Translations under genes and position numbers: made by a program
Notes under the pieces: generated by a model
Told to the model about the DNA's origin: nothing
Database searches by the model: none
Seen by the model: only the letters and a program-made list of their open reading frames with translations
Origin: an uncultured Bacteroides sp.
GTDB taxonomy: Bacteria; Bacteroidota; Bacteroidia; Bacteroidales; Bacteroidaceae
Length of the DNA stretch: 50,455 nt
Assembly (NCBI GenBank): GCA_947646015.1
Contig: CANSEY010000032.1
Span: 1-50,455, forward strand
Reading direction: 5' to 3'
Shown: piece by piece, positions 1-50,455 of the stretch
Position numbering within the stretch: the first letter of the stretch is position 1
How the letters are laid out: each line of letters starts with the position of its first letter

Positions 1-18
1 CGATTCCTGGTGGCACCA
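1..18 (+). tRNA. 3' end of a tRNA gene, cut by the window edge
   Basis: The first bases read as the second half of a T-loop (CGATT), the 3' strand of the T-stem (CCTGG) and a 7-base acceptor strand (TGGCACC) with discriminator A. That would pair with a 5' acceptor strand GGTGCCA outside the window. No CCA is encoded after it. A terminator hairpin follows 20 bp downstream. The isotype cannot be decided without the anticodon; a Phe-type tRNA is my guess only. Confidence 0.6.
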
Positions 19-35
19 CTATCAACTCAGTAACA

Positions 36-78
36 AAAATCCCTTGAACTTTTGAAGTTCAAGGGATTTTTGTTTTAT
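36..78. terminator. Bidirectional terminator hairpin
   Basis: Arms CCCTTGAAC and GTTCAAGGG are flanked by AAAAAT and ATTTTTG, so the structure works on both strands. It would end the tRNA transcript on the plus strand and the GH76 gene on the minus strand. Confidence 0.75.
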
Positions 79-95
79 CTCTTTTCTTATTCACT

Positions 96-1322
96 CTATC
101 GGTGTTTAAGTACACACATAGCTTCCATCAGCATACAACCGGTCAGATGCGATGTCAATCCCACACTCTCATCATCAGCAGGTGCTTTTCTCCAACGACC
201 GCTATATAACATAGTCTTCTGATTCACTCCTTGCTCTGCCATAACCGTAGCACAATGAGTTATGTAGTCGCGAAACTTATTATAATTGGCACTATCCAGT
301 GCAGGGTCATTAATCAGTTTCACAAAATAACGGAAGAAGATGCCATGAAACAAGCCACCGTCACCACCTTCTGCATCGGAGAGTACACCTTCATTGGTCG
401 ACAAATGGTCAATCACAAAATTGGCCGCTTTTACTGCATCTGCCAGATATTGCTTATCACCGGTTATCTTATACAGTTCATGAGCTGCTCCCAGGAAAGT
501 ACCCGAGTTGTACGAAAATACCCATTTGGTAATCTTGCCTTCTCCATTCATGCTGTCATACACTGCCCCCGTCTGACGGTCGAACAAGTTATTCTTCTCC
601 CATGTATATATTTTAATGGCCTCATTCAGATAAGCCTGTTTGGGTTTTCCGGCCTTTTTACCCATAGCATCGTAAAAATTATACAACCGGGCAGCAATAA
701 GGGCAGCAGGACCATTGGAACAAGCGTTCTTAGATTTTGCCACATCCGTCTTCCAGGTAATGCCACCAAACCACGGAGCCTCATCTTCCGGTCCCCAAGT
801 AGACCAAACCCAATCATCGTAGGTCTGTCTCGCCTTTTTCAGATACTTGGTATTCTTAGTGCTTTCAAACATGCGAATCTGTGCCAGAGCAATCCATTCC
901 ATATCGTCTACAAACACATTCCACCACGGGTCTTCCTCTCTGCCCGCAAAATTGAATTTCGGTGCACCTTCCCACCATAACGGGTATATATTCAAATACT
1001 GTTTGCTTCCGGTACGCATATATGCATCTACCATGACATCCATAGCATGTGCCTGTGGCCAATAATGATTGGTAGTCATATTGGAAAGATCACTACCATA
1101 ATTAAAATAAAACCGATTCTCATACCCTTTGAAGTTTGCGCCCCAAAAATGCTTGATAAGGGCTTGCGACATACCATCTGCCATTTTCTGCCAATAAACA
1201 GGCGTCTTTTCCGCCGGACTTGCTGTAGTTTTTTCTACAATTACAGCATTGCTTCCTCCTGTCTCAGCAGAGAGCTGCAAAGTCAAGCTGAGAAAAAATA
1301 CCGTAATCAATAAGTTCTTCAT
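96..1322 (-). CDS. GH76 family alpha-1,6-mannanase, secreted
   Basis: 408 residues with an N-terminal signal peptide (cleavage likely after LSA, about residue 19). The catalytic domain fills the rest. The paired acidic residues D139-D140 lie in a W-x-x-F-V-D-D-M-E-W context, matching the Asp-Asp pair that acts as nucleophile and acid/base in GH76 endo-alpha-1,6-mannanases. Members hydrolyse the alpha-1,6-mannose backbone of fungal or mycobacterial mannans. No SusC/SusD pair is visible here, so it looks like an orphan glycan enzyme. It is monocistronic, with a candidate -7 box 44 bp upstream and a terminator at 36-78. A GH76-like (GH105/GH88) fold protein of another activity is the alternative. 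Confidence 0.85.
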   Translation of the reverse strand: MKNLLITVFFLSLTLQLSAETGGSNAVIVEKTTASPAEKTPVYWQKMADGMSQALIKHFWGANFKGYENRFYFNYGSDLSNMTTNHYWPQAHAMDVMVDAYMRTGSKQYLNIYPLWWEGAPKFNFAGREEDPWWNVFVDDMEWIALAQIRMFESTKNTKYLKKARQTYDDWVWSTWGPEDEAPWFGGITWKTDVAKSKNACSNGPAALIAARLYNFYDAMGKKAGKPKQAYLNEAIKIYTWEKNNLFDRQTGAVYDSMNGEGKITKWVFSYNSGTFLGAAHELYKITGDKQYLADAVKAANFVIDHLSTNEGVLSDAEGGDGGLFHGIFFRYFVKLINDPALDSANYNKFRDYITHCATVMAEQGVNQKTMLYSGRWRKAPADDESVGLTSHLTGCMLMEAMCVLKHR

Positions 1323-1365
1323 GTTTTCTGCGTTTAAAAGTTAATAATATTTCAGACTCAGCGGG

Positions 1366-1373
1366 CAAAGGTA
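1366..1373 (-). promoter_or_regulatory. -7 box TACCTTTG for the GH76 gene
   Basis: The minus strand reads TACCTTTG, an exact match to the Bacteroides primary sigma -7 consensus TAnnTTTG, 44 bp upstream of the ATG. I see no clear TTTG -33 box at the usual spacing. Confidence 0.5.
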
Positions 1374-1487
1374 TGAAATAGTAGAGATAATGAATCATTA
1401 TTTCTTGCCATTTTTGTACGATATACTGCATTCTTCTTCCGGTTACCCTCTGTTCCCCTGTCTGCCTGCAATACTATTTTTACGCAT

Positions 1488-1533
1488 AAAAAATCCCTTG
1501 AACCTCTGAGACTCAAGGGATTTTTATTTTATC
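1488..1533. terminator. Terminator hairpin downstream of the cold-shock gene
   Basis: Arms CCCTTGA and TCAAGGG are flanked by AAAAAAT and ATTTTTATTTT. The hairpin resembles the one at 36-78. It lies 66 bp beyond the stop of the cold-shock gene. Confidence 0.7.
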
Positions 1534-1598
1534 ATATTACACTTAAGCAAATGAATATCTAAAAATAAGTTTCAATACTTACATTTTTTGTTTTTGTT

Positions 1599-2057
1599 TT
1601 AATTCTCCACCGGTTTCTTTTCGAGACAGATATTGACCGCATTCATTCCTTTCACACCACGTTCAAGATCGAATGTTACAATATTACCTTCCGAGATATT
1701 ACCAACGACATTATTAACATGGAAAAAGTACTTATCAACTCCGGCAAGGTCCTTTATAAAACCAAAGCCTCTTGCCTCATTAAAGAATTCAACTCTCCCT
1801 CTCAATATAACGGGTTCCTCGTCTTCTTTCTTCGGAGTTGCAATGATTATCTCATCCAGGTTTATCTCTTCCTTTTTAATGTTTTCAGCCGGAGGAGTCG
1901 AAGTTATCATTCCATTCTCGTCCACATAAGCAATCATATCATCGAAGCTGCTTTTACTGGATAACTTCTTGCTATCCTTTTTCTTTTGTTTTTCTTCTCG
2001 TTTAGCGAGTCTCTTTTTTTCATTTTCACGTTTACCTACCGTAATGGATTTTGCCAT
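1599..2057 (-). CDS. Cold-shock domain protein with basic N-terminal extension
   Basis: 152 residues. The C-terminal ~65 form a cold-shock domain carrying RNP1 (GFGFI) and RNP2 (YFFHV), the aromatic patches that bind single-stranded RNA or DNA. The first ~40 residues are very rich in Lys and Glu (KRENEKKRLAKREEKQKKK), followed by an acidic linker, unlike the bare ~70-residue CspA. It lies 54 bp downstream of the DEAD-box helicase on the same strand, so the two are probably co-transcribed and cooperate in RNA unfolding. Two RNA-binding genes next to a third (the RRM protein at 4740) make this a post-transcriptional regulation neighbourhood. Confidence 0.85.
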   Translation of the reverse strand: MAKSITVGKRENEKKRLAKREEKQKKKDSKKLSSKSSFDDMIAYVDENGMITSTPPAENIKKEEINLDEIIIATPKKEDEEPVILRGRVEFFNEARGFGFIKDLAGVDKYFFHVNNVVGNISEGNIVTFDLERGVKGMNAVNICLEKKPVEN

Positions 2058-2111
2058 AGAACTTATATTTAATTTATACTATATTTTAATGAATAATGTA
2101 AGGGAATGACC

Positions 2112-3236
2112 TTAAATTGTAAAATCAGCCCTATTTAGTTTTTTGCCTGTCAATTTCTGAATATCATTAATCTGTTTGCGTTCTTCCTGAGAGCAGAATG
2201 TAAGTGCCATACCTGCATTTCCAGCTCTTCCCGTACGCCCGATTCGGTGTACATATGTCTCGGGAACATCAGGAAGATCATAATTGATAACCAACGGCAG
2301 TTCATTAATATCAATTCCCCGGGAAGCGATATCAGTAGCAACCATCACTCGCGTCTTACCCGACTTGAAGTTACCCAATGCGGACTGCCGTGCCGCCTGA
2401 CTCTTATTTCCATGAATAGCCTGGCTGCCAATGCCGGCTTTACCCAATATTTTAACTATCTTATCAGCATTATGCTTGGTACGCGAAAAGATAAGTACCG
2501 ACCGGTCCTCCGATTTTTGCAAAATTGAAATCAGCAACAGGCTCTTTTCTTTCTTCTCAACAAAGTAAACCAACTGCTTTATAGAATCTACCGTTGATGA
2601 TTTCGGTGTAACATAAATCTTCACCGGATTCTTCAACAAGGAATTAGTCAGAGCAATAATCGTATCAGGCATCGTAGCCGAAAAGAACAACGTTTGCTTT
2701 TCTTTCGGAAGCTTCGGCAATATCCGTTTAATATCATGAATAAAGCCCATATCAAGCATACGGTCTGCTTCGTCCAGAACAAAATACTGAATATTATCCA
2801 ATCGTATATGTCCTTGATTCATCAAATCGAGCAGACGCCCCGGAGTAGCAACCAGAATATCAATTCCTTTATGCAGCATATCCACTTGCGGACGTTGATT
2901 CACGCCTCCGAAGATGACTCCGTGACGGATACGTGTATACTTTGAATAATCTTCAATACATTCACTGATTTGCAATGCGAGTTCGCGGGTAGGAGTCAAA
3001 ATCAGAGCTTTGATTTCCGAACGCTTGCCCTCTCCCTTATTGAGATGCAAATGTTGTATAATAGGTATTGCAAATGAAGCAGTCTTTCCGGTTCCAGTCT
3101 GCGCACAGCCTAAAATGTCTTTTTTTGCCAATGCTACAGGAATCGCTTTCTCCTGAATAGGAGTAGGTACTGTATATCCTTTTTCTTCAATTGCTTTTAA
3201 AATAGGTTCGGTTATATTTAATTCTTTAAATGTCAT
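2112..3236 (-). CDS. DEAD-box ATP-dependent RNA helicase (RhlE/DeaD-like)
   Basis: 374 residues from the ATG at 3236; an in-frame ATG at 3305 would add 23 residues that do not resemble the family. The helicase core motifs are present in order: Q motif (PTPIQ), motif I AQTGTGKT, PTRELA, TPGR, DEAD, SAT, and the C-terminal ARGxD-like and HRIGRTGR motifs. There is almost no C-terminal extension after the RecA2 domain (it ends KKLNRADF), so RNA targeting must come from partners. Family members unwind short RNA duplexes in cold adaptation, ribosome assembly or mRNA decay. Probably an operon with the cold-shock protein. Confidence 0.9.
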   Translation of the reverse strand: MTFKELNITEPILKAIEEKGYTVPTPIQEKAIPVALAKKDILGCAQTGTGKTASFAIPIIQHLHLNKGEGKRSEIKALILTPTRELALQISECIEDYSKYTRIRHGVIFGGVNQRPQVDMLHKGIDILVATPGRLLDLMNQGHIRLDNIQYFVLDEADRMLDMGFIHDIKRILPKLPKEKQTLFFSATMPDTIIALTNSLLKNPVKIYVTPKSSTVDSIKQLVYFVEKKEKSLLLISILQKSEDRSVLIFSRTKHNADKIVKILGKAGIGSQAIHGNKSQAARQSALGNFKSGKTRVMVATDIASRGIDINELPLVINYDLPDVPETYVHRIGRTGRAGNAGMALTFCSQEERKQINDIQKLTGKKLNRADFTI

Positions 3237-3330
3237 AAATGTTATTTTTGCTGTTTCAGCACAGCGGTTAATTTTATATATAGTAAGAGAGCATGCCACA
3301 TTCAATACTGAATATGCAAAGTCTCCGATA

Positions 3331-4404
3331 TTAAACCAGTTTGTGAGTCGCTAAGAAAAACTCGCGTTCCAGTGTATTCATCACTTCTTTCACACTGCTT
3401 ATTTTATCTGCGAGAAAGGCGTTGCTACCGGCAAAAGCATAACCTTTTTTCATATTTCCTTTGGCCGCATTATACAGCGCTTTAATAATGCAATAAGGAC
3501 TTTTTGTATAGTCACACGTCTTAATGCAATGGAATGAGCATTTCCTCGGCTTTTCCAGACCATTATTCACACTATGAATAAATTCTCCGTCAATAGCCCG
3601 TCCCGGCATTCCGACAGGACTTTCAATAATAAGAACATCTTCGGATTTGGAGTGAATATACACTTCTTTGAAAGTTTCCGAAGCATCACATTCAAGGGTC
3701 GTCACGAAAATACTTCCCATCTGCACTCCCGAAGCTCCCAGTTCCATAAAGTGCGCAATATCTTCCCCTGTCGAAATTCCACCGGCGGCAATCACCGGAA
3801 TATGTTTCTGTTCTTTATAACTGGCCGCAATCGCCACCACTTCGGGAATCAATACATCCAAAGCATAATTCTGGTCTTGCAGCTGTTCTTTCTTAAACCC
3901 CAGATGCCCTCCGGCTTTGGGACCTTCTACCACTATCGCATCCGGCAGATAGTTATAATTCTTTTGCCATTTGTCACAGATTATTTTGGCAGCTCTTGAA
4001 GAAGATACAATAGGTACTAATTTCGTAATACTCCCCGTAGTCAAATAGGAAGGCAAATCAAGTGGAAGTCCGGCACCGGAAAATATCACATCAATCTTTT
4101 CATTAATCGCAGTACGCACCATATCAGCATAATTCGATAAGGCAACCATGACATTCACACCAATAATACCTTTTGTTTTCATGCGTGATTTGCGAATCTC
4201 TTCTTTCAGGCCACTGATGCATTTTTCTGTATAAGTGCCTTTTTCTTTGGGATAAAGCAACCCCAGACCTGCACACGATATAACTCCCACTCCCCCTTCG
4301 TTTGCTACTGCTGACGCCAGACCGGACAATGATATCCCAACTCCCATTCCACCTTGTATAACAGGTACTTTAATTTCAATATTTCCTATAAAAAATGATT
4401 TCAT
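3331..4404 (-). CDS. Nitronate monooxygenase / FabK-like FMN enzyme
   Basis: 357 residues from the ATG at 4404. A start at 4464 is possible, but homologues typically begin just before the IKVPVIQGGMGVG segment seen here. It has the TIM-barrel FMN signature of the 2-nitropropane dioxygenase family: QGGMGVG near the N-terminus, GPKAGGHLG (phosphate and catalytic-His region), IAAGGISTGEDI, and LGASGVQMGSIF. A Cys-rich tail (CSFHCIKTC...YC) lies near the C-terminus, beyond the classical enzyme. Members oxidise alkyl nitronates or, as FabK, reduce enoyl-ACP. Substrate is unknown here. It stands alone between the helicase and the RRM gene. Confidence 0.8.
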   Translation of the reverse strand: MKSFFIGNIEIKVPVIQGGMGVGISLSGLASAVANEGGVGVISCAGLGLLYPKEKGTYTEKCISGLKEEIRKSRMKTKGIIGVNVMVALSNYADMVRTAINEKIDVIFSGAGLPLDLPSYLTTGSITKLVPIVSSSRAAKIICDKWQKNYNYLPDAIVVEGPKAGGHLGFKKEQLQDQNYALDVLIPEVVAIAASYKEQKHIPVIAAGGISTGEDIAHFMELGASGVQMGSIFVTTLECDASETFKEVYIHSKSEDVLIIESPVGMPGRAIDGEFIHSVNNGLEKPRKCSFHCIKTCDYTKSPYCIIKALYNAAKGNMKKGYAFAGSNAFLADKISSVKEVMNTLEREFFLATHKLV

Positions 4405-4726
4405 ATATTTTATTCTGTGCTTGGCCATTTCAAAATCAACACACTCCGAACATACTCTATTCAAGTATTCAAAGTCGCCTTCATCATTGGCTGTTCGCTT
4501 GATTGGATATTATTTATTAAACTCTCACTCCTGTTTCTTCCAAGAGCATTGTATTACAAAAAAGCCTAATAATCTATTGTCAGAATGGAAAGTGCAGGAT
4601 TATATACTCCTGATATTGCGCATAAAAGAGGCAGAATTAGCAGAACTTAAATGTAAAATGATTTTTCGTTTTCTCCGTATAACAGAAATTCCTCCGTTGA
4701 ATCATGAAACGGTAATAGTCTGTATA
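4405..4726. other. Intergenic stretch, no gene seen
   Basis: About 320 bp between the nitronate monooxygenase start and the terminator of the RRM gene. The reading frames here are short and lack recognisable protein character. It presumably holds the minus-strand promoter of the nitronate monooxygenase, but I found no convincing TAnnTTTG box. Confidence 0.4.
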
Positions 4727-4754
4727 AAAGCAGAAGACATTATCTTCTGCTTTT
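4727..4754 (-). terminator. Terminator of the RRM protein gene
   Basis: 12-bp perfect arms (4727-4738 and 4743-4754; AAAAGCAGAAGA and its complement) with a 4-base loop and T-rich flanks. The current reading frame of the RRM gene ends inside this stem (stop at 4740), whereas the alternative frame stops upstream of it at 4768. This is one reason to suspect a frameshift. Confidence 0.75.
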
Positions 4755-5072
4755 ATTTATTCTGATATTAATATCTTCTTGAATTGTTATAACCACCTCC
4801 ACACGGTTACCACCGTATGACGGTTTTTCAGCGCGAGGACGTGCAACGCTCACTGAAATAACCTTCTGGTCATATTCAACTCCATTCAATTCGTCAATAG
4901 CTTTTTGTCCTTCTGCATCATTCGTCATTTCTACGAAAGCGAATCCTCTGGATCTGCCGGTTTCTCTATCAAAAATAACTTTGGCTGAAGAAACTTCTCC
5001 ATACTCTGCAAATAAATTTGTCAAGTCAGCATCATTTGTGCCATAACTTAAACCTGAAATGTAAATGTTCAT
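4740..5072 (-). CDS. RRM-domain RNA-binding protein (RbpB-like), tail frameshifted
   Basis: 110 residues. Residues 1-78 are an RRM: RNP2 (IYISGL) at the start and RNP1 (RGFAFVEM) at about 43-50. A tail follows. As written, the tail after GGNR reads VEVVITIQED... and runs into the terminator hairpin. One base more near 4802 would give a short GGGGYNNSRRY tail stopping at 4768, the glycine/arginine-rich ending usual for Bacteroides RRM proteins. Position suggests RbpB of B. thetaiotaomicron, reported to bind the FopS sRNAs (from memory). The gene is monocistronic, with a ~120-nt leader. Function of the RRM core should be unaffected by the tail change. Confidence 0.85.
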   Translation of the reverse strand: MNIYISGLSYGTNDADLTNLFAEYGEVSSAKVIFDRETGRSRGFAFVEMTNDAEGQKAIDELNGVEYDQKVISVSVARPRAEKPSYGGNRVEVVITIQEDINIRINKSRR

Positions 5073-5199
5073 CTAAAATTTTATTAAAAATAAATACTAA
5101 TTTGGAGTGAGGAGGATAATTACAGAAGAGGACTACTTACTAATAATATATTATAAAGAAGAACTACACAATAATGATTCGTGACTCAAACTCTGGGAA

Positions 5200-5207
5200 C
5201 AAAGATA
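5200..5207 (-). promoter_or_regulatory. -7 box TATCTTTG for the RRM gene
   Basis: The minus strand reads TATCTTTG, 127 bp upstream of the start codon, implying a leader of about 120 nt. The rest of the 5073-5391 gap is AT-rich, with no gene or clear hairpin. Confidence 0.5.
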
Positions 5208-5352
5208 ACACAATTAATTAGATAACTATCTTTTTATTATTTATTTTTCAAGAGATGTTCAATAATTATCATTTGTTAGCACGATTATTGTATGGAAACA
5301 ATAAGAATAAGCAAATCTCTACTCCTTCCTTGATAATATCACGGATTATATC

Positions 5353-5360
5353 TACTTTTG
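5353..5360 (+). promoter_or_regulatory. -7 box TACTTTTG for the PAS-LuxR regulator
   Basis: Exact TAnnTTTG match 31 bp before the ATG. A weak -33 candidate (CTTG, 5329-5332) lies 20 bp upstream. Confidence 0.5.
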
Positions 5361-5391
5361 TCATACTTCAATCAAAAAAACAGTTCCATAC

Positions 5392-6168
5392 ATGCGGGAA
5401 ATCAAGCTAACAGATATCACACGGGAAGAATTGTGGGCAAAGCAACGTTTGTCCTTTACCGACATCGACTATGCCGTGTGGGAACGGAATAAATCCATGC
5501 TTCATCAATTCTCGAAGATGAACCGGAACTGTACATTTGTAGTAGACGTATATAAATGCAGATATGCCTATGCTTCTCCGAACTTTGTAGATTTACTGGG
5601 ATATGATGCCCACAAGATAGCAACATTGGAAAGGCAGGGTGATTATCTGGAATCGCGCATCCATCCCGACGACCGCGAGCAATTGCTCATCTTACAAATA
5701 AAATTAAGTCAGTTTATATACAGTTTGCCTCCGGAACAACGAAATGACTATTCTAATATTTACAGTTTTCGTGTTCTCAATGCGAGGCAACAATACGTGC
5801 GTGTTGTCAGCAGGCATCAGGTTCTGGAGCAGACCATCGATGGAAAAGCATGGCTGGTAATTGGGAATATGGATATCTCACCTGATCAACAAGAGGCCGA
5901 AACGGTAGACTGTACTGTACTCAATCTGAAAAATGGAGAGATGTTCTCTCCTTCTCCGTCACTGCAGACCTTCAATCCTCTCACCAAACGGGAAGCTGAA
6001 ATTTTACGCCTGATCCAAAAAGGACTGTTAAGTAAAGAAATAGCAGACAAACTGTGTGTCAGCATTCATACCGTCAATATTCACCGACAGAATCTATTAC
6101 GGAAATTAGGAGTACAAAATTCCATTGAAGCCATCCGAATAGGATATGAGACGGGGATATTAAGCTGA
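5392..6168 (+). CDS. PAS-like sensor with LuxR-type DNA-binding domain
   Basis: 258 residues, no signal peptide or membrane segment. Residues ~35-160 resemble a PAS fold (the segment around YASPNFVDLLGYDAHKI is typical of PAS), followed by a linker. A LuxR/GerE helix-turn-helix occupies ~195-255: LTKREAEILRLIQKGLLSKEIADKL... with recognition helix IHTVNIHRQNLLRKLG. It is therefore a one-component cytoplasmic transcription factor; the ligand or signal is unknown. It is divergent from the RRM gene, and its stop codon abuts the convergent next gene. Confidence 0.8.
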   Translation: MREIKLTDITREELWAKQRLSFTDIDYAVWERNKSMLHQFSKMNRNCTFVVDVYKCRYAYASPNFVDLLGYDAHKIATLERQGDYLESRIHPDDREQLLILQIKLSQFIYSLPPEQRNDYSNIYSFRVLNARQQYVRVVSRHQVLEQTIDGKAWLVIGNMDISPDQQEAETVDCTVLNLKNGEMFSPSPSLQTFNPLTKREAEILRLIQKGLLSKEIADKLCVSIHTVNIHRQNLLRKLGVQNSIEAIRIGYETGILS

Positions 6169-6753
6169 TTAAGGCATCCATTCCAGCACTCCTCCCACCG
6201 GATGCTCTTTTCGCCATTCTTCAAACCCGGCATAAGTCCGCACTCCATCCCGTATGACAGCCTGATAATATTCTACCCCCATAATCTTTTCACTTTCGGG
6301 TGTCTCATTTTTCAATTGAAGAATTGTCCGCTTAATCTCATCTGTCAAGACGGAAGAAATACGTTCGGCTACTTTCTCAAAATACCCATCGTATCGGGAA
6401 CCTTTCCGGATATGTATCATATCAATTTGCCAGAGTGCATTATCCGAATCCTGATACCAGGCATGCCATTCAACACACGCCTCAACAGTATGCAGCAGAT
6501 TCACGCACTCTATCTTCTTCACTGACGTGTTTTCCGCCAGCTTCGCCATCGCCCTGAAACTATCGGCTAAACTTAAAGAAGACGTATATATATGAAAATC
6601 AATATCCCGGTGTTTCATCAGCAACCCCATACGAAGAGAACCAACCAGATTAACCTGTGCACCAATACTTTCCCATATCGGGATAACATTGACTTTCTCT
6701 ATTATTTCCCATGCTTTCTGCTGATTTCGTCTTGCAACATCAAGGATATCCAT
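6169..6753 (-). CDS. Nucleotidyltransferase-fold protein, function unknown
   Basis: 194 residues, cytoplasmic. The segment GSLRMGLLMKHRDIDFHIY at about 38-56 has the pattern of a minimal nucleotidyltransferase: GS, then D-x-D (DID) metal-binding acids. A further acid lies in QIDMIHI (about residue 115). Such enzymes transfer nucleotides to antibiotics, tRNAs or proteins; nothing here identifies the substrate. Homologues in Bacteroides are, I believe, annotated inconsistently. It converges with the PAS-LuxR gene with no gap. Confidence 0.55.
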   Translation of the reverse strand: MDILDVARRNQQKAWEIIEKVNVIPIWESIGAQVNLVGSLRMGLLMKHRDIDFHIYTSSLSLADSFRAMAKLAENTSVKKIECVNLLHTVEACVEWHAWYQDSDNALWQIDMIHIRKGSRYDGYFEKVAERISSVLTDEIKRTILQLKNETPESEKIMGVEYYQAVIRDGVRTYAGFEEWRKEHPVGGVLEWMP

Positions 6754-6894
6754 CTTTCTTCTAGATTAAATGAGCACGCAAAAATAAGAAAAAGGCTTGA
6801 TATATAGCTATAAATAACTATTTAATACCCCACCGGATCTAGCTAACTTTGCCACCCTTTCAATCAACTTTTAATACCCAAACTGAATTTATAT

Positions 6895-8955
6895 ATGATA
6901 TTCAACGAAACAGAAGAGCAGGAAAAAGCATATTTGCAACAGGTGCTCAATATCATCAATGATACGATAAACAGCACAGACAAGTCTGTTAAAGAGCACA
7001 TAGATACTCTGCAGGAATACAAAGATTATCTATGGTCCAATAAAGACATCGATCCTCATGAAATCCGTTCCATGCGTGAAAGTATACTGAATCATTTTGC
7101 ACGAGGCGAAAATGTGATAGACAAACGCAATCGCCTGAGTAAGATATTGGATATTCCTTACTTCGGACGAATCGACTTTAAGGAAAATGGAAGCAGCGGC
7201 AAAAAACTTCCTGTATATATAGGTATACACACATTCTACGATTTCAAAAACAAAAGAAATCTGATATATGATTGGCGGTCACCTATTTCGGGTATGTTTT
7301 ATGACTATGAGTCAGGTGAGGCCACTTATTCTTCTCCGTCAGGTGAAGTGCATGGAGAGATTTCACTCAAGCGTCAGTACCGCATTCGCAAAGGTAAGAT
7401 GGAATATATGATTGAAAGTTCCGTCACTGTTCATGATGATATCCTGCAAAAAGAGCTCTGTTCCAATGCAGACGACAAGATGAAAAACATCGTTATGACC
7501 ATCCAACGCGAACAAAACCGGATTATCCGCAACGAAGATACGCCCGTACTCATCATACAGGGAGTCGCCGGCTCGGGAAAAACGTCTATTGCCTTACACC
7601 GTATTGCTTACCTGCTCTATGCACAAAAAGGAAAAATTTCATCCAAAGATATTCTGATCATCTCACCTAATAAAGTATTTGCCGATTACATATCCAATGT
7701 CCTTCCGGAACTTGGTGAAACGACTGTACCGGAAACCAGCATGGAACAAATTCTCTCCACCGTCCTCGATAACAAATATAAGTATCAGAATTTCTTCGGA
7801 CAAGTTTCGGAACTACTGGAAAAGCCGGCTCCGGATTTTATCGAACGGATACAATACAAAGCTTCTTTCGAATTTGTTTCCCGACTGGACAAATTCATCC
7901 TCCATATGGAAAATCACTATTTCAGAGCGACTGATGTAAAACTCACCAAGTATATCACTATTCCCGCAGAATTCGTAGGGGAACAGTTCAAACGATTCCA
8001 TCGTTACCCCATACGCCAACGATTTGAAACCATGACAGATTACATTCTGGAAATGATGAAAATCCAGTATAACCTTACAGTGACTACCGCTGAGAAAAAT
8101 CTGCTGAGAAAAGAAATTAAGAATATGTTTTCAGGAAATAACGACCTCCAGATCTATAAAGACTTTTTCGAATGGGCCGGAAAACCTGAAATGTTCAAGA
8201 TGCGAAAGAATCGTATGCTGGAATATGCAGATATGGCTCCCCTGGCTTATCTGCACCTCGCATTGGATGGAAATAGAACTCAAACTCATATCAGGCATCT
8301 TCTGATAGATGAAATGCAGGACTATTCTCCCATACAATACAAGGTGATCCAAAAACTTTATCCCTGCCGGAAAACAATTCTTGGAGATGCTTCTCAATCT
8401 GTCAATCCCTATGGTTCTTCAACTGCTGCCATGATTCAAAAAGCGTTTACCACCGGAGAAGTAATGAAACTATGTAAGAGTTACCGCTCTACTTTTGAAA
8501 TTACCAGTCTGGCGCAGAAAATTCAGGCAAACAATGAACTGGAACCCATTATGCGACATGGAGAACAACCTGAAATTTTTCCATTCAAGAATGCAGAAGA
8601 AGAAACGACAGGCATTGTTAATTTGGTATCGGACTTCAGAAACTCCGGATATACATCTTTGGGAATAATCTGTAAAACAGAAACTCAGGCAAAAGCGCTT
8701 GCTCAGAAACTCCAAGTCCATACAGATAACATATCGTTTTTGTCAAGTCTAAGTTCAGCTTATACAAAAGGCATTGTTGTCACTTCCGCACACATGGCAA
8801 AAGGGTTGGAATTTGATGAAGTGATCGTTCCACAAGCTGATAATCAGAATTATCATTCCACCATAGATAAAAGTATGCTTTATGTGGCGGTGACAAGGGC
8901 GATGCATAAAATCACATTGACCTATAGCGGGATACCCAATCGGTTCATCGAATAA
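6895..8955 (+). CDS. helD: HelD-type superfamily 1 ATPase (RNA polymerase recycling)
   Basis: 686 residues. The N-terminal ~190 form a charged helical region consistent with the HelD coiled-coil arm. Walker A (GVAGSGKTS) is at 223-231. Later UvrD-like motifs follow: LLIDEMQDYSPIQ (motif II), GDASQSVNPYGSS (III), CKSYRST (IV), SAHMAKGLEFDEVIVP (V) and YVAVTRAMHKITL (VI). The arrangement, with a large insertion between motifs I and II, is typical of HelD, which pries stalled RNA polymerase from DNA and nucleic acids. It is slightly shorter than B. subtilis HelD. It is monocistronic, followed by a 700-bp non-coding stretch. A DNA helicase of the same superfamily is the alternative. Confidence 0.85.
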   Translation: MIFNETEEQEKAYLQQVLNIINDTINSTDKSVKEHIDTLQEYKDYLWSNKDIDPHEIRSMRESILNHFARGENVIDKRNRLSKILDIPYFGRIDFKENGSSGKKLPVYIGIHTFYDFKNKRNLIYDWRSPISGMFYDYESGEATYSSPSGEVHGEISLKRQYRIRKGKMEYMIESSVTVHDDILQKELCSNADDKMKNIVMTIQREQNRIIRNEDTPVLIIQGVAGSGKTSIALHRIAYLLYAQKGKISSKDILIISPNKVFADYISNVLPELGETTVPETSMEQILSTVLDNKYKYQNFFGQVSELLEKPAPDFIERIQYKASFEFVSRLDKFILHMENHYFRATDVKLTKYITIPAEFVGEQFKRFHRYPIRQRFETMTDYILEMMKIQYNLTVTTAEKNLLRKEIKNMFSGNNDLQIYKDFFEWAGKPEMFKMRKNRMLEYADMAPLAYLHLALDGNRTQTHIRHLLIDEMQDYSPIQYKVIQKLYPCRKTILGDASQSVNPYGSSTAAMIQKAFTTGEVMKLCKSYRSTFEITSLAQKIQANNELEPIMRHGEQPEIFPFKNAEEETTGIVNLVSDFRNSGYTSLGIICKTETQAKALAQKLQVHTDNISFLSSLSSAYTKGIVVTSAHMAKGLEFDEVIVPQADNQNYHSTIDKSMLYVAVTRAMHKITLTYSGIPNRFIE

Positions 8956-9047
8956 TTCCCATCAAGATGGTGGTTATTTGCCCGTTTACCGCTTCTTTGC
9001 ATATAGTATACCCTGGCTTAACCTGTTTATCAACTAAAGTTTGTGTA

Positions 9048-9175
9048 TTATCTAACCGACATCTTCATCGTTCCACCCGGGTGAACAGATCATTGCACAA
9101 TAATGAACTGGCTTATTCACCTAGGTGATAGAGACTGTTCACCCGGGTGGAACGATGAAGATGTCGGTTAGATAA
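9048..9175. repeat. Long perfect inverted repeat with three CACCnnGGTG palindromes
   Basis: Two 41-bp arms (9048-9088 and 9135-9175) are perfect reverse complements around a 46-bp spacer. Each arm contains CACCCGGGTG (9074-9083, 9140-9149), and the spacer contains TCACCTAGGTGA (9117-9128). Centres are 44 and 22 bp apart. No target-site duplication is visible at the ends. It lies 93 bp past the helD stop. It could be a terminator, a mobile REP/MITE-like element or an operator cluster. Confidence 0.85.
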
Positions 9176-9335
9176 CAGAATAAGATATATAGGATAACAT
9201 CTAGGATACAGTGACTTAACATACAAACAACTGCTGGTTTTAAACAGATATAGCGGACCACATCTTATGTACTTACTTTGATGTGAGAGATAGCAATGAG
9301 AGATAACCGAAAACTAGTGGTTTTGATGGAAAAAC

Positions 9336-9371
9336 AATGAGAGATACCTGTTCGGAAAGGTATCTCTCATT
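9336..9371. terminator. 14-bp hairpin, possible terminator
   Basis: Arms 9336-9349 and 9358-9371 (AATGAGAGATACCT and complement) are perfect with an 8-base loop, but no strong T-tract follows. A 12-bp direct repeat, CAATGAGAGATA, occurs at 9294-9305 and 9335-9346, so the left arm is itself duplicated. Confidence 0.5.
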
Positions 9372-9418
9372 CATTATATTAATGATTGTCAGCATACTAG
9401 ATATTCCACAGTGAGACC

Positions 9419-9574
9419 GTGAGACTAAAATTATTTTTTTTCTTTCTAGAAGAGTCTTTTTCCAATAATGACAAAGGATTCATTGTAACAGGCAAAAGCA
9501 GCACATACCGCTTTGATGATATTGGGGAACTGCCCTCTATGAATATGACAATGATGCATATGGAATCACAATGA
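9419..9574 (+). pseudogene. Possible short gene remnant
   Basis: A 51-codon open frame with a GTG start. Its second half has protein-like composition (NNDKGFIVTGKSSTYRFDD...), ending MMHMESQ. There is no ribosome binding site and no recognisable family. It may be the tail of a decayed gene, since the region 8956-9661 holds no other coding sequence. Confidence 0.2.
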
Positions 9575-9661
9575 TAAAAAATAATGTGTCAATGCAGTCA
9601 TCATTAAAAAAAGGCACTACTCCTTATTTCAAATCCGAGAGATTTTCACTACATTCACAGC

Positions 9662-11317
9662 ATGAAATGCAGAATTATACTTGGACTATCAGCCATTCTC
9701 TTTTTTACAGGATGTTATAATAGAGAACATATTTCCCGGCTTGACGAGGCGGAAGCTCTGTTACAAAACAAGCCGGACAGTGCCTTGACAATATTAAAGC
9801 AGCTCAGCCAGGAAGGCAGTCAGGCCGAACAGGCCAGATATGCCTTGCTTTACTCGGAAGCATTAGATAAAAACCATATTAAAGTAACGGATGATTCACT
9901 GATTCGCCAGGCTTGGAGCCATTATAAACACTATTCCAAAGATTTACGACACCAATGTAAGACTCTCTATTATTGGGGACGAATCAAACTACGGGCAGGA
10001 GACAAACCGGGAGCATTGCGCCTTTTTCTCAAAATAGAAGAGAAACTGAAAGACACCAATGAACCTTATTATACAGGACTGTTATACGGGCAAATCGGTG
10101 AAGTATATTATGAACAGATGAACTACAGCCGGGCTTATCATTATTTCCGTGAAGCCCGCAATAACTTCCGGCAGTCGGATAATGTACGTGAAGAAACGGA
10201 GTCAACACTTGATATGGCAGCCGCAGCTTTTCATTCGAAAGACATAGAGAAAGCAATGCGTCTCTACGCCGCCGCTCTTGATCTGGCCGACGAACAAAAG
10301 AACGATCACCTGGCAAAAGCCAGCCTCACGAACCTTGCCTCTCTTTATGTAGTATCGGGCAAGCGGCAAATTCCTCATGACTTGCTGCAACGCATCGAGC
10401 TTTCCGCCCGACAGGATACCCTGTACGGCTACCATACACTGGTAGATGTGAACCTTCTGAAAAATCGTATAGACAGCGCACGCTACTATCTGGCTCTCGC
10501 AGAAGCACAGACTACCGACATCCGTGACTTGGCCGACCTGCAATATACCGCATATCGTATTGAAGCACAAACCAGGAACTTTGAGAAAGCAACCGATAAC
10601 ATACATCGTTATATCTATCTGACTGATTCGCTGACACGCTCAAACATGCAGTTTTCCGCCGGCATGGTGGAACGCGAATATTTTAAAGAACGGACTGACT
10701 TTGCCGAATACCGGATGAAAAACCGTACTACCTGGGAAATCGCAGCAGCAACTGTAATCCTTCTGATGATAGGAGTGGCTTATTACATCACCCGCCAACG
10801 CCTGCGACTGCAACGCGAACGCACCGACCGCTATCTGCTACTGGCAGAAGAAGCTAATTCCGAGTATAAAACTCTGACCGAACGCATGGAAGGACAGCGC
10901 AATACTGAAAACCATCTAAAAGGATTGATAGCCTCTCGTTTTGACATTATCGACAAATTGGGAAAAACTTACTACGAACGCGAGAATACCGCATCACAAC
11001 AGGCCGCCATGTTCCACGAAGTGAAACAAATAATCACCGATTTTGCAGAAAACAATGAAATGCTGCAAGAACTGGAGCTTATCGTAAATACCTGCCATGA
11101 CAACGCCATGCAAAAACTCCGGAATGATTTCCCTGCAATGAAAGAAGCTGACATTCGGTTACTCTGCTATATCTTTGTAGGTTTTTCACCACAAGTAATA
11201 AGCCTGTTCATGAAAGATACGGTAGCCAATGTATATGCCCGGAAGTCACGACTTAAATCACGTATCAAATCAGCAGAGACTGCTAACAAGGACCTGTTTT
11301 TATCACTTTTCGGATAG
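9662..11317 (+). CDS. TPR lipoprotein with membrane helix and cytoplasmic HTH-like end
   Basis: 551 residues. The N-terminal signal ends in a lipobox (FFTGC, Cys about 19). TPR-like helices span roughly 25-340 (for example EAEALLQNKPDSALTILKQL and YGQIGEVYYEQMNYSRAYHYFREA). One membrane helix lies at about 356-376 (IAAATVILLMIGVAYYI), then a coiled coil, then a C-terminal region (DIRLLCYIFVGFSPQVISLFM...ANVYARKSRLKSRI) that looks like a divergent LuxR-type helix-turn-helix. This is the common Bacteroides TPR regulator layout (DUF6377-like). It probably senses something in the periplasm and controls the two surface genes downstream. The lipobox and the transmembrane helix together are odd; the first segment may simply be a signal anchor. 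Confidence 0.7.
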   Translation: MKCRIILGLSAILFFTGCYNREHISRLDEAEALLQNKPDSALTILKQLSQEGSQAEQARYALLYSEALDKNHIKVTDDSLIRQAWSHYKHYSKDLRHQCKTLYYWGRIKLRAGDKPGALRLFLKIEEKLKDTNEPYYTGLLYGQIGEVYYEQMNYSRAYHYFREARNNFRQSDNVREETESTLDMAAAAFHSKDIEKAMRLYAAALDLADEQKNDHLAKASLTNLASLYVVSGKRQIPHDLLQRIELSARQDTLYGYHTLVDVNLLKNRIDSARYYLALAEAQTTDIRDLADLQYTAYRIEAQTRNFEKATDNIHRYIYLTDSLTRSNMQFSAGMVEREYFKERTDFAEYRMKNRTTWEIAAATVILLMIGVAYYITRQRLRLQRERTDRYLLLAEEANSEYKTLTERMEGQRNTENHLKGLIASRFDIIDKLGKTYYERENTASQQAAMFHEVKQIITDFAENNEMLQELELIVNTCHDNAMQKLRNDFPAMKEADIRLLCYIFVGFSPQVISLFMKDTVANVYARKSRLKSRIKSAETANKDLFLSLFG

Positions 11318-11329
11318 GTGTTAGGCCAG

Positions 11330-11400
11330 TGTTAGAAATCTGAGAACCCATTCAAAATAACTATCTGAATATCAACACTATTAAAACACCAGTGTTAGAT
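11330..11400. promoter_or_regulatory. Direct repeats CCAGTGTTAGA upstream of the lipoprotein operon
   Basis: CCAGTGTTAGA occurs at 11330-11340 and 11390-11400, with another GTGTTAG at 11319-11325. The repeats sit between the TPR regulator stop and the promoter of the next operon, a plausible operator for that regulator. This is inference. Confidence 0.4.
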
Positions 11401-11441
11401 TTACAAGATCGTACCATAACTCAAAAATGATACGATCTTAC

Positions 11442-11449
11442 TACTTTTG
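11442..11449 (+). promoter_or_regulatory. -7 box TACTTTTG of the lipoprotein operon
   Basis: Exact TAnnTTTG match 31 bp before the ATG at 11480. Just upstream is a 9-bp hairpin, AAGATCGTA (11405-11413) with TACGATCTT (11431-11439), which may end the TPR gene transcript or bind a regulator. Confidence 0.55.
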
Positions 11450-11479
11450 CATTCGAAAAAATTGAAAAAAGAGAAGATT

Positions 11480-11884
11480 ATGAGAAAGATTGTTATTCTG
11501 CTAGGTATCATACTTTTTATGATAGCGTGCGAAAAAGGAAACGAAGAAGTGAGAGAAGCTAAAGTAGTGGTTGTCGTTTATGATGAAAATGGAAAAATTG
11601 CAACGGGTATTCCCGTAAAGATGTATAATGAAAAAGATTATAAAGTTTTTGAGAAAGATAATCTGACCTTACCTACTGCGGTTGCCCGAACCAATGAAAG
11701 CGGGATAGCCACCTTTATTTTACCGCAAGAAGAATGGTTCGCAGCACAGTCGCAGCGGTTCTTTACGTTCGTGGTACAAGAAGGTGGCGGACCTGATAAC
11801 TACCAGATATGGTCTTCCGGCAGAACCGTAGAAGCAGGTAAGGTAGTGAAAATAGAAATACGTTTAACCCAATTCCCTAACTAA
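11480..11884 (+). CDS. Small surface lipoprotein
   Basis: 134 residues from the ATG at 11480; the upstream in-frame ATG at 11447 overlaps the promoter. Lipobox MIAC near residue 15. The mature part looks like one Ig-like or carboxypeptidase regulatory beta-sandwich: VVVVYDENGKIATGIPVKMYN...TNESGIATF is typical of such folds. No catalytic motif. The LRR lipoprotein follows 12 bp later, so the two are an operon, probably under the TPR regulator upstream. Confidence 0.7.
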   Translation: MRKIVILLGIILFMIACEKGNEEVREAKVVVVVYDENGKIATGIPVKMYNEKDYKVFEKDNLTLPTAVARTNESGIATFILPQEEWFAAQSQRFFTFVVQEGGGPDNYQIWSSGRTVEAGKVVKIEIRLTQFPN

Positions 11885-11896
11885 GCTTTTATCACA

Positions 11897-13183
11897 ATGA
11901 AACAAACTAAACTTAATATATTAATAGTACTTTGCCTGCAAATGATGACAGGACTTACATTACTGAGTTGCAGCACTGAAAACGATGAATTCAAGAAGGA
12001 ACTGCCTCCAACGGAGCAACCATCTGAACCCACAGGAGCCTTACTTGAACGTTTTTCCATAGACCAGCTGCCTGCAAAAACGATTTATGCATTAGGAGAG
12101 AGTATAGACTTAACTGGACTCAAAGTGACAGGTGAATATGATGATGGGAAACAACGGTCCGTGAATGTTGCCCCAAAACAGATCAGTGGTTTCTCGTCAT
12201 CTGTCCCTGTCGACAAACAGGAAGTGACCATAACAATAGAAGGAAAGCAGAAAAGCTTTACTATTCAGGTGGCGCCTGTCCGTGTGGAAAACGGAGTTCT
12301 GACAGAAGTCCTGAAAGGGTACGATGAAATCATACTCCCCAACAGCGTGAAATCCATTCCTAAAAACGCTTTCAACGGCAGTAAAATAAACAAGGTGACA
12401 CTCAATGAGGGACTGAAATCCATCGGAGATATGGCTTTCTTCAATTCAACTATTCAGGAAGTTATATTTCCCTCGACTCTGGAACAGCTTGAGGAAAACA
12501 TATTCTACTATTGCTATCACCTTAAAAAAGCAGATTTAAGCCGGACTAAACTCACTAAACTTCCCGCAAGCACCTTTGTATATGCGGGCGTTGAAGAAGT
12601 GTTATTACCTGCTACGTTGACAGAAATCGATGCACAGGCATTCCTCAAGACGTCTCAACTGAAAACGATTGAGATTCCGGAGAACGTCAGAACAATCGGG
12701 CTGGAAGCATTCCGGGAAAGTAGCATTACAACCGTGAAGTTACCGAATGGTGTTACAAACATAGCGCAAAGAGCCTTTTATTACTGTCCGGAATTAACGG
12801 AAGTGACAACTTACGGAACTGTTTTCAATGATGATCCCGAAGCTATGATTCACCCTTACTGTCTGGAAGGATGTCCCCAATTAACACGTTTCGAAATTCC
12901 ACAAAGTATCCGGATATTGGGACAAGGATTATTGGGCGGTAACAGAAAAGTCACTCAACTGACCATTCCGGCAAATGTGACACAGATTAATTTTTCAGCA
13001 TTCAATAACACAGGTATCAAAGAAGTCAAGGTAGAAGGGATAACACCCCCACAAGTATTTGAAAAGATATGGTACGGATTTCCGGATGACATTACTGTCA
13101 TTCGTGTTCCCGCCGAATCTGTAGAGAAATATAAAACCGCAGCCGGTTGGCAAGACTACACAAACAAAATACAAGCGTCCTGA
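11897..13183 (+). CDS. BspA-type leucine-rich-repeat surface lipoprotein
   Basis: 428 residues. Signal with lipobox (LTLLSC, Cys about 25), a Pro/Glu linker, an Ig-like Big_3 domain at about 50-135 ([21 protein letters not shown]...), then LRR_5 repeats to ~400 with the recurring pattern 'I-P-x-x-V-x-x-I-x-x-x-A-F'. BspA-like proteins bind host matrix or other bacteria. Exposed on the cell surface by inference from the lipobox and family. Second gene of the operon that starts at 11480. Confidence 0.85.
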
Positions 13184-13193
13184 TGATTTATCT

Positions 13194-13268
13194 GAATTTT
13201 CGGTTATCATTGTAAAAGTCGATTCCACATCTGCTTTTTATGATGATAATCGGAAATTCTTTTTTATT
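13194..13268 (+). terminator. Terminator after the LRR gene
   Basis: 17-bp arms (13194-13210 and 13243-13259) match at 15 positions, the rest being G-T wobble-compatible, and are followed by a run of seven T. Confidence 0.6.
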
Positions 13269-13355
13269 CGGTTTCTGTCAGATATATTCAGTAAATATTC
13301 CGCTATATATTCTTCTTTACTCCCAAATACTGTTCTATTTTCCAGTTTTATTCTT

Positions 13356-13363
13356 TATCTTTG
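13356..13363 (+). promoter_or_regulatory. -7 box TATCTTTG of the lemA gene
   Basis: Exact consensus 66 bp before the ATG at 13429. It falls inside the longer open frame that begins at 13240 and therefore argues for the later start. Confidence 0.55.
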
Positions 13364-13428
13364 ACGCAATAAAACCACTTCGAATTCACAAATATAGAAA
13401 ACGGCAAGAGGATGCCAGACATATAGTT

Positions 13429-13980
13429 ATGACTATACTAATTATTATAGCTGTAGTAGTAGTGATTTTCATCGCTATTTACAACTCACTGGTGCGAAAA
13501 AGAAATGAGACGGAAAATGCTTTCACAGCCATCGACGTAATGCTGAAAAAGAGATACGACTTGATTCCTAATCTGGTAACTACAGTCAAAGAATATGCAG
13601 AACATGAAAAAAGCACATTCGCACAGATTACGGAAATGCGCAACAAGTCGTACGCATCTTTCTCTAATCAGGATAAAGAAAATCTGGACTCTGCTTTCTC
13701 ACAAGCCTGTACACACTTTTTTGCCATTGCAGAAAATTATCCGCAACTGAAAGCGTCTGAAAACTTCGAACAGTTACAACGTGCGCTTAACGAAACTGAA
13801 GAGCAGCTTTCGGCAGCACGCCGAACTTTTAACGCTTGCGTCACTGACTATAATAATGCAGTACAGACTTTCCCGTCAAATCTGTTGGCCGGTATGTTTG
13901 GTTTCACACGCAAAAGCGTATTCTCCATTTCCGAACAGGAACGTACTGTTCCGAATGTGAATAACTTGTTGAATCAGTAA
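13429..13980 (+). CDS. lemA: LemA family membrane protein
   Basis: 183 residues from the ATG at 13429. One N-terminal membrane helix (ILIIIAVVVVIFIAIYNSLV), then the LemA helical domain: RNETENAFTAIDVMLKKRYDLIPNL, NKSYASF, AENYPQLKASENFEQLQ. LemA proteins are anchored helical bundles of uncertain function. A longer start at 13240 would add hydrophobic residues but overlaps a terminator and precedes the promoter box. It forms an operon with the DUF3137 gene 15 bp downstream, a pairing seen widely in bacteria. Confidence 0.85.
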   Translation: MTILIIIAVVVVIFIAIYNSLVRKRNETENAFTAIDVMLKKRYDLIPNLVTTVKEYAEHEKSTFAQITEMRNKSYASFSNQDKENLDSAFSQACTHFFAIAENYPQLKASENFEQLQRALNETEEQLSAARRTFNACVTDYNNAVQTFPSNLLAGMFGFTRKSVFSISEQERTVPNVNNLLNQ

Positions 13981-13995
13981 AAAACAATATATAAT

Positions 13996-14928
13996 ATGGC
14001 AGAAAGTCCGCAATTTGAGACATTGGTACAAAGTCTTTCCTCTACTCTGCAAAGTCTTGAACAGAAACGCAAAGAACTAAAAAAGCAAGGACATTCCACC
14101 GGAATATGGGTAGGAGGGATTATTCTCGTGATTGGTATTGCATTTTCCCTTTATGCCCATGTAGCACTTATTGGAATCGGTATTGCGGCAGGTCTTGCTT
14201 TGTTGGCATACTACAGTTGTATAAATGCCAAATCGCAGGAGTTATCCACCTATTATAAACAGGAAGTAATCGCACAAATATTACAATCTTTTTGTGAAAA
14301 TGCCGTCTTCACACCCGAAGAGGGAATCAAGGAAAGTACATTCAGGAACTGTGCCCTGTTCACTTCTCCCGACCGTTATCACACAGAAGATCTGATACAG
14401 GGACGTGTAGGAAAAACGGACTTCTGCTGTGCGGAAATTCATGCCGAAGAACGAAAAACACGTGTCAATTCAAAAGGACAGACAAGTCATTATTGGGTAG
14501 ATATCTTTAAAGGTTTCTTTTTCATTGCCGATTTTCAGAAAGACTTTCAGGGACATACCACTATTTTAAGGAATAGCCTGTTCAAACTAAGCTCCAGCGG
14601 TTCGCGGGTGAAACTGGAAAATCCGGATTTCGAGAAAACATTCGATGTTTACTCTACAGACCAGATTGAAGCACGCTACCTTCTTTCTCCTTCAATGATG
14701 GAACGACTTCTTGCACTAGACAGAGAATTCAATAAGAACATCACAATTAGTTTCAGAGATTCAAATATTCTGATAGCTATTCCTGAATCAAGAAATCATT
14801 TTGAAGCCAGCATCTGGAAACCGATGGATGACCTTAGCCAGCTCAAAAACGATTTCAGCATGATTCATGCATTGGTCTCTATTGTAGAGGACTTGAATCT
14901 TAATACACGAATCTGGAGCAAAAAATAA
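13996..14928 (+). CDS. DUF3137 family membrane protein
   Basis: 310 residues. A coiled-coil start (residues 1-33), two adjacent membrane helices (about 35-80, IWVGGIILVIGIAFSLY and ALIGIGIAAGLALLAYY), then a soluble domain with TSPDRYHTEDLIQGRVGKTDF... typical of DUF3137. Function is unknown. The partner is the LemA protein just upstream; by analogy the two may form a membrane complex. Confidence 0.8.
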   Translation: MAESPQFETLVQSLSSTLQSLEQKRKELKKQGHSTGIWVGGIILVIGIAFSLYAHVALIGIGIAAGLALLAYYSCINAKSQELSTYYKQEVIAQILQSFCENAVFTPEEGIKESTFRNCALFTSPDRYHTEDLIQGRVGKTDFCCAEIHAEERKTRVNSKGQTSHYWVDIFKGFFFIADFQKDFQGHTTILRNSLFKLSSSGSRVKLENPDFEKTFDVYSTDQIEARYLLSPSMMERLLALDREFNKNITISFRDSNILIAIPESRNHFEASIWKPMDDLSQLKNDFSMIHALVSIVEDLNLNTRIWSKK

Positions 14929-14959
14929 AACGAATCAGCAGAAACAGAACCCGTTTTAT
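14925..14959 (+). terminator. Terminator after lemA-DUF3137
   Basis: Arms ATAAAACG and CGTTTTAT, separated by 19 bases. Weak, with no long T-tract beyond the arm. Confidence 0.4.
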
Positions 14960-15010
14960 ATGTCGAACTTAATAGAGGTTTGATTGATACTTCTATAGAG
15001 TTTCTGCAAC

Positions 15011-15718
15011 TCAAATCTCCCCGTTGACTCCTAATCCAAATAAAGCAAAATCACCCAGGCAAGGATCATCCGGAAAGACTTCAGCCAATGCAGCGGTGAT
15101 CCGACGGGCATTCTTCAAAGAAAAAGTTTCCGTATCCGTCAACTTGAAGTAATAAGCTACCCTACAGACATGAGTATCTAACGGAACAATCAGGTCTTTA
15201 CGATCAAAACTCTCCCAAACACCCAAATCAACCTCCGAATCCCGACGAATCATCCAACGTAAAAACATATTCAGTTTCTTTTGAGGACTTTTGGCAGAAA
15301 CTTCAAGAAATGCACATAACTTCTCCATAGGTATTCCGGAATATACCTTCAAAGCATCTTCCAAACTTCCGAACTGCGTATAGGCCGTATATAACCGACG
15401 GAAGTATCCATGAAAATCAGCATACGACAGCATCCGATAAAAACTATGGGTTGCCCCGGAAGGAAAATCTTCCTCCCACCGGCGGGATAATACATATTGA
15501 TAAGGTGAAGTTCCCATTAGCTTATGCAACTCATCCGCTTTCTTCAATATCTGCTTGCGATTGCCAAAACTCATAATTGCCGTCAGCAGTCCGCTAATCT
15601 CTATATCTTGTTTCAGCGTATAACGATGAGGGAACTGCACCGGATCACTTGCGATAAAGCCTGCACAATGGTACACCTCTGCACACATCAAAAGTTTATT
15701 CTTTATATCTTCAGTCAT
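15011..15718 (-). CDS. TIGR02757 (DUF2400) family protein
   Basis: 235 residues, cytoplasmic. It matches the TIGR02757 family: GLLTAIMSFGNRKQILKKADEL near residues 42-63, LCAFLEVSAKSPQKKLNMFLRWMIRRD, and a C-terminal VPLDTHVCRVAYYFKLTDTETFSLKNARRITAALAEVFPDDPCLGDFALFGLG. The last part resembles helix-hairpin-helix DNA glycosylases of the endonuclease III type, so a role in nucleic acid repair is possible but unproven. It starts 12 bp after the MATE gene, so the two are co-transcribed. Confidence 0.8.
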   Translation of the reverse strand: MTEDIKNKLLMCAEVYHCAGFIASDPVQFPHRYTLKQDIEISGLLTAIMSFGNRKQILKKADELHKLMGTSPYQYVLSRRWEEDFPSGATHSFYRMLSYADFHGYFRRLYTAYTQFGSLEDALKVYSGIPMEKLCAFLEVSAKSPQKKLNMFLRWMIRRDSEVDLGVWESFDRKDLIVPLDTHVCRVAYYFKLTDTETFSLKNARRITAALAEVFPDDPCLGDFALFGLGVNGEI

Positions 15719-15730
15719 TTCGAGAAAGTA

Positions 15731-17053
15731 TCAATCATTGAAAGTACAAAAGTACATATTCTGTTTGGATTTCCTCTTCAAGTACAGAATGGATTGTATT
15801 CCCAATAGAATAACGAACAGATATTCCGCCGTCATATACACCGTCAAAGAGGCATGAAAACACTCACTCAGCAAATATAGATAAATCAGATAGATCAGGA
15901 TAGTAACCAGTTGAAAGACAAAGGCAAGTCTTGTCTTTCCCGTACCTGTAACAGCATTGATATAAACATATCCGGGCAATGCAAACACATAATTCAACAA
16001 CATGACTATAAAAGGCCAGAAAGCAAGTTTTACTAAATAATCGTTATTTGTATAAAATCCGATGATCCATTGATTGCCCCAAAGAGCTGTCAGTATCAAT
16101 GGAAGCCCTACCACATAGCCTAATCTGAGAACTTTGCGGCAAACGGGAAAAAGTTCCTTCCCCTGTCCTCCCCCGATCAGATTGCTAACTAACGATCCGG
16201 TAGTAGAAGCGAAAGAATTGACTATCACAAAAAAGAGGGTAGACACACTTCGGGTAATATTGGAAATAGCAAGTTCTGTCTTCCCCAAATGTTCAATAGC
16301 CACAAAAAACAAAAACCAGGGAGCGACACTGATAAAAGCATGAAGCATACTCCATACGGACAGTTGCAGTAGTTTCATCAGCAATCTGCCATCATAGACG
16401 GCACTCAGACCATATTTTTTCTTATCTACCGTTTTACACATATATAACAAGAGTATGAGAAACGCTCCAAACTCAGCAATGGAGGAGGCCATCGCTGCTC
16501 CGGATATGCCCATATCTAGTTTGAATATCAGTAAATAGTTGAAAGGAATATTGATACAGACTGCCGTAAGAGCTGCTCCGGAGAGGAGTTTAGTATTCGT
16601 GACCCCAACCAGGAAAGCCCGGAAAGCTAAGAAAGGAAACGAAAATAACAATCCGAAACTACGCCAGTTCAGGTAACGGATCACAGCCTGATAAATTTCA
16701 TCAGAAGTAATCAGCTGTTGCAGAATAAACGGAGAAACAAGATGTATCAGCAGACAAAGCATGATTGCCATCACCATCAGAAAATATAATCCCTGAAAGA
16801 AGGTACGCCCTGTTTCTTTGTAATGCTGCTCCCCATTTCTTCGGGCAATCATAACCTGCAGACCAATGCTGAATCCAAATCCCAGCATATAAATCGCTAA
16901 ATAATATATTCCCGCAAGTGCGGATGCTCCCAATTCGATTTCTCCTACGTGTCCTAAAAAGACAGCATCGGTAATGTTGATTAATTGCTCCATCAGAATG
17001 CTCATCATCACAGGAAAGTTGATGAGCCATATTTGCTTATATGTATATTTCAT
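15731..17053 (-). CDS. MATE family multidrug/Na+ antiporter
   Basis: 440 residues with twelve predicted membrane helices in two halves. The N-terminus (QIWLINFPVMMSILMEQLINITDAVFLGHVGEIELGASALAG) is characteristic of MATE exporters, which extrude cationic compounds using Na+ or H+ gradients. It has a long leader with strong secondary structure (17135-17228). The TIGR02757 gene follows in the same operon. Substrate unknown. Confidence 0.9.
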   Translation of the reverse strand: MKYTYKQIWLINFPVMMSILMEQLINITDAVFLGHVGEIELGASALAGIYYLAIYMLGFGFSIGLQVMIARRNGEQHYKETGRTFFQGLYFLMVMAIMLCLLIHLVSPFILQQLITSDEIYQAVIRYLNWRSFGLLFSFPFLAFRAFLVGVTNTKLLSGAALTAVCINIPFNYLLIFKLDMGISGAAMASSIAEFGAFLILLLYMCKTVDKKKYGLSAVYDGRLLMKLLQLSVWSMLHAFISVAPWFLFFVAIEHLGKTELAISNITRSVSTLFFVIVNSFASTTGSLVSNLIGGGQGKELFPVCRKVLRLGYVVGLPLILTALWGNQWIIGFYTNNDYLVKLAFWPFIVMLLNYVFALPGYVYINAVTGTGKTRLAFVFQLVTILIYLIYLYLLSECFHASLTVYMTAEYLFVILLGIQSILYLKRKSKQNMYFCTFND

Positions 17054-17134
17054 TGCTCAACTAAAAATAGCACGATACAGCATACTACACTCATAGCAGT
17101 ACACAGTTTCGTAAATTCATAAAAATGGGTATAA

Positions 17135-17228
17135 AAACTCTTTGGCAAGCGGGTCGTTGCTTACCGGATAGCTGAATAGCCTGATTAGAAAGGATGCTAT
17201 TCGTTGAGCGTAGCTATATACAGAGTTT
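17135..17228 (-). promoter_or_regulatory. Structured 5' leader of the MATE operon
   Basis: Nested complementary segments: AAACTC with GAGTTT closing the domain; GGCAAGC with GCTTACC (one mismatch) as an inner hairpin; ATAGCT with AGCTAT; and GAATAGC with GCTATTC inside. A minus-strand -7 box lies at 17270-17277, so the element would be transcribed as part of the MATE leader. I do not recognise a known riboswitch class. The rest of the 17054-17490 gap is AT-rich and featureless. Confidence 0.5.
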
Positions 17229-17269
17229 CATAAATAGATGGATATACTATTAGTTCATTAATCACGCTA

Positions 17270-17277
17270 CAAAGATA
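17270..17277 (-). promoter_or_regulatory. -7 box TATCTTTG of the MATE operon
   Basis: Exact consensus on the minus strand, about 217 bp upstream of the MATE start. The -33 position carries TTAG instead of TTTG at 19-bp spacing. Confidence 0.5.
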
Positions 17278-17490
17278 GTCATTTTTATATCATCTCCTAA
17301 TATGGTATGGTATTAGCAGATTACATCTAGTAATGGACTGCTTCAGAAGCGGGAATAATAGAATTAATAATTTGATTCTGAACAACATACCTGATAATCA
17401 AATAGCAGATCGATGGCAACAGACCATCTCTATTTGAAAAAAGGCATATCATTTTGAAAAGATCAGTAACCAATAAATTATCAGATAACA

Positions 17491-18801
17491 ATGAAAGTTT
17501 GCAAATTTGAAAAAATGAAAGAAGAGGATGAAATCAGACAAGTAATCAATTACATCCTAAAGGAACATCCTTACGTAGTTGTGGTTCCGACACTGACGCA
17601 ACTACAAGAATGGCTGCAGGATATTTCTATCAGCTGGTTTCACGAAGAAGACAGTGCTTCGCATACAACAATCAATAATATCGAAGAATATTGCTGCACA
17701 CTGGCAGATCACCTCATAACAGATTTGCCACTAAATACGGATATAAAGAAATATATCCGGGAATGTATCGAAAAGATGCACAAACTGGTGGAGGACAAAG
17801 CCGATTTATTAATTGATAAAATAATAAAAGCCGAAATATACCGGTTATCCGGAGAATTGTTTGCCTGCTGCCTGCGTCAGCATGGACTGAATGCCCGCAC
17901 ATTGGATACCGGTACTTTTATGCAGATGAATCTGGAAAGGAAACCGGATATCCCCTACATTCAGGAATCTATCAGGCAGTATATCAATGAGAATCGGGAT
18001 ACTGACATTTTCATCGCTCCTCTTTCCTTATGCAAAAATGTATATGGCGAAATTGATTTCATGAATGAGAAGCGTAATGATTATTATGCTACCGTACTCG
18101 CCAGCATATTCGAAGCAGACGAAATCATTCTGTCAACCGAACTCACGAATATCTATGCCAACCGGAACTGTGCCAGGGAACAACATTCTCTGACCTACAC
18201 CGAAGCCGAACAGTTGATTAACAGTGGAGTACACTTAATTTATACAGACTGTATCACTCTTGCAGCCCGTTCCAATATCGTTATCCGCTTAATAGACACC
18301 CATGACCTGGAAACAGAACGGCTCTACATCTCTTCCCATGATACGGAAAGCAGTGTTAAAGCCATTATTGTCCAAGACTCAGTGACGTTTGTACGCTTCA
18401 CGTCATTGAACGTCCTGCCCGGCTATTTACTCATGGGCAAATTACTGGAAGTCATTAATAAATATCAGATAAACGTTATCTCAATGGCCTCATCCAATGT
18501 TTCTGTCTCCATGATTCTGACAGCCAGTCGTGATACCCTGCGAATAATTCAAAGAGAACTGCACAAATACACAGAAATGGTTGTTGACGAAAATATGTCC
18601 GTAATACATATCATAGGATCACTTCATTGGGAACGTACGCAACTGGAAAGTAACATCATGGAAACAATCAGGCATATCCCCATATCACTGATTTCTTATG
18701 GCGGCAGCGATCATTGTTTCACAATATCAGTTCACACGGCTGATAAGAAGCAATTACTCAATTCGCTGTCACAGCGTTTTCTTGAAAGACTTTCAGCCTG
18801 A
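17491..18801 (+). CDS. Aspartokinase-like protein, probably inactive, with ACT domains
   Basis: 436 residues. Overall layout follows aspartokinase: an amino-acid kinase fold (1-~285) and two ACT-like domains (~290-436: VLPGYLLMGKLLEVINKYQINVISMASSNVSVSMIL is ACT-like). The catalytic signatures are eroded. The N-terminal KFGGTS motif reads KFEKMK, and the glycine-rich GRGGSDYTA region aligns with NEKRNDYYATVLA. The later SYEEAxxLxxxGAKVLHP motif survives only as TYTEAEQLINSGVHLIYTD. It is therefore likely a non-catalytic, ligand-sensing relative. It is followed 33 bp later by proC, so a role in proline or related amino acid control is possible. Confidence 0.65.
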   Translation: MKVCKFEKMKEEDEIRQVINYILKEHPYVVVVPTLTQLQEWLQDISISWFHEEDSASHTTINNIEEYCCTLADHLITDLPLNTDIKKYIRECIEKMHKLVEDKADLLIDKIIKAEIYRLSGELFACCLRQHGLNARTLDTGTFMQMNLERKPDIPYIQESIRQYINENRDTDIFIAPLSLCKNVYGEIDFMNEKRNDYYATVLASIFEADEIILSTELTNIYANRNCAREQHSLTYTEAEQLINSGVHLIYTDCITLAARSNIVIRLIDTHDLETERLYISSHDTESSVKAIIVQDSVTFVRFTSLNVLPGYLLMGKLLEVINKYQINVISMASSNVSVSMILTASRDTLRIIQRELHKYTEMVVDENMSVIHIIGSLHWERTQLESNIMETIRHIPISLISYGGSDHCFTISVHTADKKQLLNSLSQRFLERLSA

Positions 18802-18834
18802 TTAACAAAGTAATAAATACAAATCCATAAAAAC

Positions 18835-19635
18835 ATGAAAATTACAATTATAGGAGCCGGAAACATAGGGAGCGCAGTTGCTGCCTGTCTGGCAAAAGGA
18901 CATCTCTACAACGAAAAAGATATTATCATTTCTACCCCTCATACAGACAAGCTAGAAAATCTGCACAAACAATTTCCTGCGATACGCATAATGACAGAGA
19001 ATCAGTATGCCATATCGGAAGCCGACATTATTATTCTGGCTGTCAAACCATGTATAGTAGACGAAGTATTATCTCCGTTACGATTCTCACGCACCCAAAT
19101 CCTGGTTTCACTGGTAACCGGAATATCCATTTCTCACCTGGCACATTTATCGGAAACCGAAATGCCTATATTCCGGGTTGTTCCAAACATCGCCATTACG
19201 GAACATTCGAGCCTGACCCTGATAACTTCACGCAAAGCCGGCAAAGAACACCAGCAACTCATAAAACAGACATTTGAAGAAGGAGGAAAGTGTTTGTTCG
19301 CAGAAAAGAAACAGCTGGATATCATTTCTGCATTAACTTCCAGTGGAATCGCTTTCGCATTAAAATATATTCATGCAGCCATGCAAGCCGGCATAGAATT
19401 GGGTATCTCCGCTGAAGATGCAATGCGAATGACGGCATATAGCATGGAAGGAGCTACAGAACTGATTTTAAATCACGACACCCACCCGCTGTTAGAAATA
19501 GAAAAAGCAGCTACTCCCGGTGGAGCCACCATTAAAGGATTGAATGAACTGGAGCACAGGGGATTTACTTCCGCCGTTATTCATGCCATAAAAAGTAGCG
19601 CCACAGTATCGACCGATAAAGAGACTGAAGAATAG
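18835..19635 (+). CDS. proC: Pyrroline-5-carboxylate reductase
   Basis: 266 residues. The N-terminal Rossmann motif GAGNIGSAVAACLAKG binds NAD(P)H. AVKPCIVDEVL and the C-terminal ATPGGATIKGLNELEHRGFTSAV match the ProC signature. It reduces 1-pyrroline-5-carboxylate to L-proline, the last step of proline synthesis. Co-transcribed with the aspartokinase-like gene upstream; proA and proB are not in the window. Confidence 0.9.
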   Translation: MKITIIGAGNIGSAVAACLAKGHLYNEKDIIISTPHTDKLENLHKQFPAIRIMTENQYAISEADIIILAVKPCIVDEVLSPLRFSRTQILVSLVTGISISHLAHLSETEMPIFRVVPNIAITEHSSLTLITSRKAGKEHQQLIKQTFEEGGKCLFAEKKQLDIISALTSSGIAFALKYIHAAMQAGIELGISAEDAMRMTAYSMEGATELILNHDTHPLLEIEKAATPGGATIKGLNELEHRGFTSAVIHAIKSSATVSTDKETEE

Positions 19636-19748
19636 ACAAACGATCCCCTAAATTTTCACGCACATAATTTCGCACTAATATAAAGTATATATTTTTCATA
19701 TAAAGAAGAAGATACTAACAGCATTATTATACGTTTATTATACATTAA

Positions 19749-19780
19749 AAAGAGTTACCCTATACACAGAGTAACTCTTT
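19749..19780. terminator. Terminator after proC
   Basis: Arms AAAGAGTTAC (19749-19758) and GTAACTCTTT (19771-19780) are preceded by A-rich and followed by T-rich sequence; usable on both strands. It sits between proC and the convergent small HTH gene. Confidence 0.75.
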
Positions 19781-19888
19781 CTAAATTCAGTTCTTCAGGT
19801 TCAGATTTAACTTACGATACTTTATATCGACAATTCTTTACTTATAAGTTAATGGAACTTCAAAGATGTTCACGAACAGCATTCTTTA

Positions 19889-20113
19889 TTATCCAAAGCT
19901 AAAAGGGAAAGTGCTTTCATCAGATAAAGCAATTAATCCATTTTTCCGCTGGATACAAATTTTGTTCTCTCTCGCCAGCCAACCGGCGGCTAATGCTGTA
20001 CTCTCTACGCTAAGGTTTAATCTTCTCGCCAATTCTGGTATCGAAATTTCACCAATTTCTTTCAGGGCACACCAGACCTTGCCGGCATTGTTCCCTACTA
20101 CTCTTTTATCCAT
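19889..20113 (-). CDS. Small winged helix-turn-helix protein (DUF2582-like)
   Basis: 74 residues forming a single winged-helix domain: VWCALKEIGEISIPELARRLNLSVESTALAAGWLARENKI is a helix-turn-helix with its wing, and NGLIALS follows. DUF2582 members are tiny stand-alone wHTH proteins of unknown target. It converges with proC. Confidence 0.75.
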   Translation of the reverse strand: MDKRVVGNNAGKVWCALKEIGEISIPELARRLNLSVESTALAAGWLARENKICIQRKNGLIALSDESTFPFSFG

Positions 20114-20425
20114 GGCTATTCTCTATTAATAATTCGAAACTAAGATAGCTATTTTAATAATAGTTCATAACATATTCTCTTATTTTATTTAACAGATTGA
20201 CATTATTTAAAGATTCAAAAAAGAATCGGGTTCAAACAGTTAAATATTCGGTCATATTTTATACTAAAGCACCATTCTGGAATACTCAAAATCATCAAAT
20301 AAATTCATAGCATAACTAAAAGAGAATCAACAGGTTTTATTAAAAAAAATGAATAATAGCAATATCGGACAAGTTCGTTCCCTTTTTTACCAATACCTTT
20401 GCGAAGTGAAATACCAAAAGAAGTT
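20114..20425. other. Intergenic region with promoter of the AraC gene
   Basis: AT-rich and non-coding. A -7 box TACCTTTG is at 20394-20401, 25 bp before the ATG at 20426. It overlaps a TTG codon that could otherwise be taken as the start of the AraC frame. No hairpins noted. Confidence 0.5.
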
Positions 20426-21283
20426 ATGCAACAGAAGAAAACAACCAAAGAAGAGTATCAAAAGTGCGTAAATGTTGTGGTGGAATATATCAATCAACAT
20501 TTAGGAGAAGACATTGATTTGAAATCGCTGGCCAGGATATCAAACTTTTCTCCTTTTTATTTTCACCGAATTATGAAAGCATTCCTCGGTGAACCGATCG
20601 GTACCTTTATTGTCCGGACGCGGACAGAAGCAGCCGCACGTTTATTGCGCTATTCGGATATTCCTATTGCCGATATTGTCTATCGCATCGGATATTCATC
20701 CCCTTCTTCCTTGTCGAAAGTGTTCAGACAGTTTTATGGTATTTCTCCTTTAGAGTATCGAAACAATAAAAACTTTGTAATTATGAAACCAGCGATTATC
20801 AGGCCAGACCTGGAACTGAAAAGTGAAATTAAGAGTATACCTGCACGCAATGTTATTTATATCCGCCTGTCCGGTGACTACAAACTGAATGACTACGGAG
20901 GGACATGGGGACGTCTGTGGCAGTTCATCAAAGAACAAAAGCTGCCGATGGGAGATTTCAGCCCGCTCTGCATCTATCACGACGACCCCAAAGTGACACC
21001 AGCCGAGAAATTGCGCACCGATGTATGTATGGTGATGCCCGTACAGGTAGCTCCCAAAGGAGATGTAGGATTCAAGACACTTCCGGCAGGACGTTATGCA
21101 ATCTTCTTATATAAAGGTACGTATGACAATCTGCAAGCGGTATATGATACTATCTATGGAAAATGTCTGCCCGAAATGGAATGTACGCTACGCGATGAAC
21201 CCAGTGCCGAACGCTATCTGAACAATCCGTGCGAAACCGCTCCCGAAGAGCTGTTGACAGAGATTTATATTCCGGTAGAATAA
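20426..21283 (+). CDS. AraC-type regulator with GyrI-like effector domain
   Basis: 285 residues. An N-terminal AraC pair of helix-turn-helices (residues ~15-115; LKSLARISNFSPFYFHRIMKAFLGEPIGTFI and the second, IADIVYRIGYSSPSSLSKVFRQFYGISPLEYR) precedes a C-terminal GyrI-like small-molecule-binding domain (~130-285). This is the Rob/SoxS-like arrangement with the DNA-binding part first. Such proteins respond to lipophilic or cationic compounds. The start at 20426 is chosen because the promoter box overlaps any earlier start. Confidence 0.85.
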   Translation: MQQKKTTKEEYQKCVNVVVEYINQHLGEDIDLKSLARISNFSPFYFHRIMKAFLGEPIGTFIVRTRTEAAARLLRYSDIPIADIVYRIGYSSPSSLSKVFRQFYGISPLEYRNNKNFVIMKPAIIRPDLELKSEIKSIPARNVIYIRLSGDYKLNDYGGTWGRLWQFIKEQKLPMGDFSPLCIYHDDPKVTPAEKLRTDVCMVMPVQVAPKGDVGFKTLPAGRYAIFLYKGTYDNLQAVYDTIYGKCLPEMECTLRDEPSAERYLNNPCETAPEELLTEIYIPVE

Positions 21284-21299
21284 GAAGGATTTAAAAATA

Positions 21300-21334
21300 A
21301 ATGAGACTGCATCCATAAAAAATGCAGTCTCATT
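21300..21334 (+). terminator. Terminator after the AraC-GyrI gene
   Basis: 13-bp arms (AATGAGACTGCAT and complement) with a 9-base loop. Confidence 0.7.
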
Positions 21335-21404
21335 CTACTTTCGCTCATCATTACCCATCAGAGGGCAACTACGCCGGACAGATAATCTTCCTCTCTTTTA
21401 TCTG

Positions 21405-21770
21405 TTATTTATCAGCGTAAAGCCCTACCCTGTTTCCCTCGCTATCCGCAAACAAGGCAAACCAGCCTCTGCCCTCTACTTCGATTTTCGTCTTGGGCAT
21501 CATGATTTTTCCACCTTTCCGAAGGACTTTTTCCAGTGTCTGATCGATGTCTTCACAATTAAAAGAGATAATCACTCCTTTTTCCGAAGGAAGATAATCG
21601 GGAGCATGAAAAATAGCGCCGACCGTTTCACCTTCTTCCGTGAAACACGCCATCTTCTCCTCTTCACATTCAAAAACCGGAAGCTGTACCCCAAACACTG
21701 TTTCATAGAAATCGACAGCCCGGTGAAAATCAACTGTAGGAATCTCAAAAAATGCAATAAACTTTTTCAT
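21405..21770 (-). CDS. VOC (glyoxalase/bleomycin resistance fold) protein
   Basis: 121 residues. Two beta-alpha-beta-beta-beta modules: MKKFIAFFEIPTVDFHRAVDFYETVFGVQL at the start and ISFNCEDIDQTLEKVLRKGGKIMMPKT...GWFALFADSEGNRVGLY at the end, as in PhnB/glyoxalase-like proteins of the vicinal oxygen chelate superfamily. Function unknown. It lies 94 bp downstream of the second AraC gene on the same strand and may be controlled by it. Confidence 0.8.
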   Translation of the reverse strand: MKKFIAFFEIPTVDFHRAVDFYETVFGVQLPVFECEEEKMACFTEEGETVGAIFHAPDYLPSEKGVIISFNCEDIDQTLEKVLRKGGKIMMPKTKIEVEGRGWFALFADSEGNRVGLYADK

Positions 21771-21864
21771 TTCGTTCTTTTTTTATGGTTACTATTGAGC
21801 CTTTGCAAAGACACTGCAAAAGTAAGGGATGCCACAAAGCTCTGATAGGAAAAAAAAGACATTT

Positions 21865-22668
21865 TCAAAATTCCGAGAAGTAATCAGAATAAGGAGCACA
21901 AACAGAAAGATATTCTGCAGGCGTATAACCGGAAAATAGTTTGAATTCCTTGATCATGTGGGACTGATCGGAGTATCCACATTCATAGGCCACTTGTACA
22001 AAAGGCAAAGTCACATCCTGTTGCAACAGAAATAAAGCACGTTGCATACGCACAATACGAAGATATTCCTTGGGAGTCGTACCGACATGATCGGCAAAAA
22101 CACGTCCGAACTGCTTGCTACTCAAACAAGCCGCCTCCGACAATTGAGGAATATTTATCTGTGGTTGAAGATTGATTTCCTGAAAGACAGCAGACATCCT
22201 CTTCAGATTATACTCGGAAAAAGCATATAAACGACGAAGAAAAAACTGCTCTATCAGACGAATACAGACTATATTATCAGAAGTATCAGTGACTTGCTTC
22301 GCCAAATCCGATAGTTCGACATCTTCCACTTCATCCATCGCTACATCTTTCCCATGAAACAAGTGAACGGGAATGTGGAGCAAGGCTTTCGCTGCATAAG
22401 GTTGAAAAACAACCGTAATCATCTCTATCCTACCCGTCGACAACACATCGGAGAATCCGATCGACTGTCCGCAAATAAAAGACTGTGGCTGCAACTTTAA
22501 ATCATTCTGCAGGAAGAGCTGTTTCCCTTTATGAAAAACAAGCTGCATACAACCGATGGGGAAAGTCCGTTCGGAAACAGAAACTGCTGCATCATCCTGC
22601 AATATCCAATAATGGCGGATGTAAGGCGATAGCACAGGAACGGGCTTTATAATCTGAAATGACTGCAT
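21865..22668 (-). CDS. AraC-type transcriptional regulator
   Basis: 267 residues. The N-terminal ~150 (beginning FQIIKPVPVLSPYIRHYWIL) are a cupin-like DUF6597 sensor domain. Residues ~165-262 are the AraC DNA-binding domain (IPQLSEAACLSSKQFGRVFADHVGTTPKEYLRIVRMQRAL... and VAYECGYSDQSHMIKEFKLFSGYTPAEY). A one-component regulator with unknown ligand; the VOC gene is the nearest candidate target. Confidence 0.85.
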   Translation of the reverse strand: MQSFQIIKPVPVLSPYIRHYWILQDDAAVSVSERTFPIGCMQLVFHKGKQLFLQNDLKLQPQSFICGQSIGFSDVLSTGRIEMITVVFQPYAAKALLHIPVHLFHGKDVAMDEVEDVELSDLAKQVTDTSDNIVCIRLIEQFFLRRLYAFSEYNLKRMSAVFQEINLQPQINIPQLSEAACLSSKQFGRVFADHVGTTPKEYLRIVRMQRALFLLQQDVTLPFVQVAYECGYSDQSHMIKEFKLFSGYTPAEYLSVCAPYSDYFSEF

Positions 22669-22762
22669 ATGGCAAAGATATCACTTTTTTAATTATGGAA
22701 GCAAAAGTAGAGAGTCTCTTTGAATCTGTATTGTAAAAAAGAGACATTCTGACAAAAAAGAA

Positions 22763-22791
22763 GCTGCCCCATTATAGAATCATGAGACAGC
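22763..22791 (-). terminator. Terminator of the DUF3829 gene
   Basis: On the minus strand GCTGTCTCAT pairs with ATGGGGCAGC (10 bp, two G-U pairs), 9-base loop, followed by TTCTTTTTT. Confidence 0.7.
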
Positions 22792-22814
22792 CCTACCAAA
22801 AATCGTATTTATTT

Positions 22815-23684
22815 TCAAATAACAGAAAGCCCGTATTCATAGGCTTCTGACATCGCCTGATATTCTTTGTCCGAATATGCGCCTTTACTTCTTGCCTTCT
22901 GCATATCATTCATAAAGGACTTAACGGTAGAGAGGAAACTCTGAAAATTCTTCAGTTCTTCATCATAACCGGTAACAGCCGGAATTTTTTCCGCAGCCTT
23001 CAGTTCCTTCTCCAGTTCCGCCATTTTCAAATCAATCCGCATTCCGTCCATTGCATGTTTGCGGGAATACAAATTCATTATGCTCTGCACCGTGCCTGAC
23101 ATCTTGCGCATCGCCATTATCTGATCTTTCAAAGGCTCATCAGCCAAAAGTTCACTCTCCGCTTGTTCGGTCAAAGGACTTAGAATATCAAAAATCACTT
23201 GCTTATACTCGGACAGTTCTACGCTCAACTTATAGTTTTCATTCAGAAGCTGAGCCGTTTTTGCTGTATCTTTCGACTTCTTATAAGCAAGAAATTTATT
23301 GAAGTTATCATAGAACTGTGTCCGCACATTAAACAATCCGGCATAATTCTGCTTTAGATTCTGACGGACTTCCGGATTAAAATAGTCTCCCGGATCCAAT
23401 AATTCCGCTGTATCACGCGCAGCTATTTCCGGAGGTGCAATCGGTTCAACTTCAGGCACTTTCCCAGTTTGTTCCATGTATCCCAACACTGCGTTTATAT
23501 CTTTCGCATTAGCCACATGCCTCAATACAGCAAGTGATATATGATAATAATTGATCACCTTACTGGCATTATCCAATTCCTCCGTACTTTCCGAGGATAC
23601 AGTCTGCTTTTTACTTCCCCCCGAACAGGAAGACAACAGCAAAGCACCGACCAGTGCTCCAAACAATAAAAATTTCTTTTTCAT
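22815..23684 (-). CDS. DUF3829 lipoprotein
   Basis: 289 residues, lipobox LLLSSC with Cys at about 20, then a Ser-rich linker and an all-helical domain (ELDNASKVINYYHISLAVLRHV...; VRTQFYDNFNKFLAYKKSKD...) typical of DUF3829. Function unknown; periplasmic or surface anchored. Monocistronic. Confidence 0.75.
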   Translation of the reverse strand: MKKKFLLFGALVGALLLSSCSGGSKKQTVSSESTEELDNASKVINYYHISLAVLRHVANAKDINAVLGYMEQTGKVPEVEPIAPPEIAARDTAELLDPGDYFNPEVRQNLKQNYAGLFNVRTQFYDNFNKFLAYKKSKDTAKTAQLLNENYKLSVELSEYKQVIFDILSPLTEQAESELLADEPLKDQIMAMRKMSGTVQSIMNLYSRKHAMDGMRIDLKMAELEKELKAAEKIPAVTGYDEELKNFQSFLSTVKSFMNDMQKARSKGAYSDKEYQAMSEAYEYGLSVI

Positions 23685-23840
23685 AATGTTCTCCTTATTA
23701 GTTACTTTTCGTACTATAACAATAAAAAACGATTTTTGTTATGTACAAACAATAGGTATCACATACACTTACAACGGTGGAATAATTCAAGATGCTATTA
23801 ACGATGATTAAAGAATAAACAATTATCGACGTATAAAAAC

Positions 23841-23911
23841 AAAAAATGGCTACTCATCACGAGCAACCAATCTTTTGTTAACCTTAAATCTAATACTTAT
23901 GAAAAAAACAC
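23841..23911 (-). ncRNA. Small RNA, FopS-like family, copy 1
   Basis: Predicted ~70-nt transcript. Promoter on the minus strand: TTTG (23943-23946), 19 bp, TATATTTG (23916-23923). The body is the conserved family sequence, containing GTATTAGATTTAAGGTTAAC. The terminator stem is GGTTGCTC with GAGTAGCC (8 bp, two wobble pairs), then T6. Copies 2 and 3 share promoter and body but have different terminator stems. The antisense of the body looks like an RBS, ATG and lysine codons, the shape of a susC start region. It lies between the DUF3829 and DUF1848 genes. The rest of 23685-24214 is AT-rich. Confidence 0.8.
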
Positions 23912-23971
23912 AGTACAAATATACCACCTTTCAAGTAAATAGCAAATTTCAGAGCCGAATCGGACGATAAT

Positions 23972-23985
23972 ATAACACGGTTTAA
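23972..23985 (-). promoter_or_regulatory. Conserved element upstream of sRNA copy 1
   Basis: The minus strand reads TTAAACCGTGTTAT. It is separated from the -33 TTTG by exactly 25 bp, as in the other two copies. Confidence 0.65.
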
Positions 23986-24214
23986 TATTCTCGGAAGCGC
24001 ATTAACATTTCAGACTTTTCGTGTTAACATTTAACATATTCATTCACAGTTCCTGCTTAAAGAGATTCTTGAAAAAGCAACTAAGTCCGCTTTTTCCTCT
24101 CATCTCTTATTAAACCTTTATCAGTATGCTCTATTCTCCCATCCATCCGTTCTATTGATTATTTTTCATCACGGAATTATTGCAATACAACCAATTTTAC
24201 CGTAACTTTGAAAT

Positions 24215-25153
24215 ATGATAATTAGCGCCAGCCGCCGGACAGATATTCCGGCATTCTATTCGCAATGGTTCTTCAACCGGATTAAAGAAGGATACGTGTT
24301 AGTTCCCAATCCTTTTAATCCTAAAATGATCAGCAAGGTCAGCTTACATCCTGCTGTGGTAGATTGCATCGTGTTCTGGACCAAGAATCCTGCTCCGATG
24401 ATTGATAAACTGGATCATCTGCAAGACTACAAATACTACTTTCAGTTCACCCTCAATCCTTACGGAGAGAAATTAGAAAATAATCTGCCGTCTATCGACA
24501 AACGAATAGACATATTCAAACGCCTTTCGGATAAAATAGGAAAAGAGAAAGTGATCTGGCGCTATGACCCGATACTGACTAACGAGGAATATGACGTTTC
24601 TTTCCATAAGGAGGCATTCGCCCAAATTGCCTACGGACTTAAAGACCATACCGAAAAGTGTATGCTGGGATTTATTGACCATTACCAGCATATCCGCACC
24701 GCAGTCGGCCAGTTCAACATACAGCCGTTGCGAAAAGAGGAGATTGAAGAAATAGCCGTCTCTTTCAGGAATACCATCAACGAATATCCTGCTATCCAAC
24801 TGGATACCTGCACCTCCAAAGTTGATCTGAGACATTTGGGAATCCCTGCCGGACTGTGTATCGACAAAGAACTGATCGAAAGAATCACCGGCTACCCCCT
24901 CCTTGCCAAAAAAGACAAAAATCAGCGGAATGTCTGCAATTGCATTGAAAGTATCGACATAGGCACTTATGAAAGTTGCCTCAACGGATGCATCTATTGT
25001 TACGCCATCAAAGGCAATTACAACAGTGTGGAATATAACACTAAGAAACATGACAGGAATTCGCCTTTGCTGATCGGGCATCCGGCAGAAGATGATGTAG
25101 TGAAGAAACGGGAAATGAAAAGTCTGCGAAACAATCAATATTCATTATTCTGA
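24215..25153 (+). CDS. DUF1848 family protein, possible Fe-S enzyme
   Basis: 312 residues. It begins IISASRRTDIPAFYSQWFFNRIKEGYV, the DUF1848 signature, with FWTKNP further on. A Cys cluster lies in the C-terminal part (VCNCIES...ESCLNGCIYCYAI), suggesting a 4Fe-4S site of radical-SAM type at the end rather than the start of the protein. Function unknown. It is flanked by two members of the sRNA family, one on each side and both on the other strand. Confidence 0.75.
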   Translation: MIISASRRTDIPAFYSQWFFNRIKEGYVLVPNPFNPKMISKVSLHPAVVDCIVFWTKNPAPMIDKLDHLQDYKYYFQFTLNPYGEKLENNLPSIDKRIDIFKRLSDKIGKEKVIWRYDPILTNEEYDVSFHKEAFAQIAYGLKDHTEKCMLGFIDHYQHIRTAVGQFNIQPLRKEEIEEIAVSFRNTINEYPAIQLDTCTSKVDLRHLGIPAGLCIDKELIERITGYPLLAKKDKNQRNVCNCIESIDIGTYESCLNGCIYCYAIKGNYNSVEYNTKKHDRNSPLLIGHPAEDDVVKKREMKSLRNNQYSLF

Positions 25154-25192
25154 ATCACGCCCGGACTCCAAATAATTCCTTCGCATAAGAGC

Positions 25193-25260
25193 AAAAAAAA
25201 GGCTATCTATCCCAGACAGCCAATCTTTGTTAACCTTAAATCTAATACTATGAAAAACAC
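25193..25260 (-). ncRNA. Small RNA, FopS-like family, copy 2
   Basis: About 68 nt. Promoter TTTG (25292-25295), 19 bp, TATCTTTG (25265-25272). The conserved body is CTGTGTTTTTCATAGTATTA... through to AACAAAG. The terminator GGCTGTCT with AGATAGCC (8 bp) is followed by T8. The upstream sequence also resembles copy 1 beyond the promoter (GCATTAACA and TGTTAACATTTA in both), so these two copies are the closer pair. Confidence 0.85.
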
Positions 25261-25320
25261 AGTACAAAGATACGGACTTTTGCCTCATCTCCAAATTTTC
25301 CGGCTAAAACGGGACATCTT

Positions 25321-25334
25321 ATAACATGGTTTAA
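25321..25334 (-). promoter_or_regulatory. Conserved element upstream of sRNA copy 2
   Basis: TTAAACCATGTTAT on the minus strand, 25 bp upstream of the -33 TTTG. One base differs from copy 1. Confidence 0.65.
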
Positions 25335-25536
25335 TAGAATCAGAACCGCATTAACAAATAAGCAACTTCATGTTAACATTTAGCAGTCTTCTTAAATATT
25401 TAACCCATAAAACTGAATGAGATGCAAAAGTTTTCGAATCTGTTGCCGATTCCTATTAATAAGAGTTTACAGGCAACAACAAATCCATTCATTAGCTGTT
25501 AATTAGAGGAAGATAATCATCAGATTCTCAACATAT

Positions 25537-26316
25537 ATGAAAAGATTTGAAAACAAAGTAGTCGTCATCACCGGTGCGGCCGGTGGCATTGGCGAAGCAA
25601 CCACACGCCGCATCGTCTCCGAAGGAGGCAAAGTAGTCATCGCCGATCATTCGCAGGAAAGGGCCGACAAGCTTGCCGCCGAACTCACTCAAGCAGGGGC
25701 CGACGTGCGTCCCATCTATTTCTCCGCCACCGAACTCCAAAGCTGTAAAGAACTAGTTGATTTCGCCATGAAGGAATACGGTCAGATAGACGTACTTATA
25801 AACAACGTAGGCGGAACCGACCCCAAACGTGATCTGAATATTGAAAAGCTGGATATCGATTACTTCGACGAAGTATTCCATCTGAACCTTTGCTGCACAA
25901 TGTATCTTTCTCAGCAGGTCATTCCCATCATGACCACCCACGGAGGCGGAAATATCGTAAATGTAGCATCCATAAGCGGGCTGACAGCCGACGCCAACGG
26001 CACCCTCTACGGAGCCAGCAAAGCAGGTGTCATCAATCTGACCAAATATATCGCCACCCAAATGGGAAAGAAAAACATCCGCTGCAATGCCGTAGCACCG
26101 GGACTGGTTCTTACCCCTGCCGCACTGGACAATCTGAACGAAGAAGTACGCAATATATTTCTGGGACAGTGCGCCACGCCTTATTTGGGAGAACCCGAAG
26201 ACGTTGCCGCCACCATTGCATTCCTGGCCTCCAACGATGCACGATACATCACTGGACAGACGATTGTGGTAGACGGCGGCTTAACCATTCACAATCCTAC
26301 CATTGAATTATCATAA
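25537..26316 (+). CDS. Short-chain dehydrogenase/reductase
   Basis: 259 residues, classical SDR. Cofactor motif TGAAGGIG at 12-19, NNVGG at 89-93, catalytic S145, Y158 and K162 (YGASK), and the C-terminal GQTIVVDGG. D37 at the end of beta-2 (VVIADHS) suggests NAD(H) preference. The substrate is not evident; similar to 3-oxoacyl-ACP or sugar-alcohol dehydrogenases. GC-richer than its surroundings. Confidence 0.85.
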   Translation: MKRFENKVVVITGAAGGIGEATTRRIVSEGGKVVIADHSQERADKLAAELTQAGADVRPIYFSATELQSCKELVDFAMKEYGQIDVLINNVGGTDPKRDLNIEKLDIDYFDEVFHLNLCCTMYLSQQVIPIMTTHGGGNIVNVASISGLTADANGTLYGASKAGVINLTKYIATQMGKKNIRCNAVAPGLVLTPAALDNLNEEVRNIFLGQCATPYLGEPEDVAATIAFLASNDARYITGQTIVVDGGLTIHNPTIELS

Positions 26317-26465
26317 ATATACCCCGGACAGTATATCCTGCTTTTTATCATAAGAACGATTGGCTATCAAAAAGTATCTTACTCCTTGCCAATAAAGCCA
26401 GATGTACTGTCCATTTATTCTCTTTTTCATCCCCTCTCTCTCAACATACTCCAAAACAATTCTTC

Positions 26466-26738
26466 ATGACGCGACCAAAGAAACTTACTCCCTATCTGGA
26501 ATGCAACATCGGTGGCCCATTGGCGGCTGCCAAAGAAACCAATGGCGGATTTTATCTTTCCCCGTCTGTAGGAGCACAGGTAAAGCTCACTCAAAAATTA
26601 AAAATGAATATTGCCTTAGGCTATGAAATACAGCAACTGGAAAGGCTGAAACAGCGGACCGATGAATATTTCCATACCGAATTCAAGGAAGAACTGTCTC
26701 ACCACTCCATCACCCTAAAAGTGGGATTAACTTACTAA
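26466..26738 (+). pseudogene. Truncated outer-membrane beta-barrel protein
   Basis: 90 residues with no signal peptide. The sequence PYLECNIGG..., LSPSVGAQVKLTQKLKMNIALGYEIQQL and the ending SITLKVGLTY looks like the last strands of an outer-membrane barrel, ending in an aromatic residue as barrels do. The beginning of the gene is missing and the preceding 140 bp show no matching frame. Probably a remnant. Confidence 0.5.
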
Positions 26739-26822
26739 AGAAAGAATTATTGTCAATTAATCAGTAGGATTGTCCAACAAATACTAACTTTACAACGTTT
26801 TACATATTAAATAATAAACGGT

Positions 26823-27992
26823 ATGATTGTAAGAACACTGCTGGATACAGACCTCTATAAGTTTACCACCTCGTACGCTTATATCAAATTATTCCCTTAC
26901 GCAATGGGTACTTTCAGCTTCAATGACAGAAACGAAACTGAATATACCGAAGAATTTCTGAAAGCGCTCAAAAGCGAATTCAGCAACCTCAGCCGGTTGA
27001 GGCTTACGGAAGAGGAACTGGAATACATGACACGCAATTGCCGGTTTCTTCCGAGAGTCTATTGGGAATGGCTGTCTTCTTTCCGTTTTGATCCGGACAA
27101 GATCGATATTCATCTGGACACAACGGGCCGGCTGCATATTGAAGTCAGCGATTTTCTTTATAAAGTCACACTGTATGAAGTACCGCTGCTCGCCATCGTA
27201 TCCGAAATCAAAAACAAGTTTTTCGGCAACATACCCGATATGAGCGAGATACTCTGCAAATTGTCGGAGAAAGTGGAATTGTCCAATCAGCACCAGCTCC
27301 GCTTCTCGGAGTTCGGCACGCGGAGAAGATTCTCAATCGACGTACAGGAGACGGTGATCAAACGGCTGAATGATACGGCCAAATACTGTACCGGAACTTC
27401 CAACAGCTACTTTGCCATGAAGTACGGCATGAAAATGATGGGAACTCATCCGCATGAGTGGTTCATGTTTCATGGGGCACAGTTCGGATATAAGCACGCC
27501 AACTATATGGCACTCGAAAACTGGGTGAATGTATACGACGGAGATTTGGGCATTGCGCTGTCCGACACTTATACTTCAGGAATATTCCTGAGCAATCTCA
27601 GCCGCAAGCAGGCCAAGCTATTCGACGGAGTACGCTGCGATTCTGGCAATGAATTTGATTTTATTGATAAACTGGTAGCCCGCTATAAAGAACTGGGCAT
27701 TGATGCCACTACCAAAACAATCGTCTTTAGCAACGCTCTCGACTTCACGAAAGCACTGGAAATTCAGGAATACTGCAAGGAGAAGATTCGCTGTTCCTTC
27801 GGAATCGGTACCAATCTAACGAATGACACAGGATTTGCCCCTTCCAACATTGTCATGAAACTCACGCAATGCAAAATGAATGTCAATCAGGAATGGAGAG
27901 AATGCATCAAACTATCGGATGACGAGGGAAAACATACAGGCAGTCCAGAGGAAGTACAGGCTTGTCTGTACGAACTAAGGCTGGCGAAATAA
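26823..27992 (+). CDS. pncB: Nicotinate phosphoribosyltransferase
   Basis: 389 residues. It begins LLDTDLYKFTTSYAYIKLFPYAMGTFSF, the substrate-binding start of PncB. It continues FSEFGTRRRFSID and later FDGVRCDSGNEFDFIDKL and FGIGTNLTND. It converts nicotinate and PRPP to nicotinate mononucleotide in the NAD salvage pathway. Close to full length for the family. Monocistronic, with sRNA copy 3 immediately downstream on the opposite strand. Confidence 0.93.
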   Translation: MIVRTLLDTDLYKFTTSYAYIKLFPYAMGTFSFNDRNETEYTEEFLKALKSEFSNLSRLRLTEEELEYMTRNCRFLPRVYWEWLSSFRFDPDKIDIHLDTTGRLHIEVSDFLYKVTLYEVPLLAIVSEIKNKFFGNIPDMSEILCKLSEKVELSNQHQLRFSEFGTRRRFSIDVQETVIKRLNDTAKYCTGTSNSYFAMKYGMKMMGTHPHEWFMFHGAQFGYKHANYMALENWVNVYDGDLGIALSDTYTSGIFLSNLSRKQAKLFDGVRCDSGNEFDFIDKLVARYKELGIDATTKTIVFSNALDFTKALEIQEYCKEKIRCSFGIGTNLTNDTGFAPSNIVMKLTQCKMNVNQEWRECIKLSDDEGKHTGSPEEVQACLYELRLAK

Positions 27993-28027
27993 AGACCGCT
28001 CTGAACAGAAAGCCGGGGTACGGGCAT

Positions 28028-28091
28028 AAAAAAAGGAGCAACGCCTTGCTCCAACCTTTGTTAACCTTAAATCTAATACTATGAAAAACAC
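28028..28091 (-). ncRNA. Small RNA, FopS-like family, copy 3
   Basis: About 64 nt. Promoter TTTG (28123-28126), 19 bp, TATCTTTG (28096-28103). Same body as copy 2, with one base changed near the 5' end. The terminator GGAGCAA with TTGCTCC has a GGCG loop and is followed by T7. It may also end the pncB transcript from the other side. Confidence 0.85.
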
Positions 28092-28151
28092 AGTGCAAAG
28101 ATACGTACTTCTGTGTTATTAGCAAATTATCCAAATAAAAAAGTATGTTTC

Positions 28152-28165
28152 ATAACACGATTTAA
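28152..28165 (-). promoter_or_regulatory. Conserved element upstream of sRNA copy 3
   Basis: TTAAATCGTGTTAT on the minus strand, 25 bp from the -33 TTTG. The sequences between the element and the promoter differ from copies 1 and 2, so the match is not just recent duplication. Confidence 0.65.
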
Positions 28166-28204
28166 AACTTTCATAGAAAAGCATCCCTTTTTATTAATAC
28201 TTTT

Positions 28205-28528
28205 TCAAGATTTAAACTCTTTGACCGCTCTTCCCAATCTTTCCAGCGTCAGTTCACCGGATTGTCTCCAGAGCTGTTCACCTTTTCTGAAAAGAATGAA
28301 TGTGGGAGTGGATTCAATGGTATAGAAATTAGCGAGATCACTTTCCTCGTCTACGTCTACCTGTACTACCTCGACTATCCCTTCCATCTCTTTCTTGAAC
28401 TCTTTTATCAAAGGCTGCATACGCTGGCAGTGAGGACACCACGTTGCATAAAATTCTGCCATTACCCAGTCATCACCCGCCAGTTTCTCTCTGTTTCTCG
28501 TATCACGAGCTATTTTCTTTTCTTTCAT
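28205..28528 (-). CDS. Thioredoxin-fold protein with WCPHC active site
   Basis: 107 residues, cytoplasmic (no signal peptide; charged N-terminus). FYATWCPHCQRM has active-site cysteines at 31 and 34, with PH between them instead of the GP of thioredoxin; the CPHC pair is seen in DsbA-like oxidases and some reductases. The cis-Pro loop is STPTFILF. The exact redox role cannot be told. Monocistronic. Confidence 0.8.
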   Translation of the reverse strand: MKEKKIARDTRNREKLAGDDWVMAEFYATWCPHCQRMQPLIKEFKKEMEGIVEVVQVDVDEESDLANFYTIESTPTFILFRKGEQLWRQSGELTLERLGRAVKEFKS

Positions 28529-28717
28529 ATCGATTCTCCTTTTAATTAATTAGTGGGAGTCTTAACAATACAAAAAGAGGAAGGTTTAACGCATAAACAT
28601 TAATACACAGAGATTTAGTTCTATTGGAAAAGTAAAGGAGAGGAAATCTACCGGAGCATTCATTGCACAAAACTGAAACTTTCGTGCAAAAACAGAACAC
28701 AGTATTCAATATTTATT

Positions 28718-28725
28718 TATCTTTG
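28718..28725 (+). promoter_or_regulatory. -7 box TATCTTTG of the carboxylase operon
   Basis: Exact consensus just ahead of the riboswitch, predicting transcription from about 28732. The remainder of the 28529-28730 gap shows no gene. Confidence 0.6.
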
Positions 28726-28735
28726 CCCCCCGAAA

Positions 28736-28955
28736 TGGTTCGGAGTCCGTGTCCAACGGATGACGATTAAAAGGGAATCGGGTGTAAATCCCGTACAGTC
28801 CCGCTGCTGTGAAGCTCTATACAATGTCTTATTAATGAACTAATTTATCGCCACTGATGTTATTTTGGGAAGGCACTATAAGACAAGAGTCAGTCAGAAG
28901 ACCTGCCACTTCGCGTAAAGCGTTCTTCTGCCTCGTGGGTTAGGAGAAAGAACAT
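28736..28955 (+). promoter_or_regulatory. Cobalamin riboswitch
   Basis: Contains the conserved core: AAAAGGGAATCGGGTGTAAA, then ACAGTCCCGCTGCTGTGA (28795-28812), and the 3' side AGTCAGTCAGAAGACCTGCC (28889-28908). Behind the core, GTTCTT (28922-28927) can pair with AAGAAC (28948-28953) as a possible expression platform. The first gene starts about 105 bp later. This class binds adenosyl- or methylcobalamin and usually lowers expression when bound. Confidence 0.9.
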
Positions 28956-29060
28956 CATTTGTTAAGCCCCAAATCAAGAAAATACTGTGTTTCTGTCGGA
29001 TGGACTATGTCTGTGAAGATGGGAAGGCATTAAATAAGTATGTACTTAATTGAGTAAAGT

Positions 29061-30572
29061 ATGATAAAAAAAATCTTAGTAGCCAATCGCGGTGAAATTG
29101 CCATAAGGGTGATGCGCTCCTGCCGGGAGATGGAGATAACGAGTATCGCAATTTTCTCCGAAGCAGACCGGACCGCGAAGCACGTGCTCTATGCAGACGA
29201 AGCTTATTGCGTAGGACCGGCAGCATCCAAAGAGAGTTATCTGAATATAGAAAAAATCATCGAAGTGGCAAAGGAATGCCATGCTGACGCTATTCATCCG
29301 GGATATGGTTTCCTGTCCGAAAACGCGACTTTCGCCCGACGCTGTCAGGAAGAAAATATTATTTTTATCGGACCGGACCCCGAAACGATGGAGGCAATGG
29401 GCGACAAGATATCCGCCCGTATTAAAATGATCGAGGCAGGGGTCCCTGTCGTTCCCGGCACACAGGAGAATCTGAAAAGTGTGGAAGAAGCCGTAGAACT
29501 CTGCAACAAGATCGGTTATCCGGTGATGCTGAAAGCATCTATGGGCGGCGGCGGAAAAGGTATGCGCCTTATCCACAGTGCGGAAGAGGTGGAAGAGGCT
29601 TATACAACTGCCAAGAGCGAGTCACTTTCTTCTTTTGGCGACGATACCGTTTATCTGGAGAAGTTCGTGGAGGAACCTCATCACATTGAATTTCAGATTC
29701 TGGGCGACAAACACGGAAACGTGATTCACCTGTGCGAACGCGAATGTTCCGTACAGCGCCGCAACCAAAAGATTGTGGAAGAGACGCCATCGGTTTTCGT
29801 GACTCCCGAACTGCGTAAAGATATGGGTGAAAAGGCGGTAGCCGCGGCCAAAGCGGTCAACTATATCGGTGCAGGCACGATTGAGTTCTTGGTCGACAAG
29901 CATCGCAATTATTACTTCCTCGAAATGAACACCCGTCTGCAAGTAGAACATCCGATAACGGAAGAAGTGGTCGGAGTGGACTTGGTGAAAGAGCAGATCA
30001 AAGTTGCCGACGGACAAGTGCTCCAGCTGAAACAGAAAGATATCCAACAGCGCGGCCATGCCATCGAATGCCGTATTTGTGCCGAAGACACGGAAATGAA
30101 CTTCATGCCGAGCCCAGGAATCATCAAACAGATTACAGAACCGAACGGAATCGGTGTTCGTATCGACAGTTACGTTTACGAAGGATATGAAATCCCGATC
30201 TATTATGACCCGATGATCGGCAAACTGATCGTATGGGCTACCAACCGCGAATATGCCATCGAACGGATGCGCCGCGTACTCCATGAGTATAAACTGACAG
30301 GTGTAAAGAACAATATCAGCTACCTACGTGCCATCATGGACACACCGGATTTCGTGGAAGGTCATTACGACACAGGCTTTATCACCAAGAACGGCGAACA
30401 TCTGCAACAATGCATCATGCGCACCAGCGAACGTGCCGAAAATATTGCCATGATTGCTGCCTACATGGATTATCTGATGAATCTTGAAGAAAACAGAGGT
30501 GACGCAACGGACAACCGTCCCATCAGCAAATGGAAAGAATTCGGTTTGCACAAAGGTGTACTTCGTATCTAA
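29061..30572 (+). CDS. accC: Biotin carboxylase subunit of acyl-CoA carboxylase
   Basis: 503 residues. Standard biotin carboxylase: KILVANRGEIAIRVMRSCREM at the start, ATP-grasp with the glycine loop MGGGGKGMR, VEEPHHIEFQILGD, CSVQRRNQKIVEE, EMNTRLQVEHPITE and IECRICAED. It carboxylates the biotin of the carrier encoded next. About 50 residues longer than E. coli AccC at the C-terminus. First gene of a three-gene operon with its biotin carrier and carboxyltransferase, under a B12 riboswitch. The context fits propionyl-CoA carboxylase/methylmalonyl-CoA metabolism better than fatty acid synthesis. Confidence 0.9.
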   Translation: MIKKILVANRGEIAIRVMRSCREMEITSIAIFSEADRTAKHVLYADEAYCVGPAASKESYLNIEKIIEVAKECHADAIHPGYGFLSENATFARRCQEENIIFIGPDPETMEAMGDKISARIKMIEAGVPVVPGTQENLKSVEEAVELCNKIGYPVMLKASMGGGGKGMRLIHSAEEVEEAYTTAKSESLSSFGDDTVYLEKFVEEPHHIEFQILGDKHGNVIHLCERECSVQRRNQKIVEETPSVFVTPELRKDMGEKAVAAAKAVNYIGAGTIEFLVDKHRNYYFLEMNTRLQVEHPITEEVVGVDLVKEQIKVADGQVLQLKQKDIQQRGHAIECRICAEDTEMNFMPSPGIIKQITEPNGIGVRIDSYVYEGYEIPIYYDPMIGKLIVWATNREYAIERMRRVLHEYKLTGVKNNISYLRAIMDTPDFVEGHYDTGFITKNGEHLQQCIMRTSERAENIAMIAAYMDYLMNLEENRGDATDNRPISKWKEFGLHKGVLRI

Positions 30573-30592
30573 ACTAAAAACAGCATTCAATT

Positions 30593-31102
30593 ATGGAAAT
30601 TCATATAGGAGACCGCGTAGCGGAAATAGAGCTCGTCAGCAAGGAAGACAATAAAGTGGTACTTACCATTGACGGAAAACCGTTTGAAGCAGATGTTGTG
30701 ATGGCCGAAAATGGCACCTGCAATATTCTGATGGACGGTCGCAGCGCAAACGCACAACTGATTCGCCGCGAAAACGGTAAAAGCTATAAGGTAAATACGC
30801 ATTATAGCAGTTTCAATGTTGAAATCGTGGACAGCCAGGCAAAGTATCTGCGTATGCGCAAGAAAGGCGAAGATGAACAGAACGACCGCATCACTTCCCC
30901 AATGCCGGGAAAGGTGGTGAAAATCCCTGTTACGGCAGGGCAGGAAATGAAAACGGGAGATACCGTCATCGTCATCGAAGCCATGAAAATGCAGAGCAAC
31001 TACAAAGTGACTTCAGATTGCCGCATCAAGGAAATTCTGGTTCAAGAAGGCGACAACATCACCGGTGACCAGACATTAATAACATTAGAGCCGATTGTAT
31101 AA
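30593..31102 (+). CDS. Biotin carboxyl carrier protein
   Basis: 169 residues. The C-terminal biotinyl domain spans about 98-169; its biotin-accepting lysine is K132 in EAMKM. The N-terminal ~90 residues form a beta-rich domain that probably docks the carrier to the other subunits. It carries the carboxyl group between biotin carboxylase and carboxyltransferase. Spacing 20 bp on each side within the operon. Confidence 0.9.
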   Translation: MEIHIGDRVAEIELVSKEDNKVVLTIDGKPFEADVVMAENGTCNILMDGRSANAQLIRRENGKSYKVNTHYSSFNVEIVDSQAKYLRMRKKGEDEQNDRITSPMPGKVVKIPVTAGQEMKTGDTVIVIEAMKMQSNYKVTSDCRIKEILVQEGDNITGDQTLITLEPIV

Positions 31103-31122
31103 TACTAAAAACGGATTGCATC

Positions 31123-32658
31123 ATGGAAGAAATAAATAAAGCATACGCCACGTTCCAGGAACGTGACCGCATCGCTTCCCTCGGTGGGGGCGTGGAAAAG
31201 ATTGAAAAGCAACACGAAAACGGAAAGATGACTGCCCGCGAGCGTATCGAAATGCTGCTCGACAAAGGTACTTTTGTTGAACTGGACAAGTTGATGGTTC
31301 ACCGCTGCACCAACTATGGCATGGACAAAAACAAGATTCCGGGAGACGGCATCGTATCCGGTTACGGAAAGATTGACGGGCGCCAGGTATTTGTTTATGC
31401 CTACGACTTTACAGTCTACGGAGGTTCACTGTCTGCTTCGAACGCGAAAAAGATTGTGAAAGTGCAGCAACTGGCATTGAAGAACGGTGCTCCGATAATT
31501 GCGCTGAATGATTCCGGAGGTGCACGTATTCAGGAAGGAATTGAAAGCCTTTCCGGCTATGCGGATATTTTCTATCAGAACACAATGGCAAGCGGGGTGA
31601 TTCCTCAGATTTCGGCTATTCTTGGTCCGTGTGCCGGAGGCGCCTGCTACTCTCCTGCCCTCACCGACTTCATCTTTATGGTGAAAGAAAAGAGTCACAT
31701 GTTTGTGACAGGTCCGGATGTGGTAAAGACTGTGATTCACGAAGAGGTAAGCAAAGAAGAACTGGGCGGTGCCATGACACACAGCAGCAAAAGCGGTGTC
31801 ACTCACTTTATGTGCAATACCGAAGAAGAACTGTTGATGAGCATTCGCGAACTACTTTCCTTCTTGCCTCAGAATAATATGGACGAAACGAAAAAGCAGA
31901 ACTGTACTGACGAGACCAACCGTGAAGATGCCGTACTCGACACCATTGTCCCCGCAGACCCGAATGTACCATACGACATGAAGGATATCATCGAACGGGT
32001 AGTAGATAACGGCTATTTCTTCGAAGTAATGACTAACTTCGCAAAGAATATCATCATCGGTTTTGCACGTCTGGCAGGCCGTTCGGTTGGTATTGTCGCC
32101 AATCAGCCGGCCTACCTTGCCGGTGTTCTCGACATTGACGCCAGCGACAAGGCAAGCCGCTTCATCCGTTTCTGCGACTGTTTCAACATTCCGTTGATTA
32201 CTTTCGAAGATGTGCCGGGATTTCTTCCCGGATATACGCAGGAGAACAACGGTATCATCCGCCACGGTGCTAAAATCGTTTATGCGTTTGCCGAAGCTAC
32301 CGTTCCCAAACTGACAGTCATTACCCGCAAGGCATACGGTGGCGCGTATATTGTGATGAACTCCAAACAGACAGGTGCAGATGTGAACTTCGCTTATCCG
32401 AGTGCGGAAATCGCAGTCATGGGTGCGGAAGGTGCGGTAAACATCCTGTTCCGCAAAGCGGATGCAGAGACAAAAGATAAAGAACTGGAAGCCTACAAGG
32501 AAAAGTTTGCCACTCCCTACCAAGCTGCCGAACTAGGATTCATCGATGAAATCATCTATCCGAGACAAACCCGCAAACGTCTGATCCAGGCACTGGAAAT
32601 GACAGAGAACAAGATGCAGACGAATCCGCCTAAAAAACATGGAAATATGCCTTTATAA
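31123..32658 (+). CDS. Acyl-CoA carboxyltransferase (propionyl-CoA carboxylase beta type)
   Basis: 511 residues with N- and C-terminal crotonase-fold halves. Motifs: GKMTARERIEMLLDKGTFVELD, ALNDSGGARIQEGIESLSGYADIF (first acyl-CoA site), GPCAGGACYSPALTDF, and in the second half ITFEDVPGFLPGYTQENNGIIRHGAKI and AYGGAYIVMNSKQTGAD. It transfers CO2 from biotin to propionyl-CoA or, reversed, releases it from methylmalonyl-CoA. Third gene of the operon. In Bacteroides the methylmalonyl-CoA mutase of the succinate-propionate pathway needs B12, which links the substrate to the riboswitch. Confidence 0.9.
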   Translation: MEEINKAYATFQERDRIASLGGGVEKIEKQHENGKMTARERIEMLLDKGTFVELDKLMVHRCTNYGMDKNKIPGDGIVSGYGKIDGRQVFVYAYDFTVYGGSLSASNAKKIVKVQQLALKNGAPIIALNDSGGARIQEGIESLSGYADIFYQNTMASGVIPQISAILGPCAGGACYSPALTDFIFMVKEKSHMFVTGPDVVKTVIHEEVSKEELGGAMTHSSKSGVTHFMCNTEEELLMSIRELLSFLPQNNMDETKKQNCTDETNREDAVLDTIVPADPNVPYDMKDIIERVVDNGYFFEVMTNFAKNIIIGFARLAGRSVGIVANQPAYLAGVLDIDASDKASRFIRFCDCFNIPLITFEDVPGFLPGYTQENNGIIRHGAKIVYAFAEATVPKLTVITRKAYGGAYIVMNSKQTGADVNFAYPSAEIAVMGAEGAVNILFRKADAETKDKELEAYKEKFATPYQAAELGFIDEIIYPRQTRKRLIQALEMTENKMQTNPPKKHGNMPL

Positions 32659-32687
32659 GTTATAGGCGATTACCTATAATAAAAGAG

Positions 32688-32728
32688 ACTGTTTCAGTAC
32701 AGGTGCCCCCACCTGTTTCTGAAACAGT
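32688..32728 (+). terminator. Terminator of the carboxylase operon
   Basis: Arms ACTGTTTCAG and CTGAAACAGT enclose an inner CAGGTG/CACCTG stem, and CTTTTTTC follows. Confidence 0.85.
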
Positions 32729-32783
32729 TTCTTTTTTCATATAAAAAGCAGAAATGCTTTCACGCAAAATAGATAAAACTTTA

Positions 32784-32791
32784 TACCTTTG
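32784..32791 (+). promoter_or_regulatory. -7 box TACCTTTG of the sulfatase gene
   Basis: Exact consensus 30 bp before the sulfatase ATG. Confidence 0.55.
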
Positions 32792-32820
32792 CAGTATTAC
32801 ATTATGAAAAACCTGAAAAT

Positions 32821-34323
32821 ATGATTAACCTGAAATGTACATTTGCCGTCACGGCCGGATTGTGCTCATCTTTGGCCTATGCACAAAACCAACCGCACAT
32901 TATCTTAATTATGACCGATCAGCAACGTGGCGACGCCATGGGATGCATGGGTAATGAATCTGTAATCTCCCCCCATCTGGACGCTTTGGCAAGCGAAGGA
33001 ACGTTGTTTATGAACGGATATTCTTCGTGTCCCAGCAGTACCCCTGCCCGTGCCGGACTGTTGACCGGACAGTCTCCCTGGCATCATGGCTTGTTAGGAT
33101 ATGGCAAAGTTGCCCCCAAGTACAACCACGAAATGCCTCAGATGCTGAAAGATGCTGGATATTATACCTTCGGTATCGGAAAAATGCACTGGCATCCGCA
33201 ACGAATCAAACACGGTTTCGAAGGAACGCTGCTGGATGAAAGCGGACGCCGGGAAGATCCGAATTTCATCAGTGACTATCGCTTATGGTTTCAAATACAA
33301 GCACCGGGAAAGAACCCGGATGAAACCGGAATCGGATGGAACGATCACGGAGCAGCTACCTATAAACTGAAAGAAAGTCTGCACCCTACTTATTGGACCG
33401 GTGAAATGGCTTGTCAGATGATACAGAATTATGATAACGGCAATCAGCCTTTATTTCTGAAAGTTTCCTTTGCCCGTCCCCACAGCCCGTACGACCCGCC
33501 TCAACGCTTTCTCGACATGTATAAGGATGCACAGGTTCCCGATCCCGTCATTGGTGACTGGTGTGGGAAATACGCTAAAGAACTGGACCCCGAAAAAGCA
33601 GCCAAAGATGCTCCCTACGGTAACTTCGGAAATGAATATGCACGTCACTCCAAACGCTATTATTATGCCAACATCACTTTCATAGACGAACAGATAGGGC
33701 GTGTCCTCCAGACCTTAAAAGACAAGGGAATGTATGATAACTCCCTTATCATTTTCGTTTCCGATCATGGAGATATGATGGGAGATCACTACCACTGGCG
33801 GAAGACTTACCCGTATGAAGGATCTACGCACATACCTTATATTATTAAATGGCCAGCCAAAGCGCAAGTCGTTCCCGGCAAGGTGGATAATCCCGTAGAA
33901 CTCCGTGACCTGCTACCAACTTTCCTCGAAATAGCGGGAACCTCCGTTCCCACCGACATAGACGGACGCTCTCTGCTATCTCTGGCTAAAGGCACAGAAA
34001 CGGAATGGCGCAAATACATCGATCTGGAACATGCCACTTGCTACAGTGATGACAACTATTGGTGTGCTTTGACCGACGGAAAGATTAAATATATCTGGTA
34101 CTTCTATACAGGTGAAGAGCAATTGTTTGACCTTGCCAAAGATCCTAAAGAGCTGCATAATGCTGTGAACGACAAGAAATATAAAAAGCTGCTGACAGGC
34201 ATGCGTGCAGAAATGATCCGCCACCTCAGTGAACGGGGAGAGGAATTTGTGAAAGACGGTCAATTGGTTGTCCGCAAAAAAACGATGCTTTACGGTCCTA
34301 ACTATCCGAAAGAAAAGCGATAA
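32821..34323 (+). CDS. S1-family sulfatase, serine type, secreted
   Basis: 500 residues with signal peptide (cleaved after AYA, about residue 21). The active-site signature [C/S]-x-P-x-R is S73-T-P-A-R77, so the formylglycine precursor is a serine, requiring an anSME-type maturase that is not in this window. Metal-binding segments: TDQQRGD near 32-38 and SDHGDMMGDH around 320. It would cleave sulfate from host or dietary sulfated glycans in the periplasm or at the surface. A six-codon frame (32804) ends overlapping the ATG (ATGA), so translational coupling is possible. From memory it may correspond to BT_1918. Converges with a YeiH-type transporter gene. Confidence 0.88.
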   Translation: MINLKCTFAVTAGLCSSLAYAQNQPHIILIMTDQQRGDAMGCMGNESVISPHLDALASEGTLFMNGYSSCPSSTPARAGLLTGQSPWHHGLLGYGKVAPKYNHEMPQMLKDAGYYTFGIGKMHWHPQRIKHGFEGTLLDESGRREDPNFISDYRLWFQIQAPGKNPDETGIGWNDHGAATYKLKESLHPTYWTGEMACQMIQNYDNGNQPLFLKVSFARPHSPYDPPQRFLDMYKDAQVPDPVIGDWCGKYAKELDPEKAAKDAPYGNFGNEYARHSKRYYYANITFIDEQIGRVLQTLKDKGMYDNSLIIFVSDHGDMMGDHYHWRKTYPYEGSTHIPYIIKWPAKAQVVPGKVDNPVELRDLLPTFLEIAGTSVPTDIDGRSLLSLAKGTETEWRKYIDLEHATCYSDDNYWCALTDGKIKYIWYFYTGEEQLFDLAKDPKELHNAVNDKKYKKLLTGMRAEMIRHLSERGEEFVKDGQLVVRKKTMLYGPNYPKEKR

Positions 34324-34347
34324 ATATAGCCTGCCCGGATGAAACGC

Positions 34348-34455
34348 ATCACTTTCGCCACAAATTGTATCTATCATACAGATAAAATGGGAAGTTCTCA
34401 GTGACTGACACTTAATTTATCCGTCTAAGATTGTACAATTTGCGGTGAAAGTGAT
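34348..34455. repeat. 22-bp inverted repeat between convergent genes
   Basis: Arms at 34348-34369 and 34434-34455 match at 20 of 22 positions (ATCACTTTCGCC... and its complement), separated by 64 bp. It probably acts as a long-looped bidirectional terminator; no T-tract clearly supports it. Confidence 0.55.
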
Positions 34456-34505
34456 AATAAGTATTTTGCAAGGAGACGTTTTTCCCTTACATCAGATGAT
34501 TTCTC

Positions 34506-35540
34506 CTACATCAGATAAGGAGTGAGATACTTCACAAGGAAATATCCGCCGACTACCAGCCACACATAAAGTAAAAGAGCCAGTACGAAAGGTTTGGCTC
34601 CGGCCTTTCTGAATTTATCGATGCTTGTTTCTGTTCCGAGTGCCGTCATAGCCATTGTCAGCAAAAAGGTATCCAGTGTGTTAATACTTGCCACCAACTG
34701 TGCAGGAAACAAATCAAAAGAATTGAAAGCGATGACACCCATAAAGCCTATTGCAAACCAGGGCACCGCAATCTTCTGAAACTTCTGTCCTTTCTGCACT
34801 TGTCTTTTCCGCGCTCTCGCCACCAGATAGGTAGTAATCAGAAGCACAGGAACCAACATCATCACACGAATCATTTTCACTATGATGGCAGAATCCGAAA
34901 TACCGTTTCCCATCGCGTCTCCGGCACCTACTACATGGGCAACCTCATGCAGGGTAGCCCCCGTATAAATCCCCATCTGATCGGGAGTCAGTGCACAAAG
35001 TCCGTTCCGGTACAAGAAAGGATACAGAAACATGGAAATAGTACCGAAAATCACGACAGTAGACACGGACACAGCCGTTTTATATGGCTTTGCCTTGATG
35101 GTCGATTCAGCCCCCAGAATAGCGGCGGCTCCACAAATTCCACTTCCGATGGAAGTAAGCAATGCGATTCCACGGTCCATCTTCAGCAGCTTACCAAGAT
35201 AGATGCCGCCACAAATAGTCACAGCCACAATAATCACATCGATCAGCATAGCCGGCAATCCGATAGCCATCACATCCTGAAAAGTCAATCTGAAACCATA
35301 TAAAATGATACCGATACGCAGAATCTTCTTTGAGCAAAACTGGATTCCCGGCACCCACGTTTCCGGAAGGTGGTTTCGCAGACTATTGGCATAAAGCATA
35401 CCCAAAATGATACCGACAATCATCGGACTGAAAGAAATACTTCTTACAAAAGACATCTCGCCAATATAAAATGCAGCACAAGAAAATAATGCTATCAACA
35501 GGACACCGTGCAGCATGCTGCTTCTCTTTTCATTGAACAT
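34506..35540 (-). CDS. YeiH/UPF0324 family membrane transporter
   Basis: 344 residues with about ten membrane helices. Family segments: SPMIVGIILGMLYANSL, KILRIGIILYGFRLTFQDV, SIGSGICGAAAILG and GATLHEVAHVVGAGDAMG. YeiH proteins are annotated as putative sulfate exporters. Convergent position next to a sulfatase makes export of released sulfate attractive, though this is inference. Start preceded by a long non-coding stretch (35541-36120) that holds the tandem repeats. Confidence 0.85.
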   Translation of the reverse strand: MFNEKRSSMLHGVLLIALFSCAAFYIGEMSFVRSISFSPMIVGIILGMLYANSLRNHLPETWVPGIQFCSKKILRIGIILYGFRLTFQDVMAIGLPAMLIDVIIVAVTICGGIYLGKLLKMDRGIALLTSIGSGICGAAAILGAESTIKAKPYKTAVSVSTVVIFGTISMFLYPFLYRNGLCALTPDQMGIYTGATLHEVAHVVGAGDAMGNGISDSAIIVKMIRVMMLVPVLLITTYLVARARKRQVQKGQKFQKIAVPWFAIGFMGVIAFNSFDLFPAQLVASINTLDTFLLTMAMTALGTETSIDKFRKAGAKPFVLALLLYVWLVVGGYFLVKYLTPYLM

Positions 35541-35666
35541 AAATGATTTGATTTAAGTGATACTTAATTATTTCTTTTTTGCAAAGGAAGACATTTTCCG
35601 GCAGACTGAATCACAGAATTTTATTATGTCGGATAATCCCTGGTTATAACCCCCAAAGCGGTTATA

Positions 35667-35728
35667 ACAAAAAAACGGCACCTCGATTCACATCGCAGCA
35701 CCGTCACAACACAAACACAAAATAAAAC
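35667..35728 (-). ncRNA. Candidate small RNA in tandem repeat, copy 1
   Basis: On the minus strand a -7 box TAGTTTTG (35733-35740) is followed by a G/U-rich stretch (TTGTGTTTGTGTTGTG) and a terminator: ACGGTGC pairs with GTGCCGT (two wobbles) around CGAT-GTGA-ATCG, then T7. Predicted ~60 nt. No canonical -33 box at the usual distance. Confidence 0.5.
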
Positions 35729-35904
35729 ACGACAAAACTACTATGCAATCTTACCTGTAATGCCGGGGAGGCATATCTTGCTTGACTTATCTATATTCGC
35801 ATACCCATAAGAAGCTTTATCAGGTGATTTGCATAATAAATAACGCACCCATTCGGATTTTGTTCACAAGAGTTCTGAAAAAAATGAAGTTAAGACGACT
35901 TTTT

Positions 35905-35968
35905 AACAAAAAAAACGGTACCCCGATTCACATCGCAGCACCGTCACAACACAAACACAAAATAAAAC
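35905..35968 (-). ncRNA. Candidate small RNA in tandem repeat, copy 2
   Basis: Same layout: TAGTTTTG (35973-35980), identical body, terminator ACGGTGC with GTACCGT followed by T8. The terminator differs from copy 1 by a change that turns a U-G pair into U-A, so the stem is preserved despite the substitution. Confidence 0.5.
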
Positions 35969-36120
35969 ACGACAAAACTACTATGCAATCTTCCTGTTAT
36001 GCCGGGGAGGCATATTCACTGACTCATATATATTCGCATACCTACAAGCAGCCATCAGGCGATTTGCACATATATAACATCCCGATTTTCGTTTTGTTCA
36101 CGAAAAAAAGAGATTGAAGT

Positions 36121-37161
36121 TTATTTTCTCCCTTTAAAATCTTTCAGAAAGCCTTCCATCAACCATTTGGCAAGGGCCTGACGGTTGGAATCCATCACCA
36201 GTCTCCGCTGGTCAAATGTATTCTGTATATTCCCCAGTTCGACAAAGACAGAAGCAGGAGTAGTGTGTGAAAGTACATATAAATTGCGTCCGCTCACCGT
36301 TCCGGAAAAGCCGCGGTTCGGCTGATGCTTTCCATATTTGGATTCGAACGTATCTTTCATATTGTTTGCCAGCCGTTTGCTTTCGGCTTTCTTATTAGAA
36401 TGATAGAAAAAGACATCTGTCTGCTTTTTTTTGCTGCGACTGTCTACATGGATGAAGATAGCGCGACAGTAAGTATAGTTCTGACGGTCTTTCCGATAAA
36501 GAGCATTGATTTTGTTACAACGCTGCTGAAGACGCTGCACCTGATTCAATGGAATCGGGTCGCCCATACAAGTCTCACGCTTGCTGTTAGAGAGGTAAGC
36601 GTCATTACGGATACCATCTTTGGCATCCTGAATAATGATATGCACTTCCGCCCCTTCCTGCATCAGATTCCGGGCGAGACGAAGTGCAATGTCATAGGCA
36701 TATTCGTCTTCGTGAAGTTCGTGCTTCCCTACCCGTCCGATGGCTCCCGGATCAGGACCGCCATGCCCGCTGACTACATAGAAGCAGGCACCTGCCAGTT
36801 GGTTGGAAGTGACCTTTACATTCGCCAGTTGCTTACCGAAAAGAGGTTCATGAAGAGTGGTTCCTATTTTCGAAGCCTTTGAGGATTGTTTTCTTGCCGG
36901 TGTCTCTTTATCAGCCGCCGTCGATCTCTTGACAGGAGGAATTGTATATGTCACCCCCAGTTTCAGCACATTTCCTTTCCCCAGCTTTGCCTTATTCAGT
37001 TCCACAAAATCATCGTAATATTTCTTTGGAGCACGGTTATGACGCAGCAAAAAAGTAGAAATCCCCTCACCTGCTTTCGGAGTAGCTTTTTGTTGCGCCT
37101 GCACATCAGCCAACGAAAGAAGAAAACTAATTAATAAAAGAATATAGAATCTTTTTTTCAT
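36121..37161 (-). CDS. N-acetylmuramoyl-L-alanine amidase with LysM-like N-terminus
   Basis: 346 residues. Signal peptide to about 22, then a LysM-like module (~30-76: GISTFLLRHNRAPKKYYDDFVELN...TYTIPP) and a linker. The Amidase_3 domain follows from ~125. Zinc and catalytic residues: H133 (SGHGGPDPGA), E151 or E153, H238 (IHVD) and E308 (VELGN). It cleaves the bond between MurNAc and the stem peptide in peptidoglycan; probably acts in the periplasm at cell division or remodelling. Its stop lies next to the tandem repeats, so they may form part of its 3' UTR. Confidence 0.85.
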   Translation of the reverse strand: MKKRFYILLLISFLLSLADVQAQQKATPKAGEGISTFLLRHNRAPKKYYDDFVELNKAKLGKGNVLKLGVTYTIPPVKRSTAADKETPARKQSSKASKIGTTLHEPLFGKQLANVKVTSNQLAGACFYVVSGHGGPDPGAIGRVGKHELHEDEYAYDIALRLARNLMQEGAEVHIIIQDAKDGIRNDAYLSNSKRETCMGDPIPLNQVQRLQQRCNKINALYRKDRQNYTYCRAIFIHVDSRSKKKQTDVFFYHSNKKAESKRLANNMKDTFESKYGKHQPNRGFSGTVSGRNLYVLSHTTPASVFVELGNIQNTFDQRRLVMDSNRQALAKWLMEGFLKDFKGRK

Positions 37162-37226
37162 ATTCGACTACTACCTTATCAGTATCATTTCACTTATAAA
37201 CAGGACAAAAATACAATTATTTTCCC

Positions 37227-37234
37227 TACTTTTG
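37227..37234 (+). promoter_or_regulatory. -7 box TACTTTTG of metY
   Basis: Exact consensus 49 bp before the ATG. Confidence 0.55.
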
Positions 37235-37282
37235 CCCCGTTAAAACTTTTTTTGGCAATAAAACTTAAAACCCTATATCATT

Positions 37283-38563
37283 ATGGCAAAACAATTCAAA
37301 CCCGAAACCCTGTGCGTACAGGCCGGATGGACGCCTAAAAAGGGTGAGCCGCGTGTGCTGCCCATCTATCAGAGTACAACTTTCAAATACGATACCAGCG
37401 AACAAATGGCACGCCTTTTCGATTTGGAAGACAGTGGTTATTTTTATACCCGCCTGCAAAACCCGACTAATGACGCGGTTGCCGCCAAGATTGCCGCCCT
37501 TGAAGGTGGTGTAGCTGCTATGCTTACATCCAGCGGTCAGGCAGCCAACTTTTATGCCATTTTCAATATCTGCCAGGCAGGAGATCATTTCGTTTGTTCA
37601 TCCGCCATCTACGGAGGAACATTCAATTTATTCGGCGTCACCATGAAGAAACTCGGCATCGACGTTACCTTCGTTCATCCGGACGCCAGCGAAGAAGAAA
37701 TCTCGGCAGCTTTCCAGCCTAATACGAAAGCACTGTTCGGAGAAACAATCTCCAATCCTTCTCTCGAAGTGCTGGATATCGAAAAGTTTGCCCGTATCGC
37801 ACACAGTCACGGAGTACCTTTGATTGTAGACAATACATTCCCGACTCCTATCAACTGCCGTCCTTTTGAATGGGGAGCAGACATTATCGTTCACTCCACC
37901 ACCAAATACATGGATGGACACGCAACAAGCGTAGGTGGCTGTATCGTCGACAGCGGCAACTTCGACTGGGATGCCCATGCAGACAAATTCCCCGGACTCT
38001 GTACACCGGACGAATCTTATCATGGCCTGACCTATACAAAAGCATTCGGCAAAGGTGCTTACATCACCAAAGCAACCGCACAACTGATGCGTGACCTCGG
38101 CAGCATCCAAAGCCCGCAAAATTCTTTCTTACTGAATCTTGGACTTGAAACACTGCATCTGCGTATGCCTCAACATTGCCGTAACGCTCAGAAAGTAGCA
38201 GAATATCTTTCTAAGAACGAGAAAGTGGCTTGGGTTAACTATTGCGGCCTGCCGGATAACAAATACTATGCACTGGCACAGAAATATATGCCGAACGGCT
38301 CCTGCGGAGTAATCTCCTTCGGACTGAAAGGCGGACGTGATGTATCTATCAAGTTTATGGATTCATTAGAATTTATCGCTATTGTGACTCACGTAGCTGA
38401 TGCCCGTAGTTGTGTGCTTCACCCCGCCAGCCATACTCACCGCCAGTTGTCGGATGAGCAGCTGATGGAAGCAGGTGTACGTCCCGACTTAATCCGTTTG
38501 TCCGTAGGTATCGAGAATGCGGATGATATCATTGCAGATATCGAGCAGGCATTGAATGCGTAA
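37283..38563 (+). CDS. metY: O-acetylhomoserine sulfhydrylase (Cys/Met metabolism PLP enzyme)
   Basis: 426 residues, full length for MetY. FKPETLCVQAGWTPKKGEPRVLPIYQSTTFKYD at the start, YFYTRLQNPTNDAVAAKIAALEGG, PLP lysine K208 in HSTTKYMDGH, and the late HPASHTHRQLSDEQL. It makes homocysteine from O-acetylhomoserine and sulfide in methionine synthesis. A sulfur gene near a sulfatase and a putative sulfate transporter, though each is a separate transcript. Confidence 0.92.
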   Translation: MAKQFKPETLCVQAGWTPKKGEPRVLPIYQSTTFKYDTSEQMARLFDLEDSGYFYTRLQNPTNDAVAAKIAALEGGVAAMLTSSGQAANFYAIFNICQAGDHFVCSSAIYGGTFNLFGVTMKKLGIDVTFVHPDASEEEISAAFQPNTKALFGETISNPSLEVLDIEKFARIAHSHGVPLIVDNTFPTPINCRPFEWGADIIVHSTTKYMDGHATSVGGCIVDSGNFDWDAHADKFPGLCTPDESYHGLTYTKAFGKGAYITKATAQLMRDLGSIQSPQNSFLLNLGLETLHLRMPQHCRNAQKVAEYLSKNEKVAWVNYCGLPDNKYYALAQKYMPNGSCGVISFGLKGGRDVSIKFMDSLEFIAIVTHVADARSCVLHPASHTHRQLSDEQLMEAGVRPDLIRLSVGIENADDIIADIEQALNA

Positions 38564-38592
38564 AAGCTGATTACTATCAGATAACAAACAGC

Positions 38593-38624
38593 AAAGGCAC
38601 AGGATATTTTGACTCTGTGCCTTT
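38593..38624 (+). terminator. Terminator of metY
   Basis: Arms AAAGGCACAG and CTGTGCCTTT, 12-base loop, then CTCTTTTC. Confidence 0.85.
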
Positions 38625-38744
38625 CTCTTTTCACCAATGCCTCATCCCTTTCTTATTTACTGCCTATTATCCTCCTTCTCAATAAGAAAGTTAATTTCCA
38701 ACAGAATATGTTTAATCATGAACTGATAAATCGCTATAGATGTT

Positions 38745-38752
38745 TATCTTTG
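38745..38752 (+). promoter_or_regulatory. -7 box TATCTTTG of the metallo-hydrolase gene
   Basis: Exact consensus 25 bp before the ATG. Confidence 0.55.
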
Positions 38753-38776
38753 TAAGGAACCAAACTCTGTATAGAT

Positions 38777-39544
38777 ATGAAAAAGATTTTATTAGTAGCA
38801 CTCGCGCTGTGCCTTTCTTACGGATTTGCTTATTCCTGTTTATTCAATCATTCAATTAATCTGACCACAAAGATGCAGAACTTCGAAACGGATTCGTTTA
38901 CCACCAAGAACGGGAAAAGCCTGAAGATCACTTTCTTTAAGCATGCCAGTTTGTTAATAGAATATGCTGGAAAAAAGTTTTTTATTGATCCAGTCTCTGA
39001 TTACGCAGACTTTACACAGCAACCGAAAGCTGACTATATCCTGATAACACATGAACACCATGATCATTTCGATACCAAAGCGATTGCTGCTATCGAAACT
39101 CCGGATACAAAAATTATTGCCAATCCGAATTGCCAGAAGATGTTGGACAAAGGACAAGCCATGAAAAATGGTGATATACTGCAAATTACACCCGAAATCA
39201 AACTGGAAGCAGTACCTGCTTATAATACAACTCCCGGTAGAGACAAATTCCATCCCAAGGGACGTGACAACGGATATATCCTCACTGTGGGCGACACCCG
39301 GATTTACATTGCCGGAGACACGGAAAATATCCCGGAAATGAAACAAATAAAGAATATCGATATAGCCTTTCTACCTGTCAACCAACCGTATACGATGACA
39401 CCGGAACAAGCTATACAATCTGCTAAAATCATTCAACCGCATATTTTGTATCCGTACCATTACGGAGATACGAATATCAATGAAGTGAAGGACGGATTAA
39501 AAAACGAAAAAGAAATAGAAGTACGTATCCGTGCTTTACAATAA
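38777..39544 (+). CDS. Metallo-beta-lactamase-fold hydrolase, exported
   Basis: 255 residues. N-terminal signal with a possible lipobox (FAYSC, C21). UlaG-like metal-dependent hydrolase core: FFKHASLLIEYAGKKFFIDP, the metal motif H92-x-H94-H-D96-H97, YIAGDTENIPEM (metal-bridging Asp) and LYPYHYGD at the end (last His). The substrate is unknown; homologues include lactonases and phosphodiesterases. Monocistronic. Confidence 0.8.
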   Translation: MKKILLVALALCLSYGFAYSCLFNHSINLTTKMQNFETDSFTTKNGKSLKITFFKHASLLIEYAGKKFFIDPVSDYADFTQQPKADYILITHEHHDHFDTKAIAAIETPDTKIIANPNCQKMLDKGQAMKNGDILQITPEIKLEAVPAYNTTPGRDKFHPKGRDNGYILTVGDTRIYIAGDTENIPEMKQIKNIDIAFLPVNQPYTMTPEQAIQSAKIIQPHILYPYHYGDTNINEVKDGLKNEKEIEVRIRALQ

Positions 39545-39569
39545 AAAGACAAACCTAGTTGAAAAATAA

Positions 39570-39663
39570 AAGGACGTTCCTGGGGAAAAAGGGGAAATGT
39601 GGGAACAGGAACGTCCTTAAAAACATAATAATACAAAAATCCGGACTTTCGCAAGGGCGCATC
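39570..39663. repeat. Trailer repeat A, after cassette 1
   Basis: A hairpin with 13-bp arms (39570-39582 and 39606-39618, AAGGACGTTCCTG and complement) whose loop includes GGGAAAAAGGGGAAAT, then a tail with CCGGACTTTCGCAAGGGCGC. Repeat B at 45715 shares the hairpin core, loop and tail. Read on the minus strand, the hairpin is followed by TTTTATTTTT, so it would terminate the cassette 1 operon. Confidence 0.75.
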
Positions 39664-39823
39664 TTTGTTTCTCGTCTTATGGATATCCCCTTCATAAAGA
39701 AGTAGTGCATTAATCCGGAAGATATCAGGAGAAGGATTATTATGATTGAGCTCTTGTTTATTAAATTATCTCTGTATTCGTATATCTTATTTGTTATAGA
39801 AATGAAAAAGAATATTTATCGTA

Positions 39824-40348
39824 TTATAGTGATGACTGGTAAGCTGTCTGAATATAAGTACCAATTACATTGTCATTATTCATCTCGATATATCTCTTTA
39901 GTAATTCCGAGAATCCGGATTGTATCTGTTCCACCGGCTTATCCGTACAAGCAGCAGAATATGCATCTATAGCCAGAAGAAAATCCTGCATCCGTTCGTT
40001 CAGCATCGTTCCTTCCGTACAAACGACATCGGCAATACTCGCTTTTATAGTACCGTTTTCAATCACAACAGGCAAACGGTATTCCAGTCCCATTTTACTG
40101 GCATGGATCGAAAGTATCTTTATGACCGGATTTTCTATTTTTGTCGTGTCTGCAAAAGCAAACTTTCCATTTGTTATCCTTGCGCTGTCAACAGGGGCAT
40201 CCGTCGAAACATCTTTCATGTAAACCATTTTACCCTCAAATTCCGGCAGAGGCGCACTACCGTCAATTCTGTAACCTTTTATTTGAGAGCAAGCTCCCAA
40301 TACTAATACCCCAATAAAAAAGGGCAAAAGTCTTATACATCTATTCAT
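39824..40348 (-). CDS. DUF4369 lipoprotein, lacking the thioredoxin domain
   Basis: 174 residues from the ATG at 40348 (an ATG at 40414 would put a long tail before the signal). Lipobox LGAC, Cys about 20. The DUF4369 domain follows (YRIDGSAPLPEFEGKMVYMKDVSTDAPVDSARITNGKFAF). In most Bacteroides proteins this domain leads into a TlpA-like thioredoxin domain; here the gene ends instead at IGTYIQTAYQSSL. Third gene of the phase-variable operon of cassette 1, 99 bp after the beta-barrel gene. Confidence 0.7.
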   Translation of the reverse strand: MNRCIRLLPFFIGVLVLGACSQIKGYRIDGSAPLPEFEGKMVYMKDVSTDAPVDSARITNGKFAFADTTKIENPVIKILSIHASKMGLEYRLPVVIENGTIKASIADVVCTEGTMLNERMQDFLLAIDAYSAACTDKPVEQIQSGFSELLKRYIEMNNDNVIGTYIQTAYQSSL

Positions 40349-40447
40349 CGGACTTTTATTTCTTCTTGAAAAGAAAGAAAAGCCGCCCGCCAATATCAGC
40401 AGAGCGGCTTTCACTTTTCATTTATACATTTGTATAATCATTGTTCG

Positions 40448-41314
40448 TCAGAATCTGAAGCCAAGTTTCACCACAGGCATTTCGAAAATTTTGATGTTAT
40501 GGTGACTGACATTGTACCTATCAAATCCTTTCGGACAAATTTGTATCAGATCATAGCGATAAGCTAAAGGATGCATCTCAAACCCGAAAATAAATCCTTT
40601 GGCAATGCTATACTCGATACCTGCTACGGCAGCTACTTTCATACCATACATCTGGCCGGCTTTGCTTCCTGCGGTATAGACCTGAGAAGGAAGTTCTTCC
40701 GAATCATCGCTATCCTTATAGGTATCACCGGTGTATGGTTCTGTAGTTTCAATGCGTGCCATCTGGAAGCCAAGGGCGCCTCCTACGTATGGATGAATAC
40801 GTTCGTTGCGAGTCTTGAAGTAATAGTTGGAGCCGACAGAGGTATACCAGTTATTAGTCATCTGCGCATTGATATAACTTTGCGCGGGTATGATCATATC
40901 GGGTACACTGTTGTCGCCTTCTACATAGTCTTTCTTGGGAGTCAGGCTGATGTTCATGCTAAACTGGAAATTGATGTCCCAGTTGTCAGACAGAAAATAC
41001 TTGCCTTCGATTCCAGCTATATTGACCAGACTATTATTATTCAGACTACCGATATTCAGATAGCGGTTCAGGTCACCGGAGTTATCCGTTCCTCCATTGG
41101 GAAGTCCGACGACTCCTTCGGTGTTGGTGAACTTGGGAAGCAGATAAGAGGTGTTCTCATTGAAGAACTTTCCGCTACCAAGTAAAACCGAAACCTGCCA
41201 CTGTCCTTTCTTCGGAGCAAACGACGCATCATCACTGCTGCTGTAACGCTGCGCCAATGAAGGCGCAGCTGTTATACAGGTCAGCAAAAGTAATGTGCAT
41301 AGTTTCTTTATCAT
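40448..41314 (-). CDS. Outer-membrane beta-barrel protein
   Basis: 288 residues with signal peptide (cleavage near SLAQ, residue 21). Alternating beta-strands with aromatic ends (WYTSVGSNYYFKTRNERIHPYVGGALGFQMA; YGMKVAAVAGIEYSIAKGFIFGFEMHPLAYRY) and a terminal MPVVKLGFRF, as in OmpW/OmpX-like barrels. Function unknown. Second gene of cassette 1, 26 bp after the coiled-coil lipoprotein; by analogy with cassette 2 it may anchor the first protein in the outer membrane. Confidence 0.8.
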   Translation of the reverse strand: MIKKLCTLLLLTCITAAPSLAQRYSSSDDASFAPKKGQWQVSVLLGSGKFFNENTSYLLPKFTNTEGVVGLPNGGTDNSGDLNRYLNIGSLNNNSLVNIAGIEGKYFLSDNWDINFQFSMNISLTPKKDYVEGDNSVPDMIIPAQSYINAQMTNNWYTSVGSNYYFKTRNERIHPYVGGALGFQMARIETTEPYTGDTYKDSDDSEELPSQVYTAGSKAGQMYGMKVAAVAGIEYSIAKGFIFGFEMHPLAYRYDLIQICPKGFDRYNVSHHNIKIFEMPVVKLGFRF

Positions 41315-41340
41315 TTTGTTACTTTTACGTGATTAAGAAA

Positions 41341-44163
41341 TTACTTACTCAAGGTTTCCAATACAGCCTTAACTTGTGCAAGAGCAGTATCATAGATTGC
41401 TTTCGCTACATCATAAGCTTCTTGAGCTGTTTCCAAAGCAAGTTTCTTCTGTTCTATTACATAAGCTTCCTTATATTCACCCTTGTTGAACAGTTCAATG
41501 CTCTTTTCTGCTGCAGTAACCTTCTGTTTAGCTTCTTCAACTGATTTTTCCTGAGTAGCAACTTCATTCTTCCAATAATTCAGAACAGATTCTACAGTTA
41601 CCACAGTACCAGTGACTACACCACCGTTGATACCATCAATCTGATCTTGAACAACACTGATCAAGCCATCGTAATCTTGGATCAATTCAGCAAACTTCTT
41701 ACTATTAGCCTCAGCTTCAGCAGTCAATGCATCTTGTTCCTCTTGTGCATTCTTCACCTCTTCTTTAGCAGTCTTCAGAGCAATACGAGTCTCGTCAGCT
41801 TTTGCAATAAACGGATCCATTAAAGCTGTATTCGTATTTATTTCTGCATTCAGATCGGCAAGTACACCTTCCATTTGAGTCTTCAATGGTTTAATCAAGT
41901 CGGCAGCAGCAATCATATCTTTGCAAGTCTGTACATCGTCATTAGCAGCCATCATAGCTCCCAAAGTACCAAAGTCAGTCAAAACAGCACTATTATTCTG
42001 CTTAATATAAGCGCGGACCATTGCTTCTGTTACTTCAACAAGTCTGTCTTCGCCAGGAATCACAGTACCAAAAGTAGCATCAGAGGTATACTCTAAAGCA
42101 TCTTCAGCTGTATTGCGATCTAACTTAGTTGCACTTAATTTAGTAAACTCATCTGCAGAAATATCAGAGCGTAATGCCTGCATGTGGCCAGTTTTCTTAC
42201 CATCTTTTTCCTCTTCTTTATAGAAAGCATCTTTGCCTGTCATATCTTCAACACTAACTGTATTAGCCAGTATCTGACCGTAAGGATTAGCAGCAAGAGC
42301 AGAATAAGTACTAATTGCAGGAGCCACCTTAGCAACAGCAGTAGCAGCGTTTCCAGCAGCTTCAACCAATGCAGCTTTAGCCTTTTCTACTTTCTTATCT
42401 TTATCATCAGCAAGAGCTTGATTTCCTGCAGCTTCACCTTTGGCAGCCAAATCAGCAACAGTCTGATCAAGTTTCAGCCATTCAGCCAAAGTAGCATTAG
42501 CATCAGCCTTTGCTTTAGCTTGTTTCACTGTATCGTCCAATATAGCTTCCAGTTTGCTGGTAGTTTGTTCAGCAGGAGTCAATGCCTCCCATGCAGCCTT
42601 ACTAGTAGGAGACAATGCGGTAATCATATTGTCACGGTATGTTTTCTCCAATACCGAAGCTTTTTCTTTTTCTACAGCATCATCATAAGCAGCTTGATAT
42701 ACAGCATCCCATGCACTATTATAAGCTTTCACTGCAGATTCTACTGCGGCATAAGAAGAATTATAAGCATCTGTCACCTTTTTCAAATCAGTAGTTGGTA
42801 CTGTAGTTGCTGTACCTTTTACCGCTTTTGCAGAAATTTCCCAGTTAGCTTTATCTTTTTCAAATTTTTCTTTAGCATCTTTGGCTGCCTTTTCTTTTTC
42901 TGCCAAAGTCAACTTATTCCATTCAACTCCATTTTCGTCTACAGAATATTTACCTAAAGCATCAATCCAGGCATTTACTTTCATCAGAGTAAGAGATGCC
43001 TGACTAGTTCTGGCTGTTACATCTTCTATCTTCAAATCGGCATTGTACTCAGTTTGCGTATACTGAACAGCCTGATAATCAAACACACCTGTACTAACAG
43101 TATATCCATCTAAAGATGTAAAATCATTGCTACTACTAAATAATGTCTTCAATCCTTCATTAATAGGTTCAGATTTATAAGCTGCAATATCAAGCTGAGT
43201 ATTAACCTGTGTTGTAGAGTCTGCTACAGCTTTATCATATGCCTCTTTAGCAGCTTTACGCGCTTTTATCTTTTCGGCTACTTTTTGTTCTGCAGCTTTA
43301 TAATTTGCGGAAGTCTTAATAGTAGCGATCTCAACATCAGCTTTGCTCTTTTCACTTTCATATTCAGATTTCTTCTTCTTCAGATCCAGGATCTTATCAT
43401 CCCATGCAGCTGCATCAAAGTCTTCTGCCAAAGCTAACATATTATTTTTCTCATCCAATAAGATTTCTGCCTTTTCAACTGCAATCTGTGCCAACTTCAA
43501 TTCAGCCTGCAAGCTAGCTAATGTCGGAAGATTAGGATTAACCAATGCATCATAATAATTATCCTGAGCTGTCTTTAAAGCATCGTAATATTGGTTCAGA
43601 CTAGCAGAAGCAACATAAAGTCTTTGCTGTGCTTTATCAATAATAGCTTTTTCTCCATCAGAAAGCAGAAGTTTTCCTGCTTCAATCAGTTTCATTGCAT
43701 TATCATAAGCTTCTTGTGCCTGTGCAGTCTGAGTCTGATAGTTCAACATAGCTGCTTTGAAGATTTCAGCTTCTTCAGCCATTTTATTTTCCCAGTAAGC
43801 TTTGTCTCTGTTAGCTTCAGCAATCTTAGCTTCCGCCTCAGCTTTTGCTTGTTCGGTAGCAGCTTGTGCGCGTTCTACTTCCAGTTCTTTCAGTTTCACG
43901 TCTAAAGCATGCATCTGAACATCGTACTCTTTGTACTGATTATCCAATTCTTTAGATTTGTTTACCAGTTCCTGATAAGCTACTTGCGCTTTTTGCCATT
44001 CCACTTCCACCAGTTTTACCGCAGCTTGCGCTTTAATCAGTTCGGATTTTGCTCCCCGCAGATCAACGATACCTTCCGGTTCATCGGTATCAATACATCC
44101 CGTGAATGTAGCTGTCGTACCCGCCATTAGCAAGGTTGCGACCAAATACGTCCATTTTCTCAT
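41341..44163 (-). CDS. Giant coiled-coil surface lipoprotein
   Basis: 940 residues. Lipobox TFTGC (Cys about 23), then almost continuous heptad-like helices rich in Ala, Lys and Glu, for example VKLKELEVERAQAATEQAKAEAEAKIAEANRD, with many 'A-x-x-A-x-x-x-Y' segments and a central less regular part (~340-420, ~630-770). No enzymatic motif. It probably forms a long fibre or layer on the surface. First gene of the operon behind invertible promoter 1, equivalent in position to the S-layer gene of cassette 2 but unrelated in sequence except for the type of signal. Confidence 0.8.
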   Translation of the reverse strand: MRKWTYLVATLLMAGTTATFTGCIDTDEPEGIVDLRGAKSELIKAQAAVKLVEVEWQKAQVAYQELVNKSKELDNQYKEYDVQMHALDVKLKELEVERAQAATEQAKAEAEAKIAEANRDKAYWENKMAEEAEIFKAAMLNYQTQTAQAQEAYDNAMKLIEAGKLLLSDGEKAIIDKAQQRLYVASASLNQYYDALKTAQDNYYDALVNPNLPTLASLQAELKLAQIAVEKAEILLDEKNNMLALAEDFDAAAWDDKILDLKKKKSEYESEKSKADVEIATIKTSANYKAAEQKVAEKIKARKAAKEAYDKAVADSTTQVNTQLDIAAYKSEPINEGLKTLFSSSNDFTSLDGYTVSTGVFDYQAVQYTQTEYNADLKIEDVTARTSQASLTLMKVNAWIDALGKYSVDENGVEWNKLTLAEKEKAAKDAKEKFEKDKANWEISAKAVKGTATTVPTTDLKKVTDAYNSSYAAVESAVKAYNSAWDAVYQAAYDDAVEKEKASVLEKTYRDNMITALSPTSKAAWEALTPAEQTTSKLEAILDDTVKQAKAKADANATLAEWLKLDQTVADLAAKGEAAGNQALADDKDKKVEKAKAALVEAAGNAATAVAKVAPAISTYSALAANPYGQILANTVSVEDMTGKDAFYKEEEKDGKKTGHMQALRSDISADEFTKLSATKLDRNTAEDALEYTSDATFGTVIPGEDRLVEVTEAMVRAYIKQNNSAVLTDFGTLGAMMAANDDVQTCKDMIAAADLIKPLKTQMEGVLADLNAEINTNTALMDPFIAKADETRIALKTAKEEVKNAQEEQDALTAEAEANSKKFAELIQDYDGLISVVQDQIDGINGGVVTGTVVTVESVLNYWKNEVATQEKSVEEAKQKVTAAEKSIELFNKGEYKEAYVIEQKKLALETAQEAYDVAKAIYDTALAQVKAVLETLSK

Positions 44164-44253
44164 AAAAGTAAATTAAATGTTATACAATTAATAAATAAAA
44201 AATTTGTTTGCTGTCATTTCATAATCCATCTCATCTTGGTGGTCTGTCTTTCT

Positions 44254-44553
44254 GTTACTTCTTAGGTAACGGGAAAGCGTGTATTTCCACCCCGACAGAG
44301 GTGTCTGCGGGCTACATTCATTAAATAAGTAAAGAATATTTTTAGCCCCTGCTCACAGACGATGGCAGAGGGGAGGGAAATCTTTTGCAAAAATTAAAGA
44401 CCAGATCGTGTTCTTCTCAAAAAATCCGCAGTTTTGTTCAGTGTGTTTCCTTTTTTTAGTAGTTTATCAGAAAAAATATCATTTTTGTTTGCATGTTTTC
44501 CAAAATATACCCATATTTGCAGCGTCTTTTCTTCCCGTTACCTAAGAAGTAAC
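44254..44553. promoter_or_regulatory. Invertible promoter element 1, shown in OFF orientation
   Basis: 22-bp perfect inverted repeats at 44254-44275 and 44532-44553 (core GTTACTTCTTAGGTAAC plus GGGAA), with exactly 256 bp between. Inside, TTTG (44488-44491), 20 bp, then CATATTTG (44512-44519), a one-mismatch -7 box, points to the right, away from the operon that starts at 44163. Inversion would place it just upstream of the operon. Hairpins (CCCG-CAGA with TCTG-CGGG; CCCC...GGGG) lie near the left end. Confidence 0.9.
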
Positions 44554-44559
44554 TCCACT

Positions 44560-45507
44560 CTAATTCAACAACTTACCAATCACACAAGCTTTCTTTAAGG
44601 AAGTAATTACCGCCACATTCGCTTCATCAATTTTCTTATTCTTAAAAGGCTTCAGATACGTCTCTGTTACGGTGATGGAAGAATGTCCCATCGCTTCAGA
44701 AATGACGCCGGGATGTATCTCACAATAGTATGCCATAGTAGCCCAAGTGTGGCGGGCAGTGTATGAGCTTAATTCTGAAGTCAATCCCAAAATCTGTTTC
44801 AAAATCATTAACTGATAATTAAAATTGCGTAATGCCAGCTGATATTCTTTATAAGAAGTTTCCGTCCCTTCCTCACTGGAAATCAACGAAAAGAGATAAG
44901 GAGAAGCCGGATCTGTATTCATATACCTTTTTATTAGCTTCATAGCTTCCGGCACAAGTGTTACAGTCAGAAGTTTGCCAGTCTTTCTGCGACGGTAAGT
45001 AATTGTGTTTCCATCCATATCCTTTTTTTTTAAATAGGCAAGGTCTACAAATGGTATCCCACGAAGTAAAAACATTAAAAAGAAAAAGCCGCGCGTACGC
45101 TGTAAATCTTTGTTCTCCAGACATAATCGTTTCGGAAGTTCTTTCATCAGACGTCCCATATCTTCCTTATCCAGTGCCCGCTTCCTGTCCGCACGTGTTC
45201 CTGTATAGACATACCGGAAATGATGAGGCACATAAGGTGCCATATGACGGTCGACTGCCCGGTTATACACTGCACGCAATGTACGCATATAAGTGGAAAC
45301 TGTATTCCAGCTACAATTTTTCCTCCGCAAATACGATTCGAAACTTTTAAGAAACTCCTGAGTAACTTTCCTGAAAGGAAGTTTATCACTTCCATGGAAT
45401 GCAATCACAGCATTCAAACTACTCCTGTAAATATGAGCAGTGCCATAATTCCCACTTTCCCGTAGCCCATTGGCTACTTCCTTCATAAATGAAATTAAAT
45501 TCCCCAT
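44560..45507 (-). CDS. Tyrosine recombinase (DNA invertase), cassette 1
   Basis: 315 residues. N-terminal SAM-like core-binding domain (~1-105), then the catalytic domain. Likely catalytic residues: R149 (FLLRGIPF), K175, R252-H253 (SSYTARHTWA), H275 (GHSS) and Y284 (ETYL). The usual first histidine of the HxxR box is Y249; I recall this from Bacteroides invertases. It sits directly beside the invertible element, 6 bp from the right repeat. It is 89% similar by eye to the C-terminus of the next recombinase at 50176. Upstream -7 box TATATTTG on the minus strand at 45621-45628. Confidence 0.9.
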   Translation of the reverse strand: MGNLISFMKEVANGLRESGNYGTAHIYRSSLNAVIAFHGSDKLPFRKVTQEFLKSFESYLRRKNCSWNTVSTYMRTLRAVYNRAVDRHMAPYVPHHFRYVYTGTRADRKRALDKEDMGRLMKELPKRLCLENKDLQRTRGFFFLMFLLRGIPFVDLAYLKKKDMDGNTITYRRRKTGKLLTVTLVPEAMKLIKRYMNTDPASPYLFSLISSEEGTETSYKEYQLALRNFNYQLMILKQILGLTSELSSYTARHTWATMAYYCEIHPGVISEAMGHSSITVTETYLKPFKNKKIDEANVAVITSLKKACVIGKLLN

Positions 45508-45714
45508 CTTCTATTAATTTAAATAATACTTTAAAAGGCTTTTCTGAAGAAGTTTGTTCCCTTTTCCCATACTTCCTGAAAACAATGCCTTTTCTTTCCA
45601 TTTCTCAAAACTATGAATTACAAATATAACGATATAATTGTTCAGTATACCATAAAAAACAGTTTTAGGAATACATAAAGATATAACCGGATTAATCACT
45701 CCTAAAATAAAAAT

Positions 45715-45805
45715 GGGACGTTCCCAGGGAAAAAGGGGAAATCAGGAACGTCCCTTGGGTATAGAGAGCTAGTAAAAGCCCGGTCTTTCACAAGTGCAGA
45801 CCTTT
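45715..45805. repeat. Trailer repeat B, after cassette 2
   Basis: Arms GGGACGTTCC (45715-45724) and GGAACGTCCC (45745-45754), loop with GGGAAAAAGGGGAAAT, tail AAGCCCGGTCTTTCACAAGTGC. Homologous to trailer A at 39570. It lies between the OmpA gene and the recombinase of cassette 1, and ends the operon on the minus strand (ATTTTTATTTTA). The 45508-45968 gap also has a hairpin at 45826-45853 (CTAAGGA with TCCTTAG). Confidence 0.75.
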
Positions 45806-45968
45806 TCTCTCTTCACTAAAATAAACTAAGGACATAGTGGGGAAAATCCTTAGTGGGAAACACGATTATAAACCTCTTCACAGAGATATATAACCGAAAA
45901 GTAGTCATATTCAATCACTACATATTGAAAATACAACAATTTTTTATGCGTTATATTCTACCTACTTT

Positions 45969-47066
45969 CTATTCGGCAATACAAATACTTACCCGGTTTT
46001 CTTCGGGTGTTTTGTATGGCTGAACAGTGTCACCTTTAGAATCAACAAGGATCCTATCGGTGCTTATCCCTCTTGCCTTCAAAGCATCGGCAACGTTAAC
46101 AGCTCTTTTTTCGGACAATACTTTATTGATTCGCGCATTACCGGTATTCACATCAGCGTAACCGGTCACCTGTACTTTTGCTGATGGATTCTTCTGCAAG
46201 TATTCTGCCAATCTATCAATCTTTGGCTTTTGGTCATCTTGAATACGTGCCGAATTCAAAGCAAAAAAGATATCTTGCTTCATTGGCTGTACTGCTACCA
46301 CTTCCTTCTTTGGCTGTGGCTGTTCTACCACAGGAGCAGGCCTCGGCTGTTCCATTACAACCGGTTCCGGTTCGTAATATACAGGCTTGGTTTCTTTATA
46401 TCCTTTGCCGAACTTAATATTCAAACCAACCAAAGCATTGAACTGCCAGTCGGAGTTTCCTGCTTTTTTGGAATTGAACTTATCAGAAAGAATATTTGCA
46501 TTACCTTCAATATTGATAGCCAAACGATCATTTAGACGTAAATTGCATCCTAAGCCCAGACGTCCGGCCACAAGAAACTTTCCTTCCGTCCAAAGATAAT
46601 CCATTTTGTAACCGTTTGCATCAATTGCAACCGCTTCATCATTATCAAAACCACGATTAAGACCTATACCTGCAAAAACATAACCATTGAATACACGTTT
46701 GGGGTTGAAACCACAAAACAACGTACTCAAGTCTGATACAATATCAGCATTGCCTTGCAAATATTTATACTGGTAGTCTTGTTGTGGAGTAACCCAACGA
46801 CCTTTCGCCTGCCATCCGCTGCCTCCTACCCGTGCACTCCACGCAGGGGCAAACTGATAACCGATATTAACAGCAGCAGCCGGAGAAATAAGATCAAAGA
46901 ACTTAGCTTCTCCAACTGTATGGGCAGCACCTGCCTGCACTTGCATAAACCAATGAGGTCTAAATTCTATTTTACCTTCCTCTTTGATTTTCTGTTCCTG
47001 TGCAAAAGATACTGTTCCACCTAAAGCTAAGACAAATGCAGTCAACCACAGTTTCTTTCTATTCAT
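45969..47066 (-). CDS. OmpA-family outer-membrane protein of the S-layer operon
   Basis: 365 residues from the ATG at 47066 (signal VSFAQ, cleavage near residue 22; the ATG at 47141 would lie before the intercistronic hairpin). N-terminal beta-barrel part (~25-220), a Pro/Glu linker (~225-250), and a C-terminal OmpA peptidoglycan-binding domain (DIFFALNSARIQDDQKPKIDRLAEYL..., VTGYAD, NRVSICI). From memory corresponds to BT_1926, the partner of the S-layer protein. Probably anchors the surface layer to the outer membrane and peptidoglycan. Second gene of cassette 2. Confidence 0.88.
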   Translation of the reverse strand: MNRKKLWLTAFVLALGGTVSFAQEQKIKEEGKIEFRPHWFMQVQAGAAHTVGEAKFFDLISPAAAVNIGYQFAPAWSARVGGSGWQAKGRWVTPQQDYQYKYLQGNADIVSDLSTLFCGFNPKRVFNGYVFAGIGLNRGFDNDEAVAIDANGYKMDYLWTEGKFLVAGRLGLGCNLRLNDRLAINIEGNANILSDKFNSKKAGNSDWQFNALVGLNIKFGKGYKETKPVYYEPEPVVMEQPRPAPVVEQPQPKKEVVAVQPMKQDIFFALNSARIQDDQKPKIDRLAEYLQKNPSAKVQVTGYADVNTGNARINKVLSEKRAVNVADALKARGISTDRILVDSKGDTVQPYKTPEENRVSICIAE

Positions 47067-47089
47067 ACTTATCTCTTTTCTTTTAAAGA

Positions 47090-47124
47090 GAGAGCATCCC
47101 TTTTGATTCAGCAGGGATGCTCTC
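47090..47124 (-). terminator. Intercistronic hairpin between the S-layer and OmpA genes
   Basis: Perfect 11-bp arms (GAGAGCATCCC and complement) with a 13-base loop, followed on the minus strand by TCTTTAAAAG. It lies between the stop at 47189 and the OmpA start at 47066. It could partly terminate or protect the upstream message, giving more S-layer protein than OmpA. Confidence 0.7.
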
Positions 47125-47188
47125 AGTTTAGAGTTATTCATGTCCGGGTTTTCACCCCAACGAGATTATTCTCTGTTTTGAACTACTG

Positions 47189-49807
47189 TTACTGTCTCTT
47201 TTTAAGCGGAGCATCAACTTTGCATTGACTTGTTGCACCCCATTTATCCAGAACAGACAAAGTAACATAACTATCAGTTGCCGCTACATCATTCTTGATG
47301 TCAGTTACACTCGTTTTCAAGGCAATTGTAACCTTATCACCTGCCTTAATTTCAACAGGTTCGGTACCTTCGTGCAGAGTTCCCGTTCCTACTTGAATTG
47401 TCATATATCCGGCAGCAACCTCACTTAATGCCACTGTGTATTTGCTGACTCTGGTTTCACTAGCCCAATTAATATAAGTATTACCACTCATATTTACATC
47501 TTGCCACTTAATATCAGTATTGTTCATTGTAAAGTCAAAGCTCTTCTTATCCAAAGACAGAGATTTGCCAGTAATCCCCTTCTGCTTACCTTCTTTGATC
47601 GGTGACTTAATTGTCAAATTGTAAGTATAGCTATAAGTAGCCAAACGTTCATTGTTAAACGGATGATAAGTAGAGACAAACTTACGTGCAGAGTATGCAC
47701 CTGCATTATCTTCGTCAGCTACACCGTCAGCTTCTTTAACATCCTTCATTGGGTCTACACTTATCGCATCTGTTGCACCAGTCAACCATGCAGCAGCTTT
47801 CACACCATTGAATGTAGGTACTGTTTCTTCAAATGTGATATATTGAGCATCCGCTGCAGATACACTGAATAGTTTATTCAGGTTATACAGGATCTTATCA
47901 CCAGTAGCATTCAATTCACCAAAAGCAGTAGCTTCAGTCTTAGTAGCATCAAAATATGCTGACAACGGTTCAAACTTAAAGATTGCATCATTATCTTGTT
48001 TAACAACAACTTTAAACTTAGTAGAATATACAACCTTATTGTTATCCTTAGTATCTACAATATTCAATGTTACATCGTGAGATGTTGCAGCTACCTTGGC
48101 AGGGTTAAAGCGAGCTACCACGCTAAACGTTATACCCTTAGCATAATCATCTACAGTATTAATTGTGATAGGTTCACCATCAATATCAGCAGCCTGCAGT
48201 TCGAATTGAATGCTCTTATCGGCATATACATATTCCCAATCTTTACCATTAACACGGATTTTACCGTCAGTATAAGCTATTTCTTTAAGCTGAATATTAT
48301 AACGGCCTTGTCTGAGCAAGTCTTTCATAGCTGTCACATCAGAAGAAGTCCATTGGTTCTTCACATCCGGTGTGATAGTCCATTCCATGTCAGCTACAGT
48401 TACATCAACTACAATGTTCTTGAAATCAATATTCATGGTAGTAGTTGCTGTTGTTCCATCTGTTTTCAGATAATGAATAGTCACAGGCATTCTTCCTTCT
48501 TTTTCTGCATAAATTGTTCTGGCATCCGCATCAAGTTTGACACCTAATAATTCTGCAGTATTTCTATCAGCACCTTCAATAGTATAATAGAAATCAACAG
48601 CTGCATTCATTCTGTCTCCGACCAGTTCATCCAAACTATGCACCGTACGATAAACAGCATCTACAGCAGGACCGCTACATGACATTGCCTGCATTTTAGC
48701 CGTCACTTTTACAGCATAGTCTGATATAATTTCATTTCCAAAAGCATCTTTTGTTGTTAAAGCATATGCAATATCATTGCTGCCTGGAAGATCACTGTAA
48801 GCTACTCCGTCAGCAACTGCAATACTTAAATCAAATACACCCTTATTAGGTGTTTTATCTGCACGAGTTAACGGTTTTTCGCTTATGTTCTGAGCAACTT
48901 CAGCGATTGTATAGTTTGTATTGCCTTTAGAATCTGTCAAATCAAGAGAATATGCACTAAGATCAAGATCTACCGGATTAATTAATGCATTAATTGTAGC
49001 TCCTTTAGAAGTCAATAAATCACCGGCAATATATTTTTTTCCGTTGAATTCAAAATCTTTGGGAACACGTCCATAATACATATTAACAGTAGTAGCAGTA
49101 GTCGGGATCTCTATTTTATTACCAGTAAGCGTTACTACTTTCATGCTTGAAATTTTGTCAGCAGACGGCAAAATAACAGTTTGGTCAGTATATGAACCAT
49201 CCGCATTCTGAGCTCCTACGTGAAGTACCCAATTCGGGCGGTCTGTTCCTTTTACAATGTATACACTTGTCTGTGCGTAAGCTCCTTGTACAAGTTTACC
49301 GTTGCCACCTTCTGCAGTTGCATCCCAAAAGTACCAGTATCCATCTTCACCGATAAAAGGCGATTGTCCGTCTTTACCATCCTTACCGTCTTCTCCTTTT
49401 GCAAACCATCCGGTAGGTTCGTTATCAATCAGCCATTCGCCGGTTTTCTCATCAATAGTAACTTTTGAGCCTGGAGCGCCATCAGCACCTGCTGCTCCCG
49501 GAGTACCAGCCGCACCTGTATCTCCTTTGTCTCCCTTATCTCCCTTGTCACCTTTGGCACCATTTACGATTTCATAAGATTTTTCATCGTTAAATGTAAT
49601 CTTGAATCCCCCTGCAATAGATTCTACATTTGTAACCCACTTACCACTATCTACAAACTTCTGCAAACTTTCGATACTAGCTTTGTTTGCGTCAATCTGA
49701 GTTTGCAGATTGTCTATGTCATCATCGTAGTCCTTACAGCCTACGTAGGTGACAGTTGAAAGCGCTAATGCTCCGAAAAACATCACTCTAATAAATTTTT
49801 TCTTCAT
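47189..49807 (-). CDS. S-layer-type surface lipoprotein with collagen-like stretch
   Basis: 872 residues. Lipobox TYVGC (Cys about 24) then a short coiled coil (DIDNLQTQIDANKASIESLQ), a PL29-N/DUF4988-like region, and about nine Gly-x-y triplets (GAKGDKGDKGDKGDTG... and further) at about 83-110. The remaining ~700 residues are beta-rich repeats with Thr and Asp. From memory this is the BT1927 family, whose member forms a phase-variable surface layer. First gene of cassette 2, behind invertible promoter 2. It should be silent in this orientation. Confidence 0.85.
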   Translation of the reverse strand: MKKKFIRVMFFGALALSTVTYVGCKDYDDDIDNLQTQIDANKASIESLQKFVDSGKWVTNVESIAGGFKITFNDEKSYEIVNGAKGDKGDKGDKGDTGAAGTPGAAGADGAPGSKVTIDEKTGEWLIDNEPTGWFAKGEDGKDGKDGQSPFIGEDGYWYFWDATAEGGNGKLVQGAYAQTSVYIVKGTDRPNWVLHVGAQNADGSYTDQTVILPSADKISSMKVVTLTGNKIEIPTTATTVNMYYGRVPKDFEFNGKKYIAGDLLTSKGATINALINPVDLDLSAYSLDLTDSKGNTNYTIAEVAQNISEKPLTRADKTPNKGVFDLSIAVADGVAYSDLPGSNDIAYALTTKDAFGNEIISDYAVKVTAKMQAMSCSGPAVDAVYRTVHSLDELVGDRMNAAVDFYYTIEGADRNTAELLGVKLDADARTIYAEKEGRMPVTIHYLKTDGTTATTTMNIDFKNIVVDVTVADMEWTITPDVKNQWTSSDVTAMKDLLRQGRYNIQLKEIAYTDGKIRVNGKDWEYVYADKSIQFELQAADIDGEPITINTVDDYAKGITFSVVARFNPAKVAATSHDVTLNIVDTKDNNKVVYSTKFKVVVKQDNDAIFKFEPLSAYFDATKTEATAFGELNATGDKILYNLNKLFSVSAADAQYITFEETVPTFNGVKAAAWLTGATDAISVDPMKDVKEADGVADEDNAGAYSARKFVSTYHPFNNERLATYSYTYNLTIKSPIKEGKQKGITGKSLSLDKKSFDFTMNNTDIKWQDVNMSGNTYINWASETRVSKYTVALSEVAAGYMTIQVGTGTLHEGTEPVEIKAGDKVTIALKTSVTDIKNDVAATDSYVTLSVLDKWGATSQCKVDAPLKKRQ

Positions 49808-49869
49808 AACTACTTAAAAATTACATTAATAATATATTATTAAACACTAAGTTTCAATAACACCTTCCC

Positions 49870-50169
49870 GTTACTTTGTAGGTAACGGGAAAGCGTACTT
49901 TTCCACCCCGACAGAGGCGTCTGCGGGCTACATTCATTAAATAAGTAAAGAATATTTTTAACCCCTGCTCTCAGACGATGGCAGAGGGGAGGGAAATCTT
50001 TTGCAAAAATTAAAGACCAAGCCGTGTTCTTCTCAAAAAATCCGCAGTTTTATTCTGTGTGTTTCCTTTTTTTAGTAGTTTATCAGAAAAAATATCATTT
50101 TTGTTTGCATGTTTTCCAAAATATACCCATATTTGCAGCGTCTTTTCTTCCCGTTACCTACAAAGTAAC
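49870..50169. promoter_or_regulatory. Invertible promoter element 2, shown in OFF orientation
   Basis: 22-bp perfect inverted repeats at 49870-49891 and 50148-50169 (core GTTACTTTGTAGGTAAC plus GGGAA), 256 bp apart. The internal sequence is almost the same as element 1, including TTTG (50104-50107), 20 bp, CATATTTG (50128-50135), which again points right, away from the operon starting at 49807. Confidence 0.9.
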
Positions 50170-50175
50170 AGTTCT

Positions 50176-50455
50176 CTAAATCAAGAACTTACATACACCA
50201 CAATCCTTCTTTAAGGAAGAAATAACCGCTACATTCGCTTCATCAATTTTCTTATTCTTGAAAGGTTTCAGATACGTTTCCGTCACGGTGATGGAAGAAT
50301 GCCCCATCGCTTCGGAAATAACACCGGGATGTACCTCACAATAGTATGCCATCGTAGCCCAGGTATGACGGGCAGTGTACGAGCTTACTTCAGATGTCAA
50401 TCCCAAAACCTGTTTCAAAATCATTAACTGATAATTAAAGTTGCGCAATGCCAGC
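50176..50455 (-). CDS. Tyrosine recombinase of cassette 2, cut by the window end
   Basis: Only the C-terminal ~92 residues are present; the gene continues past 50455. It shows SSYTARHTWATMAYY, GHSSITVTETYL (catalytic Arg, His and Tyr region) and differs from the cassette 1 enzyme at few positions except for the last ~8 residues (KKDCGVCKFLI versus KKACVIGKLLN). It sits 6 bp from its invertible element, as in cassette 1. Confidence 0.9.
   Translation of the reverse strand, partial: LALRNFNYQLMILKQVLGLTSEVSSYTARHTWATMAYYCEVHPGVISEAMGHSSITVTETYLKPFKNKKIDEANVAVISSLKKDCGVCKFLI

Follow-up and report, generated by a model that had tools for sequence, protein, structure and literature searches.

A fixed-distance element resembling the Cur site upstream of FopS sRNA promoters in Bacteroides

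The element found at one distance upstream of three sRNA promoters in the window, the whole 50,455-nucleotide stretch of uncultured Bacteroides DNA analysed here, is best read, with a probability of roughly two in three, as a site for the regulator Cur (BT4338/MalR) at -60.5 of FopS promoters of the sigma-ABfr type. Cur, a Crp-family protein known as the master regulator of sugar use, would bind the element centred at -60.5 upstream of the FopS 5' end; this position would place the bound protein on a fixed face of the helix, in contact with RNA polymerase as in class I activation by CRP, and a Cur-sRNA-PUL feed-forward loop would result. We infer binding by Cur itself, and with less assurance, the balance leaning only slightly that way, we expect bound Cur to stimulate rather than lower FopS transcription. 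The original prediction had taken the motif to be undescribed; its agreement with the Cur/BT4338 palindrome of the literature shows that it is already known, as its regulator probably is too.

The three window sRNAs were identified as FopS by covariance-model matches to RF04319 (77.8, 77.7 and 63.5 bits, with a curated cut-off of 56), and their 5' ends were set from the Rfam matches at 28091, 25260 and 23911, whereas the promoter boxes were read in the sequence; all features lie on the minus strand. Copy 1 (23838..23911, 63.5 bits) has the -7 box TATATTTG at 23916..23923, the -33 box TTTG at 23943..23946 and, at 23964..23985, an element made of TTAAACCGTGTTAT (23985-23972) and a degenerate right half, a half-site only. 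Copy 2 (25191..25260, 77.7 bits) carries the -7 box TATCTTTG at 25265..25272, TTTG at 25292..25295 and the element TTAAACCATGTTAT plus AAGATGTC at 25313..25334, and copy 3 (28025..28091, 77.8 bits) carries the same -7 box TATCTTTG at 28096..28103, TTTG at 28123..28126 and, at 28144..28165, the element TTAAATCGTGTTATGAAACATA with both halves of a Cur-type palindrome. The centre of the element is at -60.5 in each copy.

The 14-mer TTAAA(C/T)C(A/G)TGTTAT gave exact minus-strand matches at 23972-23985, 25321-25334 and 28152-28165, and no other match with up to two mismatches was found in the whole window. Taken as a count at that stringency the three matches were non-significant (2.4 matches are expected from shuffles, of which 40 in 100 reached three); the significance of the 14-mer rests on its place, without support from the count alone. 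This place is exact, as had been predicted: each of the three 14-mers ends 25 bp short of the TTTG of its -33 box and 48 bp short of its -7 box (TAnnTTTG), a spacing kept even in copy 1, whose RNA core lies at a distance from the -7 box that differs by 3 bases. In 3000 dinucleotide shuffles the best 14-mer at a shared offset reached 7 of 14 common positions, with 0 of 3000 above 7.

To follow the element beyond the window, five Bacteroides genomes were searched, yielding at least 67 family hits, five of which were set aside as GibS-like, a label that comes from a reading of their diverged bodies rather than from a comparison with GibS, leaving at least 62 FopS copies. Among the matches listed, 49 of the 62 carried the element at the identical place and 13 did not, the latter falling into three recurrent subclasses, so that the proposal of one regulator's site across the whole sRNA family did not hold. 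The upstream comparison that had been suggested for the window's own genome bore out the element in 9 of its 13 listed family hits. Scoring covered up to 29 candidates per genome, and the sets of copies may therefore not be complete. A public set of 128 FopS copies, reduced to 124 by removal of four too close to a contig end, was then scored by the offset of the site centre from the -7 box, -48 being 48 bp before it. The site was at -48 (within 1 bp) in 61 of the 69 copies from Bacteroidaceae, and 11 bp, one helical turn, further upstream in all four copies from Paludibacter (centre -71.5), while in 37 of the 46 Prevotellaceae copies an FNR-type box about 19 bp further upstream replaced the Cur-type site.

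These data make it very improbable that the element merely reflects the common descent of duplicated promoters, or is an UP-like, AT-rich stretch read by no specific protein. Some copies are indeed recent duplicates (L003 and L004 have most of their near-upstream sequence in common), the T-run before the -33 box is conserved too, and the public-set spacer averages 0.55 bits, a fairly high value beside the 0.78 bits of the element that also counts against the Cur reading. Yet the element exceeds the distal flank (0.19 bits) and has conserved G and C positions, and the site recurs at phased distances across genera of the Bacteroidaceae and in Paludibacter. In the window, 12 of the 14 element bases are common to all three copies, compared with 6 of the 25 spacer bases. 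Of the original claims, that of an element conserved above its distal flank and that of a held spacing are supported.

The published site of Cur is wwwTATGTTnTAnAACATAwww (PMC3878776, PMC6989115); in the available excerpts of these sources the consensus originates from comparative genomics (PMC3878776), and a very similar site at fusA2 was demonstrated by a 22-bp deletion (PMC6989115). The 14-mer proved to be the left part of a longer element, continuing in copy 3 as GTGTTATGAAACAT, with a right half that is degenerate in copies 2 and 1. Against the Cur palindrome TATGTTnTAnAACATA, window copies 3, 2 and 1 score 11/14, 9/14 and 7/14, and elsewhere in this genome copies reach as much as 14/14; copies 1 and 2 retain just a half-site, which speaks against Cur, and copy 1 taken alone would not rate as a Cur box. 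Four copies in genome G000 match TATGTTNTANAACATA at 14, 13, 13 and 12 of 14 positions at the exact place, and a palindrome like ATGTTATAAAACAT is present in about half of the public copies that lack an FNR-type box. Of these 85 copies, 48 score at least 11 at -48; elsewhere along those promoters such scores were reached at 6 of 4335 offsets.

With two mismatches the consensus occurs genome-wide 53 times in G000 (57 for the reversed control) and 68 times in B. faecis (69), which is chance level, and therefore no regulon was drawn from it. Among 18 loci with Cur-like sites, some outside FopS place the site in the zone used at FopS, 49, 51/52 or 53 bp before a -7 box, in favour of Cur; in others it is differently placed or lacks a -7 box within range. 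The fusA2 site of B. faecis has its centre 53 bp from a degenerate -7 box, as against 48 bp at FopS, a displacement of half a helical turn that speaks against Cur.

The distribution of the site follows that of the Cur gene at the family level. Genomes encoding a Cur protein of at least 72% identity have the site at -48 in 38 of 41 cases, whereas the 30 genomes without Cur include 25 with an FNR-type box, one with a Cur-type site and four with neither. This co-occurrence also follows clades, which counts against the Cur reading. Of the 60 Cur proteins read, 57 have the recognition helix MTTSNAIRTL without change. The window's own assembly, which is 74.7% complete, yielded no Cur gene; 14 of 15 same-genus relatives have one.

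The asymmetric TTAAnC(A/G)TGTTAT could instead be read by a different regulator, such as one responding to bile or envelope stress, the likeness to Cur sites being partial or secondary. TTAA is the most conserved part of the element, and its AA columns, the strongest of all at 1.7 bits each, are at the margin of the published palindrome or outside it, a further point against Cur; sites reduced to the left half form conserved subclasses that recur (TTAAACC(A/G)TGTTATAA), bile salts raise FopS in published data, and these genomes encode further Crp-family proteins. We nevertheless consider this unlikely, as two-half sites match the Cur palindrome at 11 to 14 of 14 positions, and half-site and full-site copies share one place.

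Cur remains the preferred candidate, and the direction of its effect is the less certain part. Centres of E. coli CRP class I promoters are at -61.5 and -71.5, and the FopS element lies helix-phased close to these positions, at -60.5 in Bacteroidaceae and -71.5 in Paludibacter. Of the original prediction, an activator site in contact with RNA polymerase, the part that stands is a regulator site close to where class I sites classically lie; activation is suggested by the geometry only. Published FopS expression does not point that way and fits a simple Cur activator poorly: FopS levels anticorrelate with those of GibS, whose peaks are on mucin and during starvation, and on N-glycan they are about 3-fold below those on glucose. 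Cur might accordingly bind and lower FopS, carbon limitation then lifting the FopS brake on SusC translation in the manner of CRP with Spot 42 in enterics. This we regard as doubtful, although FopS is low where Cur would be expected to be active, the available excerpts of PMC6989115 give 140 Cur-repressed against 35 Cur-activated ChIP-associated genes, and Salmonella spf is repressed by CRP-cAMP in those of PMC5991649. Fixed spacing would be unnecessary for a repressor at -60.5, but here it is held and shifts by a whole turn in Paludibacter; at fusA2, proven to be Cur-activated, the site falls in the same zone upstream; and target-coupled decay could lower steady-state FopS.

The Prevotellaceae palindrome was named FNR-type from its likeness to the FNR box consensus TTGATnnnnATCAA. 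It resembles the window element in standing at a fixed place in most Prevotellaceae FopS promoters examined, and differs from it in sequence and in its position. That these boxes are diverged Cur sites was rejected, because, at the protein level, even diverged Cur proteins with as little as 41% identity keep the helix as it is, and because it is Cur-less genomes (25 of 30) that carry the FNR-type box. A Crp-family protein of about 196 aa with the helix PETLSR, encoded in 44 of 46 genomes examined, is a candidate Prevotella regulator; both genomes missing it belong to the 38 that carry the FNR-type box, and no such box was found near its gene in two genomes. Tentatively, at somewhat less than even odds, FopS promoters may be a conserved input port for global regulators of the Crp/Fnr family, used by Cur in Bacteroidaceae and Paludibacter and taken over in Prevotellaceae by an FNR-type protein at about -79.5, partly with loss of the Cur gene. 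Such a switch would give a clear example from nature of one regulator exchanged for another at a conserved sRNA family. Literature searches found no paper on Prevotella with FNR sites or with paralogous sRNAs.

A Cur-type site at a fixed promoter distance would suggest how FopS RNAs join the food response of the cell, and Cur as candidate brings together two lines of Bacteroides work, on the master regulator that is needed to colonize the gut and on a large family of paralogous sRNAs with glycan importers as their targets. The FopS paper mentions Cur once, as a colonization yardstick, and no paper linking the two was among the literature matches listed, where whole-word matching can miss Cur printed with a reference number.

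The E. coli class I promoters resemble those of FopS in their helix-phased upstream centres and in the protein family involved; FopS has another promoter type (-33/-7) and another RNA polymerase, and its activation is putative. Cur, as far as the available excerpts go, apparently lacks cAMP sensing, unlike CRP. Spot 42 silences secondary carbon genes. As proposed for FopS, a global sugar regulator stands beside an sRNA there (spf; available excerpts of PMC5991649), but Spot 42 is a single, CRP-repressed gene, whereas FopS has 12 to 15 copies per genome. If the input-port reading is true, the FopS family would be the conserved output of a rewired master switch for using glycans, the equivalent in Bacteroidota of CRP-Spot 42. 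Close parallels are also the Cur sites at the fusA2 and masB promoters of B. thetaiotaomicron, with the palindrome ATGTTnTAnAACAT upstream of the promoter as in FopS (PMC3878776, PMC6989115, PMC10994844); according to the excerpts of the last source one Cur-activated target, MasB, is itself an sRNA, as FopS is. FopS differs from them in that the site recurs at one fixed place in many paralogous promoters, and carries an extra distal TTAA, often being shrunk to its distal half.

The three FopS copies in the window, assigned to RF04319 and encoded on the reverse strand at 23838-23911, 25191-25260 and 28025-28091, belong to a "family of paralogous sRNAs" which, in the original description, has 14 paralogs in B. 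thetaiotaomicron that are driven by canonical sigma-ABfr promoters, increase with bile salts, and repress translation of SusC-type glycan importers (PMC11697453). In each window copy a 14-mer (23972-23985, 25321-25334 and 28152-28165, reverse strand) was found 25 bp before the TTTG (-33) box, as originally described, and 48 bp before the TAnnTTTG (-7) box. Its greater conservation relative to the spacer was also confirmed, with 12 of 14 element bases common to the three copies versus 6 of 25 spacer bases; across 3000 dinucleotide shuffles, no 14-mer at a shared offset had more than 7 identical bases. Copies 1 and 2 share additional upstream sequence (about 24000-24040 and 25345-25385), consisting of TGTTAACAYGAA and TGTTAATGCG at similar distances, which was not seen in copy 3. 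The window also contains two tandem Bacteroides-1 sRNAs (RF01694; 35749-35834 and 35989-36069, reverse strand) and a Cobalamin riboswitch (RF00174; 28719-28924) shortly upstream of a biotin carboxylase-like gene at 29061.

In many FopS copies the 14-mer extends into ATGTTATAAAACAT, a longer, palindromic element in agreement with wwwTATGTTnTAnAACATAwww, the consensus predicted by Ravcheev et al. for the Crp-family regulator BT4338, here Cur (PMC3878776); a matching site at fusA2 was tested through a 22 bp deletion by Townsend et al. (PMC6989115). The nine element carriers of the window's own genome matched the Cur palindrome at 14, 13, 13, 12, 11, 11, 9, 8 and 7 of 14 positions, the window copies scoring 11 (copy 3), 9 (copy 2) and 7 (copy 1). 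Copies 1 and 2 represent half-site subclasses: what relatives keep is the promoter-distal half, preceded by TTAAACC. Among the public matches listed, palindrome scores of at least 11 were found 48 bp from the -7 box in 48 of 85 FopS copies without the FNR-type palindrome TTGATnnnnATCAA, compared to 6 of 4335 at other offsets of the same promoters. Mean information per base in the listed public copies was 0.78 bits for the element, 0.55 for the adjoining spacer, which contains a conserved T-run, and 0.19 for the distal flank. The most conserved columns in these copies are the AA of TTAA (1.7 bits each), located at or beyond the palindrome edge.

The original prediction was that this fixed-distance motif would let one regulator control the whole sRNA family. 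The window's genome has 13 family matches, 10 of them above the Rfam cut-off; for four relatives, candidates came from a DNA similarity search and up to 29 per genome were scored, so that their copy sets are possibly incomplete. With a threshold of at least 9/13 identity to TTAAANCRTGTTAT in precisely this position, the element was detected in 9 of 13 matches of the window's genome and, among the matches listed, in 12/16 of G095 (whose Cur match has contig coordinates identical to that of B. faecis), 11/14 of G106, 9/12 of G103 and 7/12 of G108, a total of 48/67 against a background of 23 in 2867 other positions. Two carriers, L346 and L348, barely qualify (exactly 9/13). When five GibS-like matches were set aside and L347, which also carries the element at the exact place, was added, the figure became 49 of 62 among the matches listed. 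Spacing did not vary among carriers, but 13 of these 62 copies, about one fifth of the family, lack the motif at its place, so one of the outcomes that would refute the original prediction is observed for that fraction. These 13 fall into three recurrent subclasses. Upstream regions look similar within the first (L009, L308, L323, L337 and L349) and within the second (L011, L012, L315 and L354), which suggests other regulatory inputs for both. The third (L313, L326, L339 and L350) comprises one FopS-14-like copy in each of the four relatives, 7-31 kb from the cur gene, with a perfect 14/14 Cur palindrome 16 bp before the -7 box, replacing the -33 box and offset 32 bp (three turns) from the usual place; such a copy may be transcribed from a Cur-controlled promoter of its own, or it may be repressed. 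At locus L255 the FopS-14-like copy comes after a methyltransferase-like ORF.

Numbered from the Rfam 5' end (+1), all three window copies have the centre of the palindrome at -60.5. An exact-core scan identified at least 128 public FopS copies, and the 124 with enough upstream sequence were tabulated by NCBI family, counting as a Cur-type site any sequence within 1 bp of the position concerned that scores at least 10/14 against the palindrome or at least 11/13 against the left 14-mer. Among the matches listed, 61 of 69 Bacteroidaceae copies had a Cur-type site at the usual place and 8 had neither site; in Paludibacteraceae the palindrome was 11 bp further up (-71.5) in 4/4; and 37 of 46 Prevotellaceae copies had the FNR-type palindrome at a fixed place some 19 bp upstream of the usual one (near -79.5), the others having neither (7) or a Cur-type site at the usual (1) or the 11-bp-upstream place (1). 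Five listed copies with other or missing family labels gave two FNR-type, one Cur-type and two neither. With respect to the -7 box, the FNR-type box was at -67 in 27 of 40 listed copies and between -66 and -69 in 39. Prevotellaceae examples with TTGATnnnnATCAA in place of the Cur-type box are L030, L036, L041, L056 and L057. The presence of FopS in Prevotellaceae and Paludibacter goes beyond the Bacteroidaceae mentioned in the text of PMC11697453; records labelled Clostridium (L023) and Roseburia, labels that may be wrong, also have it.

Two protein searches on 98 of 119 public FopS loci covered 94 genomes among the matches listed, in which co-occurrence of Cur gene and site tracks clades and is no independent test: 41 genomes with a Cur protein of at least 72% identity had the -48 site (38), a weak -59 site (1) or neither (2); 30 without Cur had an FNR-type box (25), a Cur-type site (1) or neither (4); 17 with a diverged Cur (38-59%) had FNR-type boxes (10), Cur-type sites (5) or neither (2); and six with 60-71% identity had FNR-type boxes (3, one also with a site-less copy) or neither (3). 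Four of the five Cur-type sites accompanying a diverged Cur are at -59, the fifth (L055) being placed at -48 in one tabulation and at -59 in others. Of the 60 Cur proteins read, 57, some with as little as 41% identity, keep the recognition helix MTTSNAIRTL unchanged; the FNR-type box would thus need another protein. A Crp-family protein of about 196 aa (PF00027) with PETLSR in its last helix, resembling the E-x-x-S-R of FNR, was found in 44 of 46 genomes examined, corresponding to 36 of 38 with an FNR-type box and 8/8 others; the PETLSR helix was read in 20 of 30 loci fetched. Cur was not found in the window's genome, whose assembly is 74.7% complete, and was present in 14 of 15 same-genus relatives. 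The protein searched is probably the BT4338 ortholog, given its Crp-family domains (PF00027 and PF13545), its conservation in the genus and an 11/14 palindrome just upstream of its gene, as also reported for BT4338 (PMC3878776). In four relatives it is encoded 7-31 kb away from a FopS copy, in agreement with the location of FopS-14 at BT_4331 (PMC11697453).

Genome-wide, the count of Cur consensus matches with two mismatches was at chance level, so isolated matches mean little, and the argument for Cur rests on fixed place and family-wide repetition. In B. faecis the fusA2 site has its centre 53 bp upstream of a degenerate -7 box, a displacement of half a turn relative to FopS. In the 18 loci examined, non-FopS Cur-like sites fell in the same zone at L254 (49 bp) and L264 (51 and 52 bp), the remaining ones being nearer, further, or with no -7 box within reach. 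L264 (G000:C3:163492-164692) has a 13/14 palindrome, 51 and 52 bp from two -7 boxes, between divergent GntR-like and glycoside hydrolase-like genes.

The sRNA MasB is controlled by Cur (PMC10994844), and some carbon limitation-induced sRNAs (BTnc140, BTnc195 and BTnc364) were reported near BT4338 sites by Pearce et al. (PMC10294740). In the FopS paper Cur appears once, as a colonization yardstick (PMC11697453), and no other relevant paper linking FopS with Cur was found among the matches listed; Cur ChIP-seq data may already include the fopS promoters. If Cur binds, we slightly favour activation of FopS (probability of about 55%). The spacing held near -61.5, the one-turn shift in Paludibacter and the conserved T-run in the spacer ahead of the -33 box all argue for it, as does fusA2, a Cur-activated gene whose site also lies upstream. 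The expression pattern speaks against activation: FopS levels vary inversely with those of GibS and are reduced about 3-fold on N-glycan relative to glucose (PMC11697453). GibS itself has its maximum on mucin and in starvation, and mucin, starvation and N-glycan are all states in which activity of Cur would be expected. Repression by Cur, if true, would make the control of FopS a counterpart of CRP-Spot 42.
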